A stretch of DNA of 64,000 bases from Catellatospora paridis (GTDB lineage Bacteria; Actinomycetota; Actinomycetes; Mycobacteriales; Micromonosporaceae). Positions 1-64,000 of the stretch are shown piece after piece. How positions within the stretch are numbered: the stretch's first letter is position 1; every line of letters starts with the position of its first letter. The stretch lies in contig NZ_ML769312.1 in the NCBI RefSeq assembly GCF_009720365.1, positions 620,001 through 684,000 of the forward strand, read 5' to 3'. The notes below the pieces were generated by a model, which was not told the DNA's origin, did not search any database, and worked only from the letters and a program-made list of their open reading frames with translations. The translations under genes were made by a program, and so were the position numbers.

Positions 1-140
1 TGCGGCACACCTTCGGCGACGACCTGCGCTACGGCTCCAGCTCGGTCACCCTGCTCGCGATCGGCCCCGACCTGGTCCGCTACGACTTCGCGGCCGTGCC
101 GGACGAGCCCGGCCCGGTGGCCCTCACCCGGATCGTTTAG
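1..140 (+). CDS. C-terminal end of an unidentified protein (partial)
   Basis: The reading frame is open from the window edge and stops at TAG 138-140, giving the last 45 residues of a protein that starts upstream. The tail ends VALTRIV and has no motif I can assign. It lies upstream of and co-directional with the SRPBCC/ArsR pair, but about 126 nt with an operator separates them, so it is probably a different transcription unit. The function cannot be judged from this fragment. Confidence 0.6.
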   Translation, partial: RHTFGDDLRYGSSSVTLLAIGPDLVRYDFAAVPDEPGPVALTRIV

Positions 141-180
141 GCCACGACCTGTCCCGGAGGCATACCGCTGGTCGCGGACA

Positions 181-238
181 ATGTGCAACTTGCGGGTTGC
201 GCCTTGAAAGCTGATGTGCAACTCTGGAGTTGCACATC
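181..238. promoter_or_regulatory. Tandem palindromic operator for the downstream ArsR-family repressor
   Basis: A perfect inverted repeat with 12-bp arms and a 2-bp centre occupies 213-238 (GATGTGCAACTC, TG, GAGTTGCACATC). A degenerate copy of the same motif (ATGTGCAAC then GTTGCGC) lies at 181-203, about three helical turns upstream. They sit just ahead of the SRPBCC/ArsR operon. ArsR-type repressors paired with SRPBCC genes commonly autoregulate through such ATGTGCAAC/GTTGCACAT sites, so autoregulation is inferred. Confidence 0.75.
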
Positions 239-266
239 AAGTCGACGGCGTTGAAGGAGTCTGCTC

Positions 267-713
267 ATGAGTGAGGACCGGATCGAACGCGAGACCCTGA
301 TCGAGGCGTCCCTGGAGCGGGTCTGGTCGCTGGTCGCCCAGCCCGGGTTCTGGGTGGCCGACAAGGCGAGCCTGCCCGGCACCGTGGCCGTGGCGGGGGA
401 GTCGATGATCGCGAAGAACCCCCATCACGGCGACTTCCCGGTCCGCGTGGAGAAGGTCGACCCGCCGCACTACCTCGCCTACCGCTGGGCCAGCGCCTTC
501 CCGGGCGAGGAGCTACGCGACGACAACAGCACCCTGGTCGAGTTCACGCTGACCGCGGAGGGCGCGAAGACGCGCCTGCGCGTGGTGGAGAGCGGCTTCG
601 CGGCGCTGGCCGCGCCCGAGGAGCAGCGCAGCGGCGCATTCCGGGACAACTCCGGCGGCTGGCCGCTGGAGCTGGAGGCGCTCAAGGCACGGGCGGAAGA
701 ATCCTCCGTGTGA
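267..713 (+). CDS. SRPBCC (AHSA1-like) domain protein
   Basis: This 148-aa protein has the SRPBCC/AHSA1 pattern: an N-terminal ETLIEASLERVWSLVAQP segment (strand then helix), central beta strands with HYLAYRW, and a C-terminal helix with GGWPLELEALKARAE. The family forms a helix-grip hydrophobic cavity; the ligand here is unknown. The ATG at 267 is preceded by GAAGGAG at a good distance. The stop overlaps the start of the ArsR regulator by 4 nt, so the two are translationally coupled. SRPBCC/ArsR pairs are common in actinobacteria and usually form a self-repressed unit, which fits the operator at 181-238. Confidence 0.85.
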   Translation: MSEDRIERETLIEASLERVWSLVAQPGFWVADKASLPGTVAVAGESMIAKNPHHGDFPVRVEKVDPPHYLAYRWASAFPGEELRDDNSTLVEFTLTAEGAKTRLRVVESGFAALAAPEEQRSGAFRDNSGGWPLELEALKARAEESSV

Positions 714-1090
714 CAGACGAGCACCGCGGCGACACCTCGCCCGTCGACGGCGTGCTGGCCGCGCTGGCCGACCCGACCCGGCGACAGCTGCTCGACCTGC
801 TCGCCGAGCTGGGCGAGGTGACCGCGACGACACTCGCCGAGCACCTGCCCGTATCGCGGCAGGCGGTGGTCAAACACCTCGCCGTGCTGGACGCCGCCGG
901 GCTGGTCGGCGGCCACCGCGCCGGGCGCGAGGTGCGGTACGCGGTGCGGCCCGCGGCGCTGAACACGACGGCGCGGTGGATGGCCGCGCTCGCCTCCGAC
1001 TGGGATCGCCGCCTGGCGACCATCAAACGCCTCGCCGAAGCGGCGGAGCAGGAAGCGGCCGCGGGGGAGGTCGAACCCGGCGGAGCCTGA
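710..1090 (+). CDS. ArsR-family winged-helix transcriptional regulator
   Basis: This 126-aa protein has a classic ArsR/SdpR helix-turn-helix: ALADPTRRQLLDLLAE, then TTLAEHLPVSRQAVVKHLAVL as helices 3-4 (recognition helix SRQAVVKHL), then the wing GREVRYAV around residues 66-75. I see no ELCVCD-like metal-binding motif, so it is probably not a metal sensor. It starts at GTG 710, overlapping the SRPBCC stop. It probably binds the tandem palindrome upstream of its operon and represses it. The C-terminal tail (EAAEQEAAAGEVEPGGA) is low complexity. Confidence 0.9.
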   Translation: MTDEHRGDTSPVDGVLAALADPTRRQLLDLLAELGEVTATTLAEHLPVSRQAVVKHLAVLDAAGLVGGHRAGREVRYAVRPAALNTTARWMAALASDWDRRLATIKRLAEAAEQEAAAGEVEPGGA

Positions 1091-1107
1091 ACGGGGGGAG
1101 GAGCACG

Positions 1108-1788
1108 ATGCGACTCCGGCACGCGGTGACGGCGGTGACGCTCGGGCTCGCCGTCGCCGGCTGGGTCCTGATGATCCGGCTCATGGACGGCATGGACCTC
1201 GGCCCGGCGACCCCGCTCGGCCCGTTCGCGTTCTTCGTCGCCGGATGGGCGTCGATGATCGCGGCGATGATGCTGCCGGGCGCGGTTCCGGCGGTCGTGC
1301 GCCGGGTGCGCGACGGCGGCGGCGTAGGCGCGGCGGCGCTGTTCGTCGCCGCGTACCTCGGAGTCTGGACGCTCGTCGGGGTAGTCGTCTTCGCGCTGTA
1401 CCGGCCGCACGGGCCGGTCGCCGCGGGCGTCCTCGTGATCGCGGCCGGCGCCTACGAGCTGACGCCGGTCAAGCGGCACTTCCGGCGGCGGTGCGGCGAG
1501 AGCGGGCACTCCGGGTTCGGGTACGGGCTGCACTGCGTCGGGTCGAGCATCGGGCTGATGCTCGTGCTGGTCGCGGTCGGGCTCATGAGCATCGGCTGGA
1601 TGTGTGTGATCACCGCGCTGTGCCTGGCGCAGAAGCTGCTGGCCGCGCGGGCCGGCGTCGACGTGCCGCTGGCACTGGCGGTCGTGGCGCTCGGCGTTGT
1701 GATCATGGCCGCGCCCGGGTTCGTTCCAGGGTTTCACCCGCCGGCGTCTCCCCTGGACGGCGGCGGCCACCACCACTCGCACCACTGA
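1108..1788 (+). CDS. DUF2182 multi-pass membrane protein
   Basis: A 226-aa polytopic membrane protein with about six hydrophobic segments. It shows DUF2182 landmarks: WASMIAAMMLPGAVPAV in the second segment, YELTPVKRHFRRRC in the central loop, then GLHCVGSSIGLM and SIGWMCVITALCLAQKL. DUF2182 proteins are predicted metal-binding membrane proteins of unknown function. Many relatives have a Cys-Cys pair where this one has Ser-Ser (CVGSS), while its C terminus ends in a His cluster (GGGHHHSHH) that could bind metal. The start is ATG 1108 behind a GGGGGGAGGAG ribosome-binding site, 17 nt after the ArsR gene. It probably belongs to the same operon as its neighbours. Confidence 0.8.
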   Translation: MRLRHAVTAVTLGLAVAGWVLMIRLMDGMDLGPATPLGPFAFFVAGWASMIAAMMLPGAVPAVVRRVRDGGGVGAAALFVAAYLGVWTLVGVVVFALYRPHGPVAAGVLVIAAGAYELTPVKRHFRRRCGESGHSGFGYGLHCVGSSIGLMLVLVAVGLMSIGWMCVITALCLAQKLLAARAGVDVPLALAVVALGVVIMAAPGFVPGFHPPASPLDGGGHHHSHH

Positions 1789-1809
1789 CGACAGATGAGG
1801 TGAGCAACG

Positions 1810-2577
1810 ATGATCGATCACAAGACAGGGACCAGGCAGGAATGGCTCTCGGCCCGGCTGGACCTGCTGGCCGCGGAGAAGGAGCTGACCCGGCGCAGCG
1901 ACGAGGTGGCGCGGCAGCGGCAGGACCTGCCATGGGTACGCGTCGACAAGGAGTACCGCTTCGCGACCGACGACGGCGACGCCTCGCTGGCCGACCTGTT
2001 CGCAGGACGCTCGCAGCTGCTCGTGTACCACTTCATGTTCGGCCCCGAATACGAGGCGGGCTGCCCGTCCTGCTCGGCGATCGCGGACGGCTTCGACGGT
2101 TCGGTCGTCCACCTCGCCAACCACGACGTGACCCTGTGCGCCGTGTCGCAGGCTCCGTTGGCGAAGCTCCAGGACTACAAGAAGCGCATGGGCTGGAACT
2201 TCCCGTGGGCGTCGTCGTTCGGCGGCGAGTTCAACCATGACTTCCACGTGACGCACACGAAGGAGGAGTGGCAGTCGGGGGCGGTCGACTACAACTTCCG
2301 CTCGATGGACGTGCGGCCGTCGCCGACGGGCGAGGAGCTGCCGTTCCTGAACAAGATCGCGTCGTCGGTCGGCGTGGACTGGCCGACCTACCGGCAGCAG
2401 GGGCCGGGCATGAGCGCGTTCGTGTTGGACGACGGGGCCGTCTACCACACCTACTCGACGTACGAGCGGGGCGTGGACGCGCTCTGGGGCATGTACCAGT
2501 GGCTCGACCGCGCGCCGCTCGGCCGCAACGAGGACGGTTTCTGGTGGCGCCGCCATGACGAGTACGACAAGCAGTGA
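1810..2577 (+). CDS. DUF899 thioredoxin-like protein
   Basis: A 255-aa protein of the DUF899 family (predicted dithiol-disulfide oxidoreductase with a thioredoxin-like fold). The N-terminal helix (EWLSARLDLLAAEKELTRR) and the YRF...DLFAGRSQLLVYHFMF strand are typical. The CxxC-type site is GCPSCSAIAD near residue 83, followed by HDVTLCAVSQAPL. The C-terminal half carries the aromatic DDGAVYHTYSTYERG segment usual for the family. ATG 1810 has GAGGTGAG upstream and lies 21 nt after the DUF2182 gene, so the SRPBCC, ArsR, DUF2182 and DUF899 genes may form one operon ending at the hairpin 2607-2646. The substrate is unknown. Confidence 0.85.
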   Translation: MIDHKTGTRQEWLSARLDLLAAEKELTRRSDEVARQRQDLPWVRVDKEYRFATDDGDASLADLFAGRSQLLVYHFMFGPEYEAGCPSCSAIADGFDGSVVHLANHDVTLCAVSQAPLAKLQDYKKRMGWNFPWASSFGGEFNHDFHVTHTKEEWQSGAVDYNFRSMDVRPSPTGEELPFLNKIASSVGVDWPTYRQQGPGMSAFVLDDGAVYHTYSTYERGVDALWGMYQWLDRAPLGRNEDGFWWRRHDEYDKQ

Positions 2578-2606
2578 TGGTCGAGCGGGCTGCCGACTGA
2601 CGGGGG

Positions 2607-2646
2607 AGCGCGGCCGGGCCGGTGACGACACCGGCCCGGCCGCGCT
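2607..2646. terminator. Bidirectional hairpin terminator
   Basis: Perfect inverted repeat with 18-bp GC-rich arms (2607-2624 and 2629-2646) and a 4-nt ACGA loop, without a U tract. It sits between the convergent DUF899 and GNAT gene ends. Confidence 0.8.
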
Positions 2647-2662
2647 GGTCGTCGGGCCGGAC

Positions 2663-3571
2663 CTACGCGGCGTTCGGGCCGGGCAGCGTGCCCAGGCAGG
2701 ACCATTGGACGGTGACGGGCCGGTAGCCCAGGCGGGCGTTGACGGCGAGCATCGGCGCGTTGGACTCGTCGTTGGAGGTGTAGGCGGCCGTCACGCCACC
2801 GGCGGCGGCCCGGTGCAGCGCCACCGTCTTCGCCAGCCGGGCCAGGCCGCGGCCCCGGTGCTCGGGCAGCGTCGCGGTCATGTCCGACCACATCCGCTCC
2901 CCATCGCGCTTGACCAGCGTGAACGCCACGATCTGCCCCCCGTCGACGGCGGCGACGCTGGCGTCCTTGTCCAGGCCGAGGTTGTCCCACACCTCGTAGC
3001 GCCAGGTGTCGAAGGAGACCTCGTCGGAGGGCACGTCGCCGGGCTCGTCGGAGCTGGCCGCGACGTACGCCGTGTAGAGCACGTGTTCGTCCAGCCCGGA
3101 CAGCGGCACCACGGTGACGCCGGGCGGCGCGGCCGGGGCGGGCGGGGCGAGCCGGGTCTCCAGCATCGAGTAGCGCAGCTCGCGGCTCGGTGTGAAGCCG
3201 CGGCCGCGGGCGAAGTCCAGCGACTCCTCCTGCGCCCAGGCGCGCACCCGCTGCACGCCCAGCTCGGACAGGTGCCGGGCGGCGGCGTCGAACAGCAGCC
3301 TGCCCGCGCCCTGGCGGCGGTGCGCGGGGTGCACGTGCAGCAGCGAGATCTCGCCGAAGTCGGCCTCGGAGGTGGTGATGTTGCGGAACGCCGAGGTCCA
3401 GCCGACGAGCTGCCCGCCGTCCTCGACCACGAACGCGGTCCAGTCGCCGGCCGGCGGCTCGGCGATCATCTGCCGCGTGGACGCGACCCCGCGCACGAGG
3501 TACGGATACACCTCGGCACGCAGGGCGACCACGGCCGCGGCGTCGTCGGGTTGGGCGGTGCGAATTCTCAT
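2663..3571 (-). CDS. Tandem-domain GNAT N-acetyltransferase
   Basis: A 302-aa protein with two GNAT folds. The N-terminal domain carries the acetyl-CoA loop HVHPAHRRQGAGRLLFDAA (residues about 90-110). The C-terminal domain has ATLPEHRGRGLARLAK around residue 230, followed by NDESNAPMLAVNARLGYRP. Double GNAT proteins of this type in actinomycetes include MshD-like and unassigned acetyltransferases; the acceptor here is unknown. I chose ATG 3571 (MRIRTAQP) because AAGGA lies just upstream; an upstream ATG at 3607 would add 12 residues with no ribosome-binding site. It converges on the DUF899 gene. Confidence 0.85.
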   Translation of the reverse strand: MRIRTAQPDDAAAVVALRAEVYPYLVRGVASTRQMIAEPPAGDWTAFVVEDGGQLVGWTSAFRNITTSEADFGEISLLHVHPAHRRQGAGRLLFDAAARHLSELGVQRVRAWAQEESLDFARGRGFTPSRELRYSMLETRLAPPAPAAPPGVTVVPLSGLDEHVLYTAYVAASSDEPGDVPSDEVSFDTWRYEVWDNLGLDKDASVAAVDGGQIVAFTLVKRDGERMWSDMTATLPEHRGRGLARLAKTVALHRAAAGGVTAAYTSNDESNAPMLAVNARLGYRPVTVQWSCLGTLPGPNAA

Positions 3572-3642
3572 CCGGCCATCCTTTCCTGGCCGCGCCATGA
3601 TCATCAAATGGTTTGCGGCCGATGCGGCGAGCCACGAGGGGC

Positions 3643-3648
3643 TAGCCT
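3643..3648 (+). promoter_or_regulatory. -10 element of a leaderless promoter (DUF4184 gene)
   Basis: TAGCCT ends 6 nt before GTG 3655, which has no ribosome-binding site; transcription probably starts at the start codon. Confidence 0.55.
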
Positions 3649-3654
3649 GCGGCG

Positions 3655-4371
3655 GTGCCGCTGACGTTCCCCTCGCATGCCGCCTTGCCGCTGCCGCTGA
3701 AACTGTGGCGTCCCCGCTGGTTCGACGGCGTGGCGCTGACGGTCGGGGCGGCCTCGCCCGATCTCGCGTACGCCCTGGACGGTTCGGGCCTGCCCGTGTT
3801 CCCGCTGTCGCACCAGTGGCCCGGCGTGGTGCTGTTCTGCCTGCCGGTGACGCTGGTCGGCGCGCTGCTGGTGCGCCGGGCCGCGGCCGTGGTCGCCGCG
3901 CACCTGCCCCGTCGGCCCGCGGTTTTGGCGCTGCACGATTACGGCGTGCTCGGCACGACGCGGCCCGCGCTCGTGGTCACCGTCGGGTCGGCGCTGCTCG
4001 CCGCCGCGAGCCACCTGGTCTGGGACCAGCTCACCGGGCCCCTGCCCGTGCTCGACTACGCGTCCTCCGCGGGTGGAGCGCTGGCAGCGCTGGCACTGGC
4101 CGTGCACGTGGGCCGCCACCGCCTGCTGCGGGCGTGGCACGGCGCGCCACCGGACCGGCCGGTGCGGCCGGGACTGTTCTGGTCCGTCGCCGGCACGGTC
4201 ACCGCGGCCTGCGCGGTGGTCGCGGCACAGCTGCCCGGGGCTTTCCTGCCGCACACCACAGGCGCGCGCCTGCTGCTCGGCCTCGCGCTCGGTCTCGGCG
4301 CCGCGGCCGCGGCGACCGCCCTCGTGCCATCACGGCCGAGCGCGGTCGATCCGGCGCCGGCGATCGACTGA
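3655..4371 (+). CDS. DUF4184 family membrane protein
   Basis: This 238-aa protein begins MPLTFPSHAALPLPLKLW, the hallmark start of DUF4184 proteins, followed by an ASPDLAYAL segment and about five or six hydrophobic helices. The conserved GSALLAAASHLVWDQLT contains the His typical of the family, which is distantly reminiscent of membrane hydrolases that keep metal ligands at helix ends. No biochemical role is known. The GTG start follows a -10 hexamer by 6 nt and lacks a ribosome-binding site, so the mRNA is probably leaderless. The gene converges on the S4-domain gene. Confidence 0.8.
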   Translation: MPLTFPSHAALPLPLKLWRPRWFDGVALTVGAASPDLAYALDGSGLPVFPLSHQWPGVVLFCLPVTLVGALLVRRAAAVVAAHLPRRPAVLALHDYGVLGTTRPALVVTVGSALLAAASHLVWDQLTGPLPVLDYASSAGGALAALALAVHVGRHRLLRAWHGAPPDRPVRPGLFWSVAGTVTAACAVVAAQLPGAFLPHTTGARLLLGLALGLGAAAAATALVPSRPSAVDPAPAID

Positions 4372-4388
4372 CCGCCGCGCGGACGGGC

Positions 4389-4595
4389 TCAGGCGACGCG
4401 CAGGCTCTCGCCGTCGATGACGACCACGTCGCCGCGGTGCAGCTGGCGGCCGCGGCGCACCTCGACCTCGCCGTTCACGGTCACCTCACCGGCGGTGATG
4501 CGCAGCTTCGCCTCACCACCGGTCTCGATCGCGGAGGCGAGCTTCAGGAACTGGCCCAGGCGGATCATGTCATCACGGATCGGTACGTCGGTCAC
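4389..4595 (-). CDS. S4-domain RNA-binding protein (YbcJ/YaaA type)
   Basis: A small protein of 68 aa consisting almost entirely of an S4 RNA-binding domain: IRLGQFLKLASAI, then GGEAKLRITAGEVTVNGEVEVRRGRQLHRGDVV. Single-domain S4 proteins such as YbcJ and YaaA bind structured RNA; the target is unknown. I chose GTG 4595 (VTDVPIRDD) because GAGGGAAG lies 8-9 nt upstream. An in-frame ATG at 4634 would add 13 residues without family support. It stands alone between convergent and co-directional neighbours. Confidence 0.8.
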   Translation of the reverse strand: MTDVPIRDDMIRLGQFLKLASAIETGGEAKLRITAGEVTVNGEVEVRRGRQLHRGDVVVIDGESLRVA

Positions 4596-4659
4596 GGTGC
4601 CATCTTCCCTCAGGGCCGGTCCGTCGATGTTCATCGGATGACACCGGTGTGGTGGGTCG

Positions 4660-5376
4660 TCAGCGGAGGTTCAGGCCGCCGTCCAGGAGGATGACCTCGC
4701 CGGTCAGGTAGGAGTTGCCGATCACCGCGGCGATGAGGTCGGCGACGTCCGACGGCTGGGCCGGGCGGCGCATGGGGCTGGCCGTGTTCCACAGCGCGTG
4801 CGCGTCGGTCCAGTCGGCGGTGAGCGGCGTGTCGACCAGCCCGGGAGCGACGGCGTTGACCCGCACGTCGGGGCCGAGGGCTGCGGCCAGCAGCTTGGTC
4901 ACGTGGTTGAGGGCCGCCTTGCTGGCGGCGTACGCGATCGAGCTGCCCTTCGGGCGGACGCCCGCGTGGCTGGTCACGTTCACGACGCAGCCGTTCGACT
5001 CGCGGAGCGCGGGCAGTGCCGCCGTGCACAGCAGCCAGGGCGCGATCAGGTTGACGTCGAGCAGCCGGCGCCAGTCGGCGGCGGTCAGCGCGTCCAGCTC
5101 CGCGTGCGGGACCGGCCAGCTGATGCCCGCGTTGTTCACCAGCACGTCGAGCCGGCCGTGCTCGGCCAGCACCCGCGGGACCAGCCCGGCCGCGGCCTCG
5201 TCGTCGGCCAGGTCGGCCTGCAGGTAGGTCCCGTCGAGCTCGGCGGCCAGCGCGGTCCCGGCCGCTCGGCTCGATCGCGAATGGACCACCACGGTCATCC
5301 CGTCGGCCGCCAGCCGCCGGGCGGTCGCCGCCCCGATCCCGGACGCCGAGCCGGTCACCAACGCCACCTTGTGCAT
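4660..5376 (-). CDS. Short-chain dehydrogenase/reductase (SDR)
   Basis: A 238-aa classical SDR. The NAD(P)-binding motif TGSASGIGAAT is at residues 8-18, NNAGIS is at about 86, and the catalytic set is complete, with Ser in VTSHAG and the YAASK box (AYAASKAALN). NAVAPGLVDTP follows the active site. It catalyses NAD(P)-dependent oxidation or reduction of an unknown alcohol or ketone. The start codon ATG 5376 sits 6 nt after a TAGGGT hexamer on the minus strand with no ribosome-binding site, which suggests a leaderless transcript. Its substrate cannot be inferred from the neighbours. Confidence 0.88.
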   Translation of the reverse strand: MHKVALVTGSASGIGAATARRLAADGMTVVVHSRSSRAAGTALAAELDGTYLQADLADDEAAAGLVPRVLAEHGRLDVLVNNAGISWPVPHAELDALTAADWRRLLDVNLIAPWLLCTAALPALRESNGCVVNVTSHAGVRPKGSSIAYAASKAALNHVTKLLAAALGPDVRVNAVAPGLVDTPLTADWTDAHALWNTASPMRRPAQPSDVADLIAAVIGNSYLTGEVILLDGGLNLR

Positions 5377-5382
5377 CCGGCC

Positions 5383-5388
5383 ACCCTA
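5383..5388 (-). promoter_or_regulatory. -10 element of a leaderless promoter (SDR gene)
   Basis: Read on the minus strand this is TAGGGT, ending 6 nt before ATG 5376. No ribosome-binding site is visible between them. Confidence 0.6.
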
Positions 5389-5495
5389 ACCAGCACCGCG
5401 ATCAGTCCCGGGGCACCCCGTTGCCGTCCCACGGCACGCCGTCAGACCGCAGTCAACGCGCGCAGTGCCGCCAGTCCGGCGTCACCGACCGGCCG

Positions 5496-6593
5496 TCAGC
5501 TCGCGCTGAGGAAGGTACGCAGCGCCTGGTGGTAGGGCATGATCGACGTCAGGTCCGCGTACTCGTCGGGGCCGTGCAGGCCCGCGCCGCCGATGCCGAA
5601 GATCACCGCGTCGATGCCGCGCTGGGAGTAGAAGCGCCCGTCGGCCGCGCCGTGCTTGCGCAGGAACCCGGCCGGGTAGCCCTGCGCCTGTGCCGCTTGC
5701 TGCAGGGCCCGCACCTCGGGCCGGTCCCGGTCGGCGTGGTGCGGGGCGTCGGCGTGCTCGACCGCCACCGTGATGCCCGGCCCGCATATCTCGCCCAGGT
5801 GCGCGGCGATCTGCGCGGCGGTGCGCCCGTCGAAGCCGGGCTCGCCGGGCGGGAAGCGGATGTCCAGCCAGGCCTCGGCCAGCGCCGGGACCTGGTTGAA
5901 CGCCGTGTTCGGGGTGTCCAGCCGGGCCAGGTTCACCGTCGTCGCCCAGGCCTCCGCGGCCGGCAGCGGATACGCCGCGTGCAGGGCTCGGACCGCCTCC
6001 GTCAGCCGCAGCAGCGCGTTGTCGCCCTGCCACGGGTAAGCGCTGTGCGCGGCCCGGCCGGTCGCGGTCAGCCGGGCCTGCAGGATGCCCTTCGAGTCGG
6101 TGACGATCTCCAGCCCGCTGAACTCGCCGATGACCACGAACTGCCCGGTGACGCCCTGTTCCAGCTGGTGCAGGGTGCCGTTGCGCCCGCCGATCTCCTC
6201 GTCGGTGACCAGCTGCAACGCCAGCGGGTACGGCAGCGTCGGGGCGAGTTCGGCGAACACGTGCGCCATCACCAGCGCGGAGATCTTCATGTCCTGGGCG
6301 CCGCGGGCGTACAGGCGCTCGCCCTCGCGGCGTGGCGTGAACTGCTCCGGCGCGGCGGGCACCACGTCGAGGTGGCCGTTGAGGATCACCCGGAACGCCG
6401 GCCGGCCCGCGCCGGTGTCGCGGTAGAGCAGCGCGCTCGGCTTGCCCGCGGACTCGAACCGCTCCACGGCGAAGCCCGGCCCGACCGCGTCGAGGACGAG
6501 GTCCAGCGCGCGGTGCAGCTGGTCGGGACGGTCGGCGGTCGACGGCACGGCGAGCAGCTCCTCGGCCGTACGCAGAAAGGGCTCCAGCTCCAC
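5496..6593 (-). CDS. M20 family metallopeptidase / deacylase
   Basis: A 365-aa member of the M20/M25/M40 peptidases. Metal-binding landmarks are NGHLDVVP (His and Asp), ARGAQDMK (bridging Asp), TDEEIGG (catalytic Glu pair), and a C-terminal GAGLHGPDEYADL carrying the last His. A lid/dimerisation domain lies between (SKGILQARLTATGRAAHSAYPWQG). The family hydrolyses dipeptides, N-acyl amino acids or related amides with two zinc ions; the precise substrate is unknown. I chose GTG 6593 (VELEPFLRTAEE), preceded by an AGGA; longer in-frame starts upstream overlap the divergent MOSC gene and have no homologous look. Confidence 0.88.
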   Translation of the reverse strand: MELEPFLRTAEELLAVPSTADRPDQLHRALDLVLDAVGPGFAVERFESAGKPSALLYRDTGAGRPAFRVILNGHLDVVPAAPEQFTPRREGERLYARGAQDMKISALVMAHVFAELAPTLPYPLALQLVTDEEIGGRNGTLHQLEQGVTGQFVVIGEFSGLEIVTDSKGILQARLTATGRAAHSAYPWQGDNALLRLTEAVRALHAAYPLPAAEAWATTVNLARLDTPNTAFNQVPALAEAWLDIRFPPGEPGFDGRTAAQIAAHLGEICGPGITVAVEHADAPHHADRDRPEVRALQQAAQAQGYPAGFLRKHGAADGRFYSQRGIDAVIFGIGGAGLHGPDEYADLTSIMPYHQALRTFLSAS

Positions 6594-6648
6594 CCCGCCA
6601 TCCTGCCGCACGCCGCCGCGCCGGGCATACTGCTGACGTGATCGGATC

Positions 6649-7353
6649 ATGATGGTCGGCACGATCGGGGAACTGCGCCGGTTCCCGGTCAAGTCGCTGC
6701 TCGGTGAGGTGCTCACCGAGGCGGTGGTGCAGCCGCGCGGGCTCGCCGGGGACCGCCGGTGGGCGGTGCGCGGCGCGGACGGCCGCTTCGGCAGCGGCAA
6801 GAGCACCCGCCGGTTCCGGCAGATGGACGGGCTGTTCCAGCTGGCGGCGCGCTACGAGGGTGCGGTGCCGGTGCTGCGCTTCCCGTCCGGGGCGCGGCTG
6901 CGCGGCGACGACCCGGCGGTGCACGCGGCGCTGAGCAGGCATGTCGGCGAGCCGGTGACGCTGACCGCCGAGGAGGACGTGTCGCACTTCGACGAGGGCC
7001 CGCTGCACGTGCTGACCACCGCCTCGCTGGGGCACCTGGGCGGGCTGCTCGGCGGGCCGGTCGACCCGCGGCGCTTCCGCGCCAACCTGCTGGTCGACGT
7101 GTCCGGCGCGCCCGCGCGGCTGGAGGACGGCTGGCCGGGCCGGACCCTGCACGTCGGCGACGAGGTGGTGCTGCGGGTGACCCGCCGGATGACCCGCTGC
7201 GTGATGGTCAACAACGCGCAGCAGGACCTGCCGCACGACGGCCGGATCCTGCGTGCCGTCGCCACCGCCGACGAGCTGACGTTCGGCGTGCTCGCCCATG
7301 TCGAGCGGGCGGGCACGGTCCGGTTCGGCGATCCTGTCGTACTGCGCCGATAG
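6649..7353 (+). CDS. MOSC domain-containing protein
   Basis: A 234-aa protein with the MOSC N-terminal beta-barrel (IGELRRFPVKSLLGE, QPRGLAGDRRWAV) followed by the MOSC domain with FRANLLVDV and TRRMTRCVMVNNAQQ; the conserved Cys of the MOSC active site is in CVMVNN. MOSC proteins bind molybdenum cofactor through this Cys, as in mARC and the sulfurase C-terminal domain, and are thought to reduce N-hydroxylated compounds or carry sulfur. It starts at ATG 6649 (6652 is also possible). The next gene starts 10 nt downstream. It is divergent from the M20 peptidase with a short intergenic region. Confidence 0.85.
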   Translation: MMVGTIGELRRFPVKSLLGEVLTEAVVQPRGLAGDRRWAVRGADGRFGSGKSTRRFRQMDGLFQLAARYEGAVPVLRFPSGARLRGDDPAVHAALSRHVGEPVTLTAEEDVSHFDEGPLHVLTTASLGHLGGLLGGPVDPRRFRANLLVDVSGAPARLEDGWPGRTLHVGDEVVLRVTRRMTRCVMVNNAQQDLPHDGRILRAVATADELTFGVLAHVERAGTVRFGDPVVLRR

Positions 7354-7356
7354 CAT
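7351..7356 (+). promoter_or_regulatory. -10 element of a leaderless promoter (winged-helix gene)
   Basis: TAGCAT overlaps the MOSC stop codon and ends 7 nt before ATG 7364, so the next gene may also have its own leaderless promoter. Confidence 0.45.
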
Positions 7357-7363
7357 CGCGGCG

Positions 7364-8452
7364 ATGGACGCACTGCAGCTGGCCTCGTGGCGTATGCACA
7401 ACCTCGGCCTGCACGCCACCGCCGACGCCACGCCCCAGGACGTGGTCGGCCGGCTCGGCGCGGTGCAGTCCCAGGACTACGGCCCGGCGACCTGGTCGCT
7501 CGGCGAGCGCATCACCGCCGCCCACGAGGACCGAGTGCACCGCGACTTCGCCGACGGCGCCGTGCTGCGCACCCATGTGCTACGGCCGACCTGGCATTTC
7601 GTCACGCCGGAGGACATCGGGTGGGTGCTGGCGCTGACCGGCCCGCGGGTGCACCAGCTCAACGCGTACTACTACCGTCAGCTCGGCCTCGACGAGCAGC
7701 TGCGGGCGCGCTGCGACGCGTTGCTGGTCGACGCGCTGGCCGGCACGCAGCTCACCCGCAAGGAGCTGACCGCCCTGTGCCAGGCGGCAGGCATCGGCAC
7801 CGAGGGCTTCCGGATGGCGTACATCCTGATGAACGCCGAGCTCAACGGCCTGATCTGCAGCGGCGCGACGAAGGGCAAGCAGCACACGTACGCGCTGCTG
7901 GCCGAACGCGCGCCGCAGGCACGGAAGCTGGACGCCGACGAGGCGCTCGCCGAGCTGACGCTGCGCTACTTCACCAGCCACGGGCCGGCCACCGTGAAGG
8001 ACTTCCGCTGGTGGTCGAGCCTCACCCAGGCCGAGATCCGGCGCGGCCTGGACATGGTCCGCGGGCAGCTGCACAGCCTGGACGCGGACGGGCTGACCTA
8101 CTGGTTCGCCGGGGAGCCGGTGCGGCCGACCGGTGCCGACGGCCCGGTCGCGCACCTGCTGCAGGGCTACGACGAGTACATCGTGGGCTACACCGAGAGC
8201 AAGCACCTGCTCAACGTCGCCGGCGTGGGTGGCGGGCAGCGCCTGGACCGGCCCGTCTACAACGGCGTGCTCATCATCGACAGCCAGGTCGCCGGCCACT
8301 GGAAGCGCACGGTCGGCCGCACCGAGGTCGCGGTCGAGGTGCTGGTCTACGCCCCGCTCGACCCCGCTCGGGCCGCGGCGGTGCGGGCCGCCGCCGACCA
8401 CCACGGCCGCTTCCTCGGCCTGCCCGCCAGGGTCACCACGACCGTGCTCTGA
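7364..8452 (+). CDS. Winged-helix DNA-binding domain protein (HTH_42 family)
   Basis: A 362-aa protein of the HTH_42/YcaQ-like family: MDALQLASWRMHNLGL, VVGRLGAVQSQDYGPATWSLGER, DGAVLRTHVLRPTWHFVTPEDI, and a central TLRYFTSHGPATVKDFRWWS. The family includes the DNA glycosylases AlkZ and YcaQ that unhook interstrand crosslinks, whose hallmark is a QxQ catalytic motif near the N terminus. Here QSQDY (residues 30-34) fits that motif, so a DNA-repair role is plausible but unproven. The start ATG 7364 is 10 nt after the MOSC stop. Confidence 0.8.
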   Translation: MDALQLASWRMHNLGLHATADATPQDVVGRLGAVQSQDYGPATWSLGERITAAHEDRVHRDFADGAVLRTHVLRPTWHFVTPEDIGWVLALTGPRVHQLNAYYYRQLGLDEQLRARCDALLVDALAGTQLTRKELTALCQAAGIGTEGFRMAYILMNAELNGLICSGATKGKQHTYALLAERAPQARKLDADEALAELTLRYFTSHGPATVKDFRWWSSLTQAEIRRGLDMVRGQLHSLDADGLTYWFAGEPVRPTGADGPVAHLLQGYDEYIVGYTESKHLLNVAGVGGGQRLDRPVYNGVLIIDSQVAGHWKRTVGRTEVAVEVLVYAPLDPARAAAVRAAADHHGRFLGLPARVTTTVL

Positions 8453-8466
8453 GCCGTGCGCCGCCG

Positions 8467-9534
8467 TCAGCCGCGGATGGCGCCGGAGTTCTTGTCGACC
8501 ATCAGCCCGCCCGTGTCGACGGCCTCGAAGTCCGAGCCCTGCAGGTTCTTCAGCGCGCGCAGCGCGTCGTTGGACCAGCGGTCGTCGGGTGCGCCGGACA
8601 GATACCAGGGGGAGCCGTTGTCGGCGACGATCACGCCGTACTTCTTCATCGCCTCGGCGATGATCCGGGCCTGGGTGGGCATCTTCGAGGTGTCGACGCC
8701 CGCCTTGAGCCGCAGCCGCAGACCCATCGGCGGCAGTGCCGCGTCGGAGCTGTTCGAGGCGGCGTGCCGGGCGGGCCACACGTAGGTGTTGCGCGAGCGC
8801 GGCACGGTGATGCGCAGCGCGTGCGTGATGCGCCCGGCGGCCACCTCCTCGTAGCGGGCCAGTCCGGCGAAGATGGACAGCCCCGCCGCGTCGGCCGAGG
8901 TCCAGCCCGCCGGGCGCAGTTTGTTCGAGCGCAGGTCGTAGATCGCGCCGGAGCCGGCCCGCCAGCCCGAGCCGGCCGGGTACGCCGCATACAGCTCGTA
9001 CACCTTGCAGCCGGCGGCGTCGTACAGGATGACGTGGCGGTCGCCGTCGCTGCTGCGCCCGCCCTCGACCTTGGCGTCGGCGGTCACGGGGTACGGGCCC
9101 TTGTCGCTCTCGCCCGCGTACTCGAAGGTGACCTTGACGGTCTTCTGGCCGGGCTTGACCGTCGTGACGGGAATGCCGATCGGCGCGCCCTCCCACAGAC
9201 CCGCCCCGAAGTCGGGATGCATGTGCGCGGCCGCGCCGATGCTGTTCACGAGCGCGCCCGACGACCGGTGCACGGGCAGTTTGGACACGTCGGCGCGCCA
9301 CACGCTGTTCGCGGGGAACACCCCGCACGGGCCGGCGGTGGCCGAGGGCGACGCCGCGGCCTTCGGGCTCGCGGCCGCGGACACCGAGGGCGCGGCCGTG
9401 CCGCCCGGTGTCACGAAGCCAGGCTCGGACGGCCCTGCCGCGTTGGGTGCGGTGCTGCCGCAGGCGGCGAGCCCGAGGGCGGCGGTCAGCGCGGCCAGTC
9501 GCCGCGGCACTGCGGCCAGAGATCGTGAGAGCAC
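8467..9534 (-). CDS. Secreted lipoprotein of unknown function
   Basis: A 355-aa protein with a lipoprotein signal peptide (RRLAALTAALGLAAC, lipobox LAAC, Cys at about residue 25), then a low-complexity Ala/Ser/Pro linker to about residue 68. The mature domain starts CGVFPANSVWRADVSKLPVH and contains HMHPDFGAG, GDRHVILYDAAGCKVYELY and GLSIFAGLARYEEV. I do not recognise a named domain, although the same FPxNSxWxxDVSxLPV opening is familiar from actinobacterial exoproteins. It should be tethered to the outer face of the membrane. The GTG start 9534 lies 6 nt after a TAGATT hexamer, so the transcript is probably leaderless. Confidence 0.75.
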   Translation of the reverse strand: MLSRSLAAVPRRLAALTAALGLAACGSTAPNAAGPSEPGFVTPGGTAAPSVSAAASPKAAASPSATAGPCGVFPANSVWRADVSKLPVHRSSGALVNSIGAAAHMHPDFGAGLWEGAPIGIPVTTVKPGQKTVKVTFEYAGESDKGPYPVTADAKVEGGRSSDGDRHVILYDAAGCKVYELYAAYPAGSGWRAGSGAIYDLRSNKLRPAGWTSADAAGLSIFAGLARYEEVAAGRITHALRITVPRSRNTYVWPARHAASNSSDAALPPMGLRLRLKAGVDTSKMPTQARIIAEAMKKYGVIVADNGSPWYLSGAPDDRWSNDALRALKNLQGSDFEAVDTGGLMVDKNSGAIRG

Positions 9535-9540
9535 GCGCAG

Positions 9541-9546
9541 AATCTA
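9541..9546 (-). promoter_or_regulatory. -10 element of a leaderless promoter (lipoprotein gene)
   Basis: On the minus strand TAGATT ends 6 nt before GTG 9534, with no ribosome-binding site between. Confidence 0.6.
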
Positions 9547-9624
9547 GTGCCATCCGGCGGTACAGACACACCCCCCCATGGCCCCGTTGCAGGGATTTCG
9601 AACGATAGGTGAGGTTTGTCCGCG

Positions 9625-9630
9625 TAACCT
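9625..9630 (+). promoter_or_regulatory. -10 element of a leaderless promoter (chaA)
   Basis: TAACCT ends 6 nt before ATG 9637; no Shine-Dalgarno sequence is present. Confidence 0.6.
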
Positions 9631-9636
9631 CGGTAC

Positions 9637-10716
9637 ATGCTCAAAGCCGCACGCGCGCTGTCGTGGTGGGCGCTGATCCCGCCGCTGTGCGTGATCGTGC
9701 TCGTGGCGGCCTGGGGGCACAAGGTAGGCGGCGTGGGCCTGGTGATCGTCGGGATCGCGCTGGTCGCCGCCGTCGTGGTCGCCGTGCACCACGCGGAGGT
9801 CGTCGCGCACCACGTCGGGGAGCCGTTCGGCACGCTCATCCTCGCCGTGGCGGTGACCGCGATCGAGGTCGGCCTGATCATCATGCTGATGACCTCCGGC
9901 CCGGAAGGCCCCTCGACCCTCGCCCGGGACACGGTCTTCGCGGCGTTCATGATCGTGTGCAACGGCGTGGTCGGACTCTGCCTGCTGGTCGGCGGCCTGC
10001 GCCATCGCGAGGTCGAGTTCCACGTCGAGGGCGTCACCGCGACCCTGGCCACGCTGAGCACCGTCGCCGCCCTGGCGCTTGTCCTGCCGTCGTTCACCAC
10101 CAGCAGCCCCGGGCCGACCTACTCCGGGCCGCAGCTCGCCTTCGCCGGCACCGCCTCACTGGTGCTGTACGCGGCGTTCGTCTTCGTGCAGACGATCCGG
10201 CACCGCCACTACTTCCTGCCGCTGGAGACCGGCGACGTCGACCGCGGCGCCGGGCCCGGCCGGAAGGCGGCCGCGGTCAGCCTGATCATGCTGTTGCTCT
10301 GCCTGGTCGCCGTGGTGGGCCTGGCGAAGGTCGAGTCCCCGGCCATCGAACACGTGGTGGCCGTCGCGGGCGCGCCGCGGGCCGTGGTCGGTGTCGTGAT
10401 CGCCCTGCTGGTGCTGCTGCCGGAGACCGCCGCGGCGGTCCGGGCGGCCTCCCGCAACCAGATCCAGACCAGCTTCAACCTGGCCCTGGGCTCGGCCGTG
10501 GCCAGCATCGGCCTGACCATCCCGGCGATCGCCATCGCGTCGATCTGGCTGCAGAACACGCTCGTGCTCGGCCTCGACCCCAAGGACATCGTGCTGCTCG
10601 TGATCACCGTGGTGGTCACCACCCTGACCGTCGCACCCGGCCGGGCCACCCTGATGCAGGGCATGGTGCACCTGACCATCTTCGGCGTCTTCCTGTTCCT
10701 CTCCTTCGTCCCTTGA
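9637..10716 (+). CDS. chaA: Calcium/sodium:proton antiporter, ChaA type
   Basis: A 359-aa polytopic protein with about eleven hydrophobic helices arranged as two repeats, as in the CaCA cation/proton exchangers. The alpha-repeat motifs are visible: HHVGEPFGTLILAVAVTAIE with the acidic residue in the first half, and LLPETAAAVRAASRNQIQTSFN and LALGSAVASIGLTIP in the second. ChaA exports Ca2+, Na+ or K+ against proton entry at the cytoplasmic membrane. Its length matches E. coli ChaA (366 aa). The start ATG 9637 has a -10 hexamer 6 nt upstream. It converges on the aminotransferase gene. Confidence 0.9.
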   Translation: MLKAARALSWWALIPPLCVIVLVAAWGHKVGGVGLVIVGIALVAAVVVAVHHAEVVAHHVGEPFGTLILAVAVTAIEVGLIIMLMTSGPEGPSTLARDTVFAAFMIVCNGVVGLCLLVGGLRHREVEFHVEGVTATLATLSTVAALALVLPSFTTSSPGPTYSGPQLAFAGTASLVLYAAFVFVQTIRHRHYFLPLETGDVDRGAGPGRKAAAVSLIMLLLCLVAVVGLAKVESPAIEHVVAVAGAPRAVVGVVIALLVLLPETAAAVRAASRNQIQTSFNLALGSAVASIGLTIPAIAIASIWLQNTLVLGLDPKDIVLLVITVVVTTLTVAPGRATLMQGMVHLTIFGVFLFLSFVP

Positions 10717-10719
10717 TCA

Positions 10720-10794
10720 CGACGATCTTGCGCGAACTGTTGCCCTTTCGCGGCATTCGAGTGTGTCGCACCCACTGTCCGCGCAAGATCGTCG
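10720..10794. repeat. Long-loop inverted repeat between convergent genes
   Basis: Arms CGACGATCTTGCGCG (10720-10734) and its exact complement (10780-10794) are separated by 45 nt. They lie between the ends of chaA and the aminotransferase gene. The repeat could act as a bidirectional terminator or be a dispersed palindromic element; the long loop is unusual for a terminator. Confidence 0.6.
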
Positions 10795-10810
10795 CCACGC
10801 GGGGGCGGGG

Positions 10811-11995
10811 TCAGGGTTTGAGGCGGGTCACGGCTTCGGTGATTACTTCGGGGCGTTTGCAGAAGGCGAAGCGGATCAGGTGGCGGCCGGCGTCCTTGTC
10901 GTCGTAGAAGACCTGGGAGGGGATCGCTACGACGCCGCTGCGTTCGGGCAGGCCGAGGCAGAATTCGACGCCGTCGGTGCCGCCGAGGGGGCGGATGTCG
11001 GTGGTGATGAAGTAGGTGCCCTCCGCCTGCAGCACGCCGAAACCGGCGTCGGCCAGGCCGGCGCGGAGCTGGTCGCGCTGGGCCTGGAGGCCTGCGGTGA
11101 AGCCGGTGAAGTACGTGTCGGGCAGGTTCAGCGCGATCGCGACGGCGGGCTGCAGCGGGCCGGCGTTGACGAAGGTGAGGAACTGCTTGACCCGTAGCAC
11201 CGCCGAGACCAGCGCTGCCGGGCCGCTGGCCCAGCCGACCTTCCAGCCGGTGCAGGAGAACGTCTTGCCGGCCGACGAGATGCGCAGGGTGCGCTCGCGC
11301 ATGCCGGGCAGAGTCGCCAGTGGCACGTGCGGCGACCCGGCGTCGTCGAAGACGAGGTGCTCGTAGACCTCGTCGGCGACGGCGTACGCGCCGAACTCCT
11401 GGCACAGGTCGGCGACGAGCTGCAGCTCCGCGCGGGTGAACACCTTGCCGGTCGGGTTGTGCGGCGAGTTGAGCAGCACCAGCCTGGTGCGCGGGCCGAA
11501 CGCGGCGCGCAGCTGGTCGGGGTCGAAGGCGTAGCGCCCGTCCGGGCCCGGGCGCAGCGTCACCGGGCGGCGGGTCGCGCGGGCCAGCGCGATGCTCGCG
11601 GCGTACGAGTCGTAGTAGGGCTCGAAGCAGACGACCTCGTCGCCCGGCTCGCACAGGGCGAGGATGGCCGCCGCGATCGCCTCGGTGGCCCCGGCGGTGA
11701 CGACGACCTCACCGTCGGGGTCGTACTCGAGACCCCAGAACCGGCGCTGATGTGCGGCGACGGCCTCGCGCAGCACCGGCATGCCCGGTCCCGGCGGGTA
11801 CTGGTTGAACCCGCCGCGCAGCGCGACGGCGGCCGCGTCCAGCATCTCCGCGGGCCCGTCCGTGTCGGGAAAGCCCTGTCCGAGGTTCACCGCCCCGGTC
11901 TTCACGGCGAGCGCCGACATCGTCGCGAAGATGGTCGTGCCGAACGGGCGCATCCGCTCCACGAGCGGATCGTCCCCGGAGAACCCAGCCGTCAT
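10811..11995 (-). CDS. Class I/II PLP-dependent aminotransferase
   Basis: A 394-aa fold-type I aminotransferase. It shows NLGQGFPDTDGP, FNQYPPGPGMPVLREAV, the substrate/PLP segment NSPHNPTGKVFT, the PLP-contacting Asp/Tyr in VADEVYEHL, and the Schiff-base lysine in SSAGKTFSCTGWKVGW (SAGK). The C-terminal Arg is in IRFAFCKRPE. It resembles actinobacterial N-succinyldiaminopimelate aminotransferase DapC and methionine/kynurenine aminotransferases (YbdL), which cannot be separated by eye. Its start ATG 11995 follows a weak AAGATGGGG. It is a single gene ending near the inverted repeat at 10720-10794. Confidence 0.87.
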   Translation of the reverse strand: MTAGFSGDDPLVERMRPFGTTIFATMSALAVKTGAVNLGQGFPDTDGPAEMLDAAAVALRGGFNQYPPGPGMPVLREAVAAHQRRFWGLEYDPDGEVVVTAGATEAIAAAILALCEPGDEVVCFEPYYDSYAASIALARATRRPVTLRPGPDGRYAFDPDQLRAAFGPRTRLVLLNSPHNPTGKVFTRAELQLVADLCQEFGAYAVADEVYEHLVFDDAGSPHVPLATLPGMRERTLRISSAGKTFSCTGWKVGWASGPAALVSAVLRVKQFLTFVNAGPLQPAVAIALNLPDTYFTGFTAGLQAQRDQLRAGLADAGFGVLQAEGTYFITTDIRPLGGTDGVEFCLGLPERSGVVAIPSQVFYDDKDAGRHLIRFAFCKRPEVITEAVTRLKP

Positions 11996-12009
11996 GACCC
12001 CATCTTCAC

Positions 12010-12029
12010 CCACCGGCCCGGGCCGGTGG
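12010..12029. repeat. Perfect 20-bp palindrome
   Basis: CCACCGGCCCGGGCCGGTGG is perfectly self-complementary. It lies between the end of the small lipoprotein gene and the aminotransferase start, so it may terminate the former or be an operator of the latter. Confidence 0.45.
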
Positions 12030-12042
12030 CAACGGCCCGTTT

Positions 12043-12582
12043 TCAGCAGGGGGCGCCGACGGGGATGCGGGCGAGGGTCTCGCGGTTGCCGGAGCGGACC
12101 CGTATCGGCAGGCAGCGGGGCTTGTCGACGGTGTAGCCGCCGGCGAACACGTACCAGCCGGGCACGTCGTAGAGGTCGGGGCAGAACACGCGGATGCGGG
12201 TGACCGCCGGGCCGGGGTTGCCCCAGCCGATCGTCGAGGTCAGCGCCGCCTCGCCGACGATCTCCAGGTCGACGGGTGTGCCGGGCCGCACCACCAGGCC
12301 CTGCTTGGCCCACCACCGGCCGTCGACGGCGGTGACCTGCAGCTGCTGCCCGACCGGCAGCGCGACGGCGTCGAGCAGCACCGGCAGCCGCGCGGCCGGG
12401 CTCGGTTCGGTTCCGATCACGTGATCGCAGGACACGCGGGCCACGCCGTCGTCCGGGAACGGGGTCGCGGCCGGAGAGCTCGTCCGCCCGGCGGTCGGCG
12501 CGGACGACGGCCCCGGCGAGGGGGCCGCGGGGGTGCAGGCGGCGAGAGCCACCACCGGGAGCAGGGCGAGCAGGCGTCTCAT
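12043..12582 (-). CDS. Small secreted lipoprotein
   Basis: A 179-aa protein starting MRRLLALLPVVALAACTPAA, with a clear lipobox (LAAC, Cys16), followed by a Ser/Pro/Ala-rich linker to about residue 40. The remaining ~135 residues contain three to four Cys (SCDHVIG, FCPDLYDVPG, PRCLPI and a terminal GAPC) that could form disulfides outside the cell. I recognise no named domain. It is divergent from galU, with about 140 nt between them. Confidence 0.72.
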   Translation of the reverse strand: MRRLLALLPVVALAACTPAAPSPGPSSAPTAGRTSSPAATPFPDDGVARVSCDHVIGTEPSPAARLPVLLDAVALPVGQQLQVTAVDGRWWAKQGLVVRPGTPVDLEIVGEAALTSTIGWGNPGPAVTRIRVFCPDLYDVPGWYVFAGGYTVDKPRCLPIRVRSGNRETLARIPVGAPC

Positions 12583-12722
12583 GTCGTGGACGAGTCGCGG
12601 GGGCCGGGTGCGGTTCCGCGGGTGACGTATGGGACGTTCCGGGCGTGGGTCGCGCCCGGTCGACCTGGTCGCCTGTTAGCGTCGGGTGTACCGCTGAGCG
12701 ACTTCTGACCTGGAGAGATCTC

Positions 12723-13640
12723 ATGCCTTCGACCATCCGCAGGGCCGTGATCCCGGCCGCGGGCCTCGGCTCCCGGCTGCTGCCCCTGACCAAGGCCATC
12801 CCGAAGGAGATGCTGCCCGTCGGCGACAAGCCGGTGATCGAGCACACCGTGCGCGAGCTGGTGGCCTCGGGCATCACCGACATCACGATCGTGATCTCGG
12901 GCGGCAAGTCGCTGATCCAGGACCACTTCCGGCCGAACCCGGCGCTGGTCGAGCAGCTGCGCGCGGACGGCAAGACCGCCTACGCCGACGCGGTCGAGGA
13001 GATCGCCGAGCTGGCGCAGCAGGGGCACATTACCTACCTCGACCAGCACGGCCCGTACGGCAACGGCACGCCGGTGCTCAACGCCGCCCGCAACTTCGAC
13101 GACGAGCCGATGCTGGTGCTGTGGCCGGACGACGTGTTCGTCGCCGAGGTGCCCCGCGCCCAGCAGCTGATCCGCGCGTACGAGGCGACGAACTGCCCGG
13201 TCCTGGCGCTGATGCCGATGAGCCCGGAGGACTCGCAGCGCTACGGGGTGCCGGTGGTCAAGGAGGACCTGGACGGCGGCCTGATGCGCATCACCGGCCT
13301 GATGGAGAAGCCCAAGCCGAAGGACGCCCCGTCGGCGTTCGCGGCGATCGGGGGCTACGTCGTCACCCCGGGCATCATCGACGAGCTGCGGGAGCAGACC
13401 AAGCGCTGGTACGAGCGGCGCACCGGCGAGGTCTACCTGACCGACGCGATCAACGCCTACGCCTCGACGCGGGCCGTGTACGGGCAGGTCATCTCGGGCC
13501 GCTGGTACGACACCGGCAACCCGGCCGACTACCTGGTCGCCCAGATGGCCACGGCCCTGGCGCACCCGGAGTACGGCCCGCTGCTGCGCACCCTGGCCAC
13601 GGAGCTGGACGTGCCCGCACGTCCGGACACGGTCGGCTGA
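12723..13640 (+). CDS. galU: UTP--glucose-1-phosphate uridylyltransferase
   Basis: A 305-aa enzyme making UDP-glucose from UTP and glucose 1-phosphate, feeding glycogen, trehalose, cell-wall and exopolysaccharide synthesis in the cytoplasm. The nucleotidyltransferase loop AAGLGSRLLPLTKAIPKEML lies at residues 11-30. Other GalU landmarks are GDKPVIEHTVRELVASGI, LWPDDVFV (metal-binding Asp), MEKPKPKDAPS and GRWYDTGNPADYLVAQ. The start is ATG 12723 behind GGAGAG; an in-frame GTG far upstream only adds unrelated residues. A TAGCGT at 12677-12682 may be its -10 element. A strong hairpin (13659-13690) follows the stop. Confidence 0.95.
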   Translation: MPSTIRRAVIPAAGLGSRLLPLTKAIPKEMLPVGDKPVIEHTVRELVASGITDITIVISGGKSLIQDHFRPNPALVEQLRADGKTAYADAVEEIAELAQQGHITYLDQHGPYGNGTPVLNAARNFDDEPMLVLWPDDVFVAEVPRAQQLIRAYEATNCPVLALMPMSPEDSQRYGVPVVKEDLDGGLMRITGLMEKPKPKDAPSAFAAIGGYVVTPGIIDELREQTKRWYERRTGEVYLTDAINAYASTRAVYGQVISGRWYDTGNPADYLVAQMATALAHPEYGPLLRTLATELDVPARPDTVG

Positions 13641-13658
13641 GTTCCGGCCGAGCACGAG

Positions 13659-13690
13659 CGAGGGGCCCCGGCACACGCCGGGGCCCCTCG
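13659..13690. terminator. Bidirectional hairpin terminator
   Basis: Perfect 14-bp arms (CGAGGGGCCCCGGC at 13659-13672 and its complement at 13677-13690) with an ACAC loop lie between convergent galU and the M4 peptidase gene. Confidence 0.85.
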
Positions 13691-13704
13691 CCGTCACCCC
13701 TGAC

Positions 13705-16305
13705 CTAGAGGGTCAGGGTCCAGCTGTTGATGTAGCCGGTGTCGGCGGAGGCGGCGTCCTGGACCCGCAGGTTCCAGGTGCCGTTCTTCACCTCGGTCGA
13801 CAGGTTGGCGGTGAAGGTCTGGTTGATGTTGTCGGCGCTGCCGCCGGCCCGGTTGTGCAGCACATAGGTGCTGCCGTCCGGCGCGACCAGGGTCACGATC
13901 AGGTCACCGATGTAGGTGTGCACGATGTTCACCGCGACCGTCGAGGTCGCCGATGCGTTGCCGGAGCAGCCCGACAGGGTGATCGGGCTGTTGACGGTGG
14001 TGTTGTCCGGGATGGACACGTCGGTGCCGTTGGTGCCGGAGCAGACCGTCGGCGTGCCGCCCACCAGGTTCAGCGTCCACGTGTCGATCGTGCCCGTGTC
14101 GGCCGACGCCGCGTCCTGCACCCGCAGCTTCCAGGTGCCGTTGGCGGCCTCGCCGGACAGGTTGACCGTGTACGTCTGGCTGATGTTGTCGGCGCTGCCG
14201 CCGGTCCGGTTGTGCAGCAGGTAGGTGCTGCCGTCCGGCGCGACCAGGTTCACCACCAGGTCACCGATGTAGGTGTGCAGGATGTTCACGGCGACCGTGC
14301 TGGCCGCGCCGCCGTTGCCGGCGCAGCCGGAGATGGTGATCGAGGACTCGACGGTCGTGTTGTCCGGGACCGCCACGTCGGTGGAGTTGGTGCCGGAGCA
14401 GCCGGGCGGGCCGTTGACGGTCAGGTTGAACGTCGTGGTCCGCGTCGAGCTCGCGCCGGTGCCGGTGATGGTGATCGCGTACGTGCCGGGCGGGCTGGCC
14501 GCGGCCGTGGCGATGGTCAGCGACGACGTGCCGCCCGCCGAGTTGATCGAGGACGGGCTGAAGGTCGCCGTTGCGCCGCTGGGCAGGCCGCTCGCGGTCA
14601 GGTTGACCGTCTGCGCGCTGCCGTTGGTCAGGGTGGCGGTGATGGTGCTGCTCACCGAGCTGCCGGGGTTGACCGAGCCCGACGCGGGCGCCGCCGCGAG
14701 GGAGAAGTCGTTGCCGGCGGGGCAGGCTGCGTCGCTGCCGGCCACGTTGACCGCGGTCCAGGCGGCCTGGACGGTCTTGTACTCGACCGAGCACAGGCCG
14801 TACAGGTCGGTGGCGGCGGACAGGGTGTAGGCGCGGGAGGTGTTGGCCGGGGTGGACGTGTTCACGTAGCGGGTGCTGGAGGTGAAGTACACGTCCAGCG
14901 CGCGGTACCAGATCTTCTCGGCCTTGGTGCGGCCGATGCCGACGACGGCCGGAGCCGAGCCGCAGACCGGGCTGGTGCCGTACGCGGTGGCGCCGGTGCC
15001 CTCGGCCAGGTTGAAGAAGAAGTGGTTGCCCGGGCCCGAGCTGTAGTGCACGTCGACGCTGTTGGTGCTGGTCGACCAGCAGCCGTGCGACGCGCCGTCC
15101 AGGGTCGGGTTGTACATGTAGCGCAGCGGGGTCCCGTTGCCGTTGATGTTGATCTTCTCGCCGACCTGGTAGTCGCCCGGGTCGGAGGGGGCGTTGGCGT
15201 AGAACTCGACCATGTTGCCGAAGATGTCCGAGGTGGCCTCGTTCAGGCCGCCGGACTCACCCGAGTAGACCAGGCCCGCCAGGGCCTCGGTGACGCCATG
15301 GCTCATCTCGTGGCCCGCGACGTCCAGCGACACGAGCGGGCGGCTGTTGCCCGAGCCGTCGCCGTAGGTCATCTGCGCGCCGTCCCAGAACGCGTTGACG
15401 TACGCGTTGCCGTAGTGGACCCGGCTGGGCACGCCGGTGCCGTTGCCGAAGATGCCGTTACGGCCGTGCACGTTCTTGAAGTAGTCGAACGTCGCCGCGG
15501 CGCCGAAGTGCGCGTCGACACCGGCGGACTGCCGGTTGGCGTTGGTGCCGTCACCCCAGATGTTGTCCGCGTCGGTGAACGTGGTGCAGGTCGAGGAGCC
15601 GTTGTTCATGTCGCAGGTGCGGCCGTTGCCGTGCGACGGGTCGATCATCTGGTACGTCGAGCCCGACAGTGTGGTGTCGACCGTGACCGTGCCGGAGTAG
15701 ACGCTGTTGCCGGTGCCGTTCACCATCATGATCTCGTCGAACGAGCCGAGGTGTGCGCCGGTCACCGCGTCGGTGATGACGTGCAGCTCGGACGGCGTCT
15801 GCTTGTCGGCCCGCATGCCGGTGACGACGGTCTCCCAGGCGAGCTTGCCCTTGCCGCTGCTGGCGTCGACGAACAGCTCGGGGGAGCCGACCGTGGCGAC
15901 GGTGCCGGAGAACCTGCCGCGGGCGGCCTGCGCGGCCGTGGCGGCGGTGACCTGCGGGGTGGTGGACAGGGTCAGCGGGGCTTCGAGGCCGACCGACGAT
16001 CCCTTGTAGACGCCGTTGGCGGCGGTGTGCACGACGAAGTCGCCGCCGTAGACCCGCAGGCCGTGGAACGTGCGGGCATAGCGCACGTGGGTGCCGCTGC
16101 TGTCGCTGACGGTGCGGTCGATGCGGTACGCGTCGCCGCCGGCGGCGCGCACGTCCGACGGGTGCTCAGCGAGGGCGCGCTCGGCGGCCGCGACGCCGAC
16201 GGGCGCCGACGGGGTGCTGGGCGCCGCGTTGCCGGAGGTTGCCGACACCGACAGCATGGCGCCCACGAGTAGGGCGACGCTGCCGGTAGCGAGGGTTCTT
16301 TTCAC
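13705..16305 (-). CDS. Secreted M4 (thermolysin-type) metallopeptidase with two P domains
   Basis: An 866-aa exoenzyme. A signal peptide (residues 1-28, ending GNAAP) precedes an FTP propeptide (about 35-190). The M4 catalytic domain (about 200-525) has zinc ligands His332 and His336 in GHEMSHGVTE, catalytic Glu333, Glu355 in GGLNEATSD, and the active-site His in SGPGNHFFF (His428). An Ig-like/NEW3-type stalk (about 532-632) follows, then two consecutive proprotein-convertase P domains (636-747 and 755-866), each with HTYIGDL and VAPDGSTY. It should degrade extracellular protein after propeptide removal. It starts at GTG 16305 after GGGAGGACTC. Single P domains are common in such enzymes; two in tandem point to a recent internal duplication. 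Confidence 0.93.
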   Translation of the reverse strand: MKRTLATGSVALLVGAMLSVSATSGNAAPSTPSAPVGVAAAERALAEHPSDVRAAGGDAYRIDRTVSDSSGTHVRYARTFHGLRVYGGDFVVHTAANGVYKGSSVGLEAPLTLSTTPQVTAATAAQAARGRFSGTVATVGSPELFVDASSGKGKLAWETVVTGMRADKQTPSELHVITDAVTGAHLGSFDEIMMVNGTGNSVYSGTVTVDTTLSGSTYQMIDPSHGNGRTCDMNNGSSTCTTFTDADNIWGDGTNANRQSAGVDAHFGAAATFDYFKNVHGRNGIFGNGTGVPSRVHYGNAYVNAFWDGAQMTYGDGSGNSRPLVSLDVAGHEMSHGVTEALAGLVYSGESGGLNEATSDIFGNMVEFYANAPSDPGDYQVGEKININGNGTPLRYMYNPTLDGASHGCWSTSTNSVDVHYSSGPGNHFFFNLAEGTGATAYGTSPVCGSAPAVVGIGRTKAEKIWYRALDVYFTSSTRYVNTSTPANTSRAYTLSAATDLYGLCSVEYKTVQAAWTAVNVAGSDAACPAGNDFSLAAAPASGSVNPGSSVSSTITATLTNGSAQTVNLTASGLPSGATATFSPSSINSAGGTSSLTIATAAASPPGTYAITITGTGASSTRTTTFNLTVNGPPGCSGTNSTDVAVPDNTTVESSITISGCAGNGGAASTVAVNILHTYIGDLVVNLVAPDGSTYLLHNRTGGSADNISQTYTVNLSGEAANGTWKLRVQDAASADTGTIDTWTLNLVGGTPTVCSGTNGTDVSIPDNTTVNSPITLSGCSGNASATSTVAVNIVHTYIGDLIVTLVAPDGSTYVLHNRAGGSADNINQTFTANLSTEVKNGTWNLRVQDAASADTGYINSWTLTL
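13708..14400 (-). repeat. Intragenic tandem repeat (duplicated P domain)
   Basis: The segments 14065-14400 and 13708-14043 encode P domains about 75% identical in protein, offset by 119 codons (357 nt). Shared stretches include GSADNI, NGTW, LRVQDAASADTG and the leading CSGTN. Confidence 0.8.
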
Positions 16306-16549
16306 GAGTCCTCCCCGACTCAGTGGAACGTGGCGGTAGCCACTGAGAGCTATATATATAGAAGGTGGGAGAACTTTGGAAGTGCTTCACATCCCTATTC
16401 GTCGATGAAGAAATTTTGTGAGTGCTGCTGGGGAGTGCTGTAAGGGGCTCTGTCTCGGCCTTGAATGATCGACTTGGGTCGATCGGCACACGAGGTGTCC
16501 GGTAGGCGACTGCGGGGGAGTGACGTCGCAGGATTGTAGAGGAAGCTTT
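16306..16549. other. Divergent intergenic region between the M4 peptidase and ArsR-like regulator genes
   Basis: This AT-richer stretch has no gene. On the minus strand it offers a TATATATA box (about 16351-16360) ahead of the peptidase and a leader hairpin (CTCAGTGG at 16319-16326 pairing with 16340-16347). A 7-bp hairpin (GATCGAC, TTGG, GTCGATC) lies at 16467-16484. Confidence 0.45.
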
Positions 16550-16565
16550 CTAAAGATATCTTTAG
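16550..16565. promoter_or_regulatory. Palindromic operator overlapping the regulator promoter
   Basis: CTAAAGATATCTTTAG is a perfect 16-bp palindrome ending 3 nt before ATG 16569. It overlaps TATCTT (16557-16562), a -10-like hexamer placed 6 nt before the ATG. It is a likely autoregulatory site of the ArsR-like protein. Confidence 0.65.
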
Positions 16566-16568
16566 GAA

Positions 16569-17141
16569 ATGACCGACCGTCCCGCCGTGGACCTCACCGA
16601 CCCCCTCGCCCTGCGCGCGTACGCCCACCCGCTGCGCATGTCGCTGGTCGGCCTGCTGCGCCGGGAGGGCCCCCTCACCGCCACCCAGGCCGCGAACCTG
16701 CTCGGGGAGAGCGTGCCGAACTGCTCCTTCCACCTGCGCCAGCTCGCCAAGTACGGCCTGGTCGAGCGCGCGGAGGGCGCCGACGCCCGGGAGAAGCCGT
16801 GGCGGGCCACCGCGCTGTCGACCAGATGGGGCCGCGAGTCCGACGACGCCGAGACCCGCGCCGCCGTCGACCAGCTCGACGGGGTGGTCATCCACCGCCT
16901 CTACGAGCGCGCCCGGCAGTGGCTGTCCCGCCGCGACACCGAGCCGCCGCAGTGGCGCGCCGTCACCGGCCCCGGCGACGACCTGGCCTACCTCACCGCC
17001 GAGGAGCTGGGCGAGCTGTCCCGCCGCATCGACGACCTCTTCGGCGCATACCGCTCCCGACAGACCGACCCGTCCCTGCGGCCGCTCGGCGCGCGAGGAG
17101 TCCACATCGGCTACTACGTGACGACCATCGACCAGCCCTGA
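16569..17141 (+). CDS. ArsR-like winged-helix transcriptional regulator
   Basis: A 190-aa regulator with a winged helix at residues 8-75: LRAYAHPLRMSLVGLLRREGP, TATQAANLLGESVPNCSFHLRQLAKYGLVERA. The C-terminal half (about 80-185) is a helical region typical of the HTH_20 type found beside efflux genes. The MFS gene begins 21 nt downstream, so this is probably the local regulator of that exporter. The ATG lies 6 nt after a TATCTT hexamer inside a palindrome, consistent with a leaderless, self-controlled transcript. The inducer is unknown. Confidence 0.85.
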   Translation: MTDRPAVDLTDPLALRAYAHPLRMSLVGLLRREGPLTATQAANLLGESVPNCSFHLRQLAKYGLVERAEGADAREKPWRATALSTRWGRESDDAETRAAVDQLDGVVIHRLYERARQWLSRRDTEPPQWRAVTGPGDDLAYLTAEELGELSRRIDDLFGAYRSRQTDPSLRPLGARGVHIGYYVTTIDQP

Positions 17142-17162
17142 CGTCCGGAGGCGCACACCCCC

Positions 17163-18410
17163 ATGACCGCCACCGCCACCCCCGCGACCCGCCGCTGGCT
17201 GCCCCCGCTGCTGCGGCAGACCCCGTTCCGGCGCTACTGGACCGGGCAGAGCGTCTCCCTGGTCGGCGACCAGATCACCGAACTGGCGCTGCCGCTGTTC
17301 GCGGTGCTCGTCGCCCAGGCCGGCCCGGCCGAGATGGGCTACCTGACGGCCGCCGCGCTCGCCCCCAACCTGCTGTTCTCCCTGCTGTTCGGCGGCTGGG
17401 CCGACCGGCGGCCGTACAAGCGCACCATCATGGTCGCCGCGGACGTGGCCCGTGCGGTCGCGCTGCTGGCCGTGCCGGTGCTGTACCTGCTCGACGCGCT
17501 CACCATGACCCAGCTCTACCTGGTCGCGTTCACCGTCGGCACGTTCAGCGTGCTGTTCGAGGTGTGCCGCACGACCCTGTTCGTCTCGCTCGTGTCACGC
17601 GAGGACTTCCTGCCCGCGAACGCGCTGCTCAACGGCTCGCGAGCATTCTCCTCGGTGGCCGGCGCCGGCGCCGGCGGCCTGCTGGTGCGCCTGGTCGGCG
17701 CACCGTTCGCGCTGCTGCTGGACGCGCTGTCGTTCCTGTTCTCCGCGGTGATGATCGCCCGGGTGAAGGTCGTCGAGCCGACGCCGACCGCCCGGCGCGG
17801 CTTAGGGCTGCGCGAAGGCCTGTCGTTCATCGCCCGCCACCCGGTCATGCGGGCGGCCGTGTGCGCCAGCACCACCATCAACCTGTTCAACTACATGTAC
17901 GGCGCGCTGGTCATCCTGTACGTCACGACCGAACTGCACATCACCCCCGACGTGCTGGGCCTGGGCCTGGGCCTCGCGGCCGTCGGCGCGCTGATCGGCG
18001 CGGCCGTGGCCCGGCGGCTGGCCGAGCGCTTCGGCGTCGGCCCCCTGTACGTCTTCGGCTACCTGCTGTTCCCGGCCCCGCTCATCCTCATCCCACTGGC
18101 CCAGGGGCCGCACTGGCTGGTGCTGACGATGGTGTTCTGCGCCGAGTTCTTCTCCGGCTTCGGCGTCATGCTGCTGGACACCGCGGGCGGCTCGCTGCAG
18201 GCCAGCGTCATCCCCGACGAGCTGCGCGCCCGGGTGACGGGCGCGCACCGCACCATCAACTACGGCATCCGCCCGATCGGCGCGGTCATCGGCGGTGCGC
18301 TGGGCACGGCCCTGGGCGTACGCGAGACGCTGTGGATCGCCACCATCGGCGCGCTGGCCGGCGTGCTGTGGCTGATCGCCTCACCGATCCCGCGGATGCG
18401 GCGGCTGTGA
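17163..18410 (+). CDS. MFS transporter (MFS_3/EntS-like efflux)
   Basis: A 415-aa major facilitator protein with twelve predicted helices. PFRRYWTGQSVSLVGDQITELALPLFAVL near the N terminus and the loop 2-3 motif FGGWADRRPYKRTIM (residues about 77-91) are typical of the MFS_3 group, which contains enterobactin exporter EntS and macrolide-efflux proteins. It is probably a drug or metabolite exporter in the cytoplasmic membrane. It starts at ATG 17163 behind GGAGG and follows the ArsR-like regulator by 21 nt, so both are co-transcribed. Confidence 0.88.
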   Translation: MTATATPATRRWLPPLLRQTPFRRYWTGQSVSLVGDQITELALPLFAVLVAQAGPAEMGYLTAAALAPNLLFSLLFGGWADRRPYKRTIMVAADVARAVALLAVPVLYLLDALTMTQLYLVAFTVGTFSVLFEVCRTTLFVSLVSREDFLPANALLNGSRAFSSVAGAGAGGLLVRLVGAPFALLLDALSFLFSAVMIARVKVVEPTPTARRGLGLREGLSFIARHPVMRAAVCASTTINLFNYMYGALVILYVTTELHITPDVLGLGLGLAAVGALIGAAVARRLAERFGVGPLYVFGYLLFPAPLILIPLAQGPHWLVLTMVFCAEFFSGFGVMLLDTAGGSLQASVIPDELRARVTGAHRTINYGIRPIGAVIGGALGTALGVRETLWIATIGALAGVLWLIASPIPRMRRL

Positions 18411-18411
18411 C

Positions 18412-18750
18412 TCAGTCCAGCAGGCGGCTCACCGCGCGCACCACAAAGGCCAGGCCGACGCCGGTCAGCAGCAGCCCCTCCACGAAGATCCGCAGCCAGT
18501 CGCGGGGGTCGCGCCGTGGGGTGCGGCGTGGGTCCGGATGGTCCTGCGCGGGTGCCGCGTCGTCGGCCGTCGGGCCGATCGGGCCCGCCTGCTCTACCTG
18601 GCTGCGGTGGATCCGGCGCAACCCGACGCCGCGCCACAGCATCACCAGGCCGAGGCCCAGCAGGATGAGACCGAGCACGAGGAAGGGCAGGGGATCGAGC
18701 TCCCGCTCGCCGAGCGCGTCCAAACGCGGAGCGTAGCCAAGCGGCGCCAT
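18412..18750 (-). CDS. Small membrane protein with two transmembrane segments
   Basis: A 112-aa protein: an N-terminal hydrophilic stretch (MAPLGYAPRLDALGERELDP), one hydrophobic helix (PFLVLGLILLGLGLVMLW), a charged Pro/Asp/Arg-rich cytoplasmic loop, and a second helix near the C terminus (GLLLTGVGLAFVVRA). No family recognised. Its ATG (18748-18750) overlaps the stop codon of the preceding GNAT gene (ATGA), so translation is coupled. It ends 1 nt from the convergent MFS gene. Confidence 0.7.
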   Translation of the reverse strand: MAPLGYAPRLDALGERELDPLPFLVLGLILLGLGLVMLWRGVGLRRIHRSQVEQAGPIGPTADDAAPAQDHPDPRRTPRRDPRDWLRIFVEGLLLTGVGLAFVVRAVSRLLD

Positions 18751-19289
18751 CAGGCGCCCGCCCACCACGGCCGGGTATCGGTACGCAGCAACGAGTACAG
18801 GACGACGTCCTGGCTGCGGCCGTCGTTGAAGAACGCGCCCCGGACCGTGCCTTCCAGGGTGAAGCCGCACTTCTCGGCGATCCGCCGGGACGCGCCGTTC
18901 TCCGGAACGATCACCAGCTGGATGCGGTGCTGCTTCTTCGTCGCGAAGAGATAGTCGACGAGCAGCCGGACCGCCTCGGTGACGTGCCCGCGCCCGGCGA
19001 AGCTGGCGTCGTAGAGCTGGTACGACAGCTCGAAGGCGTCCCAGTAAATCACCGGCCGGAAGAACTCGATGTGTCCCAGCAGCTCACCCGCGCCGTTGAC
19101 CATCAGCAGCGTGCCGGCCTCACGCTGCCATAGCCCGGTCTCGGCATGCTCGCGCCGGAAGTCCGGCTCGGACCGCACGCCCAGCGGGAAGTACGCGCCG
19201 CGGTTGGCGATGTCGGTGTGGGCGCGGTAGAGCCGATCCAGATCCGCCGTCAGCACCGGTCGAAGCGTCACGCCGTCGCCGTGAAGCAT
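18750..19289 (-). CDS. GNAT N-acetyltransferase (RimJ/RimL type)
   Basis: A 179-aa acetyltransferase. It starts MLHGDGVTLRPVLTADLDRLY, and the acetyl-CoA-binding region is DASFAGRGHVTEAVRLLVDYLF, followed by IQLVIVPENGASRRIAEKCGFTLEGTVR, the signature of RimJ/RimL-like enzymes that acetylate protein N termini or small amines. Upstream in-frame starts reach 19412 but would add 41 non-homologous residues; I prefer ATG 19289 (GGTGG just upstream), which gives the normal family length. It is translationally coupled to the small membrane protein that follows. Confidence 0.82.
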   Translation of the reverse strand: MLHGDGVTLRPVLTADLDRLYRAHTDIANRGAYFPLGVRSEPDFRREHAETGLWQREAGTLLMVNGAGELLGHIEFFRPVIYWDAFELSYQLYDASFAGRGHVTEAVRLLVDYLFATKKQHRIQLVIVPENGASRRIAEKCGFTLEGTVRGAFFNDGRSQDVVLYSLLRTDTRPWWAGA

Positions 19290-19406
19290 GGGTCCACCCA
19301 TCGGGTCGCGGGGCCCGCCCTGGGGCGCGGCGGCGTCGACTGCTGCCACGCCGCGCTGATGATATGCGCTCGCACAGACACGGATCCATGTGTTCGCCCC
19401 TTGAGA

Positions 19407-19417
19407 TGACATTGTCA
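19407..19417. promoter_or_regulatory. Small palindrome upstream of the DoxX gene
   Basis: TGACA-T-TGTCA is an 11-bp perfect dyad in the divergent region between the GNAT and DoxX genes. It is a possible regulator site, but short enough to be chance. Confidence 0.3.
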
Positions 19418-19489
19418 GGTGCGAATCAATCGATCTAATCTTGGACGCGTCCGGGCAACGACATCAGATCTCACCCTGAGGAGACCTTC

Positions 19490-19924
19490 ATGTCCTCTGC
19501 CCGATCCGCCGCCGTGACCCTGACGCTGTTCCGGGTCGTGCTCGGCCTGCTGTTCGCGTTCCACGGCGCGGCCTCGCTGTTCGGCGTGTTCGGCGGCAAC
19601 CGCGGCTCCGGCCAGGCCGTCGAGTTCGCCGCCTGGCCCGGCTGGTGGGCTGCCCTCATCCAGCTCGCCGGCGGCATCCTGGTGATCGCGGGGCTGGCGA
19701 CGCGGCCGGCCGCACTGCTCTGCTCCGGCTCCATGGCGTACGCCTATTTCGTGGTGCACCAGACCCAGGGTCTGTTGCCGCTGAACAACGGCGGCGAGGC
19801 GGCCGCCCTGTTCTGCTGGTCGTTCCTGATCGTCGCGGTGCTCGGCCCCGGCGCGTTCTCTCTCGACGGCCTGCTCCGCCGCCGTGCCCCCGACCAGCGC
19901 GGCTCGCTGGTCACCGCCTCCTGA
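19490..19924 (+). CDS. DoxX family membrane protein
   Basis: A 144-aa protein with four transmembrane helices of the DoxX type: TLFRVVLGLLFAFHGAASLFG, PGWWAALIQLAGGILVIAGLATRPAALL, then two more helices. DoxX relatives are quinol-oxidase-associated or thiol-redox membrane proteins; in mycobacteria DoxX works with superoxide dismutase and a thiosulfate sulfurtransferase. No such partner is adjacent here. It starts at ATG 19490 after GAGGAGACC. A perfect hairpin follows immediately. Confidence 0.85.
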   Translation: MSSARSAAVTLTLFRVVLGLLFAFHGAASLFGVFGGNRGSGQAVEFAAWPGWWAALIQLAGGILVIAGLATRPAALLCSGSMAYAYFVVHQTQGLLPLNNGGEAAALFCWSFLIVAVLGPGAFSLDGLLRRRAPDQRGSLVTAS

Positions 19925-19928
19925 TCGG

Positions 19929-19960
19929 ACGGTGCGCGGGCCGTCCGGCCCGCGCACCGT
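19929..19960 (+). terminator. Hairpin terminator after the DoxX gene
   Basis: Perfect 14-bp arms (ACGGTGCGCGGGCC at 19929-19942 and 19947-19960) with a GTCC loop, 5 nt after the DoxX stop. Confidence 0.82.
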
Positions 19961-20022
19961 TGTCGTACGGCCGCCTTAACATCGAGGAAGATGACTGCGT
20001 ACCGGCAGGGGAGGTGGCGCCC

Positions 20023-20214
20023 GTGGAGATCCTGAAGTCCCTGGGTTTCCTGTGCTTGGGCGTGATGTGCCTGGGCGTGCTGGTGGCGGTCGTCCCGATG
20101 CTCAGCGACCTGGTCGCCGAGGTCCAGAGCGGCGAACTGAACCCGATGACCTGGATCGTCGTCGGCGTGGTCATCGGCGCGCTGTGCCTGTGCGCGGCAG
20201 TCCTGCTGGACTGA
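20023..20214 (+). CDS. 63-aa two-helix membrane protein
   Basis: A short open frame starting GTG 20023 with GGGGAGG 8 nt upstream. It encodes VEILKSLGFLCLGVMCLGVL as a first transmembrane helix, a 15-residue acidic loop (SDLVAEVQSGELNPM), and a second helix (TWIVVGVVIGALCLCAAVLL). It lies alone between the DoxX terminator and the convergent methyltransferase. No known family; the good ribosome-binding site and two clear helices support it being real. Confidence 0.6.
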   Translation: MEILKSLGFLCLGVMCLGVLVAVVPMLSDLVAEVQSGELNPMTWIVVGVVIGALCLCAAVLLD

Positions 20215-20223
20215 ACCCGCTTC

Positions 20224-20889
20224 CTACGGCTCTCGGCGCGCGTAGAGGATCGCGCCCGGCACGGCCTGGTCGAGTTTGAGCAGCAGCTGGCTGGTGACGG
20301 TGAACCCAGCGTCGCCCAGCCACGCCGCGAGACGCTCCGGGCGGCGCCAGTGCACGTGCACCCGCATCGGGCGCCCGCCGTACCCCTGTGTCTTGAGCCG
20401 AGACTCGTCGCCGACGTGGAAACCGACCAACAGCGGCGCGCCGGGCCGCAGCACCCGCCGGAACTGGCCCAGCACGCCCGGGACGGCGTCGTCGGGGACG
20501 TGGATCAGCGACCAGAAGGCGAGCAGGCCCGCGGCCGAGCCGTCGGCGAGGTCGAGATCCGTCATCGACCCGACCTCGAACCGCAGTCCGGGATGCTCGC
20601 GCCGGGCGACCTCGATCATCGCGGGCGACAGGTCGATGCCGAAGACGTCGAGTCCCAGGCGGTGCAGGTGGGCCGTGATGTGCCCCGGCCCGCAACCCAC
20701 GTCGGCCACCGGCCCCGAGCCGGCCGCGCGGACCAGGTCGGCGAACAGGCCCAGTCCCGCGCTCAGGTGAGGCTCGGCGGCCAATGCGTCGCGGGTCAGG
20801 TCGGAGTAGCTGTCGGCCACGGTGTCATACGAGGTCCTGGTGTCCGCGAGCCAGCCCTGCGCGCTGTGCGGAGCGTCGGTAGCTGTCAT
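20224..20889 (-). CDS. SAM-dependent class I methyltransferase
   Basis: A 221-aa methyltransferase with the Rossmann SAM-binding motif I VADVGCGPGHITAHL (residues about 62-76), motif II acidic end FGIDLSPAMIEVARREHP, and LLAFWSLIHVPDDAVP for motif IV. It belongs to the Methyltransf_11/25 group; the substrate is unknown. ATG 20889 follows AGGAGTGATC. The start is only 26 nt from the end of an IS605-type element, so the element probably replaced its original upstream region. Confidence 0.86.
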   Translation of the reverse strand: MTATDAPHSAQGWLADTRTSYDTVADSYSDLTRDALAAEPHLSAGLGLFADLVRAAGSGPVADVGCGPGHITAHLHRLGLDVFGIDLSPAMIEVARREHPGLRFEVGSMTDLDLADGSAAGLLAFWSLIHVPDDAVPGVLGQFRRVLRPGAPLLVGFHVGDESRLKTQGYGGRPMRVHVHWRRPERLAAWLGDAGFTVTSQLLLKLDQAVPGAILYARREP

Positions 20890-20915
20890 GGGGATCACTC
20901 CTGCTACAGCCTGTT

Positions 20916-22379
20916 TCATAACTCGTTGGAGTTGTGAGACAGCGCCCTTCTCGGGCGTCCGCGCCGCACCCCGGGTGGGGTGGGTGCGGTTCCTGCGTCA
21001 TCGGGGCTGGTTTCGCCTGCGCGTGTGCGCGGGCCAGAGCCTTCCCCTCGGCAGGCGTTGGTGACCGGGCCCCCTGCGTGGAGGTCCCGGACCTGGGCAT
21101 GGTGCTGCTCGGCCCAGATGGCGAGGTTGACCGCGGCATTAAGGTCCCGATCGGCCTGATACCCGCACACGTGACAGGTGAACGTGCGCTGGTGCAGGGG
21201 CATGGCCGGGGCCACGGTCCGGCATGGGGCGCAGGTCTTGGTCGACGGGTACCAGCGGTCGACCGGGGTGAGGTGTCCGCCGTGCCACTGCTGCTTGTAG
21301 GTCAGTTGGCGGGCCAGTTCGCCCCATGCCGCGTCAGATATCGCCGCGGCCAAGTGCCGGTTGCGCAGTATGCCGGTGATCGTGAGGGTCTCGATGGCGA
21401 GCCGGTCGTGGGTCTTGACCACCTCGTTGGAGACCTGGTGCAGGAAACGCTGCCGGATCGCGCGTACCCGGCCGTGGTGTCGGCCCAACCGGGCCACGGC
21501 CTTGCGCCGATTGTTGGAGCCGAGCTGTTTGCGGGTGACGGCGCGGGCCAGCCGACGCTGGCGCGCCATACCGGCCCTTGCCGGCCGCGGCGGGTCATCC
21601 ACTCGCAGGACCTCGGTGCCGTCGGCGCGGGCGGCGACGACGAACGCCTTCAGGCCCCGGTCCACGCCCACCCAGCCTCCGGTGCCGTTGTTCGGCTGGT
21701 GGCGGTGGTTGTCGTGCAGGTCGGCGGCTTCGCAGGTCAGCGACACCGCCCACCGGCCCGCCCGGTGGCTGACGGTCGCAGAGACGACCTTCGCCCGCCC
21801 TTTGGCCAGCATGCGACGCAGGCGGCGCGTGTCCTCGCATACCGCCATGGTGCCGATGCCGCGCAGGGTCACGGTGCGCGGCGCCTGTTCACCGACCCGG
21901 ATACTTGCCCGGCCCGCCCGAGAGGTCCTGCAGCGCAGGCGAAACGACAGCGGCGTCCGCTTCTTGGACTTGAATCTCGGGAAACCTACCCGCCGGCCCT
22001 TGCGGTCGCCGGTCCGCGATGCCGTGAACGCGGCCAACCCGCGGCCGAGGTCGACCGCGGCCTCCTCGAACACCTGCTGGCACACCTGAGCTCGCCACGG
22101 CAGGCCGGTGGCCTCGACCGTGGTGGTTCCGTCGGCGGCGGCCACCATGACCCGACCTGCGTCCGCTGAGTGTTTCCATCCGTTGAATGCGTTGATCAGG
22201 TCGAAGCCCGACCACGGAACCTTGTCGACCGTCCCGCGCTGCTTACCGCCCAGAGCCTGTTTGACCAGACGGAGGCACTGGTTGTAGCCGAACCGGGCCG
22301 CACCCGCGTGCCGACGCAGCACGGCCTGCTGCTCGGCAGTCGGGTCCAGACAGAACTGGAACGTGGTGAAACGGGCCAC
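20916..22379 (-). CDS. tnpB: TnpB-family RNA-guided endonuclease / OrfB transposase
   Basis: A 487-aa TnpB. From the chosen GTG (22379, VARFTTFQFCLD) it has the N-terminal HTH_OrfB-like region and a RuvC-like nuclease with an apparently intact triad: Asp240 in VGVDRGLKAF, Glu330 in LAIETLTI, and the final Asp in ADRDLNAAVNLA (about 410-412). A zinc ribbon is formed by KTCAPC and FTCHVCG. It is longer than typical TnpB (about 400 aa) because of a 50-residue Gly/Arg/Pro tail encoded over the right end, where omega-RNA scaffolds usually lie. TnpB uses such RNA to cut target DNA and preserve the element. An in-frame ATG upstream (22427) would add a Cys-rich non-homologous stretch. Confidence 0.88.
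   Translation of the reverse strand: MARFTTFQFCLDPTAEQQAVLRRHAGAARFGYNQCLRLVKQALGGKQRGTVDKVPWSGFDLINAFNGWKHSADAGRVMVAAADGTTTVEATGLPWRAQVCQQVFEEAAVDLGRGLAAFTASRTGDRKGRRVGFPRFKSKKRTPLSFRLRCRTSRAGRASIRVGEQAPRTVTLRGIGTMAVCEDTRRLRRMLAKGRAKVVSATVSHRAGRWAVSLTCEAADLHDNHRHQPNNGTGGWVGVDRGLKAFVVAARADGTEVLRVDDPPRPARAGMARQRRLARAVTRKQLGSNNRRKAVARLGRHHGRVRAIRQRFLHQVSNEVVKTHDRLAIETLTITGILRNRHLAAAISDAAWGELARQLTYKQQWHGGHLTPVDRWYPSTKTCAPCRTVAPAMPLHQRTFTCHVCGYQADRDLNAAVNLAIWAEQHHAQVRDLHAGGPVTNACRGEGSGPRTRAGETSPDDAGTAPTPPGVRRGRPRRALSHNSNEL
20920..20933 (-). repeat. Right-end hairpin of the IS605-type element
   Basis: Arms AACTC and GAGTT with a 4-nt loop, overlapping the last tnpB codons (NSNEL and stop). It is the likely right-end recognition hairpin and 3' edge of the omega-RNA scaffold. 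Confidence 0.5.
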
Positions 22380-22438
22380 GGCAGCACACCATGCCACACA
22401 CCACCGACAACAGCCCGCCACCTGCACACGCTCAAAGC

Positions 22439-22456
22439 GACCAGCACAAGCCGGTC
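22439..22456 (-). repeat. Left-end hairpin of the IS605-type element
   Basis: GACCGGC-TTGT-GCTGGTC forms a hairpin with one mismatch just inside the likely left border. It begins at the stop codon of the flanking MFS gene. Confidence 0.5.
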
Positions 22457-23711
22457 ACTTATGGAACACGCCGTAGGCGAGAGCGGGCTCGGTGGTGGCG
22501 ACCTGCGGACGGGTCCGGCGCGCCCAGCGTACGGCGGCCGGGACTGCCGCGCCGCTGGCCGCGAAGATCAGGCCGAACAGTAGCCAGCCCGGCCAGCCCC
22601 AGCCGATGACCACGGTCGCCAGCAGGGCAGGTGCGATGACGCCGGCCAGCGCGAACCCGGTGCCGTACATGCCCTGGTACTGCCCCTGGGCGTGCTCGGG
22701 CGCGAGGTCGAACGAGATGCCCCACGATCCCGCGGCCTGGCGCAGCTCGCCGAGCACGTGCACCACCGCGGCGGCGACCAGCGCGGCGGTGGCGAGCCAG
22801 GCGCTCTGCCCGGCGGCCAGGCTGTAGAGCACGCACGCGCCGAGCAGCAGCAGTCCTGACGTCCGCTGCGCGATGGCGGCCCCTTCCGCGGTGGCGGTGC
22901 CCCGGCTGGCCCGGATCTGGAACAGCACCACGATGGTGGCGTTCAGCAGCCCCAGCATGGCGACGACCCAGGCGGGTGCGTTGGTGCGTTCGACCACCCA
23001 GAGCGGCACGGCCACGTTGAGCATCCCGTAGTGGATGCACAGCACGCCGTTGAGCGCCGCGAGCGCGAGGTAGGGGCGGTCCCGCAGCACCACGAAGGCG
23101 GGCCCCGACGTGCGCCGGGGCTGCGGCGCGATCGGCGGCACGCGCATGACCAGCGATGACGCCAGCAGCGCCAGCGCGACGCAGACCACGAGGATGGCGA
23201 CGTAGGCGGACCTGGTGTCGTACTTGAGGGCCACGCCGGCGAGCAGTGCGCCGACGCCCCAGCCCACGTTGGTGACGGCGCGCAGCATGGCGCGGGTGCG
23301 CACCCGCTCGTCGGGCGGGATCGAGCCGGCGATCAGCGCCCCGTTCGCGGCGCCGAAGCCCGCCTCGAGCAGCTGCACCCCGGCGGCGACCAGGACGAAT
23401 CCGATGAAGCCGTGCACGGCCAGGTAGCCCAGCATGAGTGCCGCTCGGGCCATCCCGAAGGCCACCATGACCCGGCGCGGCCCGACCCGGTCGGCCAGGT
23501 GCCCGGCCGGCACCCCGGCGACGAGCCCGACCACGGCGGCGATGGTCAGACCGAGCCCGACCTGGCCGGCGGACAGGCCCACGGAGCGGGTGAAGAAGAT
23601 CACGCTGACCGTGATGAACAGGCCGCGGGAGGTCGATCCGGCGAGGGTGCTGAAGACCAGGGCGCGGGTGGCCGGGTGGGCGGGCAGCAGGTTGATCATC
23701 CGGGTGAGCAC
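22455..23711 (-). CDS. MFS transporter, 3' end formed by the IS605 left border
   Basis: A 418-aa twelve-helix major facilitator. ISVSVIFFTRSVGLSAGQVGLGL and the loop motif GVPAGHLADRVGPRRVMVAFG (residues about 68-88) are diagnostic. It is probably an exporter of unknown substrate. The last codons are CAT AAG TGA, and the TGA is the first part of the inferred IS left end, so the native C terminus may have been trimmed or altered by the insertion. The GTG start 23711 lies 7 nt after a TAGCCT hexamer on the minus strand, which suggests a leaderless mRNA. Confidence 0.85.
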   Translation of the reverse strand: MLTRMINLLPAHPATRALVFSTLAGSTSRGLFITVSVIFFTRSVGLSAGQVGLGLTIAAVVGLVAGVPAGHLADRVGPRRVMVAFGMARAALMLGYLAVHGFIGFVLVAAGVQLLEAGFGAANGALIAGSIPPDERVRTRAMLRAVTNVGWGVGALLAGVALKYDTRSAYVAILVVCVALALLASSLVMRVPPIAPQPRRTSGPAFVVLRDRPYLALAALNGVLCIHYGMLNVAVPLWVVERTNAPAWVVAMLGLLNATIVVLFQIRASRGTATAEGAAIAQRTSGLLLLGACVLYSLAAGQSAWLATAALVAAAVVHVLGELRQAAGSWGISFDLAPEHAQGQYQGMYGTGFALAGVIAPALLATVVIGWGWPGWLLFGLIFAASGAAVPAAVRWARRTRPQVATTEPALAYGVFHK

Positions 23712-23718
23712 GCTGGGC

Positions 23719-23724
23719 AGGCTA
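23719..23724 (-). promoter_or_regulatory. -10 element of a leaderless promoter (MFS gene)
   Basis: On the minus strand TAGCCT ends 7 nt before GTG 23711; no ribosome-binding site is present. Confidence 0.55.
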
Positions 23725-23806
23725 ACGCGGATGCCCGGCGACCACGCACCGGTTTTACGTGCTCCTCGTCACGCGAGGCCGGTCTGCCGGGTCCGCCGAC
23801 GAAGAT

Positions 23807-23857
23807 CCGTCTCGTGTCGGAACCCGCGGTGGCACCCGAGGTTCCGACACGAGACGG
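23807..23857 (-). terminator. Long hairpin downstream of xylA
   Basis: 18-bp perfect arms (23807-23824 and 23840-23857; left arm CCGTCTCGTGTCGGAACC) with a 15-nt loop, about 50 nt after the xylA stop. It probably terminates xylA; its size also resembles the element at 30437-30501. Confidence 0.65.
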
Positions 23858-23905
23858 CGATCATGGCCGGGCCGCCACCACGCGGGGCGGCGGCCCGGGG
23901 CAGGG

Positions 23906-25090
23906 TCAGCGGACGCCGAGCAGGTGCTCCAGGGCGAGCTGGTTGAGCTGGACGAAGGCGCCGCCCTTGGCGGCCTGCGCGTCGACGTCGAAGTCCTCGA
24001 ACGCCGAGCGGTCGGCCAGCAGGCCGTCGAAGGTCTCGCCCGCGCCCAGGGTCGGCACGGCCAGCTCGTCGTAGCGGGCGGCGGCACGGGCCTCGGCGAC
24101 CCGCGGGTCGGCCCGGAACGCCGCGGCGCGCTCCTTGAGCAGCAGGTACGTGCGCATGTTCGCGGCCGCCGACGCCCAGACGCCGTCGAGGTCCTCGGTG
24201 CGCGAGGGCTTGTAGTCGAAGTGGCGCGGGCCGGTGTACGCCCGGCCGCCGTCGGGGGCGCCGAACTCCAGCAGGTCGACCAGGAAGAACGCGTTGACGA
24301 TGTCGCCGTGGCCGAAGACCAGGTCCTGGTCGTACTTGATGCCGCGCTGGCCGTTGAGGTCGATGTGGAAGAGCTTGCCGTGCCACAGCGCCTGCGCGAT
24401 GCCGTGCAGGAAGTTCAGGCCCGCCATCTGCTCGTGCCCGACCTCGGGGTTGAGGCCGACCATGTCGCGGTGCTCAAGACTGTCGATGAACGCGAGGGCG
24501 TGGCCGATGGTCGGCAGCAGGATGTCGCCGCGGGGCTCGTTCGGCTTGGGCTCCAGCGCGAACTTCAGCCCGTAGCCCCGGTCGATGCTGTACTGCGCGA
24601 GCATGTCCAGGCCCTCGCGGTAGCGCTCGAGCGCGGTGCGCACGTCCTTGGAGCCGTCGTACTCGGTGCCCTCGCGGCCGCCCCACAGCACGTAGGTCTG
24701 CGCGCCCAGCTCGGCGGCCAGGTCCATGTTGCGCATGACCTTGCGCAGCGCGTACCGCCGCACGGCGCGGTCGTTGCTGGTGAAGCCGCCGTCCTTGAAG
24801 ACCGGGTGGGTGAACAGGTTGGTGGTGGCCATCGGCACGACCAGACCGGTCTCGGCCAGCGCGGCCTGGAAGCGCTTGATGATGCGCTCGCGCTCGCTGT
24901 CGTCGGAGCCGAACGGGATCAGGTCGTCGTCGTGGAACGTGACACCGTACGCGCCGAGCTCGGCGAGGCGGTGCACGGACTCGACCGGGTCGATCGGGTC
25001 GCGGGTGGCGTCGCCGAACGGGTCCCGGCCGGCCCATCCCACGGTCCACAGGCCGAACGTGAACTTGTCGGCCGGAGTCGGCTGCGTCAT
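23906..25090 (-). CDS. xylA: Xylose isomerase
   Basis: A 394-aa TIM-barrel enzyme converting D-xylose to D-xylulose (and glucose to fructose) with two divalent metals. Actinobacterial XylA signatures are present: [20 protein letters not shown], the catalytic-His segment [27 protein letters not shown], metal ligands in [13 protein letters not shown] and [14 protein letters not shown], and [16 protein letters not shown]. Length matches Streptomyces XylA (about 388 aa). It starts at ATG 25090 behind AGGGAGATGAC. It is divergent from a ROK regulator across an inverted repeat, the usual xylA/xylR arrangement. No xylulokinase gene is in the window. Confidence 0.96.
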
Positions 25091-25113
25091 GTCATCTCCC
25101 TGAAATCTTGTTT

Positions 25114-25128
25114 GTTCAGCCATTGAAC
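25114..25128. promoter_or_regulatory. Inverted-repeat operator between xylA and the ROK regulator
   Basis: GTTCA-GCCAT-TGAAC (perfect 5-bp arms) lies 23 nt upstream of xylA and 26 nt upstream of the regulator, in an AT-rich patch. It is a likely ROK/XylR binding site controlling both genes. Confidence 0.6.
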
Positions 25129-25154
25129 TTATAGGCTGTGGCATTGTCAAGACC

Positions 25155-26369
25155 ATGCCGCCCCGCCCGCCGCGCCGAGACGATCCGGTGCGCCAGCGCA
25201 GCCTGCGCGATCACAACCTCGCGCTGGTGCTGCGCCATGTCACCGCCGCGAACCGGCCGCCGTCGCGGGCCGAGATCGCGGCGGCCAGCGGGCTGACCAG
25301 GGCCACCGTCTCCACCATCGTCGACGAGCTCATCGCCGGGGGGCTGGTCGCCGAACTGGAGCCCGTGTCGCGCTCCGGGGTCGGCCGCCCCGGCACCGGC
25401 ATCGTGCCCGCGGGCACCGGCCCTGCCGGGCTCGGCATGGAGGTCAACGTCGACTACCTGGCCGTGTGCGCGGTCGACCTGACCGGGGCCGTACGCCATC
25501 GCCAGGTGCGCCGGCTAGACCAGCGCGAGCACAGCCCCGCGCAGACCTGGCAGGCGCTCGGCGAGCTGGCCGACCAGGCCGTCGCCGCCGTCGCGGCCCA
25601 GGGCCTGGTCCCGGCCGGCGGCGTGATCGCCGTGCCCGGCCTGGTCGAGGGCGACACCATCCGGATCGCCCCCAACCTCGGTTGGCAGCAGGTCGCCCTG
25701 CCCCGGCCGGAGGACCTGGGCGGCCCGCGCGACCTGCCGCTGGACGTCGCCAACGAGGCCACCCTGGCCGCGCTGGGGGAGCGGCACGCCACCGGGCTGC
25801 GCAGCTTCCTCTACGTCTCCGGCGAGATCGGCATCGGCGGCGGCATCGTGCTCGACGGCGAGCTGTTCGGCGGCTCGCACGGCTGGGCGGGGGAGATCGG
25901 CCACGTCACCATCGACCCGCAGGGCCCCGACTGCCACTGCGGCTCGCGCGGTTGCCTGGAGCAGTACGCCGGTGAGGAGGCCATCCGTGCCGCCGCCGGG
26001 CTGCGCGCCGGCGGGGCCGTGCTCGCCGACCTGGTCGACGGCGGCCGCCAGGGCAGCGCCCCGGTGCTGGACGCGCTGGAGCATGCCGGCACGGCGCTGG
26101 GCGTGGCGCTGTCCGGGGCGGTGAACCTGCTGGACATCGGCACGGTGGTGCTCGGCGGCCACTACGCCGAACTGATCGACTGGCTGCGGCCCGCCATCGA
26201 GCGCGAGCTGGCCCGGCGCGTGATCACCGCCCGCTGGGCCCCGGCGAAGGTGCGCGCGTCCGCACTGGGCTCCGACGCGGCCCTGGTCGGCGCGGCCCGC
26301 GCGGTCACCCAGGCCATCCTCGACGACCCGGCCCGCTTCCTCGCCACCCGCCCGGCGCCCGCCGTCTAG
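25155..26369 (+). CDS. xylR: ROK family transcriptional regulator (XylR-like)
   Basis: A 404-aa repressor with an N-terminal winged helix (residues 15-75: [39 protein letters not shown]) followed by a ROK sugar-kinase-like domain. The ROK zinc/signature motif [24 protein letters not shown] is complete with its Cys residues. The phosphate-binding part is reduced, as in ROK regulators. It is divergent from xylA, so it probably represses xylA and itself until D-xylose or a derivative binds. A small hairpin (26371-26390) follows its stop. Confidence 0.85.
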
Positions 26370-26370
26370 G

Positions 26371-26390
26371 TCGGCGGTCGAAACCGCCGA
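26371..26390 (+). terminator. Short hairpin terminator after the ROK gene
   Basis: TCGGCGGT, CGAA loop, ACCGCCGA immediately after the stop codon at 26369. Confidence 0.6.
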
Positions 26391-26443
26391 ACGGTCGCGA
26401 GGGCGGGCTCGCCGACCAGCCCTCAGCGCGGCCACGACGGGCA

Positions 26444-26449
26444 TAGCCT
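26444..26449 (+). promoter_or_regulatory. -10 element of a leaderless promoter (DUF4126-like gene)
   Basis: TAGCCT ends 6 nt before ATG 26456, without a ribosome-binding site. Confidence 0.58.
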
Positions 26450-26455
26450 GTATCC

Positions 26456-27031
26456 ATGGGTGCGATCACGGTTCTGCGGCCGCTGGCGTTGGGCATGGCC
26501 ACGGGGATGCGCTCGCAGCTCGGGCTGGCGGCGCTCGCGGTGGCCATGAGCCGTGGCGGCAAGAAGAAGGGCAGGAAGGGCCGGGGCTTCTCCTCGATGG
26601 TGCAGGGCCAGGTGCTGTCCAGCCCGCTCGTGCGCAAGAGCCTGGTCGCCACGGCCGCGACCGAACTCGTCGCCGACAAGCTGCCCAGCACCCCGAGCCG
26701 GCTCAACCGGGGCCCGTTGCTGGCCCGGCTCGCCCTCGGCGGCCTGGCCGGCGGCCTGCTGGGCTGGTCCGACGAACGCGGTCTCGGCCGCGCGGTGGCC
26801 GGGGCGGCGCTCGGCGCGGCCGGGGCGGGCCTGGGCGCGTACGGCGGTTACCACCTGCGGGCGGCGCTCGATCAGCGGACCAACCTGCCCGACCGGTACT
26901 GGGCGCTGGCCGAGGACCTCACCGCGGTGAGCCTGGCCGCGTTCGCGGTCGCGGTCACCGACGACGCGGACACCGCACCCGTGGCCGCTGCGGTCCGCGA
27001 GCGCGAGCCGGTGTTCGAGTTGGCCGGCTGA
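26456..27031 (+). CDS. DUF4126-like membrane protein
   Basis: A 191-aa protein with an N-terminal LALGMATGMRSQLGLAALAVA, a basic cytoplasmic loop (RGGKKKGRKGRG), then TELVADKLPSTPSRLNRGPLLARLALGGLAGGLLGW, a pattern typical of DUF4126/DUF4235-like actinobacterial membrane proteins. A glycine-rich helix and a final helix (DLTAVSLAAFAVAVTDD) follow. Function unknown. It has its own leaderless promoter and sits between the ROK regulator and the sugar ABC transporter genes. Confidence 0.7.
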   Translation: MGAITVLRPLALGMATGMRSQLGLAALAVAMSRGGKKKGRKGRGFSSMVQGQVLSSPLVRKSLVATAATELVADKLPSTPSRLNRGPLLARLALGGLAGGLLGWSDERGLGRAVAGAALGAAGAGLGAYGGYHLRAALDQRTNLPDRYWALAEDLTAVSLAAFAVAVTDDADTAPVAAAVREREPVFELAG

Positions 27032-27288
27032 CCCCCTGCCGGTGCCGGACCGGTTCGCCGAGCCGGCAGGTCACGTCGCGCCGGCGACCACTGTGCACAC
27101 CCGCCCGGAATCCGCTGGAGATCCGTGGTGCGCCGCCGAGTGTCCACTCGGTGACCAAGGGCGAGAACCTGATCTCGATTCTGTTGTGTCTGGCAACAAA
27201 TCGGTAACCTGCGTTGACACTCCGACATGGCCGGAGAAGGCTGGGTGGGCGCGTGAGACAACGATGTCAAAACCCAGATGGAGGAAGC
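27032..27288 (+). other. Intergenic region with the promoter of the sugar ABC operon
   Basis: No gene is visible. An 8-bp dyad (CCTGCCGG 27033-27040 with 27061-27068) may terminate the upstream gene. Further down are a GTTG...CAAC dyad (27183-27197), TAACCT (27205-27210) and TTGACA (27214-27219), candidate promoter and operator pieces. The exact promoter cannot be fixed by eye. Confidence 0.35.
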
Positions 27289-28554
27289 ATGCGTCTTTCC
27301 AGGCGAGTGGCAGCCCTGGCCGTCGCTTTCGGAACGATGTTCGCCACCGTGGCCTGCAGCAGCAGCGAGGAGCCCGGCGAAGGCACCAAGAAGGTGGAGG
27401 TCTTCACCTGGTGGGCCGACGGCGGTGAGAAGGCCGGTCTCGACGGCCTCGTCGGCGTCTTCAAGACCGACTGTGCGGACTACGAGTTCCTCAACGGCGC
27501 GGTCGCGGGCGGCGCGGGCAGCAACGCCAAGCAGGTGCTGGCCTCGCGGCTGCAGCAGAACGACCCGCCGGACACGTTCCAGGCCCACGCGGGCGCGGAA
27601 CTGTCCGATTACATCAACGACGACCAGCTCGAGGACCTTTCGGCGCAGTACACCGAATGGGGTCTGACCAACGCCTTCCCGAAGGGCCTCATCGAGAACC
27701 TGACGGTCGGCGGCAAGATCTACTCGGTGCCGGCCAACATCCACCGCGCCAACGTGCTGTGGAGCAACAAGACGGTGCTGGCCAAGGCCGGCATCGCCAA
27801 GGACGCCACCACCCTCGACGGCTTCTTCGCCGACCTGGACAAGCTCAAGGCCGCGGGCGTGGCCGCGCCGCTGGCGCTGGGCAAGGACTGGACCCAGCAG
27901 ATGCTGTTCGAGGCGCTGCTGATCTCCAAGCTCGGCGCGGAGAAGTTCAGCGGCCTGTGGAACGGCGCCACCCCGTGGACCGGCGCGGAGATGACCGCGG
28001 CGATCAACGACTACAAGCGGCTGCTGACCTACACCAACAAGGACCGCGACACCTTCGACTGGACCGACGCCGAGAAGCTGCTGATGGACGGCAAGGCGGC
28101 GTACCAGCTGATGGGTGACTGGGAGGCGGCCGACCTCGACGCCAAGGGCTTCAAGGACTACGGCTGGTCGGTGTTCCCGGGCAACGGCAACACGTTCCAG
28201 TGGCTGGCCGACTCGTTCGTGCTGCCCAAGGGCGCGAAGAACGCGGACGGCACCAAGTGCTGGCTGAAGACCGTCGGCAGCGCCACCGGCCAGGCCGCGT
28301 TCAACCAGAAGAAGGGCTCGATCCCGGCCCGCACCGACGTGGGCACGGACGGCTTCCCGGCATACCAGCAGGCCGCCATGGCCGACTGGAAGACCGCGAC
28401 CCAGGTGCCCAGCTGCCCGCACGGTTCGGCGTGCGCGCAGACCTGGCAGGGTGCGGTCGGCTCGGCGCAGGGCAAGTTCTCCAGCGACGGTGACGTCGCC
28501 GCGCTGCAGACGGCGCTGGCGTCGGCGGCGGCGGAGTTCGGCCCCAAGAAGTAG
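27289..28554 (+). CDS. Sugar ABC transporter substrate-binding lipoprotein (CUT1, GtsA-like)
   Basis: A 421-aa extracellular solute-binding protein. The signal peptide ends in the lipobox TVAC (Cys at about residue 22). The mature domain begins EVFTWWADGGEKAGLDGLV and contains DTFQAHAGAELSDYI, KIYSVPANIHRANVLW, TLDGFFADLDKLKAAG and KGSIPARTDV. These match the glucose/mannose-binding GtsA/TTHA0355-like group, so a hexose substrate is likely but not certain. It starts at ATG 27289 with GGAGGAAGC; an earlier in-frame ATG adds 25 basic residues without a leader. A strong hairpin after the stop probably keeps its mRNA more abundant than that of the permeases. Confidence 0.9.
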   Translation: MRLSRRVAALAVAFGTMFATVACSSSEEPGEGTKKVEVFTWWADGGEKAGLDGLVGVFKTDCADYEFLNGAVAGGAGSNAKQVLASRLQQNDPPDTFQAHAGAELSDYINDDQLEDLSAQYTEWGLTNAFPKGLIENLTVGGKIYSVPANIHRANVLWSNKTVLAKAGIAKDATTLDGFFADLDKLKAAGVAAPLALGKDWTQQMLFEALLISKLGAEKFSGLWNGATPWTGAEMTAAINDYKRLLTYTNKDRDTFDWTDAEKLLMDGKAAYQLMGDWEAADLDAKGFKDYGWSVFPGNGNTFQWLADSFVLPKGAKNADGTKCWLKTVGSATGQAAFNQKKGSIPARTDVGTDGFPAYQQAAMADWKTATQVPSCPHGSACAQTWQGAVGSAQGKFSSDGDVAALQTALASAAAEFGPKK

Positions 28555-28570
28555 TTCGCCGCATGGCTGC

Positions 28571-28603
28571 GAAGGGCACCTTCCCACCAGGAAGGTGCCC
28601 TTC
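28571..28603 (+). terminator. Intra-operon hairpin (attenuator/processing) between binding protein and permease
   Basis: Perfect 14-bp arms (GAAGGGCACCTTCC at 28571-28584 and 28590-28603) with a 5-nt loop. It lies between the binding-protein stop and the GAGGAGG of the first permease, so it probably stabilises or partly terminates the transcript. Confidence 0.75.
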
Positions 28604-28621
28604 CTTACCGAGGAGGTCGCG

Positions 28622-29518
28622 TTGCGCCACCGGAGGCGGACCTGGATACCCGGGCTGCTGCTCATCTCACCGTCGCTGATCCTGCTGGCCGTGTTCGTGT
28701 ACGGCCTGATCGGCTGGACGGTCAACCTGTCCCTGCAGGACCGCCACAACGCCCGGCCCGCCAAGGGCTACGTCGGGCTCGACAACTACACCAAGCTGTT
28801 CACCAGCGACATCAACGACCGCTTCACCCACTCGCTGAAGAACCTGCTCGTCTTCACGCTGGTGTTCATGGTGGGCACCATCGTGCTCGGCCTGATCTGG
28901 GCCCTGCTGCTGGAGCGCCGCGCCAAGGCCGAGGGCTTCTGGCGCACCGTCTACCTGTTCCCGATGGCGGTGTCGTTCGTCGCCTCCGGCGTGGTCTGGC
29001 GCTGGTTGATGAACACCGGCGAGGGTGACAACGCGGGCGGCATCAACGCGATCTTCCACGGGCTCGGGCTGGGCTTCCTGGAGAGCCCGTGGTGGACCGA
29101 CCCCGACTGGGGCATGGCCGCGATGGCGGTGCCCGCGATCTGGCAGTTGTCCGGATACGTGATGGCGCTGTTCCTGGCCGGGTTCCGGGGCATCCCCGAG
29201 GAGCTGCGCGAGGCCGCCGTGGTGGACGGGGCCACCACCTTCCAGCTGTACCGGCAGGTGCTGTTCCCGCAGCTGACGCCGACCATCCTGTCGGCGCTCA
29301 TCATCACCGGGCACATGTCGATGAAGATGTTCGACCTGATCATGTCGGTGTCCGGGGCGCAGTGGCTGACCGAGGTGCCGGCCGTGTATGTCTGGCAGAC
29401 GCTGCTCACCCGCGACTACGCCAAGGCCGCCGCGATCTCGGTGTTCCTGCTGCTGATCGTCGCCGTGGTGGTCGTGCCGTACCTGATCCACGTCAACCGC
29501 TCGGAGAAGCGCTCATGA
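28622..29518 (+). CDS. Sugar ABC transporter permease (MalF/GtsB-like)
   Basis: A 298-aa inner-membrane permease with six predicted helices (first helix WIPGLLLISPSLILLAVFVYG). The cytoplasmic EAA loop, which docks the ATPase, reads EELREAAVVDGATTFQLYRQVLFPQL (EAA---G at residues about 205-220). I chose the TTG start 28622 because GAGGAGG lies 7-8 nt upstream and the first residues (MRHRRRTW) are basic as expected; the upstream in-frame ATG lies within the binding-protein gene. It overlaps the second permease by 4 nt (ATGA). Together with the lipoprotein it forms a CUT1 importer lacking its own ATPase. Confidence 0.9.
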   Translation: MRHRRRTWIPGLLLISPSLILLAVFVYGLIGWTVNLSLQDRHNARPAKGYVGLDNYTKLFTSDINDRFTHSLKNLLVFTLVFMVGTIVLGLIWALLLERRAKAEGFWRTVYLFPMAVSFVASGVVWRWLMNTGEGDNAGGINAIFHGLGLGFLESPWWTDPDWGMAAMAVPAIWQLSGYVMALFLAGFRGIPEELREAAVVDGATTFQLYRQVLFPQLTPTILSALIITGHMSMKMFDLIMSVSGAQWLTEVPAVYVWQTLLTRDYAKAAAISVFLLLIVAVVVVPYLIHVNRSEKRS

Positions 29519-30414
29519 GCACCGAGACCGTCGCCGCGACCGCGCCCGCCGCCACCGCCCCGCGCCGGGGCGGCCCCGCGCCGCGCCAGGGCCTGCCCAA
29601 GCCGGTGGCCCGCACCATCCGCTACGGGCTGCTGGTGGTGTTCGTGCTCATCGTGCTCATGCCGCTGTACGTGCTGGTGGTGACGAGCTTCAAGTCGGGC
29701 CGGGAGATCGGCGTCAACGGGCAGTGGAACCTGCCCGAGACGTGGACCTTCGCGTCCTGGGCGAAGGCGTGGACCGCGCTGGGCCCGTCGTTCGGCCGCA
29801 CATTCCAGCTGGCGATCCCGGTCGCGCTGATCTCGTCGCTGATCGGGGCGGCCAACGGGTTCGTACTGTCGCGCTGGCGCTTCCCCGGCGCGGACGTGGT
29901 GTTCACGCTGATCCTGTTCGGCATGTTCATCCCGTACCAGGCGGTCATGATCCCGCTGCGCGACGTGGTGTCCTGGCTGGGCGTCGCGCCCGGCATCCCG
30001 ACACTGGTCTTGGTGCACACGGTGTACGGCATCCCGATCTGCACGCTGATCTTCCGCAACTACTACGCGACGATCATCCCGGAGGAGCTGATCGAGGCGG
30101 CGCAGATGGACGGGGCCGGGCTGCTGCGCACGTTCCGTTCGCTGATCCTGCCGGTGTCGGTCTCGGGCTTCGTGGTGACCGTCATCTGGCAGTTCACCTC
30201 GTCCTGGAACGACTACCTGTTCGCGATCTTCCTGTCGAACACGCGCAACGGTCCGATCACCATCGCGCTCAACGCCCTGGCCGGGGCGCAGTCGCCGGAC
30301 TACGCGGCGGCCATGGCGGGCGCGCTGATCACGTCGTTGCCGACACTGCTGGTGTACGTCCTGCTCGGACGCTGGTTCATCGGCGGCATGATGGCGGGTT
30401 CGGTCAAGAGCTGA
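29515..30414 (+). CDS. Sugar ABC transporter permease (MalG/GtsC-like)
   Basis: A 299-aa permease with an Ala/Pro/Arg-rich N-terminal tail and six helices (first helix YGLLVVFVLIVLMPLYVLVV). The EAA motif is PEELIEAAQMDGAGLLRTFRSLILP. It ends with ALITSLPTLLVYVLLGRWFIGGMMAGSVKS, the typical MalG end. ATG 29515 overlaps the previous stop. No ATPase gene follows; actinomycetes commonly share one MsiK/UgpC-type ATPase among several CUT1 importers, which is the likely explanation here. Confidence 0.92.
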   Translation: MSTETVAATAPAATAPRRGGPAPRQGLPKPVARTIRYGLLVVFVLIVLMPLYVLVVTSFKSGREIGVNGQWNLPETWTFASWAKAWTALGPSFGRTFQLAIPVALISSLIGAANGFVLSRWRFPGADVVFTLILFGMFIPYQAVMIPLRDVVSWLGVAPGIPTLVLVHTVYGIPICTLIFRNYYATIIPEELIEAAQMDGAGLLRTFRSLILPVSVSGFVVTVIWQFTSSWNDYLFAIFLSNTRNGPITIALNALAGAQSPDYAAAMAGALITSLPTLLVYVLLGRWFIGGMMAGSVKS

Positions 30415-30436
30415 CCCGCCCGGCCCCCGGTTTACC

Positions 30437-30501
30437 ATAGACGTTGGCCTATCTGGATGAGAATGATCGCCAAAAACTCATCTGGATAGGCCAACGTCTA
30501 T
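30437..30501. repeat. AT-rich long inverted repeat (MITE-like or terminator)
   Basis: 25-nt arms (30437-30461 and 30477-30501) pair except for two internal mismatches, around a 15-nt loop (AATGATCGCCAAAAA). Outer arm: ATAGACGTTGGCCTATC. The segment is under 50% GC inside about 73% GC DNA. It lies between the permease and PepP genes and could terminate the sugar operon or be a dispersed element. Confidence 0.65.
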
Positions 30502-30549
30502 CGCGTGCGGCGCCCGGATCGACGGTGTAAGGAGTCAATGGCGATACGG

Positions 30550-30555
30550 TACTGT
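30550..30555 (+). promoter_or_regulatory. -10 element of a leaderless promoter (M24 peptidase)
   Basis: TACTGT ends 7 nt before ATG 30563, with no ribosome-binding site. Confidence 0.5.
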
Positions 30556-30562
30556 CCTCGGC

Positions 30563-31969
30563 ATGGCCGAGCAGAAGTTCCACACCGGTAGCCACGACCT
30601 GCCCGTGTCGGCAGCACTCGACGAGTTCATGCGCACGGGCTGGCTCGACTCCGAGCACCACGACCTGCCGCGCGCGGAGGTCGCCACGTGGACGCCGGCC
30701 CGGCGTGCGCGCCTGCACCAGGCGTTCCCCGGGCACCGCATCGTCGTCCCGGCGGGCGCCTTCAAGTCCCGCTCCAACGACCAGGACTACCGCTTCCGGG
30801 CGCACTCGGCCTACGTGTGGCTGACCGGCGACCAGTCCAGCGACGGCGTCGTGGTCGTCGAGCCGGACGGCGACAGCACCCTCTACCTGCGTCCGCGCTC
30901 CGCCCGGGACAACGGCGAGTTCTTCCGCGACCGCCGCTACGGCGAGCTGTGGGCCGGCCGCCGCCCGACGCTGGGGGAGAGCACCCGCGCGCTGGGCGTG
31001 ACCACCCGCCACCGCGACGAGCTGGCCGCCGCACTCAAGCCGGACACCCCGACGCTGGTGCTGCGCGGCCTGGACGCCGAGGTCGACGCCGCCGTCGCAC
31101 CGGTCGACGGCGACGCCGAGCTGAAGGCGGTGCTCGCCGAGCTGCGGCTGGTCAAGGACGCCTGGGAGATCACCCAGTTGGAGGAGGCCGTCGCGATCAC
31201 CACCCGCGGCTTCGAGGACGTCGTGCGCGCCCTGCCGCAGGCCAAGGCGACCTCGGAGCGGCTGCTGGAGGGCGTGTTCTGGCAGCGCGCTCGGCTCGAG
31301 GGCAACGAGGTCGGCTACCACTCGATCGTCGCCGCCGGTGCGCACGCCGCCACGCTGCACTGGATCGACAACGACGGCCCCGTCCGCGATGGTGACCTGC
31401 TGCTGCTCGACGCGGGTGTGGAGACGCGCTCGCTGTACACCGCCGACATCACCCGCGTGCTGCCGATCTCCGGGCACTTCACCCCGCTGCAGCGCGACCT
31501 GTACGAACTGTGCCGAAAGGCCAACGACGCGGCGCTCGCCGCGCTCGTGCCGGGTGCGGCCTACCGCGACTTCCACCGCGCCGCGATGCGCGTCTACGCG
31601 TACGGCCTGGCCGACCTCGGCATCCTGCCGGTCTCCGCGGAGCAGGCCCTCGACGAGGACAGCGGGCTGTACCGGCGCTGGACGCTGTGCGGCTCCGGGC
31701 ACATGCTCGGCCTGGACGTGCACGACTGCGCCGCGGCGCGGGCCGACCACTACCTCGACGGCACGCTGACCCCGGGGCACGTGCTCACCGTGGAGCCGGG
31801 CATCTACTTCCAGCCCGACGACGGCCTGATCCCGGCCGAGCTGCGCGGCATGGGCTTCCGGATCGAGGAGGACCTGCTGATCACCGAGACCGGCTACCGG
31901 ATGCTGTCCGACGACCTGCCGCGCACCGCCGCCGACGTCGAGTCCTGGATGCACCGACTGGCTTCTTGA
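30563..31969 (+). CDS. pepP: Xaa-Pro aminopeptidase (M24B, PepP-like)
   Basis: A 468-aa pita-bread metallopeptidase that removes N-terminal residues preceding proline. After an N-terminal creatinase-like domain (to about residue 185), the catalytic domain holds all five metal ligands: Asp283 (LLLLDAGVE), Asp295 (TADITRV), His380 (GSGHMLGLDVHD), Glu411 (TVEPGIYF) and Glu435 (RIEEDLL). The His and Glu context fits aminopeptidase P rather than prolidase, although the two overlap. The enzyme is cytosolic. It has its own predicted leaderless promoter downstream of the sugar-transport operon hairpin. Confidence 0.92.
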   Translation: MAEQKFHTGSHDLPVSAALDEFMRTGWLDSEHHDLPRAEVATWTPARRARLHQAFPGHRIVVPAGAFKSRSNDQDYRFRAHSAYVWLTGDQSSDGVVVVEPDGDSTLYLRPRSARDNGEFFRDRRYGELWAGRRPTLGESTRALGVTTRHRDELAAALKPDTPTLVLRGLDAEVDAAVAPVDGDAELKAVLAELRLVKDAWEITQLEEAVAITTRGFEDVVRALPQAKATSERLLEGVFWQRARLEGNEVGYHSIVAAGAHAATLHWIDNDGPVRDGDLLLLDAGVETRSLYTADITRVLPISGHFTPLQRDLYELCRKANDAALAALVPGAAYRDFHRAAMRVYAYGLADLGILPVSAEQALDEDSGLYRRWTLCGSGHMLGLDVHDCAAARADHYLDGTLTPGHVLTVEPGIYFQPDDGLIPAELRGMGFRIEEDLLITETGYRMLSDDLPRTAADVESWMHRLAS

Positions 31970-32045
31970 CGTTTCTTCTCAGGTCGGCGACGGGCGCGGC
32001 GTGCGGCGGCTCCGAAACGGCGCGGCGCGCCCGTGCCGGTTCGGT

Positions 32046-32051
32046 TAGGCT
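32046..32051 (+). promoter_or_regulatory. -10 element of a leaderless promoter (ATP-grasp gene)
   Basis: TAGGCT ends 8 nt before GTG 32060, with no ribosome-binding site between. Confidence 0.5.
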
Positions 32052-32059
32052 CGCCGCTC

Positions 32060-32923
32060 GTGACCGTGGTGTTCTGCGCCGATCCGCTCGCCCCGACCCG
32101 CACCGATCCCCACTTCGCCGCCCAGGCGCGGGCGGTGCGGGACACCGGTGGCGTCGTGGCCCTGCTCGACCACGACGCCCTGTTGGCCGGGGACGTCACC
32201 GCCGCGGTCCGCCGCATCCCGCGCGACCTGGGCGACGTCTGGTATCGCGGGTGGATGGTCCCCACCGGCCGCTACGCCGACCTGGCCGACACGCTCGCCG
32301 GGCGCGGCGTGCACCTGCGCGTCTCCGCGCCCGCCTACCGCTCCGCGCACGAGCTGCCGGGCTGGTACGCCGCCCTGGCCCCGGTCACGCCGGACAGCGT
32401 GTGGACGCCGTGGCAACCGGGCGAGCCGCCCACCGTGGACCAGGTCGCCGAGCTGGTCGCGCCGCTGGGCGGTGGACCTGCGGTGGTCAAGGACTACGTC
32501 AAGTCGCGCAAGCACGAGTGGGCGCAGGCCTGCTTCATCCCCGACCTGGCCGACGTCGCGCACGCGCACCGGGTGGTGGCCCGCATGGTCGAGCTGCAGG
32601 AGGACTCGCTGCAGGGCGGCGTCGTGGTGCGCCGGTTCGAGCGCTTCGCGCAGCGCGACGGCCGCACCGTGGAGGCCCGGGTCTGGTGGGTACGCGGTGA
32701 GCCGGTGCTGGCCGGTCCGCACCCGGACACGCCGGACCTGGCGAGCGAGCCCGACCTGACGGTGATCGCCCCGCTGGTGGCCGCGTTCGGGCATCCGTTC
32801 GTCACCACCGATGTCGCGTTGCGTGACGACGGGACCTGGCGCGTGATCGAACTCGGCGACGGTCAGGTCAGCGATCTGCCGACCACGATCGATCCTTCGG
32901 CGGTCCTCGGCCACCTGGACTGA
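32060..32923 (+). CDS. ATP-grasp domain protein (DUF4343-like)
   Basis: A 287-aa protein beginning VTVVFCADPLAPTRTDPHF. The central and C-terminal parts look like an ATP-grasp fold of the DUF4343 type: GPAVVKDYVKSRKHEW (nucleotide-contacting Lys), VVRRFERFAQRDGRTVEARVWWV, and the C-terminal WRVIELGDGQVSDLP where the metal-binding Glu/Asp sit. ATP-grasp enzymes join a carboxylate to an amine or thiol through an acyl phosphate; the substrate here is unknown. I chose GTG 32060 on the basis of the leaderless -10 element; the start at 32033 would precede it without support. It converges on the LacI gene. Confidence 0.75.
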   Translation: MTVVFCADPLAPTRTDPHFAAQARAVRDTGGVVALLDHDALLAGDVTAAVRRIPRDLGDVWYRGWMVPTGRYADLADTLAGRGVHLRVSAPAYRSAHELPGWYAALAPVTPDSVWTPWQPGEPPTVDQVAELVAPLGGGPAVVKDYVKSRKHEWAQACFIPDLADVAHAHRVVARMVELQEDSLQGGVVVRRFERFAQRDGRTVEARVWWVRGEPVLAGPHPDTPDLASEPDLTVIAPLVAAFGHPFVTTDVALRDDGTWRVIELGDGQVSDLPTTIDPSAVLGHLD

Positions 32924-32940
32924 GTCCTCGCAGCTCACAG

Positions 32941-32972
32941 CTCCGGTACCGGTTCCGTGACCGGTGCCGGAG
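32941..32972. terminator. Bidirectional hairpin terminator
   Basis: 13-bp arms with one G-U pair (CTCCGGTACCGGT at 32941-32953; 32960-32972) and a 6-nt loop, between the convergent ATP-grasp and LacI genes. Confidence 0.78.
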
Positions 32973-32973
32973 A

Positions 32974-34035
32974 TCAGAAGGCCGGCAGCTCCGCGGAGCG
33001 CGCCGTCCGCCGGCTGCGCTGCCCGGGGATGCGCCCCACCGCAGGCGTGCTACCCCTGCTGACCAGGGACGTCTCGAACTCCACGGGGTCGTCGGCGACG
33101 GGCTCGCCGCGCAGGCGATCGATGAGCGCCCGCGCGGCGGCCGCGCCCATCTCCGCCCACGGCACCCGGACCGTGGTCAGCGGGGGCAGGGTGTACGCGG
33201 CGGGCGGGACGTCGCCGAAGCCGACCACGGCGACCTCGCTCGGCACCTGCCGCCCGGCCTCCTGCAGGGCCCGCAACGCCCCCGCCGCCATCGGGTCACC
33301 GTGCGCGAACAGGCCGTCGAAGAACAGCCGCGCCCGCAGTAGCCGCTGCACCGCGTCGTAGCCGCCCTGCTCGGTCCCGTCGGCCTCGGTCACGTGACTG
33401 GCCCGCAGCACCGCGCCGGTGCCGGTCAGTCGGTCGGTGAAGCCGTCGGCGCAGGCGGCTCCGGAGTGCTCCTCGACGGGTCCTGTGATCATGGCGAGGC
33501 GCAGGCGGCCCGCGGCCAGCAGCAGTTCCGCCGCTCGGCGCCCGCCGTCGGTGTAGTCCGCGCCGACCGACGGCAGCGGCGCGCGGGAGCCGCCGGTGTT
33601 CACCACGACCACGGGCAGGCCCTGCCGGTGGAGGTCACGCAGGTGGTCCAGGGCCACGACGGGATCGATCGCGAGCACGCCGTCGACGGCGTGGCCGCGT
33701 ACGTTCGCCGCGAAGCGCTCCAGCGCCGGCGCTCCACCCGCGGCCGAGTGCAGCAGCAGGCCGTAGCCGGACGGCTCCACCACGTCGGCGACACCCTGCA
33801 GCAGTTCCGGCATCCACGGCGTGCGCAGCGTCGGGGCGAGCACGCCGAGCGTGCGGGTGCGCCCGCGGGCCAGGTCGACGGCGCGGGAACTGGGCACGTA
33901 CCCGGTCTCCGCCATGATCTCCTCGATGCGGGCCTGGGTGGCCCGGTCGACGTCGGGCCGGCCGTTGAGCACCCGCGACACCGTCGCCTTGCTCACCCCG
34001 GCCAGCCGGGCGACGTCGGCGATCGTCACGCGCAT
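32974..34035 (-). CDS. LacI-family transcriptional regulator
   Basis: A 353-aa repressor. The LacI HTH MRVTIADVARLAGVSKATVSRVLNG with hinge SSRAVDLARG is at residues 1-60, followed by a periplasmic-binding-protein-like effector domain (TRTLGVLAPTLRTPWMPELL, VDGVLAIDP, FAHGDPMAAGALRALQEAG, VAVVGFGDVPPAAYTLPPLTTVR). Its target genes are not adjacent in an obvious way; the effector is probably a sugar. ATG 34035 has CGGAGG 5 nt upstream. A perfect GGTACCGGTACC palindrome lies 30 nt upstream and is the likely autoregulatory operator. Confidence 0.92.
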   Translation of the reverse strand: MRVTIADVARLAGVSKATVSRVLNGRPDVDRATQARIEEIMAETGYVPSSRAVDLARGRTRTLGVLAPTLRTPWMPELLQGVADVVEPSGYGLLLHSAAGGAPALERFAANVRGHAVDGVLAIDPVVALDHLRDLHRQGLPVVVVNTGGSRAPLPSVGADYTDGGRRAAELLLAAGRLRLAMITGPVEEHSGAACADGFTDRLTGTGAVLRASHVTEADGTEQGGYDAVQRLLRARLFFDGLFAHGDPMAAGALRALQEAGRQVPSEVAVVGFGDVPPAAYTLPPLTTVRVPWAEMGAAAARALIDRLRGEPVADDPVEFETSLVSRGSTPAVGRIPGQRSRRTARSAELPAF

Positions 34036-34064
34036 GTAGACCTCCGAGAAACCACGCCGTCTCG

Positions 34065-34078
34065 CGGTACCGGTACCG
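34065..34078. promoter_or_regulatory. LacI-type palindromic operator
   Basis: CGGTACCGGTACCG is a perfect 14-bp dyad with the central CG typical of LacI-family operators, 30 nt upstream of the lacI-type gene start. Confidence 0.6.
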
Positions 34079-34168
34079 GACCGGTGGCGGCTACACACGG
34101 TAAGCGGCCGCGAGGCTGCGATGTCAAGACCGCTCGGTTATCCGGTCGGTGGGAACCGCCTACCCGGC

Positions 34169-34174
34169 TAGGGT
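34169..34174 (+). promoter_or_regulatory. -10 element of a leaderless promoter (VOC gene)
   Basis: TAGGGT ends 7 nt before ATG 34182, without a ribosome-binding site. Confidence 0.6.
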
Positions 34175-34181
34175 GGCCGCC

Positions 34182-34544
34182 ATGCCGTACATCTCCTCCG
34201 TCGTGATCCACTGCCGCGACCCGTACCTGATGGCGCCCTTCTGGAGCCTGGTCACCGGCCTGCCCGTGCATGAGGAGGACGCCGCCAAGCTCGCCGACCG
34301 CAGCCTGGCCGAGCGGGAGTCGGTGCTGCTGCACGACCCGTCGGGCACCGAGCCGGACGTGTGGCTCGCGCAGGCGGTCGACCTGCTGCCGGTCGGCCGC
34401 ATCCACCTCGACATCGTGGCCGATGACGACGAGCGGGCCGCGATCGTCGCCGCCGGTGCGACGCTGGTCCGCGAGCAGGAGGACCTGACTGTGTACGCCG
34501 ACCCCGAGGGCAACGAGTTCTGCCTGCTCCGCGAGCGCCACTGA
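34182..34544 (+). CDS. VOC/glyoxalase-like domain protein
   Basis: A 120-aa vicinal-oxygen-chelate protein: ISSVVIHCRDPYLMAPFWSLVTGLPVH at the N terminus, GRIHLDIVADD in the middle, and VYADPEGNEFCLLRER at the C terminus, the usual VOC metal-ligand positions (His in the first and middle strands, Glu in NEFCL). The fold includes glyoxalase I, dioxygenases and antibiotic-resistance proteins; this short version is a one-module member with unknown substrate. The start is ATG 34182 with a leaderless -10 element. Confidence 0.82.
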   Translation: MPYISSVVIHCRDPYLMAPFWSLVTGLPVHEEDAAKLADRSLAERESVLLHDPSGTEPDVWLAQAVDLLPVGRIHLDIVADDDERAAIVAAGATLVREQEDLTVYADPEGNEFCLLRERH

Positions 34545-34641
34545 GCCTCGCCCGATCCGGCCTTCGGACCGGCCCCACGCTGGGACAATGGAGCGGCTGG
34601 GCAGTAGACCGGGGCGGACACCGCCGGTGAGGAGCCATGCC

Positions 34642-35631
34642 GTGCGCGCGATCGAGTACGACCACTTCGGCGGCTACGACGTGCTCGACCTCGTCGAGGC
34701 GCCCCTGCCGCCCGTCGCGGACGGACAGGCACTGGTCCGGATGACGATGGCCGGGGTCAGCCCGCTGGATGAGACGGTGCGCGCCGGCCACCTGGCCCCG
34801 GCCCTGCACAAGCCGCTGCCGATCCGCCCCGGCGGCACCGGGACCGGGGTCGTCGAGGAACCCGGCGCGTCCGGCCTCCCCCGGGGCGCACGCGTCGTCG
34901 TGAGCGGCGGCCGCTACGGCGTCAGCGCCGACGGTTGCTGGGCCGAGTACGTCGCCGTCGACCCGGTGAACCTGGTCGCCGTGCCCGACGCCGTCGGCGA
35001 CGAGGCCGCCGCCGCGCTGACCACCGGGGCCGGTTATCTCACCGCCTACCTCGCGTTGACCGAGCTGGCCAGGTTCCGGCCCGGGCAGGCCGTGCTCGCG
35101 CCCGGCGTCGGCGGCGCGGTCGGGCAGGGCGGCGTCGAGGTCGCCCGAGTCCTCGGCGCGGCCCACGCGATCACCACCGCCACCGGCACCGACAAGGCCG
35201 AACAGGGCCGCGCCGCCGGGTACGAGGTGATCGACCTCTCCCAGGAGTCGCTACGCGACGGTGTCGCCCGGCTCACCGGCGGCAAGGGCGTCGACGTCGT
35301 GCTCGACGGGGTCGGCGGGCAGCTCACCGGGGAGGCGCTCGGCTGCCTGGCCGTCGACGGCACGTTGATCAGCATCGGGTACGCCGCCGGCACCCACGCC
35401 GACATCGACGTCACCGACCTGATCTGGAAGAACGCCCACATCCACGGGTTCCGGTTCGCGCTGTTCACGCCCGAGCAGGTGAACGCCGCGAACACCACGC
35501 TGCTCGCCCGGCTCGCCGCCGGCGACCTGCACCCGGCGGTGGCGCAGGTGTTCCGGCTCGCGCAGGCGGCCGCGGCGCAGCACCTGCTCGCCGAGGGCCA
35601 CCCCTTCGGCCGGGTACTGCTCGCGGTCTGA
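34642..35631 (+). CDS. Zinc-independent NADPH:quinone oxidoreductase-like MDR protein
   Basis: A 329-aa medium-chain dehydrogenase/reductase of the quinone oxidoreductase (QOR) group. It begins VRAIEYDHFGGYDVLDLVEAP, with an N-terminal GroES-like domain, then the NADPH-binding segment VLAPGVGGAVGQGGVEVARVLGA (GxGxxG-like). GGKGVDVVLDGVGGQLTGEAL is typical of the class. No Cys/His zinc ligands are visible, so it should reduce quinones or enones with NADPH. I chose GTG 34642, preceded by GAGGAG at 8 nt; the frame extends to ATG 34588 with 18 basic residues that do not fit the family. Confidence 0.85.
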   Translation: MRAIEYDHFGGYDVLDLVEAPLPPVADGQALVRMTMAGVSPLDETVRAGHLAPALHKPLPIRPGGTGTGVVEEPGASGLPRGARVVVSGGRYGVSADGCWAEYVAVDPVNLVAVPDAVGDEAAAALTTGAGYLTAYLALTELARFRPGQAVLAPGVGGAVGQGGVEVARVLGAAHAITTATGTDKAEQGRAAGYEVIDLSQESLRDGVARLTGGKGVDVVLDGVGGQLTGEALGCLAVDGTLISIGYAAGTHADIDVTDLIWKNAHIHGFRFALFTPEQVNAANTTLLARLAAGDLHPAVAQVFRLAQAAAAQHLLAEGHPFGRVLLAV

Positions 35632-35692
35632 CCGACCCGGCTGCGCACCGAAACAGGTTGGCGCGACGTGGCAGAGCAGCCACAATGCCCGG

Positions 35693-36130
35693 GTGAATCT
35701 TGAGGAACTCGGCCTGTCCGACATCCAGCAGGCGGAGACCGCGGGTGGGCTGACGCTGTTCAGCGGCACTGCCGTAGATCTCGACGCGGGGTGGCGGGCG
35801 GCCCGTGCCGCGTTCGCGCGCACCGGGCTGTGGCCGGTGGCGGGCTGGTCCGCGGCGGAGGCGGCCGAGGACTCCCGCACCTGGACGTCGCAGGAGCAGG
35901 CGGCGGCACGGCTGTCCGAGGCCGACGCGGTGGACCCGGCGGTGCGGATGGCGGAGATCCTCGCCGGCCATCTCGACTATGTCTGGCAGTGCGGGCCACG
36001 GCAGCTCGATGGCGAGGACGGCTGGTTCCGGGGAACCGTCGAGCCAGAAGTTCGGCGGCGTCGACGATGTCGCCAGGGCGCAGGCGCCCCAGGACCACTG
36101 GCTGTTCTGGTGGGACTGACCATGAGGTAG
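35693..36130 (+). CDS. Small hypothetical protein, probably frameshifted near its 3' end
   Basis: The frame starts at GTG 35693 (MNLEELGLSDIQQAETAGGL). It reads as normal acidic protein to about residue 113 (LDYVWQCGPRQLDGEDGWFR), then turns into an Arg-rich stretch ending at 36130. One nucleotide over, after the GGGG at 36030-36033, the sequence reads EPSSQKFGGVDDVARAQAPQ then DHWLFWWD and stops at 36119, a plausible natural C terminus. Removing one G joins the two into a ~142-aa protein. The gene is therefore either a frameshift mutant or affected by a sequencing error. I do not recognise its family. Confidence 0.6.
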   Translation: MNLEELGLSDIQQAETAGGLTLFSGTAVDLDAGWRAARAAFARTGLWPVAGWSAAEAAEDSRTWTSQEQAAARLSEADAVDPAVRMAEILAGHLDYVWQCGPRQLDGEDGWFRGTVEPEVRRRRRCRQGAGAPGPLAVLVGLTMR

Positions 36131-36167
36131 CCTGCGCCGATCCGCCCACGCCCCTGGAGGAGACCGC

Positions 36168-37028
36168 ATGCGCGACGGCGATCCGCCGCTGGTTACCGAG
36201 GCCTACCTGGCCTGGAACGCCGAGGACTGGTCGCGGGCCGGTCAGCTGCTGGAACAGGCCGTGCTGGCCGATCCGGACGGTCCCCGGGCGGCGGTGTGGT
36301 GGTTCGACGCGGCGCTGGCGCACAAGTTCCTGCGGAACTGGCCGAAGGCGTACGAGCTGGGTCTGCAGGCGGCGGCGCGGGCCCCGCGCGGGCAGCAGGA
36401 CCCGGCGTTCTGGAACCTCGGCATCGCCGCGACCGTGCTGCGCGAGTGGGACACCGCCCGCGACGCCTGGCGCGGCTACGGCATCCCGGTGGCCGACGGT
36501 ACCGGAGAGATCACCGACGGCTTCGGTACGACCTGCCTGCGCATCCGCACCGACTCGGGCGACGAGGTGGTGTGGGCGCAGCGGCTGTGCCCGACCCGCG
36601 CCCGGGTGACCAGCGTGCCGTTCGACCCTAGCCGCCGCTTCGGCGAGGTGGTGCTGCACGACGGCGCGCCCAACGGGGAGCGCTACATCGGCGATCGGCG
36701 CTTCCCGGTCTTCGACGAGCTGATGCTGTTCACGCCGTCAATCGCGCCGACCCTGGCGGCCCAGGTCACCGCGGCGACGGCGGCGGACACCGAGGAACTG
36801 ATCGACGCCGGGTTCGCGCACGGCGTCGGCGTCGAGGTGCTGACCGGTCGTGACCTGATGTGCAAATGCTGCAGTGAGGGCAGGGTCGACGTCGAGCGCG
36901 ACGTGCGCGGCGGAGAGCAGACCATGCTGTTCGGCGGGACCGAGGAGCAGACCCGCCAGGTGCTGCAGGACTGGGCCGCGGCTGCTCCGGCGGCGCGGTC
37001 GTGGACTGGGCTGCACGCGCTGAGCTGA
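36168..37028 (+). CDS. TPR-like hypothetical protein
   Basis: A 286-aa protein. The first ~105 residues look like degenerate tetratricopeptide repeats (TEAYLAWNAEDWSRAGQLLEQAVLADPDG, then AAVWWFDAALAHKFLRNWPKAYELGLQAAARAP, and LGIAATVLREWDTARDAWRGYG). The rest is a beta-rich domain with ARVTSVPFDPSRRFGEVVLHDG and a Cys cluster in DLMCKCCSEGRVDVE. It starts at ATG 36168 after CTGGAGGAGACC, with TAGCCT at 36127-36132 as a possible -10. It follows the damaged small gene by 37 nt. No function is assignable. Confidence 0.65.
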   Translation: MRDGDPPLVTEAYLAWNAEDWSRAGQLLEQAVLADPDGPRAAVWWFDAALAHKFLRNWPKAYELGLQAAARAPRGQQDPAFWNLGIAATVLREWDTARDAWRGYGIPVADGTGEITDGFGTTCLRIRTDSGDEVVWAQRLCPTRARVTSVPFDPSRRFGEVVLHDGAPNGERYIGDRRFPVFDELMLFTPSIAPTLAAQVTAATAADTEELIDAGFAHGVGVEVLTGRDLMCKCCSEGRVDVERDVRGGEQTMLFGGTEEQTRQVLQDWAAAAPAARSWTGLHALS

Positions 37029-37083
37029 CCGGCCGTGAGGCGCGCCGCAGGGCATCCCGGCGACCGGGGCGGATCGCCGCGAC

Positions 37084-37089
37084 TACGAT
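37084..37089 (+). promoter_or_regulatory. -10 element of a leaderless promoter (alcohol dehydrogenase)
   Basis: TACGAT ends 6 nt before ATG 37096; no Shine-Dalgarno sequence. Confidence 0.55.
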
Positions 37090-37095
37090 GATCAC

Positions 37096-38148
37096 ATGCG
37101 CGCAACGGTGATCTACGGCCCGCACGACGTGCGGATCGAGGACGTGCCCGATCCGGTCCTGCTGCACCCGACCGACGCCGTGGTCCGGGTGACGCACGCC
37201 TGTATCTGCGGCAGCGACCTGTGGGCTTACCAGGGTGTCGCGAAGCGGGAGCCGGGACAGCGCATCGGCCACGAGTTCCTGGGCGTCGTCGAGTCCGCGG
37301 GCGCGGACGTCACCGGCGTCAGGCCCGGTGACACGGTGGTGGCCCCGTTCGTATGGTCCGACGGCAGCTGCGAGTTCTGCCGTGAGGGCCTGCACACCTC
37401 CTGCCCGGTCGGCGGCTTCTGGGGCCAGCCTGGCTCCGACGGCGGCCAGGGCCAGGCCGTGCGGGTCCCGTACGCCGACGGCACCCTGGTCAAGCTGCCG
37501 TCCGGGCTCGACGACGCGGAACTCGTCAAGATCCTCGCGCTGTCCGATGTGATGTCGACCGGGCATCACGCGGCGCTCGCCGCCGGGGTGCGCAAGGGCG
37601 GCACGGTCGCTGTGGTCGGCGACGGCGCGGTCGGCCTGTGCGGCGTGCTCGCCGCGCACCGGCTGGGCGCCGAGCGCATCATCGCGCTGGGCCGCCACGA
37701 CGCCCGTACCGCGCTGGCCAGGCGGTTCGGCGCGACCGACGTGGTGCCCGAGCGCGGTGACGAGGCCGTCGCCGTGGTGCGCGAACTGACCGGCGGCCAG
37801 GGCGCGCATGCGGTCATCGAGGCCGTCGGCACCGAGCAGTCGATGCGTACCGCGATCGGGGTGGCTCGCGACGGCGGGGCGGTCGGCTTCGTCGGTGTCC
37901 CGCACGGCGGCTCGGCCGGCGTCGACATCGGCGACATGTTCGGCCGCAACGTGGCGCTGCGCGGCGGCGTCGCGCCCGCCCGGGCGTACATTCCGGAGCT
38001 GCTGGCCGACGTGCTGGCCGGGACGCTGGACCCGTCACCGGTCTTCGACTCCTGCGTCGATCTCGACGGGGTGCCCGGCGGATATGCCGCGATGAACGAT
38101 CGAAAGGCGCTGAAAGTGCTGGTGCGCCCGAACGGTGGGTCGGTGTAG
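37096..38148 (+). CDS. Zinc-dependent alcohol dehydrogenase family protein
   Basis: A 350-aa medium-chain dehydrogenase. Catalytic zinc ligands are Cys38 and neighbours in ACICGSDLW and the GHEFLGVVE motif (His/Glu around residue 58). The structural-zinc loop is reduced to DGSCEFCREGLHTSCPVGG, with three Cys, as usual in this subgroup. The nucleotide-binding motif is VAVVGDGAVGLCGVLAAHRLGA (residues about 171-192). The enzyme oxidises or reduces an unknown alcohol or aldehyde with NAD(P). It ends 10 nt before an Lrp/AsnC regulator, whose -10 element overlaps this gene's stop codon. Confidence 0.88.
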   Translation: MRATVIYGPHDVRIEDVPDPVLLHPTDAVVRVTHACICGSDLWAYQGVAKREPGQRIGHEFLGVVESAGADVTGVRPGDTVVAPFVWSDGSCEFCREGLHTSCPVGGFWGQPGSDGGQGQAVRVPYADGTLVKLPSGLDDAELVKILALSDVMSTGHHAALAAGVRKGGTVAVVGDGAVGLCGVLAAHRLGAERIIALGRHDARTALARRFGATDVVPERGDEAVAVVRELTGGQGAHAVIEAVGTEQSMRTAIGVARDGGAVGFVGVPHGGSAGVDIGDMFGRNVALRGGVAPARAYIPELLADVLAGTLDPSPVFDSCVDLDGVPGGYAAMNDRKALKVLVRPNGGSV

Positions 38149-38151
38149 CTT
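38146..38151 (+). promoter_or_regulatory. -10 element of a leaderless promoter (Lrp/AsnC gene)
   Basis: TAGCTT overlaps the dehydrogenase stop codon and ends 7 nt before GTG 38159. Confidence 0.5.
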
Positions 38152-38158
38152 GAGCGCC

Positions 38159-38611
38159 GTGGAAGAGACCGACCAGGCCATCGTTTCGGCCCTGACCGCT
38201 GACGGGCGCATGTCGTACACGGACCTGGCCGAGAAGGTCGGGCTGTCCGTGTCCGCCGTCCACCAGCGGGTTCGCCGGCTGGAGCAGCGCGGCGTCATCA
38301 CCGGGTACGGCGCGCGGGTCGACTACAACGCGATCGGCCTGCCGCTGACGGCGTTCGTGGCGATCCGCCCGTTCGACCCGGCGCAGCCCGACGACGCCCC
38401 GGAGCGCCTGGCGCACCTGTCCGAGATCGAGTCGTGCTTCTCGGTGGCCGGGGAGGACTTCTACATCCTGCTGGTACGCGTCGCGTCACCGGTCGACCTG
38501 GAGCGCCTGCTGCAGGAGATCCGCACCTCGGCCAACGTCACCACACGCACGACCGTGGTGCTGTCCACCCCGTTCGAGCAGCGCGCACCCCGCATCCACC
38601 TGGCCGACTGA
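38159..38611 (+). CDS. Lrp/AsnC family transcriptional regulator
   Basis: A 150-aa feast/famine regulator, the usual family length from this start. The N-terminal HTH is DQAIVSALTADGRMSYTDLAEKVGLSVSAVHQRVRRLEQRGVITGYGARVDY; the C-terminal RAM ligand-binding domain covers LPLTAFVAIRPF to TTVVLSTPFEQR. Such proteins sense amino acids and form octamers. I chose GTG 38159 rather than the longer frame from 38135, because VEETDQAIVSAL is the canonical start and the leaderless -10 element fits it. It follows the dehydrogenase closely, which suggests local control. Confidence 0.88.
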   Translation: MEETDQAIVSALTADGRMSYTDLAEKVGLSVSAVHQRVRRLEQRGVITGYGARVDYNAIGLPLTAFVAIRPFDPAQPDDAPERLAHLSEIESCFSVAGEDFYILLVRVASPVDLERLLQEIRTSANVTTRTTVVLSTPFEQRAPRIHLAD

Positions 38612-38616
38612 GCCGC

Positions 38617-39234
38617 CTACCAGGGGCAGCACGGCAGCGGCGCGGGCAGGAACAGCGCGGTGAGCCCGATGGCGGCCAGCCCCGTCACGGTGGCGGTGAC
38701 GCCGACGGCGAGCCGGGCGACCGTGGGCCGCTGCCGTGCCGGCACCCGGCGTACGTGGCGGACGGCGGCCGCCACCGCGCCGGCGAACGCCAGCGCGCCG
38801 GCCAGCAGCACGGGCAGGCCCCAGCGCTCGTGCACGTCGTAGCCCTGGAACAGCAGCGGCCGGGCGACCATCAGCAGCAGGCCGGGCAGCGGCGCGACGG
38901 CGGCGCAGACCTGCGCCACCACCAGCCAGGCCCGCTCGGCGCCCGTGCCACCGCCGACCTGATGGAACAGCTGCACCGACAGCATGCCCAGGCCGACCGG
39001 CAGCAACGCCGCCGCGGCCATGTGCCACAGCCAGTACCGCAGGATGACGTCCTGATCGGAGGGCTTCACCATCCCGACGACCGTCCAGCCGATCGCCGCG
39101 AAGACCACGGCGCCGCCGATGCCGGCCACCCCCGCGAAGAACGGGTACAGCAGTCGCCGCGCCGCCGAGGCGGAGGCCCAGGCGAGCATGCCGAGATGCA
39201 GGTCCGTCGTCGTGCCCGTCGCCGGGTCGGCCAT
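38617..39234 (-). CDS. Hypothetical multi-pass membrane protein
   Basis: A 205-aa protein with about five transmembrane helices (LLYPFFAGVAGIGGAVVFAAIGWTVVGMV; YWLWHMAAAALLPVGLGMLSVQLF; LVVAQVCAAVAPLPGLLLMVAR; LPVLLAGALAFAGAVAAAVRH; VTATVTGLAAIGLTALFLPAP) and a C-terminal LPCCPW. ATG 39234 (MADPATGTTTD) has GGTGGTGAC upstream; the longer frame to 39498 has no ribosome-binding site and runs into the divergent neighbour. No family recognised. Confidence 0.68.
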   Translation of the reverse strand: MADPATGTTTDLHLGMLAWASASAARRLLYPFFAGVAGIGGAVVFAAIGWTVVGMVKPSDQDVILRYWLWHMAAAALLPVGLGMLSVQLFHQVGGGTGAERAWLVVAQVCAAVAPLPGLLLMVARPLLFQGYDVHERWGLPVLLAGALAFAGAVAAAVRHVRRVPARQRPTVARLAVGVTATVTGLAAIGLTALFLPAPLPCCPW

Positions 39235-39393
39235 GTCACCACCGTTTCGCTCCCGACCGCGGGACGCGGTCACCCAGTGGGATTCTGTCCTAAGTGGTGT
39301 TAGCACGCTGTTAGCGTTTCGCGATCCCAGGTGGTCCATGGGCCCGCGGCAGGGGATCTGGCTCCTTCGATGTAACACTGCCAGACTTGGGGC

Positions 39394-39975
39394 GTGAACA
39401 CGTTGGCAGTGATCATTACGACGCTCGGGGGCGCGCTGTCGGCGACGCTCGGTGTTCTGGTCGGCGGGGTGGTCACTCGCCGGGCCCAGGAGCGTCATTG
39501 GCTACGCGACAAACAATTGCGCGCATACGAGGAACTGTTCTCGCAATATGCCCGGTTCATGATGGCACTGCGGCAGGGGCACTCGGCCCGCGTGCCGATC
39601 AATTTCGACTGGGGAGCCTGGAGCGCCGCGCTCACCACGGCAAGCCTGGTCGCACCGCTGAGCGTGGCGCGGGCGATCGATGCGTTCGGGGACGCCGTCG
39701 GCGTCTTCCTCGATGCGGTGTCCAGCCGGGATCCCGTCACGGATCCCGTCGACGAAGACGTTCTGAACGAAGCGTCGCGTCCGGCGGCTGCGGCGCAGCT
39801 GGCCCTGGTGAACGCGATCCGTCGGTCCATGGGGCGTGCTCTGACGGAACTGCCCTTCTACCTCGGCGGCACGCTCGGCGACCATCCTGAAGGAGGGACT
39901 CGCCCGGGCCGGCTGCACGCCCAGGCAGCGACCGACCGGCTGGCATCCGGACAACCGAGCCCGGCGGACTCGTAG
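39394..39975 (+). CDS. Hypothetical protein with an N-terminal membrane anchor
   Basis: A 193-aa protein starting GTG 39394: a single N-terminal hydrophobic helix (NTLAVIITTLGGALSATLGVLVGGVV) followed by TRRAQERHWLRDKQLRAYEELFSQYARFMMALR, a coiled-coil-like cytoplasmic region typical of several uncharacterised actinobacterial membrane-anchored proteins. The region after residue 120 has no recognisable motif. CAGACT ends 6 nt before the GTG and may be a leaderless -10 element. It uses more A/T in its 5' half than its neighbours. Function unknown. Confidence 0.6.
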   Translation: MNTLAVIITTLGGALSATLGVLVGGVVTRRAQERHWLRDKQLRAYEELFSQYARFMMALRQGHSARVPINFDWGAWSAALTTASLVAPLSVARAIDAFGDAVGVFLDAVSSRDPVTDPVDEDVLNEASRPAAAAQLALVNAIRRSMGRALTELPFYLGGTLGDHPEGGTRPGRLHAQAATDRLASGQPSPADS

Positions 39976-40058
39976 CGCGTTCATCAGCAGCAGCCCCGCC
40001 TACCCGGTATCTGGCCGCCGAGCCCAGATTCCGGCTCGTGAACATCTGGTGCCGGAGC

Positions 40059-40826
40059 TCATGAGCAGAACCAACTGCGGGTCGCCCGGGTGTGTCCGTC
40101 CCGGCCGATCAACAGCCCCCGGTAGCCCGTCCCGCGCAGCAGGTCCAGGCCGGTGACGCCCCGGGCGGCGGCTGCGGTCGCGTACACGTCGGCCCACAGC
40201 AGCGACGGCCCGATGACGGTCACCCCCGCCACCTCGTCCGTGGGCGACCCGCGGTACGGGTCGACGATGTGCGCGCCGCGCCGCGCGGTGCCGGAGGTGG
40301 CCACCGCGCCCGACGCCAGGGTCACCACGTCGGCCAGCCGCGACGGCCGCAGCGGATCCTCCAAGCCGACGCGCCACGGCGGGTGCCCGGCCGCGGTCGA
40401 CACCACGACGTCGCCACCGGCGTTGAGGCAGCAGTCCGCACCGGACAGCAGACCCGCCGCCCGCTCCACCGCCCAGCCCTTGACCAGCCCGGACGGGTCC
40501 CACGACCGGTCGCCGCCGGGGCCGGGCAGCCGCGCGTCGAACCATCCGCCGGTGCGCTCGCGGGCCTCGTCGCACAGCTGCGCGACCTCGGCCACCCAGG
40601 GGTGCGCGGCCGCGACCGTCAGCTCGCCCCGGTTGATCCGGCTCACCGCACTGTCCGCCCGGTAGGTGCTGAACACCGCGTCGGCCTCGCGCAGCAGCAC
40701 GAACACGGCGTCGACGGACCGCTGGACGGGTGCCGAGTCCAGGCCGGGCCCGCGCAGGTGCAGGCTCACCGGCATGCCCATGACCTGCTCGACCCAGGCC
40801 CGCCGGGGCGGCGCGAGCGTGCTCAC
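40059..40826 (-). CDS. apbE: FAD:protein FMN transferase
   Basis: A 255-aa ApbE-type flavin transferase that links FMN covalently to a Thr/Ser of a target protein, using FAD and Mg2+. Family landmarks are VEQVMGMPVSLHL at the N terminus, FSTYRADSAVSRIN, WDPSGLVKGWAVERAAGLL, LNAGGDVVVS, and SGAVATSGTARRGAHIVDP. It is shorter than E. coli ApbE and lacks a signal peptide, so it is probably cytoplasmic or membrane-associated. GTG 40826 overlaps the stop of the FMN-binding protein by 4 nt, so this is the third gene of the flavin electron-transfer operon. Its likely substrate is that neighbour. Confidence 0.92.
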   Translation of the reverse strand: MSTLAPPRRAWVEQVMGMPVSLHLRGPGLDSAPVQRSVDAVFVLLREADAVFSTYRADSAVSRINRGELTVAAAHPWVAEVAQLCDEARERTGGWFDARLPGPGGDRSWDPSGLVKGWAVERAAGLLSGADCCLNAGGDVVVSTAAGHPPWRVGLEDPLRPSRLADVVTLASGAVATSGTARRGAHIVDPYRGSPTDEVAGVTVIGPSLLWADVYATAAAARGVTGLDLLRGTGYRGLLIGRDGHTRATRSWFCS

Positions 40827-41251
40827 CGCAGGTGCGCCCGGTCGATCGCGGACTGCAGCGAGCCCAGGTAGGCCCGGCTGGTCGCGGTGGCGCCGGAGAC
40901 GGTGTCGACCTCGGCCGACTGCGCGTCGAGCACCTGCTCCCGCAGCCGCGGCAGGGCGAGTTCGTTCAGCACCAGCGAATGCTCGTGCACCGTGTGCTTC
41001 CGCAGGACCGCGACGTCGGCGATGCGCCCGCCCGCGAACGTCACCCGGACCTGTACAGTGCCGTACTCCGTGAGCACCGCGTCACCGTCGACGACCAGCC
41101 CGTCGACGATCGCGCCAGGCGGCGGCGCGGGCGAGGACGTCGCCGCGCCGGCCCCGGCCTGCGGCACGGCCTCGCCGAGGCTGGTGCGGTAGCTGAACAG
41201 CCCGACCAGGCCCGCGATCGTGGCCAGCAGGAAGAACGTGATCTTACGCAT
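40823..41251 (-). CDS. FMN-binding domain electron-transfer protein
   Basis: A 142-aa protein with an N-terminal signal anchor (MRKITFFLLATIAGLVGLFSY), a short Pro/Ala linker, and an FMN-binding domain of the RnfG/NqrC type. The flavinylation site for ApbE is in VDTVSGATATSRAYLGSL (SGATAT; the second Thr is the expected attachment residue). It should carry electrons outside the cytoplasmic membrane. It starts at ATG 41251, 3 nt after the reductase stop, and overlaps apbE. The trio matches the flavin-based transfer systems described for many Gram-positive bacteria. Confidence 0.9.
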   Translation of the reverse strand: MRKITFFLLATIAGLVGLFSYRTSLGEAVPQAGAGAATSSPAPPPGAIVDGLVVDGDAVLTEYGTVQVRVTFAGGRIADVAVLRKHTVHEHSLVLNELALPRLREQVLDAQSAEVDTVSGATATSRAYLGSLQSAIDRAHLR

Positions 41252-41254
41252 CGG

Positions 41255-42643
41255 TCACCACCCGAACCGCTCGTCGTGCACCTGTCGCGCGGGCACGCCG
41301 GCCGCGCGCAGTGCGGCCCGGGCCGCCGCCATCCAGGGCGGGGGACCGCACAGGAACACGTCCCGCCCGGCCAGCTCCGGGACGAGGTGGGTCAGCGCCT
41401 CGTGGTCGGCGTAGCGCTCGGCCAGCTCGGCGGTCAGCCACGAGGCGCGCCCGGTCGGCGGGGGACCGGGCAGGTAGATCACCTGCGCGCCGCGCTCGGC
41501 CGCGATGGCGTCGATCTCGTCGCGCAGCACCAGCTCGTCGGCGCTGCGGGCGCGGTAGATCAGGGTCAGCTCGCGGTCGGCGTACCGCATGCCCTCCAGC
41601 AGCGCGCGCATCGGCGTGATGCCGATGCCCGCGGCCATCAGCAGCACCCGCTCGCCGCGGCGGCGGCCCTCGGTGAGGGTGCCGAACGGGCCCTCGATCA
41701 GCACCGCGGTGCCCGGCGTCGCCCCGGCCAGGCGCCCGCCGTCGTCGCCCGCGGACCGGAAGGTGAACCGCAGCCGGTCCGCGCGCGGGGCCTCGGACAG
41801 CGAGAACGGGTGCGCCCGGCTCCAGCCGCGGCCGGTGCGCAGCCGCCAGGTCAGGAACTGGCCGGGCCGGGCCGCCAGCCGGTCCAGCCGCCGGCCCGGC
41901 AGGTACACGGAGTACACGTCGGACGCCTCGTGGCGCACCTCGCCGACGGTGAGCCGGTGGCGGCGCGACAGCCACAGCGGCCGCCCGACCCGGAACGCGA
42001 GCAGTGCGGCGGCGGCGCAGCCCCACAGCGTCCACCAGTAGACCGTGGCGGCGGGGGAGGTGACGAAGTGCGCCCCGTTCCACAGCTGGTGCGGTAGGGC
42101 CAGGCCCACCCCGAGGTACGCGTACAGGTGCAGCAGGTGCCAGTTCTCGTAGCGGACCCGGCGCCGGGCCGCCCGCACCGACAGCGCCACGACGAGCACC
42201 AGCAGCGCGGTCCCGGCCACGGCCAGCAGCATGCCCGGGTAGCGCACCACCAGGTCGGCCAGCTGGGCGAGCACGCCGGTGCCGGTCGACACGGCGTATC
42301 CGGCGACGACCAGCACCACGTGCGCCGCCATCAGCCAGCACGAGGTGAAGCCGAGCAGCCGGTGGATCCGGGCCAGCCGGTCCTGGCCCCAGGCGCGCTC
42401 CACCCAGGGCACCCGCGCCATCGCGAGCACCTGCAGCAGCAGCAGATCGGAGGCCACCAGGCCGGTCAGGCGGGCCGCGGTCACCAGGCCGGTGCCGTCG
42501 GCGCCCAGCGCGGCCATCCCGCCCGCGGACACCCACAGCACCACCACCACCACCAGCACGGTGACGCAGGCCAGCGCGGCGGTGACGGCGCGTCCGACGG
42601 CTCCGTCGCGGGGCCGGGGGAGGGGGATTCGGTCAGGGGTCAC
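41255..42643 (-). CDS. Ferric reductase-like transmembrane / FAD-NAD(P)H oxidoreductase
   Basis: A 462-aa protein. The N-terminal half (to about residue 215) has six transmembrane helices with His pairs (ARIHRLLGFTSCWLMAAHVVLV, YENWHLLHLYAYLGVGLALPHQLW) that could hold two hemes, as in FRE/YedZ-like ferric reductases. The C-terminal half is a ferredoxin-reductase module: RPGQFLTWR and HPFSLSEAP (FAD), LMAAGIGITPMRALLEGM and DVFLCGPPPWM (NAD(P)). It should move electrons from NAD(P)H across the membrane to the flavinylated neighbour. I chose GTG 42643 because the frame upstream to 42700 overlaps the hairpin of the previous operon. Confidence 0.87.
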   Translation of the reverse strand: MTPDRIPLPRPRDGAVGRAVTAALACVTVLVVVVVLWVSAGGMAALGADGTGLVTAARLTGLVASDLLLLQVLAMARVPWVERAWGQDRLARIHRLLGFTSCWLMAAHVVLVVAGYAVSTGTGVLAQLADLVVRYPGMLLAVAGTALLVLVVALSVRAARRRVRYENWHLLHLYAYLGVGLALPHQLWNGAHFVTSPAATVYWWTLWGCAAAALLAFRVGRPLWLSRRHRLTVGEVRHEASDVYSVYLPGRRLDRLAARPGQFLTWRLRTGRGWSRAHPFSLSEAPRADRLRFTFRSAGDDGGRLAGATPGTAVLIEGPFGTLTEGRRRGERVLLMAAGIGITPMRALLEGMRYADRELTLIYRARSADELVLRDEIDAIAAERGAQVIYLPGPPPTGRASWLTAELAERYADHEALTHLVPELAGRDVFLCGPPPWMAAARAALRAAGVPARQVHDERFGW

Positions 42644-42660
42644 ACCACGGCGAGCCGCGA

Positions 42661-42707
42661 CAGGGGCGTGCAGTTCCCGGTATGGCACCGGAAACCGCAC
42701 GCCCCTG
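42661..42707 (-). terminator. Hairpin terminator of the tautomerase/SDR operon
   Basis: 11-bp arms (CAGGGGCGTGC at 42661-42671 and complement at 42697-42707) with an inner stem (CCGGT/ACCGG), 20 nt after the tautomerase stop on the minus strand. Confidence 0.75.
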
Positions 42708-42726
42708 CGTCTGGCCGGCAGGCGCC

Positions 42727-42966
42727 CTAGCGGGAGCCGCTCGCGCGCTGCTGCTCGCGGTACTGCGGGACGGGCAGGCCGCCCCGGCCCCAGTTCTCGA
42801 GCTCGACCTCGTCGATGACGACGAACGTAGAGTCCAGCGGCTTGTCCAGCACGTCCAGCAGCAGCCGGCTGACGCCGGCGATGAGTGCCGCCTTCTGCTC
42901 GGCGGTCGCGGCCGTCGTGCCCGGGGTGCTGCCCTCGCGGGTGATCTGGATGTTGACGATGGGCAT
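42727..42966 (-). CDS. 4-oxalocrotonate tautomerase family protein
   Basis: A 79-aa tautomerase. It starts MPIVNIQIT, with the catalytic Pro that becomes the N-terminal residue after Met removal, followed by AEQKAALIAGVSRLLLDVLDKP and STFVVIDEVELENWGRGGLP, the classic 4-OT/MIF-like pattern. It interconverts keto and enol forms of a 2-oxo acid or similar compound. It lies 28 nt downstream of the SDR gene on the same strand and ends before a strong hairpin, so the two form an operon controlled by the divergent TetR gene. Confidence 0.9.
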   Translation of the reverse strand: MPIVNIQITREGSTPGTTAATAEQKAALIAGVSRLLLDVLDKPLDSTFVVIDEVELENWGRGGLPVPQYREQQRASGSR

Positions 42967-42994
42967 GGTCGGTCCTCTCCGGTGGTCGGGCGGG

Positions 42995-43711
42995 TCAGTG
43001 GCCGGCGTTCTGGCCGCCGTCGACGTGCAGGATCTCGCCGGTGACGAAGGGCGCCGACTCGAGGAACAGGACCGCGCCGACGATGTCGTCGGTCTCGCCC
43101 ATCCGGCCGACGGGGTGCAGCCCGGCGTAGGTCGCGTGGGACTCGACCGCGTGCATCGGGGTCTTGATGATGCCCGGGGCGACGGCGTTGACCCGCACGC
43201 CGCGCGTCGCGTATTCGATGGCCAGGGACTTGGTCGCCGAGTTGAGGCCGCCCTTGGTCAGCGAGGCGAGCACGGACGGCACGTTCTTGTCGGCCTGGTC
43301 GACCAGGCTCGTGGTGATGCTGACGATGTGACCGCCGCCGACGGTGAGCATGTGCGGCAGCACCCGCTGGGTCAGGTGGAAGAACCCGGCGAGGTTGATC
43401 CCGGTGACCAGCGCGAGGTCGTCGTCGGTGTAGTCGGTGAACGGCTTGGCGATGAAGATGCCGGCGTTGTTGACCAGGGTGTCGATGCGTCCGAAGCGGT
43501 CCAGCGCGGCCCGGGTCACGCGCTCGGCGGTGTCCGCGTGGGCGATGTCGCCCTGCACGGTCACGATGTCCGGATCGCCGGAGGCGGTGATCGAACGTGA
43601 GGTGGCGACGACGCCGTAGCCGAGCTTGCGGTATCCCTCGACCAGGCCCGCGCCGATGCCCTGGGACGCGCCGGTGATCACGGCGACCTTCTGCACGTTT
43701 TCGAAGCTCAT
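42995..43711 (-). CDS. SDR-family oxidoreductase lacking the catalytic tyrosine
   Basis: A 238-aa Rossmann-fold SDR: TGASQGIGAGLVEGY (cofactor loop), GDIAHADT, LVNNAGIFI, and NAVAPGIIKTPM at the end. However, the active-site region reads SVLASLTKGGLNSATKSLAIEYA, and the position four residues before the Lys is Ala, not Tyr, so the usual YxxxK proton donor is missing. It may use a different chemistry or act only as an NAD(P)-binding protein. ATG 43711 is divergent from a TetR gene. It forms an operon with the tautomerase. Confidence 0.85.
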   Translation of the reverse strand: MSFENVQKVAVITGASQGIGAGLVEGYRKLGYGVVATSRSITASGDPDIVTVQGDIAHADTAERVTRAALDRFGRIDTLVNNAGIFIAKPFTDYTDDDLALVTGINLAGFFHLTQRVLPHMLTVGGGHIVSITTSLVDQADKNVPSVLASLTKGGLNSATKSLAIEYATRGVRVNAVAPGIIKTPMHAVESHATYAGLHPVGRMGETDDIVGAVLFLESAPFVTGEILHVDGGQNAGH

Positions 43712-43751
43712 GGTTCTTTTCCTTTGCTCTTCGCGGTGGCCGGAGGCGAAC

Positions 43752-43789
43752 TAGACGACCGGTCTACTAAAAGGTAGATGACTGGTCGT
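43752..43789. promoter_or_regulatory. Two copies of a TetR-type operator
   Basis: TAGAC-GACCG-GTCTA at 43752-43766 is a perfect dyad, and a near copy TAGAT-GACTG-GTCGT lies at 43775-43789, offset by 23 bp (about two helical turns). They lie between the divergent SDR and TetR genes and probably bind that TetR protein. Confidence 0.7.
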
Positions 43790-43803
43790 GTATCGTCAAT
43801 GCC

Positions 43804-44424
43804 ATGGGCAGGACAAGTGACGCGCGGAACAAGATCCTGGAAGCGGCCCGGACGCTGATCGAACAGCGGGGCTACTCGGCGCTGGGCGTCGCGGAGATCT
43901 GCGCGGCCGCCGGCGTGCCGAAGGGCAGCTTCTACCACTTCTTCGCCTCGAAGCAGGCGCTCGCGCTCACCGTCATCGACGAGCACTGGGCCGCTCAGCA
44001 GCAGCAGTGGAGCGAACTGCTCGGCAGCGGTCGCGCCCCCCTGGAGCGGCTGCGCGACCTGTTCGAGGCGACCGAGGAGTTCCAGCGCGCGGGCCGCCAG
44101 GAGGCGGGACTGGTCGTCGGCTGTCTGTTCGGCAACCTCGCCGCCGAGCTCAGCAACCAGGTCCCGGAGATCCGCGACCGGCTGCAGGAGATCTTCGAGG
44201 CGCAGATCGACATGATCGAGAAAGTGATCGTCGAGGCGAAGGACGCCGGGCAGGCCGGCCCGGCCGTCGACACCCGCGACGCGGCACGTTCCATCGTCGC
44301 CCAGATCGAGGGGCGGGTGCTGCTGGCGAAGCTGCTCGACGACCCGGCCCAGCTCGGCACGCTCTGGCAGAACAGCCTCGGCCTGCTCCAGGCGCCGGCA
44401 GCGGCCCTGCCCGCGGGAGCCTGA
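43804..44424 (+). CDS. TetR/AcrR family transcriptional regulator
   Basis: A 206-aa repressor with the TetR HTH at residues 8-55: ARNKILEAARTLIEQRGYSALGVAEICAAAGVPKGSFYHFFASKQALALTVIDEH. The C-terminal ligand domain is helical, with LVVGCLFGNLAAELSNQVPEIRDRLQEIFEAQIDMI, resembling the TetR_C group near oxidoreductase operons. It is divergent from the SDR/tautomerase operon, and two operator copies lie between them. It probably represses that operon and itself; the inducer is unknown. Confidence 0.9.
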   Translation: MGRTSDARNKILEAARTLIEQRGYSALGVAEICAAAGVPKGSFYHFFASKQALALTVIDEHWAAQQQQWSELLGSGRAPLERLRDLFEATEEFQRAGRQEAGLVVGCLFGNLAAELSNQVPEIRDRLQEIFEAQIDMIEKVIVEAKDAGQAGPAVDTRDAARSIVAQIEGRVLLAKLLDDPAQLGTLWQNSLGLLQAPAAALPAGA

Positions 44425-44500
44425 CCGGCCCGGACGTCGTCCCGGCCGGACGGGCCTGACGGATGGGGGACACCGGCCCACACCGGAGCGCACCCTCGTC

Positions 44501-44506
44501 TAACCT
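44501..44506 (+). promoter_or_regulatory. -10 element of a leaderless promoter (CMD gene)
   Basis: TAACCT ends 7 nt before ATG 44514, without a ribosome-binding site. Confidence 0.6.
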
Positions 44507-44513
44507 CGCGGCC

Positions 44514-45020
44514 ATGACCTACCTCGACACCCCCGCCGAGTCGCCCCTGTACGCGGACCAGACCGACTACATCCCCAACTATCTGCGGGTGTTCGCGCTC
44601 CGACCCGACGCGTACGCGGGCTGGCAGCAGCTGGCCGGCAGCGTCCGCGACGGCATGGACCTGCGCCGGTACGAGCTGGTCACCGTCGCCGCCGCCCGGC
44701 GGCTGGGTTCGGACTACTGCACCCTCGCCCACGCCAAGGTCCTGCGCGAGCGCTTCTACGACGAGCCGCGGCTGCGCGCCATCATCGCCGACCACCACAG
44801 CGCCGGCCTCGACCCGGTCGACGTCGCGATCATGGACTTCGCCGACAAGGTCGCCGCCGATCCGACCACCGTCACCGACAAGGACGCGGCTCAGCTGCGC
44901 GAGTTCGGGCTGTCCGACACCGACGTGCTCCAGATCGTGCTGGCCGTGTGCATCCGCCGCTTCTTCAGCGGCGTGCTCTCCGCCGTCGGCGCCGACCCCG
45001 ACGACGCGCTGCGGCAGTGA
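44514..45020 (+). CDS. Carboxymuconolactone decarboxylase / AhpD-like protein
   Basis: A 168-aa all-helical protein of the AhpD/CMD superfamily: YIPNYLRVFALRPDAYAGWQQLAGSV, RRYELVTVAAARRLGSDYCTLAHAKVL, and FADKVAADPTTVTDKDAAQLREFGLSDTDVLQIVLAVCIRRFFS. AhpD peroxidases carry CxxCxxxH; here only one Cys remains (YCTLAH, CxxxH), so it is more like the single-Cys CMD group. A redox or antioxidant role is possible but unproven. It has its own leaderless promoter. Confidence 0.8.
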   Translation: MTYLDTPAESPLYADQTDYIPNYLRVFALRPDAYAGWQQLAGSVRDGMDLRRYELVTVAAARRLGSDYCTLAHAKVLRERFYDEPRLRAIIADHHSAGLDPVDVAIMDFADKVAADPTTVTDKDAAQLREFGLSDTDVLQIVLAVCIRRFFSGVLSAVGADPDDALRQ

Positions 45021-45053
45021 GCGACCACCGGCGGCGGGCCGCAGTCTGAGCGC

Positions 45054-45986
45054 TCAGCGGTAGCGGGCCACCGCCTCGGCGAGCCGCCGCACGAACGGTC
45101 GGCCGAACGCCGACGAGCCGTCGACCGCGAGGACCGCCAGGTAGCCGTGCAGCCGCCACAGCTCCCGCCGCTGCCCCAAGCCCGGGTCGATCGGTGCGAC
45201 CTCCCGGTATCCGTCGAAGACCTCGCCCGGCACGGGCGCGAAGTAGTCCAGCAGGGCGAGGTCTGCCTCCGGGTGCCCGTAGCACGGCGCCGTGTCGAGC
45301 AGCACCGCCTCGTCGGCCGTGGTGAGGAAGTTGTTCTGCTGCGCGTCGCCGTGCAGCAGCGACGGCGCGGGCTCCGGACCGCACAGCTCCGGCAGCCTGG
45401 CCGCGAGCCGGGACACCGCGGTCGCGACCTCGGCGGGCAGGTGACCGGAGTCGACGGCATCGCGCAGCCGCGGCAGCAGCCGCCGCTCGGCGTAGAACTG
45501 CGCCCAGGTCGTGCCGACGGGCCGGTTGTCCTGGGGGAGCGGGCCGAAGAAGCCGTCGAACTCCGCCAGCCCGTGCCGCGCGCCGTGCGCCTGGTGCGCC
45601 ATGGCCAGCGCCCGGCCGATCGACCGCCACTGCGCCGCCGTGCGCGCCTGCGCGGGCACCTCCGGCAGCGCCTCCAGCATCAGCACCGACCCGAACGCCC
45701 CGGTCACCAGGCCTGCGCCGACCGGCTCGGGCGTGGCGACTCCGGACCGCTCCCGCAGCAGCCGGTGGCCGCGCAGCTCGGCGGTGAACTGCTCCGGACC
45801 GCTCGCGGCGCGGTCGAGCTTCACGAAGACCGAGAAGGGCGCGCCGCGCAGGATGCCCGCCGGATGCGAGGCGCGATCGTCGAGGTCGGTGAACCCCGTC
45901 GCGGTCCACGGGCGTCCCCGGTGTGCGCTCGCGGCCCGCTCGACCGCCGCCACCACGGCGGGCTCGCACAACGGATGCTTCGTCAC
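45054..45986 (-). CDS. Fructosamine kinase / aminoglycoside phosphotransferase-like kinase
   Basis: A 310-aa protein-kinase-like fold enzyme. GAPFSVFVKLDRAASGPEQFTAELRGHRLL holds the ATP-contacting Lys and Glu, GSVLMLEALPEV the hinge, LLHGDAQQNNFLTT the catalytic loop (HGDxxxxN), and AVLLDTAPCYGHPEADLALLDYF the metal-binding Asp and the conserved Tyr-Gly-His-Pro-Glu. The GHPEADLA signature and domain order match the fructosamine-3-kinase family, which phosphorylates glycated amines, rather than true aminoglycoside kinases. It starts at GTG 45986 with GAGG upstream. Confidence 0.85.
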   Translation of the reverse strand: MTKHPLCEPAVVAAVERAASAHRGRPWTATGFTDLDDRASHPAGILRGAPFSVFVKLDRAASGPEQFTAELRGHRLLRERSGVATPEPVGAGLVTGAFGSVLMLEALPEVPAQARTAAQWRSIGRALAMAHQAHGARHGLAEFDGFFGPLPQDNRPVGTTWAQFYAERRLLPRLRDAVDSGHLPAEVATAVSRLAARLPELCGPEPAPSLLHGDAQQNNFLTTADEAVLLDTAPCYGHPEADLALLDYFAPVPGEVFDGYREVAPIDPGLGQRRELWRLHGYLAVLAVDGSSAFGRPFVRRLAEAVARYR

Positions 45987-46098
45987 CGGGCGGACCTCAC
46001 CCGGGGCAGGCTAGCAGCCGCGGCGTCGAGATGCCGGGTCGGTGGTCGAGCCCTCCTGCCACCTCCGGTGACACGGGCGCGACGTCCTTCGTGTGCGG

Positions 46099-46995
46099 TC
46101 AGGTGGGCGGGTCCTCGCCCCGCAGCCGGGTCCGTGCCGGCCGGTGTGGGCCCGCCGACCAGGCGGCAAGGAACCGCAGCGCCTCCGCCGACGGCGAGTC
46201 CGCCGCGGCGGTGTACACGAACAGGGTCTGATCCGGGTCGTCGCCGACCCCCAGCGCCTGGAAGTCCAGCTCCATCGGCCCGGCCACGGGATGCTGGAAG
46301 CGCTTGTGCCCGAACGCGCGCGCCCGCACCCGGTGGTCGCGCCACCAGCGCCGGAAGTCGTCGTCCTTGGCGGACAGCTCCTCGACCAGCTCGGTCAGCG
46401 ACGGGTCGTCCGGCCAGCGCGCGGCGTCCATCCGCAGGTAGGCCACACACTCCCGGGCGGCCGTGGCCCAGTCGGCGTACAGGGCTCGGCAGGCCGGATC
46501 GGTGAAGGCCAACCGGACGAGGTTGCGCCGGCCCGCGGGCAGCGTGCCGAAGTCAGTGAGCAGCGCCGCCCCGAGCGGGTTCCAGGCCAGCACGTCCATG
46601 CGCCGTCCGAGCAGCAGCGCCGGGAACTCGTGCAGGCTGTCGAGCAGCTGCCGGGTCTGCGGCCGCACCCGCTGCGCCGCGGGACGAGCCGCGGCCGACG
46701 GGCGCGGCGGGCGCGCCACGCGCATCAGGTACTCGTGCTCGTCCGGGCGCAGCCGCAGCCCTTCGGACAGGGCCTGCAGCACCTCCGCGGACACCCGGGT
46801 GGCCCGCCCCTGTTCCAGCCGGACCAGGTAGTCGACGCTCACATGGGCCAGCAGCGCCAGCTCCTCACGACGCAGCCCCGGCACCCGCCGCGGCCTGCCG
46901 CCGCCGGGCAGGCCAACGTCCTCGGGACGCACCCGCGCCCGGCAGGCGCGCAGGAAGTCGCCCAGCGTGAGGTCGGCGGGCTCCTGGTCGTGCAT
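46099..46995 (-). CDS. XRE-family regulator with a MmyB-like ligand domain
   Basis: A 298-aa regulator. Residues about 12-75 form a helix-turn-helix domain (LGDFLRACRARVRPEDVGL, LRREELALLAHVSVDYLVRLEQGRATRVSAEVLQALSEGLRL). The rest is a MmyB-like domain (DSLHEFPALLLGRRMDVLAWNPLGAALLTDF, NLVRLAFTDPACRALYADWATAA) that binds fatty acids in relatives. It is divergent from the SDR gene 47153-47989, the usual genetic setting for this family, so it probably controls that gene. I chose ATG 46995, 7 nt after a GATAAT hexamer. Confidence 0.88.
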   Translation of the reverse strand: MHDQEPADLTLGDFLRACRARVRPEDVGLPGGGRPRRVPGLRREELALLAHVSVDYLVRLEQGRATRVSAEVLQALSEGLRLRPDEHEYLMRVARPPRPSAAARPAAQRVRPQTRQLLDSLHEFPALLLGRRMDVLAWNPLGAALLTDFGTLPAGRRNLVRLAFTDPACRALYADWATAARECVAYLRMDAARWPDDPSLTELVEELSAKDDDFRRWWRDHRVRARAFGHKRFQHPVAGPMELDFQALGVGDDPDQTLFVYTAAADSPSAEALRFLAAWSAGPHRPARTRLRGEDPPT

Positions 46996-47002
46996 ACCCG
47001 CC

Positions 47003-47008
47003 ATTATC
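47003..47008 (-). promoter_or_regulatory. -10 element of a leaderless promoter (XRE/MmyB gene)
   Basis: On the minus strand GATAAT ends 7 nt before ATG 46995. It lies within an alternative ATG (47004), which argues against that upstream start. Confidence 0.5.
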
Positions 47009-47152
47009 GGCGCGGGCCGCCGACCGTGCCTGGTACTGCCGGACCCAGGAACGCCATGCCCAGGGCGAACGGGTGCCTGGCCCGCGTCGATGCGTCCGGG
47101 GACAGTCGAAGGCGACCACCGGGCCGCCCGGCCCACGGCGAAAGGCAATTCC

Positions 47153-47989
47153 GTGACCACATGGTTCATCACCGGAGCGTCCCGCGGCTTCGGCCTGGAG
47201 ATCGCCAGGCAGGCGCTCGAACGCGGCGACGACGTCGTGGCGACCGCCCGCGACCCCCAGGCCGTCGAGAAGGCCCTGCCCGGCTTCGCCGAGCAGCTGC
47301 TCGCCGTCGCGCTCGACGTGACCGACGAGCAGCAGGCCCGCGACGCTGTCGAGGCGGCGACGGCCCGGTTCGGCGGCATCGACGTGCTGGTCAACAACGC
47401 GGGGCGAGGCCTGCTCGGCGCCGTCGAGGAGGCCGCCGACGCCGAGGTCCGCGCGGTCTTCGACACCAACGTGTTCGGGCTGCTCGCGGTCACCCGCGCG
47501 GTGCTGCCCGTGATGCGCGCCCAGGGCTCCGGCCGCATCGTCAACATGAGCTCGGTCGGCGGGTTCGTGTCCTGGCCCGGCTGGGGCGTCTACTGCGCGA
47601 CGAAGTTCGCCGTGGAGGCGATCACCGAGTCGCTGCGGTTCGAGGTCGGCCCGTTCGGCGTCCAGGCGATCGCCGTCGAGCCCGGCCCGTTCCGCACCGA
47701 CTTCCTCGACCCCAGCTCGCTGCACCGTACGGCGAAGGAGATCGAGGGATACGGCGACAGCGCCGGCGCGATGCGCTCGTGGGCCGACGGCACCAACCAC
47801 GCCCAGGACGGCGACCCGGTCAAGGCCGCTACCGCGATCCTCGCCGTGGTGGACACCGAGGCGATGCCCGCCCGGCTGGCGCTGGGTGCGGCCGCGGTCG
47901 CCGACATCGAGGCCAAACTCAGGTCGGCACGCTTCGAGCTCGACACCTGGCGCGAGATCTCGCTGACGACCGACTACGCCGCGGGGTGA
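47153..47989 (+). CDS. Short-chain dehydrogenase/reductase
   Basis: A 278-aa classical SDR: TWFITGASRGFGLEIARQAL (cofactor loop at the N terminus), LAVALDVTDEQQARDAV, VLVNNAGRGLLGAVEEA, the catalytic Ser in NMSSVGGF and the YCATK box (GVYCATKFAVEAITESL). The C-terminal extension with ATAILAVVDTEAMPARLALG is typical of the RhaD-like/oxidoreductase subgroup commonly found divergent from MmyB-type regulators. It starts at GTG 47153 behind AAAGG. The substrate is unknown. Confidence 0.88.
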   Translation: MTTWFITGASRGFGLEIARQALERGDDVVATARDPQAVEKALPGFAEQLLAVALDVTDEQQARDAVEAATARFGGIDVLVNNAGRGLLGAVEEAADAEVRAVFDTNVFGLLAVTRAVLPVMRAQGSGRIVNMSSVGGFVSWPGWGVYCATKFAVEAITESLRFEVGPFGVQAIAVEPGPFRTDFLDPSSLHRTAKEIEGYGDSAGAMRSWADGTNHAQDGDPVKAATAILAVVDTEAMPARLALGAAAVADIEAKLRSARFELDTWREISLTTDYAAG

Positions 47990-48066
47990 GCGCCGCAACC
48001 TCCGGTCGGGATCAGGCAGGCCGTCCGGTCCCGCCCGGACGGTCGCCTGCCCGGGGGAGCGGTGAC

Positions 48067-48630
48067 TCAGCTGTTCCAGCGCAACAGGACGGGTGTCTCA
48101 CGCTCGAAGCCGAGCACGCTGAGGGTGGCCGTCTCCAGGCGGAACAGCCCGCCGTCGGACGGGGGCAGGCCCAGCCAGCGGGCGGTGAGCACCCGCAGCA
48201 GATGGCCGTGCCCGACGAGCGCGACGTCGCCGCTGGCCAGCATGGTCCGGGCCCGTTCCAGGACGCGGTCACAGCGGGTGCCGACCTGGGCGGCGGTCTC
48301 CCCGCCCGGGCAGCCGTGCTGCCACAGGCTCCACTCGGGACGTTCCTGCCGGATCTCGACCGTGGTGCGGCCCTCGTAGGCGCCGTAGTTCCATTCCAGC
48401 AGGTCGTCGTCGGTGGCGGTGATCTCCAGCCCGGCCAGCGCCGCGGTGCGCACCGCCCGCTGCAGAGGGCTGCACAGGACCGCGGCGAACGCCCGCCCGG
48501 CCAGCCGTGCGGCCAGCTGGGCGGCTTGGCGTTCACCCTCCGCCGTCAGCGGCAGGTCGGTGAAGGAGGTGTGGCGGCCGCTGGCGCTCCACTCGGTCTG
48601 CCCGTGCCGGACCAGCACGATCTCTCGCAT
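48067..48630 (-). CDS. Histidine phosphatase (phosphoglycerate mutase-like)
   Basis: A 187-aa member of the histidine phosphatase superfamily. The catalytic RHG is in IVLVRHGQTEWSASGRHTS at the N terminus; downstream are LPLTAEGERQAAQLAARL, CSPLQRAVRTAAL (second Arg), LLEWNYGAYEGRT (Glu) and VALVGHGHLLRVLTARWLGL (second His). It forms a phospho-His intermediate and removes phosphate from a sugar phosphate or similar. I chose ATG 48630 (MREIVLVRHG), with GGGGAGG upstream; the longer frame to 48684 has no support. Confidence 0.9.
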   Translation of the reverse strand: MREIVLVRHGQTEWSASGRHTSFTDLPLTAEGERQAAQLAARLAGRAFAAVLCSPLQRAVRTAALAGLEITATDDDLLEWNYGAYEGRTTVEIRQERPEWSLWQHGCPGGETAAQVGTRCDRVLERARTMLASGDVALVGHGHLLRVLTARWLGLPPSDGGLFRLETATLSVLGFERETPVLLRWNS

Positions 48631-48716
48631 GGTGCCGATCCTCCCCGCTCGTGTTCCTGAGGACACGTTAGCGGTGATCAGCACCGGATCGCGTGGTTTC
48701 GACCCCTGAGTCTTAC

Positions 48717-48732
48717 TCCTAGCGTCCTAGGA
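48717..48732. promoter_or_regulatory. Small palindrome between the phosphatase and methyltransferase genes
   Basis: TCCTAG-CGTC-CTAGGA is a dyad with 6-bp arms in the divergent intergenic region (48631-48842), which otherwise shows no gene. It is a possible operator, not strong evidence. Confidence 0.35.
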
Positions 48733-48842
48733 TGACTTAGCGGTAGTGCGCCGTAGCTCAACCCAAGCTCAGCACCGGTGCCGGGTAGGGTTGATCTTGA
48801 TGGTTCCGCCTGTGGAGGCCGCTGGACTCACAGAATTGAGGT

Positions 48843-49703
48843 ATGACGGACGCGCCGCTCATGCCGCACTACGCGAGGGTCGATCAGAGCCCACCGCAGA
48901 TGCAGGCACGGCTCGTGGCGTACCTCGACCGGGCCGCCGCCTATCGGGCGATCGCCGACATCCGGGCGAGGGCGTCCGAGACGATGCACGTCAAGCCCGG
49001 CCACCGCGTGCTCGACGGGGGCTGCGGGCTGGGGGAGGAGGCGTGCGCGCTGGCGGTGCTGGTCGGCGCGGACGGCCGGGTCGACGGCGTCGACAACTCG
49101 CGCAGCATGCTGTCGCTGGCCGCGCACCGCTACGAGCGGTGGCACCAGACCCACCCGGACGCGGGCGACGTCCGCTTCGTCACCGGGGATCTGACCAGGT
49201 TGGACTATCCGGCCGACGTGTTCGACGCGGTGCGGTGCGAGCGTACGCTGCAGCACCTGCCGCAGGCGGAGGCGGTGATCGCGGAGCTGATCCGGGTGAC
49301 CCGGCCGCAGGGGCGGATCTGCCTGGTGGACACCGACTGGGAGTCGCTGGTCTTCGACGGGCTGCCGGTGGAGGTGCTCACGCCGATGATGTGGCGGCTG
49401 CGGCACCACAGCGTGATGTGCAACCCGACGATGGGCCGCACGCTGCGCAACCGGCTGCGCCGGGCGGGGGTGCACGAGCTCGAGTGCCACCCGCTGACGA
49501 TGTGCTTCACCGACCCGGCCGAGGCACAGCACGTGGTGCCGTATTTCGACCGGGACATGCTGCTGCACATCGTGGGGGAGGAGGACGGCGACACCACGGC
49601 GATGGTGGACCGCTGGCTCGACGCCGTCCACGACGCCGACGAGCAGGAGGACTTCCTGGTGGCGTTGACGGTCTGGGTGGTCGCGGGCACGGTCCCCGCC
49701 TGA
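48843..49703 (+). CDS. SAM-dependent methyltransferase
   Basis: A 286-aa class I methyltransferase: HVKPGHRVLDGGCGLGEEACALAVLVG (SAM motif I, residues about 49-75), RVDGVDNSRSMLSLAAHRY (motif II), VRFVTGDLTRLDYPADVFDAVRCERTLQHL (motifs III/IV). The C-terminal half carries LTMCFTDPAEAQHVVPYFDRD and is unrelated to the other methyltransferase in the window. It resembles UbiE/Methyltransf_25 proteins; the acceptor is unknown. ATG 48843 lies about 5 nt after a GAGG. A strong hairpin (49706-49748) follows the stop. Confidence 0.86.
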   Translation: MTDAPLMPHYARVDQSPPQMQARLVAYLDRAAAYRAIADIRARASETMHVKPGHRVLDGGCGLGEEACALAVLVGADGRVDGVDNSRSMLSLAAHRYERWHQTHPDAGDVRFVTGDLTRLDYPADVFDAVRCERTLQHLPQAEAVIAELIRVTRPQGRICLVDTDWESLVFDGLPVEVLTPMMWRLRHHSVMCNPTMGRTLRNRLRRAGVHELECHPLTMCFTDPAEAQHVVPYFDRDMLLHIVGEEDGDTTAMVDRWLDAVHDADEQEDFLVALTVWVVAGTVPA

Positions 49704-49705
49704 GA

Positions 49706-49748
49706 ACGGCCCCGCCTCCGGCTGCGTGAACAGCGGAGGCGGGGCCGT
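49706..49748. terminator. Bidirectional hairpin terminator
   Basis: Arms of 15 bp (ACGGCCCCGCCTCCG at 49706-49720; 49734-49748) extended by a GCTG/CAGC inner stem around CGTGAA, between the convergent methyltransferase and kamA genes. Confidence 0.82.
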
Positions 49749-49767
49749 CGGTCGGATCGGGGCGGGC

Positions 49768-51132
49768 TCAGGCCTGGACGGCGAGCTGCTCGTCCATCTG
49801 CTTGCGCCACCACTTCTGGCCGGACTCGGGCAGGGTGTCGATCGGGTCGTAGTACGCGTAGCGCTGGGAGAGCACGTCGACGTTCTGGTCGGCCTCGATG
49901 GAGGTGCGGTAGTTCTTGGTCCAGTACGAGATGCCGTTCTCGCGGTCGTACTCGGTGACCATGTGGACCCAGCGCTTGCCGACGAACGGCACGTCGCAGA
50001 CGATGCGCGGGGTGGCGTAGCCGGGCAGGTAGCCCATGATGTCGTGCTGGAGCTGCTGGGCGGCGCCGACGGAGACGCGCCAGTGCTCGGCGTTGGGGAT
50101 CATGTCGCACATGTAGAAGTAGTACGGCAGGATGTTCGCCTCGCCCTGCAGCGCGAAGCACAGGTCGAGCAGGTCGGGCGAGGTGGCGTTGACGCCGCGC
50201 ATGAGCACGCCCTGGTTGCGTACGTCGCGCACGCCCACTTCGAGGGCCGTCTTCGCGGCACGGGCCACGGTCGGGGTGATCGAGTTGGCGTGGTTGACGT
50301 GCGTGTGGATCGCCAGGTTGACGCCGCGCCGGCGGGCGGTGCGGGCGACCCGCTCCAGCCCCTCGACGACCTCGGGCTGCAGCCAGTGCTGGGGCAGGCC
50401 CATCAGCGCCTTGGTGGCCAGCCGGATGTCGCGGATGGTGTCGATCTCGAGCAGGCGCATCAGATACGACTCGAGGTTCTTCCACGGGACGTTGGCCACG
50501 TCGCCGCCGGAGACGACGACGTCGCGGACGCCCGGGTGGGCCTTGAGGTAGGCGATGTGCGCGTCGTAGCGGTCGACGGGCTTGAGGGTCAGTTTGAGCT
50601 TCTCGACCGCGGGGGTGGAGTTGCCGACCAGGTCCATGCGGGTGCAGTGGCCGCAGTACTGCGGGCAGGTGGACAGCAGCTCGGCGAGCACCTTGGTGGG
50701 GTAGCGGTGGGTGAGGCCCTCGGCGACCCACATGTCGTGCTCGTGGAGGCTGTCGCGGCTGGCGTGCGGGTGGCTGGCCCACTCGGTGAGCCGGTCGGAG
50801 GCGACCGGGATCATGTAGCGGCGCACCGGGTCGGCGTAGAACGCCTCGGTGGTCAGCTCTTCTCGCGCCATCGTGTTGACCATCTGCGGGGGGACCAGCA
50901 TCGACATCGTGGCCAGAGCTTTCTGGTCATCCTCGAGGTCGGCGTAGAAGGCCTCGTCGACGGTGTCGCCGAGCACGGCGCGCAGCTGCTTGATGTTCTT
51001 GATGCAGTTGACGCGCTGCCACTGCGCCGACTCCCACTGCGCAGGGGTGACGTCGCGCCAGCCCGGGAACCGGGTCCAGTCCGGTTCGATCAGCTCTACG
51101 CGGCGGTACTCGTAGGGTTGCCCAGCGTTCAT
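49768..51132 (-). CDS. kamA: Lysine 2,3-aminomutase
   Basis: A 454-aa radical-SAM, PLP-dependent enzyme converting L-lysine to L-beta-lysine. The 4Fe-4S motif is CPQYCGHC (Cys156, Cys160, Cys163), preceded by HRYPTKVLAELLST. DVVVSGGDVANVPWKNLESYLMRLLEID, RLATKALMGLPQHW and NLAIHTHVNHANSITP are typical LAM features. It starts at ATG 51132 with GGAGAGG; the longer frame to 51189 lacks support. It is divergent from kdd, so this locus serves lysine degradation rather than antibiotic beta-lysine supply. Confidence 0.94.
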   Translation of the reverse strand: MNAGQPYEYRRVELIEPDWTRFPGWRDVTPAQWESAQWQRVNCIKNIKQLRAVLGDTVDEAFYADLEDDQKALATMSMLVPPQMVNTMAREELTTEAFYADPVRRYMIPVASDRLTEWASHPHASRDSLHEHDMWVAEGLTHRYPTKVLAELLSTCPQYCGHCTRMDLVGNSTPAVEKLKLTLKPVDRYDAHIAYLKAHPGVRDVVVSGGDVANVPWKNLESYLMRLLEIDTIRDIRLATKALMGLPQHWLQPEVVEGLERVARTARRRGVNLAIHTHVNHANSITPTVARAAKTALEVGVRDVRNQGVLMRGVNATSPDLLDLCFALQGEANILPYYFYMCDMIPNAEHWRVSVGAAQQLQHDIMGYLPGYATPRIVCDVPFVGKRWVHMVTEYDRENGISYWTKNYRTSIEADQNVDVLSQRYAYYDPIDTLPESGQKWWRKQMDEQLAVQA

Positions 51133-51284
51133 CGGTGGCCTCTCCTTTGCGGTCCCGTTGACCATACTGGAAGTTCTTCGGCCTACCAACTAGTCTGCCG
51201 TAGAATTTCCCGCACACATCAAATCTAACCGCAATATTGGTTTTGATCACGCGGTTGCACTTCACTTTTTAGGAGAACCGGACA
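51133..51284. promoter_or_regulatory. Divergent kamA/kdd control region
   Basis: This AT-richer 152-bp region has no gene. It contains a perfect 8-bp palindrome CAATATTG (51232-51239) and a dyad AACCGC (51227-51232) / GCGGTT (51251-51256) separated by 18 bp, a candidate binding site for a regulator of both transcripts. AGGAGAAC serves kdd. Confidence 0.5.
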
Positions 51285-52349
51285 ATGACGTCACCGATCG
51301 GCCTGCACCGGGTCCTGGAACCGAGCGGGGTATTGCCCCAGGCGGCACTTCGCTTGGACATTTCGTCGGAAATCGGGGCAGACGAGGTGCGTATCGCCGT
51401 CGAGCGGCTCAACCTCGACGCGGCGAGCTTCCGGCAGCTGGCCACCAAGCACGCCGGCGACGGCGCGGCGGTCCGCGCCGAGGTCCTGGAGATCATCGGC
51501 GCCCGCGGCAAGATGCAGAACCCGGTCACCGGCTCCGGCGGCATGCTGATCGGCGCCGTCGAGGCCGTCGGCCCGGACTCCCCACTCGGCCTCAAGGCCG
51601 GCGACAAGGTCGCCACCCTGGTCTCCCTCACGCTGACCCCGCTGTCGATCACCGACGGGCTCAAGCGCTGGGACGGCGGCAGCGAGCAGGTCCCCTGCGA
51701 GGGCCACGCGATCCTGTTCGCGCGCTCCATCGCCGCGGTGCTGCCCGCCGACCTGGACCCGGAGCTGGCCCTGGCCGTCATGGACGTGTGCGGCGCACCG
51801 GCGCTGACCGCCCGGGTGGTCGCGAAGTACGACAACCCGACCGTCGCCGTGATCGGCGGCGCGGGCAAGAGCGGCTCGCTGTCCCTGGCCGCGGCAAGGG
51901 CCGCCGGCGCGAGCCGCACCGTCGGGGTCGTCCCCGTCGAGCGCGAGCGCGCGATGCTGGCGGACGCGGGCCTGGCCGACGTGGTCGCGCTGGCTGACGC
52001 CCGCAACCCGGTGGCCCTCGCCGAGGCGGTGGAGGCCGCGCTGGGCGGGCGGGCCGCGGACGTGACCGTGGTCTGTGTCGACGTGCCCGGCTGCGAGCAC
52101 GGGGCGATCCTGTCGACCGCCGACGGCGGCACCGTGATCTTCTTCTCGATGGCGACGAGTTTCGCCGCCGCCGCGCTCGGCGCGGAGGGCCTGGCCGCGG
52201 ACGTGACGATGCTGGTCGGCAACGGTTACGTGCCCGGTCATGCGGCGTACGCGCTGGATCTGCTGCGGCAGGTGCCGGCGGTGCGGGCGATGTTCGAGTC
52301 CCGTCTGCACCACGAGGCCTCGCGGGCCACGTCCGGCACGGCAGACTGA
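51285..52349 (+). CDS. kdd: L-erythro-3,5-diaminohexanoate dehydrogenase
   Basis: A 354-aa protein that oxidises 3,5-diaminohexanoate to 5-amino-3-oxohexanoate with NAD. It begins MTSPIGLHRVLEPSGVLPQAALRLD, the typical Kdd start, with GKMQNPVTGSGGMLIGAVEAVG, SLTLTPLSITDGLKRWDGGSEQVPCEGHAILF, and a Rossmann motif VAVIGGAGKSGSLSLAAARAAGA (residues about 187-210). It is the first gene of the divergent lysine-degradation operon, with AGGAGAAC before ATG 51285. The assignment rests on gene context and these family segments. Confidence 0.88.
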   Translation: MTSPIGLHRVLEPSGVLPQAALRLDISSEIGADEVRIAVERLNLDAASFRQLATKHAGDGAAVRAEVLEIIGARGKMQNPVTGSGGMLIGAVEAVGPDSPLGLKAGDKVATLVSLTLTPLSITDGLKRWDGGSEQVPCEGHAILFARSIAAVLPADLDPELALAVMDVCGAPALTARVVAKYDNPTVAVIGGAGKSGSLSLAAARAAGASRTVGVVPVERERAMLADAGLADVVALADARNPVALAEAVEAALGGRAADVTVVCVDVPGCEHGAILSTADGGTVIFFSMATSFAAAALGAEGLAADVTMLVGNGYVPGHAAYALDLLRQVPAVRAMFESRLHHEASRATSGTAD

Positions 52350-52353
52350 CCTC

Positions 52354-53898
52354 ATGCAGATCTCCGCCTTGCCGGCCGAGCGCACGACGCTCTGGCACAA
52401 CGCCGTTGTCCGCAGCCCCGCTGATCCGGGCGCCACGGCACTGCTCACCCGCGGCCAGCAGCTCGTGTGGCTGGGGCCGCTCGCCGATGCGCCGACCGCC
52501 GACCTGCGGGTCGACCTGGGCGGGGCCCTGGTCACGCCGGCTTTCGTCGACGCGCACGTGCACGCCACCGACACCGGCCTGGCCCTGGCCGGGCTGGACC
52601 TGTCGGCGGTGCGCAGCGCGTCGGAGCTGCTCAAGGCCGTGGCCGAGTTCGCGTCCGGGCTGGGTCCGGAGGCCGTCGTGCTCGGGCACGGGTTCGACGA
52701 GAGCACCTGGGGTGCGGCGCAGACCCCGCCGACCGCGGGCGAGCTGGACCGGGCCGCGGGCGGGCGCAGCGTGTACCTGTCCCAGGCGTCGATCCATTCG
52801 GCGCTGGTCTCCTCGGATCTGCTGGCCCTGGCCGCCGACGCGCCGGGTTTCGACGGCTCGGGTTGGGTGCGCCGCGACGCGCACCACGTGGTGCGGGCGG
52901 CGGCGTTCGGGCAGATCACCATCGTGCAGCGGCGGGATGCGCAGATGCGGATGCTGCGCCATGCGGCGAGCCTGGGCATCGCGGCGGTGCACGAGTGCGG
53001 CGGGCCGGGCACGTCCAGCGAGGACGACTTCACCGAGCTGCTGCGCCTGTCGGGGCAGGGGCTGCCGGAGGTGTACGGGTTCTGGGGCGAGCTGATGGGC
53101 GCGGCCAAGGCCCGGGAGCTGGGTGCGGTCGGCGCGGGCGGGGACCTGTACGCCGACGGGGCGCTGGGTTCGCGGACCGCGCATGTCGGCGAGGACTACC
53201 TGGACGGCGAGCGCGGCTGCGGGCACGGTTACGTGACCGTCGAGCAGGTGCGCGATCACCTGCTGGACTGCCACCGGCACCGGATGCAGGGCGGTTTCCA
53301 CGCGATCGGCGACGCGGCGATCTCGACGGTGGTGGCCGGGTTCGCGGCCGCCGACGAGGTGCTGGGCACCGATGCGCTTCGCGATGCCCGGCACCGGGTG
53401 GAGCACGCCGAGATCATGGACAAGCGGCTGATCGCCGCGTTCGTGGAGTACGGCATCGTCGCGTCGATGCAGCCGGCGTTCGACCGGCTGTGGGGCGGCG
53501 AGCATCAGATGTATGCCCAGCGCCTCGGGGTGGCGCGGAGTCTGGCGTCGAATCCGATGGGGCAGATGCACAACACGGGGGTGGCGCTGGCGTTCGGGTC
53601 GGACAGCCCGGTGACGCCGCTGGACCCGTGGGGCAGTGTCCGGGCGGCGATGCAGCATTTCAACACCCATCAGCGGATGAGCGCGAAGTCGGCGTTCGCG
53701 GCGCACACCCGCGGCGGCTGGCGTGCGGTGCACCAGGATGCCGAGGGCGTGCTGGTGCCGGGCGCTTCGGCGACGTTCGCGGTGTGGCGTGCCCCGGCCG
53801 GGTTGTCCGGCACCCTTCCCAGTCTTGAGCAGCACGATGAGCTGCCGGTCTGTGTCCGTACCGTCCTGCGTGGAGAAACGATCTATGAGCAGCAATAA
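52354..53898 (+). CDS. Amidohydrolase (amidohydrolase_3/YtcJ-like) in the lysine operon
   Basis: A 514-aa metal-dependent hydrolase. The metal-binding motif is VTPAFVDAHVHATDTGLAL (HVH, residues about 64-72), with HEC in IAAVHECGG, a His in GGFHAIGDAAI, RHRVEHAEIM, and the terminal Asp in ALAFGSDSPVTPLDPW. ATG 52354 follows kdd by 4 nt, and its last 14 nt overlap the start of kamD, so it is tightly coupled to the lysine pathway. Known clostridial lysine-fermentation clusters have no amidohydrolase, and the cleavage enzyme Kce is missing here. It may hydrolyse a pathway intermediate or side product, but that is speculation. Confidence 0.82.
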   Translation: MQISALPAERTTLWHNAVVRSPADPGATALLTRGQQLVWLGPLADAPTADLRVDLGGALVTPAFVDAHVHATDTGLALAGLDLSAVRSASELLKAVAEFASGLGPEAVVLGHGFDESTWGAAQTPPTAGELDRAAGGRSVYLSQASIHSALVSSDLLALAADAPGFDGSGWVRRDAHHVVRAAAFGQITIVQRRDAQMRMLRHAASLGIAAVHECGGPGTSSEDDFTELLRLSGQGLPEVYGFWGELMGAAKARELGAVGAGGDLYADGALGSRTAHVGEDYLDGERGCGHGYVTVEQVRDHLLDCHRHRMQGGFHAIGDAAISTVVAGFAAADEVLGTDALRDARHRVEHAEIMDKRLIAAFVEYGIVASMQPAFDRLWGGEHQMYAQRLGVARSLASNPMGQMHNTGVALAFGSDSPVTPLDPWGSVRAAMQHFNTHQRMSAKSAFAAHTRGGWRAVHQDAEGVLVPGASATFAVWRAPAGLSGTLPSLEQHDELPVCVRTVLRGETIYEQQ

Positions 53899-55471
53899 AT
53901 TGGGCCTCGACCCGGCGCTGGTGCACCGGGCGCGGGCGTTGGCGGCGAAGGCCGGGCGGCCTGTGGTGGACATGGCGCGTTCGCATACCACCGTTTCGGT
54001 GGAGCGGGCGGTGCTGCGGCTGTCCGGGGTGACCGGCGCCGACCCCGACGGCATCCCGTGGGTGAACCGTCTCGTGGACGCGGTGCGCAACGACGTCGGT
54101 CTGGGTCACGGTGTGGCGTTGCCGGTGTTCCACGCCCTGGCCGAGCACGGCCTGGAGCCGACGGGGGCGGAGCTGACGCTGCTGGCACAGAAGGCCGCCG
54201 CCGGTTCGGTGCGGTTCGACCTGCCCACCGGCAAGGCCGTCACCGCGGCGAAGAAGGCGTCCCGGCGGCAGGTCGCGGCGGGCATCAAGCTGATCGACCG
54301 CAACCGCGCCGACCGCGACAAGATGATCAAGCGGTATGGCGATCCGAAGCAGCGGCCGTGGATCTACCTGATCGTGGCGACGGGCGACATCTACGAGGAC
54401 ATCCCGCAGGCGCAGGCCGCGGCCCGCGCGGGCGCGGACGTCATCGCGGTGATCCGCTCCACGGGGCAGTCGCTGCTGGACTACGTGCCCGAGGGCGCGA
54501 CCCGGGAGGGTTTCGCGGGCACGTACGCCACGCAGGAGAACTTCCGGCTGATGCGGGCGGCGCTGGACGAGTCCAGCAGGGAGCTGGGCCGCTACGTGCG
54601 GCTGACCAACTACGCCTCCGGCCTGTGCATGCCCGAGATCGCGACCCTGGCCGGGCTGCAGCGGCTGGACATGATGCTCAACGACTCGATGTACGGCATC
54701 CTGTTCCGCGACATCAACCCGATCCGCACGTTCGTGGACCAGCGGTTCTCCCGCCAGATCCACGCCCGCGCCGGGATCATCATCAACACCGGTGAGGACA
54801 ACTACCTCACCACCGCCGACGCGGTCGAGGCCGCGCACACCGTCACCGTGTCGCAGCTGCTCAACGAGTACTTCGCGCACGAGGCGGGGTTGGCGGACTG
54901 GCAGCTCGGGCTCGGGCACGCGTTCGAGATCAACCCGGAGCTGCCGGAGTCGTTCCGCCTCGAACTGGCGCACGCGCTGCTGGCGCGGGAGCTGTTCCCG
55001 GACGCGCCGCTGAAGTGGATGCCGCCGACCAAGCACATGACCGGCGACGTGTTCCGGGGCAACCTGCTCGACGGGTTCTTCAACCTGGTCGGGGCGCTGA
55101 CCGGGCAGGGCATCCTGCTCGTCGGCATGATGACCGAGGCCGTCGTCACGCCGTGGCTGTCGGATCGCGACATCGCGCTGCAGAACGTGCGGTACGTGCT
55201 CGGCGCGGCCGGCAACCTGCACGAGGACTTCGTGCCCGCCCCCGACGGGTTCATCCAGCGCCGCGCCCACCAGGTCCTCGACGAGGCCATCGACCTGCTC
55301 GAGAAGATCGAGGACGACACGCTGCTCAACGCGATCGCCGACGGCACGTTCGGGATCATGAAGCGGCCCGCGCACCGTGGCAAGGGCCTGGACGGCGTCG
55401 CCAAGCACGACGACGGCTACTACAACCCGGCCACCGAGATCCTGGAGACCCCCGGCAAGGAGCAGCAGTGA
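53885..55471 (+). CDS. kamD: Lysine 5,6-aminomutase, alpha subunit
   Basis: A 528-aa large subunit of the B12/PLP-dependent lysine 5,6-aminomutase, which moves the terminal amino group of beta-lysine to C5, giving 3,5-diaminohexanoate. Characteristic segments are LGLDPALVHRARALAAKAG, MARSHTTVSVERAVLRLSGV, PWIYLIVATGDIYEDIPQAQ, GAGADVIAVIRSTGQSLLDYVPEGAT in its local form, and RAGIIINTGEDNYLTTADAVEAAHTV. ATG 53885 lies inside the last codons of the amidohydrolase; GTGA overlaps kamE downstream. It works as an alpha2-beta2 complex with KamE. Confidence 0.94.
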   Translation: MSSNKLGLDPALVHRARALAAKAGRPVVDMARSHTTVSVERAVLRLSGVTGADPDGIPWVNRLVDAVRNDVGLGHGVALPVFHALAEHGLEPTGAELTLLAQKAAAGSVRFDLPTGKAVTAAKKASRRQVAAGIKLIDRNRADRDKMIKRYGDPKQRPWIYLIVATGDIYEDIPQAQAAARAGADVIAVIRSTGQSLLDYVPEGATREGFAGTYATQENFRLMRAALDESSRELGRYVRLTNYASGLCMPEIATLAGLQRLDMMLNDSMYGILFRDINPIRTFVDQRFSRQIHARAGIIINTGEDNYLTTADAVEAAHTVTVSQLLNEYFAHEAGLADWQLGLGHAFEINPELPESFRLELAHALLARELFPDAPLKWMPPTKHMTGDVFRGNLLDGFFNLVGALTGQGILLVGMMTEAVVTPWLSDRDIALQNVRYVLGAAGNLHEDFVPAPDGFIQRRAHQVLDEAIDLLEKIEDDTLLNAIADGTFGIMKRPAHRGKGLDGVAKHDDGYYNPATEILETPGKEQQ

Positions 55472-56229
55472 AGACGGTCATCCGCCCGTACGGCGACACC
55501 ACCGGCGACGGCATGACCCAGGTCAGCTTCACCCTGCCGCTGCCGCACGACAAGAAGGCCGAAGGCGCGGCGCTGCAGCTCGCGGCGAAGATGGGCCTGG
55601 AACCGGCGATGCTCGTGCACGCCAAGCAGATGGGCGACGGCTTCACCTTCTTCGTGATCTACGGCAGCGTCCGGCACCTGGTCGAACTCGACAAGGTCGT
55701 GGTCGTCGAGCGCGACTTCCCGCTGCTGACCGCGAAAGAGGTCAACACGGTCGTCAAGCAGAAGCTGCGCCGCAAGCTGTCGGTGGTCGGGGCGTGCATC
55801 GGCACCGACGCGCACACCGTCGGCATCGACGCGATCCTGAACCTCAAGGGCATCGCCGGCGAGAAGGGCCTGGAGTACTACCGCGAGCTGAAGGTCGTCA
55901 ACCTGGGCGCGCAGATCACCGTGCCCGAGCTGGTCGCCGCCGCGAAGGCGGAGAAGGCCGACGCGGTCCTCGTGTCGCAGGTCGTCACGCAGCGCGATGC
56001 GCACCTGCACAACACCCGCGAGATGTCGGCGGCGTTCCGGGAGGCCCTGCCGGCCGACAAGCGGCCGCTGCTGATCGTCGGCGGGCCGCGGTTCGACGAG
56101 CTGATGACCGACGAACTGGGCGTGGACCGGATCTTCGGCCGCGGCACGACCCCGCGCGAGGTCGCCAGCTACCTGGTCCACGCGCTGATCACCAACAAGG
56201 CCGAACGGAAGAAGGCAGTCGCAGCATGA
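55468..56229 (+). CDS. kamE: Lysine 5,6-aminomutase, beta subunit
   Basis: A 253-aa adenosylcobalamin-binding subunit. It has the base-off B12 motif DxHxxG in CIGTDAHTVGIDAIL (Asp114, His116, Gly119) inside a Rossmann-like domain, with the glycine-rich VGGPRFDELMTDELGVDRIFGRGTTP at the end. The PLP-binding lysine of this subunit is expected at Lys144 (YRELKVVNLG), the numbering known for the Clostridium sticklandii enzyme. GTG 55468 overlaps kamD, and the stop overlaps kal by 4 nt. Confidence 0.94.
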   Translation: MKTVIRPYGDTTGDGMTQVSFTLPLPHDKKAEGAALQLAAKMGLEPAMLVHAKQMGDGFTFFVIYGSVRHLVELDKVVVVERDFPLLTAKEVNTVVKQKLRRKLSVVGACIGTDAHTVGIDAILNLKGIAGEKGLEYYRELKVVNLGAQITVPELVAAAKAEKADAVLVSQVVTQRDAHLHNTREMSAAFREALPADKRPLLIVGGPRFDELMTDELGVDRIFGRGTTPREVASYLVHALITNKAERKKAVAA

Positions 56230-56606
56230 GCGTCGGTTTCACCGTCACGCACCGCAAGTATGTGCCGTACAGCCACGCGCACTACGCGGGCAACCTCGTC
56301 GACGGCGCGTACGCCCTGGCCGCGTTCGGCGACGTCGCGACCGAGGTGTGCATCCAGCTCGACGGCGACGAGGGCCTGTTCGCGTCGTACTCCGACGTGC
56401 AGTTCAAGGCCCCGATGCGGGCCGGGGACGTGCTGGAGATCGTCGCGACGGTGGCCCGGATGGGCACCCGCAGCCGCACCATCGACTTCGAGGCCCGGGT
56501 CGTGTGCCGGGGCCGGCCCGACCGGTCGGAGTCGGCCGCCGAGGTCCTCGACCCGCCGGTCACCGCGGTCACCGCGACCGGCACCGTGGTGGTCCCGCCC
56601 AAGTGA
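56226..56606 (+). CDS. kal: 3-aminobutyryl-CoA ammonia-lyase
   Basis: A 126-aa hotdog-fold protein: MSVGFTVTHRKYVPYSHAHYAGNLVDGAYALAAFGDVATE, then the hot-dog helix and strands with MRAGDVLEIVATVARMGTRSRTIDFEARVV. In lysine fermentation Kal removes ammonia from 3-aminobutyryl-CoA to give crotonyl-CoA. Its position directly after kamDE supports this assignment over a generic thioesterase. ATG 56226 overlaps the kamE stop (ATGA), and the kal stop overlaps the next gene by GTGA. Confidence 0.88.
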   Translation: MSVGFTVTHRKYVPYSHAHYAGNLVDGAYALAAFGDVATEVCIQLDGDEGLFASYSDVQFKAPMRAGDVLEIVATVARMGTRSRTIDFEARVVCRGRPDRSESAAEVLDPPVTAVTATGTVVVPPK

Positions 56607-57937
56607 GCCTGCTGTGCTGTGTCGACGTCGGGTCGACGTTCACCAAGGCGGCCCTGGTCGACACCGGCAGCGGTGAACTCGTCGCGACCGGTTCGCACCG
56701 CACCACCGTCGGCACCGACGTCCTGCACGGCCTCGACGCGGCCGTCGCGGCGACCGGCCGGAACCCGGACGGGCTGCTGGTGTGCTCGTCGGCCGGCGGC
56801 GGGCTGCGGCTGGCCGTCGTCGGCTACGAGCGCCTGGTGACGGCGCAGGCCGGGCACCGCGTCGGCCTGTCGGCCGGGTCGCGGGTCGTGCACGTCGCCG
56901 CGGGACGCCTCGACCGGGCCGGGCTCGCCGGGCTGCGCGCCGCCCGCCCCGACGTGGTGCTGCTGGTCGGCGGCACCGACGGCGGCGACACCGAGACCAT
57001 CACCCACAACGCGACCCGGCTGGCCAACGCGCGATGGCGGGTGCCGACGGTGCTGGCGGGCAACGCCGACTGCCGCGAGCAGCTCGCCGCGCTGCTGGCG
57101 GACGCGGGGGTGCCGGTCGTCGCGGTCGGCAACGTGCTGCCCGCCATCGGCGTGCTCGACCCCGGCCCGGCGCGGGCCGCGATCCGGCAGGTGTTCCTGC
57201 AGCACGTCATCGGCGGCAAGAAGCTGTCCCGGGGGCCGCGGTTCGCGTCGCTGGTACGGGCGGCGACACCGGACGCGGTGCTGTCCGGCGTCGAGCTGCT
57301 GGCCGCCCGCGCGGGGGAGGACCTGCTGGTCGTCGACGTCGGCGGGGCCACCACCGACGTGTACTCGGTGCTCACGCCCGACGCCGAGCAGCTGGCCGGG
57401 GTGCGTGACGAGGTCGCCGGGGTGATGTGGGCGGCCCGCACCGTCGAGGGCGACCTCGGCATGCGCTGGTCCGCGCCCGGTGTGGTGGCCGCCGCCGCGC
57501 TGGAGAAGATCATCGGGCCGGATGAGGCGCAGGTTCTGGAACTCGCCGCGGCGGCGCGCGCCGAGCATCCCGGATACGTCGCCGACGACGGCGTCGAACG
57601 GGCCGTCGACCAGCGGTTGGCCGAGTTGGCCGTCACGGTCGCGTTGCGCCGCCACGCCCGCGGCGAGGCCGTCGTCGCCGGGGGTCCCCGGCGCGGCGGG
57701 CGTGACCTGCGTGCGGTGCGGACCGCGATCGGGTCCGGCGGCGTGCTGCGGCACAGCCCGCCGCAGGTCGCCCAGGCCGTGCTCGGCGCGGGACTGGGTG
57801 ACACCGCCGGCGGCTGGGCGCTGCCGCGGGCCGCCCGCACGGTCGTCGACGTGTCCTACATTCTGGCCGCGGCAGGACTTCTCTCGGTGGAACATCCCGA
57901 CGCCGCGGCCGCGCTGCTCGCCGCTGAACTGGGCTGA
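56603..57937 (+). CDS. MutL/GlmL-type aminomutase-reactivating ATPase
   Basis: A 444-aa ASKHA-fold protein starting VSLLCCVDVGSTFTKAALVDTG (phosphate 1 loop), with a second DVGG motif in DLLVVDVGGATTDVYSVLTPD and TDGGDTETITHNA. This is the MutL/GlmL family, named after glutamate mutase and unrelated to DNA mismatch-repair MutL. In lysine 5,6-aminomutase operons it is the ATP-dependent reactivase that exchanges damaged cobalamin. GTG 56603 overlaps kal, so the five plus-strand genes after kdd are coupled. It closes the operon. Confidence 0.88.
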   Translation: MSLLCCVDVGSTFTKAALVDTGSGELVATGSHRTTVGTDVLHGLDAAVAATGRNPDGLLVCSSAGGGLRLAVVGYERLVTAQAGHRVGLSAGSRVVHVAAGRLDRAGLAGLRAARPDVVLLVGGTDGGDTETITHNATRLANARWRVPTVLAGNADCREQLAALLADAGVPVVAVGNVLPAIGVLDPGPARAAIRQVFLQHVIGGKKLSRGPRFASLVRAATPDAVLSGVELLAARAGEDLLVVDVGGATTDVYSVLTPDAEQLAGVRDEVAGVMWAARTVEGDLGMRWSAPGVVAAAALEKIIGPDEAQVLELAAAARAEHPGYVADDGVERAVDQRLAELAVTVALRRHARGEAVVAGGPRRGGRDLRAVRTAIGSGGVLRHSPPQVAQAVLGAGLGDTAGGWALPRAARTVVDVSYILAAAGLLSVEHPDAAAALLAAELG

Positions 57938-58182
57938 CGTACCAGAATGCGGTGCTCGTCACGGTGGGTGACCACATCGTGAAATTGACCGTGCGAGGCC
58001 GCGCCGGTACCGTCGTGAGGTCCTCCACCGTGCCTGCCGCCTCCCCGGCGGGCGTCGCCGATCCGGCGGCCGGGCACGGCAGGCGCCAGCACCGATCAGT
58101 AGAAAACGATCGGCACCGGGTCAGGCCCCGGACGCCGATCGGCCCGAAGGTCGAGCGCTGGCGCCGTTGGAGTTGGGAGTGC

Positions 58183-58210
58183 GGGGCGCGGCCGATTGCG
58201 GCCGCGCCCC
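58183..58210 (+). terminator. Hairpin terminator, probably of the lysine operon
   Basis: Perfect 12-bp arms (GGGGCGCGGCCG at 58183-58194 and 58199-58210) with an ATTG loop, 246 nt downstream of the last lysine-operon gene. Confidence 0.65.
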
Positions 58211-58251
58211 GGCCTTTGCCCTGCCCCGTGCCCCACGCCGCCGAGCGTGCT

Positions 58252-58311
58252 GCGGTTTCGGGGAAAGTGGCCTTTTCTCCGTGTCGCAACGTGCAGTTTC
58301 CCCAAAACTGC
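58252..58311. repeat. Imperfect palindromic intergenic element
   Basis: Arms GCGGTTTCGGGGAAA (58252-58266) and TTTCCCCAAAACTGC (58297-58311) pair at 13 of 15 positions around a 30-nt centre. It may be a member of a dispersed actinomycete repeat family; a genome search would tell. Confidence 0.45.
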
Positions 58312-58464
58312 GTGCCCTGATCCCGTGCGCCCGGCGAGGGCGGGGGAGGGTGGTGGAAGGGGTGAGGGCGCCTGGGTGGGCTGTGTAGCCTTGCACCGGC
58401 ACCCGGCCGCCGATCTTGGCGCGGGTGGCGTACTTGCGCGCCCGGGTGGCGAAAGATTGGTGAC

Positions 58465-60120
58465 GTGGTGACTGTGCAGACCCTCGCTCCGGCGAACGGC
58501 GAAACCGGGCCGGACGGCGTGCCCAGCGGCATGACCGCCGGCGGACCCGCGCCGCTGCGGCTGCCCGTGGCGCTGGCCCTGTCGGTCGCCGCCGGGCTGG
58601 CGCTGCTGGTCGCGTTCCCGCTGTACGGCCTGTGGTGGACCGCGCCGATCGGCGTGGCGCTGCTGGCCCTGGCGGTGCGCGGGCGCAGGCTGCGGGCCGG
58701 GTTCGGGCTGGGCTTGATCACCGGGGCGGTGTTCTTCGGGCCGCTGCTGGCCTGGACCAACCTGCACGTCGGCTACGCCCCGTGGATCCTGCTCACCCTG
58801 TTCCAGGCCACCTACCTGGGGCTGCTGGGCATGGCGCTGGCCTGGATCAGCCCGCTCGCGCGGCGCAGGCCGTGGCTGTGGCCGGCCGGGATCGCGCTGC
58901 TGTGGGTCGCCCAGGAGGCGCTGCGCGACCGGGCCCCGTTCGGCGGGTTCCCGTGGGGGCGGCTAGCGTTCAGCCAGGCCGACGCCCCGACCCTGGCCCT
59001 GGCCGGATACGGCGGCGCGCCGCTGGTCACGTTCGCCGTCGCGGCGGCCGGCGGGCTGCTCGCGTACGCCCTCGGGCAGGTCGGCGCACGGGCCTGGACC
59101 CGTGCCGCCGCCGCGACCGCCGGAGGCCTCGCGGTCATGCTGCTCGGCCTGGTCCTGCCCGCCACCACCCCGGACGGCCCCGCCGTCACCGTGGCCGTGG
59201 TGCAGGGCAACGTGCCGCGGCTGGGCCTGGACTTCAACGCCCAGCGCCAGGCCGTGCTCAACAACCACGTCGCCGCCACCATGGTGCTGGCCGAACGGGT
59301 CCGCGCCGGGCAGGCCAAGCAGCCCGACCTGGTCGTGTGGCCGGAGAACGCCTCCGACATAGACCCCCTGCGCAACCCGAGCGCCGCCGACGCGATCAAC
59401 ACCGCCGCCCGGGCGATCAACGCCCCGATCCTGGTCGGCGCGGTGCTGTCCGGCCCGGAGCAGGGCCAGTCCCGCAACGCCGGCCTGGTCTGGCCCGCCG
59501 ACCTCGCGCCCGGCGCGCAGCCCGAGCAGATGTACCTCAAGCAGCACCCGGTGCCGTTCGCCGAGTACCTGCCGCTGCGCCCGATCGTCGAACCGATCGC
59601 GCAGGCCGTCACGAACCAGGCCAAGCTGCTGCGCACCGACTTCGTCGCGGGCACCGCCCCCGGCGTGCTCACCCTCGGCCCGGCGAAGGTCGGCGACGTG
59701 ATCTGCTTCGAGGTCGCCTACGACGACGTGGTACGCGACACCGTGCTGGCCGGCGCGCAGCTGCTCGCGGTGCAGACCAACAACGCGACCTTCGACGAGT
59801 CCGAGGCGATGCAGCAGATGGCGATGGTGCGGCTGCGGGCCGTCGAACACGGCCGGGACAGCCTCATGGCCTCAACTGTCGGTGTGTCCGGATTTGTAAC
59901 TGCCGACGGAAATGTGCATGATGCATCTGGTTTCAACACCGATGCGGTACTGGTGCGCGACCTGCACCTCGGCTCCGGCACCACGCCGGCGACGAACGTG
60001 GGGCCGTGGCCGGAGTACCTGCTGACGCTCGCGGCGCTCGCGCTGCTGATCGCGGCGGGCGTGGCGCGCAGGCGTCGCCCCGCGCCGGTGGAGGACACTG
60101 GACAGGCAGTATCGGCATAA
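58465..60120 (+). CDS. lnt: Apolipoprotein N-acyltransferase
   Basis: A 551-aa membrane enzyme that adds the third acyl chain to lipoproteins. About seven N-terminal helices are followed by a nitrilase-fold domain (about 240-510) with the catalytic triad: Glu294 in VVWPENASDID, Lys359 in MYLKQHPVPFAEYLP, and Cys414 in DVICFEVAYDD (equivalent to E. coli Glu267, Lys335, Cys387). A final helix near the C terminus completes it. In mycobacteria Lnt is fused to Ppm1; here the two are separate but adjacent, 14 nt apart. The GTG start (58465, or 58468) follows an AAGATT hexamer. The window's lipoproteins would be substrates. Confidence 0.93.
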   Translation: MVTVQTLAPANGETGPDGVPSGMTAGGPAPLRLPVALALSVAAGLALLVAFPLYGLWWTAPIGVALLALAVRGRRLRAGFGLGLITGAVFFGPLLAWTNLHVGYAPWILLTLFQATYLGLLGMALAWISPLARRRPWLWPAGIALLWVAQEALRDRAPFGGFPWGRLAFSQADAPTLALAGYGGAPLVTFAVAAAGGLLAYALGQVGARAWTRAAAATAGGLAVMLLGLVLPATTPDGPAVTVAVVQGNVPRLGLDFNAQRQAVLNNHVAATMVLAERVRAGQAKQPDLVVWPENASDIDPLRNPSAADAINTAARAINAPILVGAVLSGPEQGQSRNAGLVWPADLAPGAQPEQMYLKQHPVPFAEYLPLRPIVEPIAQAVTNQAKLLRTDFVAGTAPGVLTLGPAKVGDVICFEVAYDDVVRDTVLAGAQLLAVQTNNATFDESEAMQQMAMVRLRAVEHGRDSLMASTVGVSGFVTADGNVHDASGFNTDAVLVRDLHLGSGTTPATNVGPWPEYLLTLAALALLIAAGVARRRRPAPVEDTGQAVSA

Positions 60121-60134
60121 ACGTGGAGGTCCCG

Positions 60135-60920
60135 GTGAACGGCAACGAGGCGGAGATCGGGTATCCCGGCGTAGGCCGGGTGCTGGTGATCATTCCGACG
60201 TACAACGAGTCGGAGAACGTCCGGTTGATCGTCCCCCGGGTGCGCCGGGCCACGCCCGAGGTCGACATCCTGATCGCCGACGACAACAGCCCCGACGGCA
60301 CCGGGGCGATCGCCGACGAGATGGCCGCCGCCGACGACCACGTCAAGGTGCTGCACCGGCCCGGCAAGCAGGGCCTGGGCGCGGCGTACATCGCCGGCTT
60401 CGACTGGGCCCACGAGCACGGCTACGACGCCGTCGTCGAGATGGACGCCGACGGCTCGCACGCCCCGGAGGAGCTGCCGCGGCTGCTCGACGCGCTGCGC
60501 GGCGCCGACGCGGTCATCGGCTCCCGCTGGGTGCGCGGCGGCAAGGTGATCAACTGGCCGGTGCGCAGGCTCATCCTGTCGCGCGGCGCGAACCTCTACA
60601 CCCGCGTGGTGATGGGCATGGGCGTCAAGGACGCCACCGGCGGCTACCGCGCCTACCGGCTGCCCGTCCTTCGCAAGATCGACGTGGAGACGGTGACCTC
60701 GCGCGGCTACAGCTTCCAGGTCGAGCTGACCTACCGCACCCACCGGCACGGCTTCCGCATCGCGGAGGTGCCGATCACGTTCGCCGAGCGCGAGCACGGC
60801 GTGTCCAAGATGAGCGGCTCCATCATCAAGGAGGCGCTGTGGAAGGTCACGGTGTGGGGTGCGCAGTCCCGCCGCGAGTCGGTGCGGCGTATGTTCAAGC
60901 CGAGTGACCGCTGGCCGTGA
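60135..60920 (+). CDS. ppm1: Polyprenol monophosphomannose synthase
   Basis: A 261-aa GT2 glycosyltransferase that moves mannose from GDP-mannose to polyprenyl phosphate on the cytoplasmic face of the membrane, feeding glycolipid and glycoprotein mannosylation. LVIIPTYNESENVRLIVPRV starts the GT-A fold, DILIADDNSPDGTGAIADEMA and VEMDADGSHAPEELPRLL (DXD-type metal site) follow, then GSRWVRGGKVINWP and RIAEVPITFAEREHGVSKMSG. There is no transmembrane region, as in DPM1. I chose GTG 60135 behind GGAGG (5 nt); GTG 60123 is possible. It matches the Ppm1 catalytic domain of M. tuberculosis. Confidence 0.92.
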   Translation: MNGNEAEIGYPGVGRVLVIIPTYNESENVRLIVPRVRRATPEVDILIADDNSPDGTGAIADEMAAADDHVKVLHRPGKQGLGAAYIAGFDWAHEHGYDAVVEMDADGSHAPEELPRLLDALRGADAVIGSRWVRGGKVINWPVRRLILSRGANLYTRVVMGMGVKDATGGYRAYRLPVLRKIDVETVTSRGYSFQVELTYRTHRHGFRIAEVPITFAEREHGVSKMSGSIIKEALWKVTVWGAQSRRESVRRMFKPSDRWP

Positions 60921-60954
60921 TCCCGTGCCGGCCCGACCGGCTGGAGGTGACCGG

Positions 60955-61470
60955 ATGCGCAGACTGCGGTGGGTGCCGCTGGCCGTGCTGCTGCTGGGCG
61001 CGGTGGAGTTCGCCGTCTTCTGGGGCGTCAGCCGCCTGATCGGCATCGGCGCGACGCTGCTGCTGGCGATCGGCCTGATGCTGCTCGGCGCGTTCCTGCT
61101 GCGCAAGGAGGGGCTGTCGGCCTGGCGGCGGCTGCGTGAGGCGCGGCTTTCCGGGCAGACCCGCGGCGATCAAGCCGTCGACGGCGTGGTCGGCCTGATC
61201 GCGGCCCTGCTGCTGATCATCCCAGGGCTGCTGACCGCGGCCGTCGGGCTGCTGCTGCTGATCCCGCCGGTGCGCCGGCTGGCCCGCGGGCGGGTGCGCG
61301 CCGCGACCGAGAAGCGCATCCCGGCGTCGGCCGCCAACAGCGTGTTCGGGCCGAGGAAGGTCCGGGTCAGCACCCCGCACGACCCGCACCACCAACCCCA
61401 CCCGCCACAGCCGCCCGCCGCGGGCCGCCCCGGGCCGTCCGAGGTCATCGAGGGCGAGATCGTCGACTGA
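60955..61470 (+). CDS. fxsA: FxsA family membrane protein
   Basis: A 171-aa protein: MRRLRWVPLAVLLLGAVEFAVFWGVSRLIGIGATLLLAIGLMLLGAFLLRKEGLSAWRRLREAR (two helices), then DGVVGLIAALLLIIPGLLTAAVGLLLLIPPVRRLARGRV (two more helices) and a His/Pro-rich cytoplasmic tail. This is the FxsA (suppressor of F exclusion of phage T7) family; a cytoplasmic-membrane protein of unclear cellular role. ATG 60955 has CTGGAGGTGA upstream. It follows ppm1 by 34 nt and ends before a strong hairpin, so lnt, ppm1 and fxsA probably form one operon. Confidence 0.9.
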   Translation: MRRLRWVPLAVLLLGAVEFAVFWGVSRLIGIGATLLLAIGLMLLGAFLLRKEGLSAWRRLREARLSGQTRGDQAVDGVVGLIAALLLIIPGLLTAAVGLLLLIPPVRRLARGRVRAATEKRIPASAANSVFGPRKVRVSTPHDPHHQPHPPQPPAAGRPGPSEVIEGEIVD

Positions 61471-61476
61471 CAGCAC

Positions 61477-61512
61477 GAAGGCGCCCGCCCCGGATTCGGG
61501 GCGGGCGCCTTC
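61477..61512. terminator. Bidirectional hairpin terminator
   Basis: Perfect 16-bp arms (GAAGGCGCCCGCCCCG at 61477-61492 and 61497-61512) with a GATT loop, between convergent fxsA and rbpA. It is the strongest terminator in the window. Confidence 0.9.
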
Positions 61513-61521
61513 GAAGTGTGC

Positions 61522-61860
61522 TCAGCGGCCGCGTCTGGTGCGCACGTCGGCCAGGCGCTCGTTGAGGATCTCGTCGAGCTCGGTCATCGACCGGCGTTCC
61601 AGCAGCATGTCCCAGTGCGTACGCGGAGGCTTGACCTTCTTCTGCTCCGGCTCGGTGCCGTCGACCAGGCGTGCCACGCTCCCGTCGAACTTGCATTCCC
61701 AGGTCGCGGGCACTTCGGCCTCGACCGCGAACGGCACCTCGAAGCGGTGGCCCTGGGCGCACAGGAACTCGCGCATCTGACGCGGCGCGAGTTCGGTGTT
61801 GCGCTCGGACTCGTAGCTGACGGCCCCCAGGCGGCTTCCCCGCAACATCCGATCGCCCAT
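61522..61860 (-). CDS. rbpA: RNA polymerase-binding protein RbpA
   Basis: A 112-aa protein, the usual RbpA length, specific to actinobacteria. It stabilises the open complex and binds the sigma factor and the non-template strand. MGDRMLRGSRLGAVSYESERN, EFLCAQGHRFEVPFAVEAEVPATWECKFDGS (core domain with zinc-like Cys pair), and the C-terminal sigma-interaction helix PRTHWDMLLERRSMTELDEILNERLADVRTRRG are all present. ATG 61860 has GAGGAG upstream. An exact SigR-type promoter (GGAAT-N18-GTT) lies 38-63 nt upstream, matching its known induction by thiol/oxidative stress in Streptomyces. Confidence 0.96.
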   Translation of the reverse strand: MGDRMLRGSRLGAVSYESERNTELAPRQMREFLCAQGHRFEVPFAVEAEVPATWECKFDGSVARLVDGTEPEQKKVKPPRTHWDMLLERRSMTELDEILNERLADVRTRRGR

Positions 61861-61897
61861 GTCAGCTCCTCACACTCGTATGGCTTCCGGGTGTTGC

Positions 61898-61923
61898 AAC
61901 GACTTGACCGCCCGGACGATTCC
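61898..61923 (-). promoter_or_regulatory. SigR-type (ECF) promoter of rbpA
   Basis: On the minus strand GGAAT (complement of 61919-61923) is separated by exactly 18 nt from GTT (complement of 61898-61900), the consensus for SigR/SigH-type oxidative-stress sigma factors. The -10 GTT is 38 nt upstream of the rbpA start. Confidence 0.78.
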
Positions 61924-62044
61924 CCACCATGACACACGCCGCAGCCGCCGCCGATTCCGGAGAGCGCCTCATGTGTGCCTTAGCAGCGCGATATCGTCCG
62001 ATTGGACCAGTTTTGCGGGGTACATCACATCCGGGGGTAACACG

Positions 62045-63535
62045 ATGGCCACCACGGCGGTGCCGGCATCGGGCAAACCGGTCAAGACCTGGCTCGGACA
62101 CCCCGGCGGCCTGGTCGTGCTGTTCCTCACCGAGATGTGGGAGCGGTTCAGCTACTACGGCATGCGGGCCATCCTCACCCTGTTCCTGGCCGCCGAACTG
62201 ACCGACGGCGGCTTCGGCATGGAAGACGTCGCCGCCGCGTCGCTCTACTCCATCTACGTCTCGATGGTCTACTTCACGGCCCTGCCCGGCGGCTGGATCG
62301 CCGACCGGATCCTCGGCACCCGCCGCAGCGTGCTGTGGGGCGGCATCATCATCGCGCTGGGCCACTACTCCCTGGCGTTCTCCGCCCGGTCCATGTTCTA
62401 CCTCGGCCTCGTGCTCATCGTGCTCGGCACCGGCCTGCTCAAACCCAACATCTCCGCCATGGTCGGCGAGCTCTACGACAAGCACCCCGAGATGCACGAG
62501 TCCCGCCGCGACGCCGGGTTCACGCTGTTCTACCTGGGCATCAACCTGGGCGCGTTCTTCGCCCCGCTGCTGACCGGCATCTTCGCCGCCCGCAACGACT
62601 GGCACGTGGCGTTCGGCATCGCCGCGGTCGGCATGACCATCGCCGTGATCCAGTACCTGGCCGGCTACCGCCGCCTGGAGGGCGTCGGCCTCAAGGCGCA
62701 CAAGCCGCTGCAGACCCACGAACGCAACAAGATCCTGAAGATCGCCGCGATCGTGACGGCCGTCGTGGTGGTGCTCCTGGCGATCGACATCGCGGCGGGC
62801 ACCTTCAACGCCGACCACGTCAAGAACGCGCTCACGATCCTGGCGCTGGTCGTGCCCGCGCTGTACTTCATCATGATGTTCCGCGACCGGACTCTGACCC
62901 ACCAGGAACGCTCCCGCATCAGCGCCTATGTGTGGATCTTCATCGGGGCGGCGCTGTTCTGGATGATCTACGACCAGGCCGGCAGCCTGGTCAGCCTGTT
63001 CACCAACGAGAAGGTCGACCGGCAGGTCGGCAGCTTCGAGATTCCCACGGCCTGGTTCCAGTCCGTCAACCCGGTGCTGATCCTGCTGCTCGCGCCCGTG
63101 TTCGCGTGGATGTGGACCAGACTGGACCGCCGCCAGCCCGGCACCCCGGTCAAGTTCTCCCTGGCCCTGCTCGGCATCGGCCTGTCGTTCCTGGTGATGG
63201 GGACAGCCGGGGCGCTGGCCGCACGCGGGCTGATCTCGCCGTGGTGGATCGTGCTGGTGTATCTCATCCAGACCTGCGCCGAGCTGCTGCTGTCGCCGGT
63301 CGGGCTGTCCGTCACCACCAAACTCGCCCCGCTGCGCTACGCCAGCCAGGTGATGGGCCTGTGGTTCCTGGCCACCGCGGCCGGCAACGCGCTCAACACC
63401 TGGGTCACCCCGCTCAACGCCAAACTGTCCGACGCCGCGTACTACGGCCTGCTGGGCGCGCTGGCCATCATCGTCGGCGTCTGCTTCTGGTTCGGCGCCC
63501 GCCGGATCGGCGAACTGATGTCCGGCGTGCACTGA
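62045..63535 (+). CDS. dtpT: POT/PTR2-family proton-dependent oligopeptide transporter
   Basis: A 496-aa MFS peptide importer with about 14 helices. The ExxERF proton/substrate motif is EMWERFSYYGMRAIL in the first helix region; the PTR2 signatures are PGGWIADRILGTRRSVLWGG (residues about 80-100) and FTLFYLGINLGAFFAPLLTG. Di- and tripeptides are the usual substrates, moved in with protons. I chose ATG 62045 behind GGGGGTAAC; earlier in-frame starts back to 61859 would run through the rbpA promoter. It is divergent from rbpA. Confidence 0.93.
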   Translation: MATTAVPASGKPVKTWLGHPGGLVVLFLTEMWERFSYYGMRAILTLFLAAELTDGGFGMEDVAAASLYSIYVSMVYFTALPGGWIADRILGTRRSVLWGGIIIALGHYSLAFSARSMFYLGLVLIVLGTGLLKPNISAMVGELYDKHPEMHESRRDAGFTLFYLGINLGAFFAPLLTGIFAARNDWHVAFGIAAVGMTIAVIQYLAGYRRLEGVGLKAHKPLQTHERNKILKIAAIVTAVVVVLLAIDIAAGTFNADHVKNALTILALVVPALYFIMMFRDRTLTHQERSRISAYVWIFIGAALFWMIYDQAGSLVSLFTNEKVDRQVGSFEIPTAWFQSVNPVLILLLAPVFAWMWTRLDRRQPGTPVKFSLALLGIGLSFLVMGTAGALAARGLISPWWIVLVYLIQTCAELLLSPVGLSVTTKLAPLRYASQVMGLWFLATAAGNALNTWVTPLNAKLSDAAYYGLLGALAIIVGVCFWFGARRIGELMSGVH

Positions 63536-63547
63536 GAGGCGACACCG

Positions 63548-64000
63548 ATGACCACCACCACTGCCGGGACGATCACCGTCGAGCAGCTGCGCGACGAGGT
63601 GAGGGCGCTGGCCGGGCGCTGCCTGTGCGACCCGGTGACCGAGCTGTTCGGGCCGCTGCTGGAGACCCAGGAACGCGTCTTCAGCCGGCTCGAGAACGAC
63701 CCGGTCCCCGAGCACCTGCACGAGCTGTACCTGCTGGCAGGGCTCGTGTCCGGGATGCTGGCCAAGGCCCACCACGACCTCGACCGCGAGCACCAGGCGA
63801 TGTCGCTGGCCCGGATGGCGTACGTGTGCGCCGACAACGCCGGCCACGCCGGGCTGCGGGCGTGGAGCCGCGGGCTGCAGAGCCTGCTGGCGTACTCCGG
63901 GGGCCGGCCCCAGGAGGCGGCCGCGTTCGCCGACTGCGGCGCGCGCATCGCCGTCGAGCAGACCGGGTCGGTCGCCTCGTGGCTGGCCTGCGGCCTGGCT
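63548..64000 (+). CDS. Hypothetical helical protein (3' end outside the window)
   Basis: The frame opens at ATG 63548 (MTTTTAGTITVEQLRDEVRALAGRC) with GAGAGG 7 nt upstream and runs past the window end, giving at least 151 aa. It is helix-rich and repeat-like (ETQERVFSRLENDPVPEHLHELYLLAGLVSGMLAKAHHDLDREHQAMSLARMAYVCADNAGHAGLRAWSRGLQ), resembling the TPR-type C-terminal domain of actinobacterial XRE-family regulators, but no DNA-binding domain is visible so far. It lies 12 nt after the peptide transporter gene, possibly in the same operon. Confidence 0.7.
   Translation, partial: MTTTTAGTITVEQLRDEVRALAGRCLCDPVTELFGPLLETQERVFSRLENDPVPEHLHELYLLAGLVSGMLAKAHHDLDREHQAMSLARMAYVCADNAGHAGLRAWSRGLQSLLAYSGGRPQEAAAFADCGARIAVEQTGSVASWLACGLA

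Follow-up and report, generated by a model that had tools for sequence, protein, structure and literature searches.

A lysine-degradation operon in Catellatospora paridis with a predicted Kce in trans and a nested amidohydrolase most likely belonging to a neighbouring gene island

The window analysed here, a stretch of 64,000 nucleotides from the 9 Mb genome of Catellatospora paridis, carries a kam operon for lysine degradation in which the gene of the cleavage enzyme, Kce, seemed to be missing and an amidohydrolase gene was found in the middle of the pathway genes. It is highly probable, in our judgement, that the operon serves the already known Kam-Kdd-Kce-Kal route, whose kce here lies apart from the other genes, that the amidohydrolase nested among them is a resident of the locus, and that acetoacetyl-CoA synthetase is used instead of a CoA-transferase. 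The puzzle appears mostly resolved, with functions assigned from sequence: the pathway would be a known one, its Kce is encoded in trans, and the nested gene would be a resident of the neighbouring island. What the sequences themselves establish is the set of genes, their linkage and co-occurrence, and the lack of any dependence of the amidohydrolase on kamD.

Organization of the kam operon

The operon has the order kdd-amidohydrolase-kamD-kamE-kal-mutL on the forward strand and is preceded by the divergent kamA (49768-51189, reverse strand), just outside the range of 51285-57937 in which the operon had been noted. Its first gene, kdd (51285-52349), encodes a predicted 3,5-diaminohexanoate dehydrogenase (NF052381, 261 bits against a cut-off of 200; solved Kdd 7dl3, E 6.9e-70) and is followed by the gene of an Amidohydro_3 metal-dependent hydrolase (52354-53898, start ATG 52354; PF07969, 237 bits against a gathering score of 29.7), by kamD (53885-55471; NF052384, 699 against 600 bits), kamE (about 55468-56229; NF052385, 347 against 280 bits) and kal for a 3-aminobutyryl-CoA ammonia-lyase (about 56226-56606; NF052388, 190 against 160 bits), and finally by a gene for a MutL/GlmL-family reactivase-like protein (about 56603-57937), the starts of the last three being approximate, as read by eye from the list of open reading frames. 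Kdd, KamD, KamE and Kal all exceed their NCBIfam equivalog cut-offs in the profile search, and the MutL/GlmL protein passes both PF13941 (445 bits) and the subfamily model TIGR01319 (243 against 204 bits) and falls below the GlmL equivalog NF040745 (329 against 475 bits). KamA, a lysine 2,3-aminomutase-like radical SAM enzyme, matches TIGR00238 and TIGR03820 below their cut-offs (162 against 525 bits for TIGR03820, the curated lysine 2,3-aminomutase model), and aligns with the solved lysine 2,3-aminomutase 2a5h (E 1.7e-41), the CxxxCxxC motif and the two aspartates falling at matching positions. In 78-79 of 79 KamA rows, the same residues are conserved together with a lysine shortly after the second aspartate; we take them to be the iron-sulfur motif, the two substrate-binding aspartates and the PLP lysine. 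The original prediction thus named the right genes, since open reading frame and profile searches recovered all of KamA, Kdd, KamDE, Kal and the MutL/GlmL-type protein, and neither kce nor CoA-transferase genes were found in the operon, as it had claimed.

The amidohydrolase gene lies where it had been placed, and its 3' end shares 14 nt with the start of kamD (coordinates 52354-53898 and 53885-55471 of the open reading frames); we call it nested because kdd stands on one side and kamDE-kal-mutL on the other. The order KamA|Kdd-amidohydrolase-KamD-KamE-Kal was recovered by tblastn in 36 of 40 fetched loci of the family Micromonosporaceae and is therefore not a matter of chance. According to the excerpted text of PMC3149608, the lysine fermentation set of Fusobacterium, Clostridium sticklandii and Cloacamonas consists of kamA, kamDE, kdd, kce, kal or kat, and atoAD. 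Set against that description, C. paridis has homologs of the same KamA, KamDE, Kdd, Kce and Kal, but its kce is unlinked, its genome encodes acetoacetyl-CoA synthetase and no AtoAD-type protein, its operon includes a MutL/GlmL-type protein and a nested amidohydrolase, and the host is presumed to be aerobic. Among the literature matches listed, judged by titles and the beginnings of abstracts, none dealt with an actinomycete kam operon or with the amidohydrolase island, which is weak evidence of absence.

The nested amidohydrolase and its island

The operon amidohydrolase, an Amidohydro_3 protein for which we assume the label YtcJ-like, is 96% identical to its homolog in Catellatospora methionotrophica, and its AlphaFold2 model has a mean pLDDT of 93.6. 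The closest solved structures, 3icj and 3igh, share with it the fold and the HxH, H, H, D pattern of Amidohydro_3 (PF07969) YtcJ-like hydrolases, but they are only 24% and 21% identical to it (Foldseek alignment). When nested and free copies are taken together, 89-91 of 93 rows keep the residues of the HxH, His, His, Asp pattern; 90 of 93 carry Asp 264, at a position occupied by Lys in 3icj. Since 3icj and 3igh are both uncharacterised, as were all the closest relatives in the search by fold, no substrate is proposed for the amidohydrolase.

Its distribution is not tied to that of the kam genes. In the family, 146 of 150 genomes have the amidohydrolase (E<=1e-40), and in the class sample it was found in 34 of 64 genomes with kamD vs 110 of 232 without (E<=1e-60; p 0.48), absences here resting on at most five amidohydrolase candidates scored per genome; two diverged nested copies, of G230 in locus L120 (36%) and of G420 in L138 (30%), were missed at 1e-60. 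The synteny comparison called for by the original prediction, which covered 80 loci, places the gene between kdd and kamD in the 36 family loci and in 18 of 40 class kam loci, and in a nineteenth class locus (L117) it stands upstream of kamD with no kdd match; one class locus (L146) is cut by the contig end. At 19 of the 40 fetched class kam loci, no amidohydrolase is nested, and the genomes they come from have a Kce ortholog and yield no amidohydrolase match at E<=1e-60. It had been allowed that Kce elsewhere, together with many kamDE operons free of the amidohydrolase, would make the coupling incidental, and these 19 loci show that combination. Where the gene is nested, it overlaps kamD in 22 of 55 cases and is separated from it by more than 100 nt in 8 of 55 (starts estimated), and this tight packing makes co-transcription likely.

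Downstream of the kam operon, the window contains homologs of lnt, ppm1, fxsA and rbpA. The first of these island genes encodes an Lnt-like apolipoprotein N-acyltransferase (58465-60120, forward strand; PF20154 LNT_N and PF00795) and is followed by a gene for a ppm1-like glycosyltransferase 2 (60006-60920 as an open reading frame call, with the true start inside it, forward strand; PF00535), presumably a Ppm1 and named so here, by fxsA (60955-61470, forward strand, with the start chosen inside the open reading frame 60859-61470; PF04186, 92 bits) and by rbpA on the reverse strand (61522-61860; PF13397, 148 bits). Of the 36 family loci with a nested gene, 33 show an island gene in the fetched flank; the others are L097, L098 and L082, the last of which reaches a contig end. 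In the genera with a kce-linked kam operon (17 such genomes), the amidohydrolase lies away from that operon, directly upstream of Lnt-Ppm1-(FxsA)-RbpA, in 12 of 12 fetched loci. Nesting was seen in none of the four fetched family loci with kam-linked kce, a non-overlap within the family that would also fit a replacement of Kce by the amidohydrolase. Of 20 sampled class loci in which no kam genes lie close to the amidohydrolase (19 genomes lacking kamD, and G408), 18 show Lnt, Ppm1 or RbpA downstream of it; among these kam-free loci, the island begins only after 3.3 kb in L176, is not seen in L175, and L183 ends with its contig. The named loci taken from the 80 best of at least 461 relatives divide into 26 with kamD close by and 54 without it; island genes occur at all 54 kamD-free loci, the five loci without island genes are all kamD loci, and the free copies come mostly from Streptomyces and Kitasatospora. 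The idea that the amidohydrolase is confined to kam operons is ruled out by such free copies at the island. Across the class, the kam operon stands beside the island in 38 of 40 loci, with or without the amidohydrolase, from which we conclude that the operon, the island and the amidohydrolase are long-standing neighbours; like the tight packing on kamD, this counts against assigning the amidohydrolase to the island. A tree built from 92 amidohydrolase rows by a quick method mostly mirrors taxonomy and implies 11 switches between the nested and the free state by parsimony, at least 7 of them on starred branches.

Four relatives that have neither kamD nor Kce in genome-wide searches, G093, G105, G121 and G030, have retained the amidohydrolase. 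Their loci read KamA<- ->amidohydrolase->Lnt->Ppm1; kdd is absent from one flank of the amidohydrolase and kamDE-kal-mutL from the other, and no remnants of kdd, kamD, kamE, kal, mutL or kce were detected at E<1 in these loci (L147-L150). The amidohydrolase of G093, G105 and G121, all of genus g34, shares 80% identity with the copy that is nested in G034, a member of the same genus; for G030 the value is 63%. The kam genes were probably lost in these relatives rather than gained later in the others. The independence from kamD, the constant Lnt-Ppm1-FxsA-RbpA neighbours and the retention in genomes without kamD and kce all speak against the job in the pathway that the overlap with kamD had been thought to suggest, and the amidohydrolase most likely belongs to an actinomycete Lnt-Ppm1-FxsA-RbpA island, as its upstream member, and has no part in lysine breakdown.

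The amidohydrolase could still have been recruited as an accessory enzyme where it is nested, for example by reopening a delta-lactam of 5-amino-3-oxohexanoate or of 3,5-diaminohexanoate, a chemistry derived here by reasoning. The tight packing, the frequent overlap with kamD and the metal-dependent amidohydrolase fold are consistent with such a role, but the active-site residues are conserved in nearly all rows of the pooled nested and free copies, the nested and free states have switched repeatedly on the tree, the genus g34 genomes without kamD and Kce keep a close homolog of a nested copy, and 30 of the 64 class genomes with kamD have no amidohydrolase match (at most 28 counting the two diverged copies). 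We regard this recruitment as improbable, and a second pathway job of the Micromonosporaceae enzyme (e.g., reopening of a lactam side-product) beside an ancestral island job as equally hard to credit; if the latter were true, the class-wide adjacency of kam operon and island would be functional and not merely inherited.

A Kce ortholog encoded in trans

The putative cleavage enzyme is a Kce ortholog present in trans, and the question of the missing cleavage step is largely settled. A genome search for Kce (DUF849), proposed in the original prediction, returned a single BKACE/DUF849 gene, located on another contig (G000:C23:24827-25660(-)). The best NCBIfam model for its product is that of Kce (NF052387; 276 bits, cut-off 382); on this model, three orthologs whose genes adjoin kamA in relatives reach 255-293 bits, so the low value reflects the clade. 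The protein is 65-75% identical to the BKACEs beside the kam operon in 17 family genomes, and in the alignment, which omits one out-of-frame row (L076), its identity is 73% to the operon-linked Kce of L086 and 65% to that of L078. In comparison with the solved Kce 2y7d, the two metal-binding histidines (HxH), Glu14, Ser82, Glu143, Arg226, Glu230 and Asp231 are conserved and the sole change among the residues checked is Thr106 to Ser, with positions counted manually along the alignment and numbered by what we take to be the active site of 2y7d. Compared with the Kce group of BKACE/DUF849 enzymes as outlined in the excerpts of PMC4922564, the sequence family, the metal-binding HxH and the aligned catalytic residues of 2y7d are the same, but the C. 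paridis protein falls below the Kce cut-off and its gene adjoins an Asparaginase_II gene instead of kam genes. The kce-asparaginase pair was seen in 19/21.

Kce orthologs are found somewhere in the genome wherever kamD occurs, with few exceptions. In the family, kamD is present in 141 of 150 genomes and a Kce ortholog (>=65% identity) in 143 of 150, that is, in 141 of 141 with kamD vs 2 of 9 without. The two latter (G002 and G113) are fragmented assemblies, and the seven genomes without either gene are G030, G033, G059, G063, G093, G105 and G121, of which G059 is 82% and G063 77% complete. Linkage is the rarer state: 17 of the 141 genomes, all from genera g12, g14 and g15, have kce no more than about 4 kb away from kamD. 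In the class sample, kamD occurs in 64 of 296 genomes, its bearers belonging to 25 family groups, and a Kce ortholog (>=60% identity) accompanies it in 61 of 64, vs 2 of 232 genomes without kamD (Fisher p 6e-57), a value that overstates significance because genomes share ancestry. The genomes with kamD and without Kce are G172 and G298, both incomplete, and G408, absences resting on at most eight Kce candidates scored per genome; those with Kce and without kamD are G218 and G391, and a 54% Kce match in G437, another genome without kamD, was left out of the count.

BKACE enzymes are described as promiscuous in the excerpted text of PMC4922564, and the C. paridis protein might cleave another beta-keto acid, such as 3-oxoadipate, with a different protein performing the Kce step. 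The score below the Kce cut-off would agree with this, as would a PcaF-related thiolase (below the cut-off of that model) encoded 2.6 kb away, but Kce is the best model, the operon-linked orthologs score alike, the co-occurrence with kamD is very strong, 7 of the 9 kamD-free family genomes lack the gene (with the stated incompleteness of G059 and G063), and two further long loci that were inspected (L163 and L165) do not show this thiolase close to Kce; we consider this alternative very improbable.

C-C hydrolases such as LigY exist in the amidohydrolase superfamily. That the amidohydrolase replaces Kce, hydrolysing 5-amino-3-oxohexanoate to acetate and 3-aminobutyrate with a CoA ligase then feeding Kal, would match the pattern among the 40 fetched family loci, where the gene is nested in 36 and absent from the operon in the four with linked kce, but it is the least credible reading of all and is rejected on the co-occurrence patterns, given a Kce ortholog in every family genome with kamD, amidohydrolases retained in genomes without kamD and Kce, the 19 class loci whose genomes have Kce and no amidohydrolase match, and the many amidohydrolases in class genomes without kamD. 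Of the two outcomes left open by the original prediction, Kce elsewhere was supported by the BKACE on the other contig and its co-occurrence with kamD, so no new enzyme has to be invoked for pathway closure in this group; one late step may be done differently, the activation of acetoacetate by acetoacetyl-CoA synthetase.

Proposed pathway

With enzyme activities and flux predicted throughout, lysine would be converted to beta-lysine by KamA and beta-lysine to 3,5-diaminohexanoate by KamDE, which the MutL/GlmL protein, in a presumed reactivase role, probably keeps active. Kdd would then form 5-amino-3-oxohexanoate, which the trans-encoded Kce (G000:C23:24827-25660(-)) is predicted to convert with acetyl-CoA to 3-aminobutyryl-CoA and acetoacetate. 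Kce is described in the excerpts of PMC3149608 as consuming acetyl-CoA and yielding these two products, so Kal would be supplied directly without a CoA-transferase, and its product, crotonyl-CoA, would enter beta-oxidation. The amidohydrolase, as a probable island member, would have no step in this scheme.

The suggested search for AtoA/AtoD-like subunits found no protein of the butyrate-acetoacetate CoA-transferase type (PF01144) in the whole genome by profile search, and for this reason acetoacetate activation is provisionally given to acetoacetyl-CoA synthetase, of which there is one clear copy (775 bits against a cut-off of 521; PRK03584, 904 bits). In the class sample, 171 of 296 genomes have a synthetase scoring above the cut-off, and the enzyme is not specific to the pathway. 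PF01144 is present in 65 of 80 surveyed genomes, which makes the CoA-transferase gap a local feature.

Implications

An apparent missing step is removed from the pathway. The genome was searched for two activators of acetoacetate, and acetoacetyl-CoA synthetase alone turned up. The amidohydrolase is widespread, with no characterised close relative found, and is tied to lipoprotein and glycolipid genes and rbpA; its case illustrates that a gene nested in an operon and overlapping its neighbour can still belong to another module. For the family as a whole, the occurrence of kamD in 141 of 150 genomes indicates that the "fermentative" Kam gene set is nearly universal among these actinomycetes.

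Conservation and Neighborhood of the kam Operon

The MutL/GlmL-like gene closing the kam operon (window positions 56603-57937) was compared across 80 fetched kam loci (L067-L146), and a match was found in 38 of the 40 loci from the Micromonosporaceae and in none of the 40 class-level loci from outside the family. At 38 of these 40 class-level loci (L107-L146), the flanking sequence fetched with the kam operon contains homologs of Lnt, Ppm1 or RbpA, and these accompany operons both with and without the amidohydrolase. The adjacency of the kam operon to these genes is old. The unlinked gene for the cleavage enzyme Kce has a recurrent neighbor of its own, an Asparaginase_II gene (PF06089), as seen in the Catellatospora paridis genome (G000:C23; L002:8847-10660). 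In the L042-L064 set, excluding L045 (not an ortholog) and L044 (kam-linked), this gene follows kce at 19 of 21 unlinked loci examined with 1.5-kb flanks.

Variant and Reduced Loci

In genome G091, the amidohydrolase match falls into two pieces (C1:2702369-2703813), one of them with an internal TGA, possibly reflecting a pseudogene or an assembly error. A different arrangement is found in genome G408 (L125), where kamA and kamE accompany a single 930-aa reading frame containing both kdd and kamD, next to genes for an AMP-binding enzyme, a thioesterase, a luciferase-like monooxygenase and a LuxR-type regulator. No kal was found in this locus and no Kce ortholog matched in the genome; judged by its gene content, the locus is possibly a natural-product cluster drawing on a lysine-pathway intermediate.

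At locus L150 (G030), a contig end leaves only the first part of KamA visible. In G093, G105 and G121 (L147:8195-9586, L148 and L149), KamA adjoins the amidohydrolase and has intact catalytic residues, while kamD and Kce were not found in the genomes, nor kdd, kamE, kal and mutL in the locus, a combination which suggests that beta-lysine serves another purpose in these organisms.
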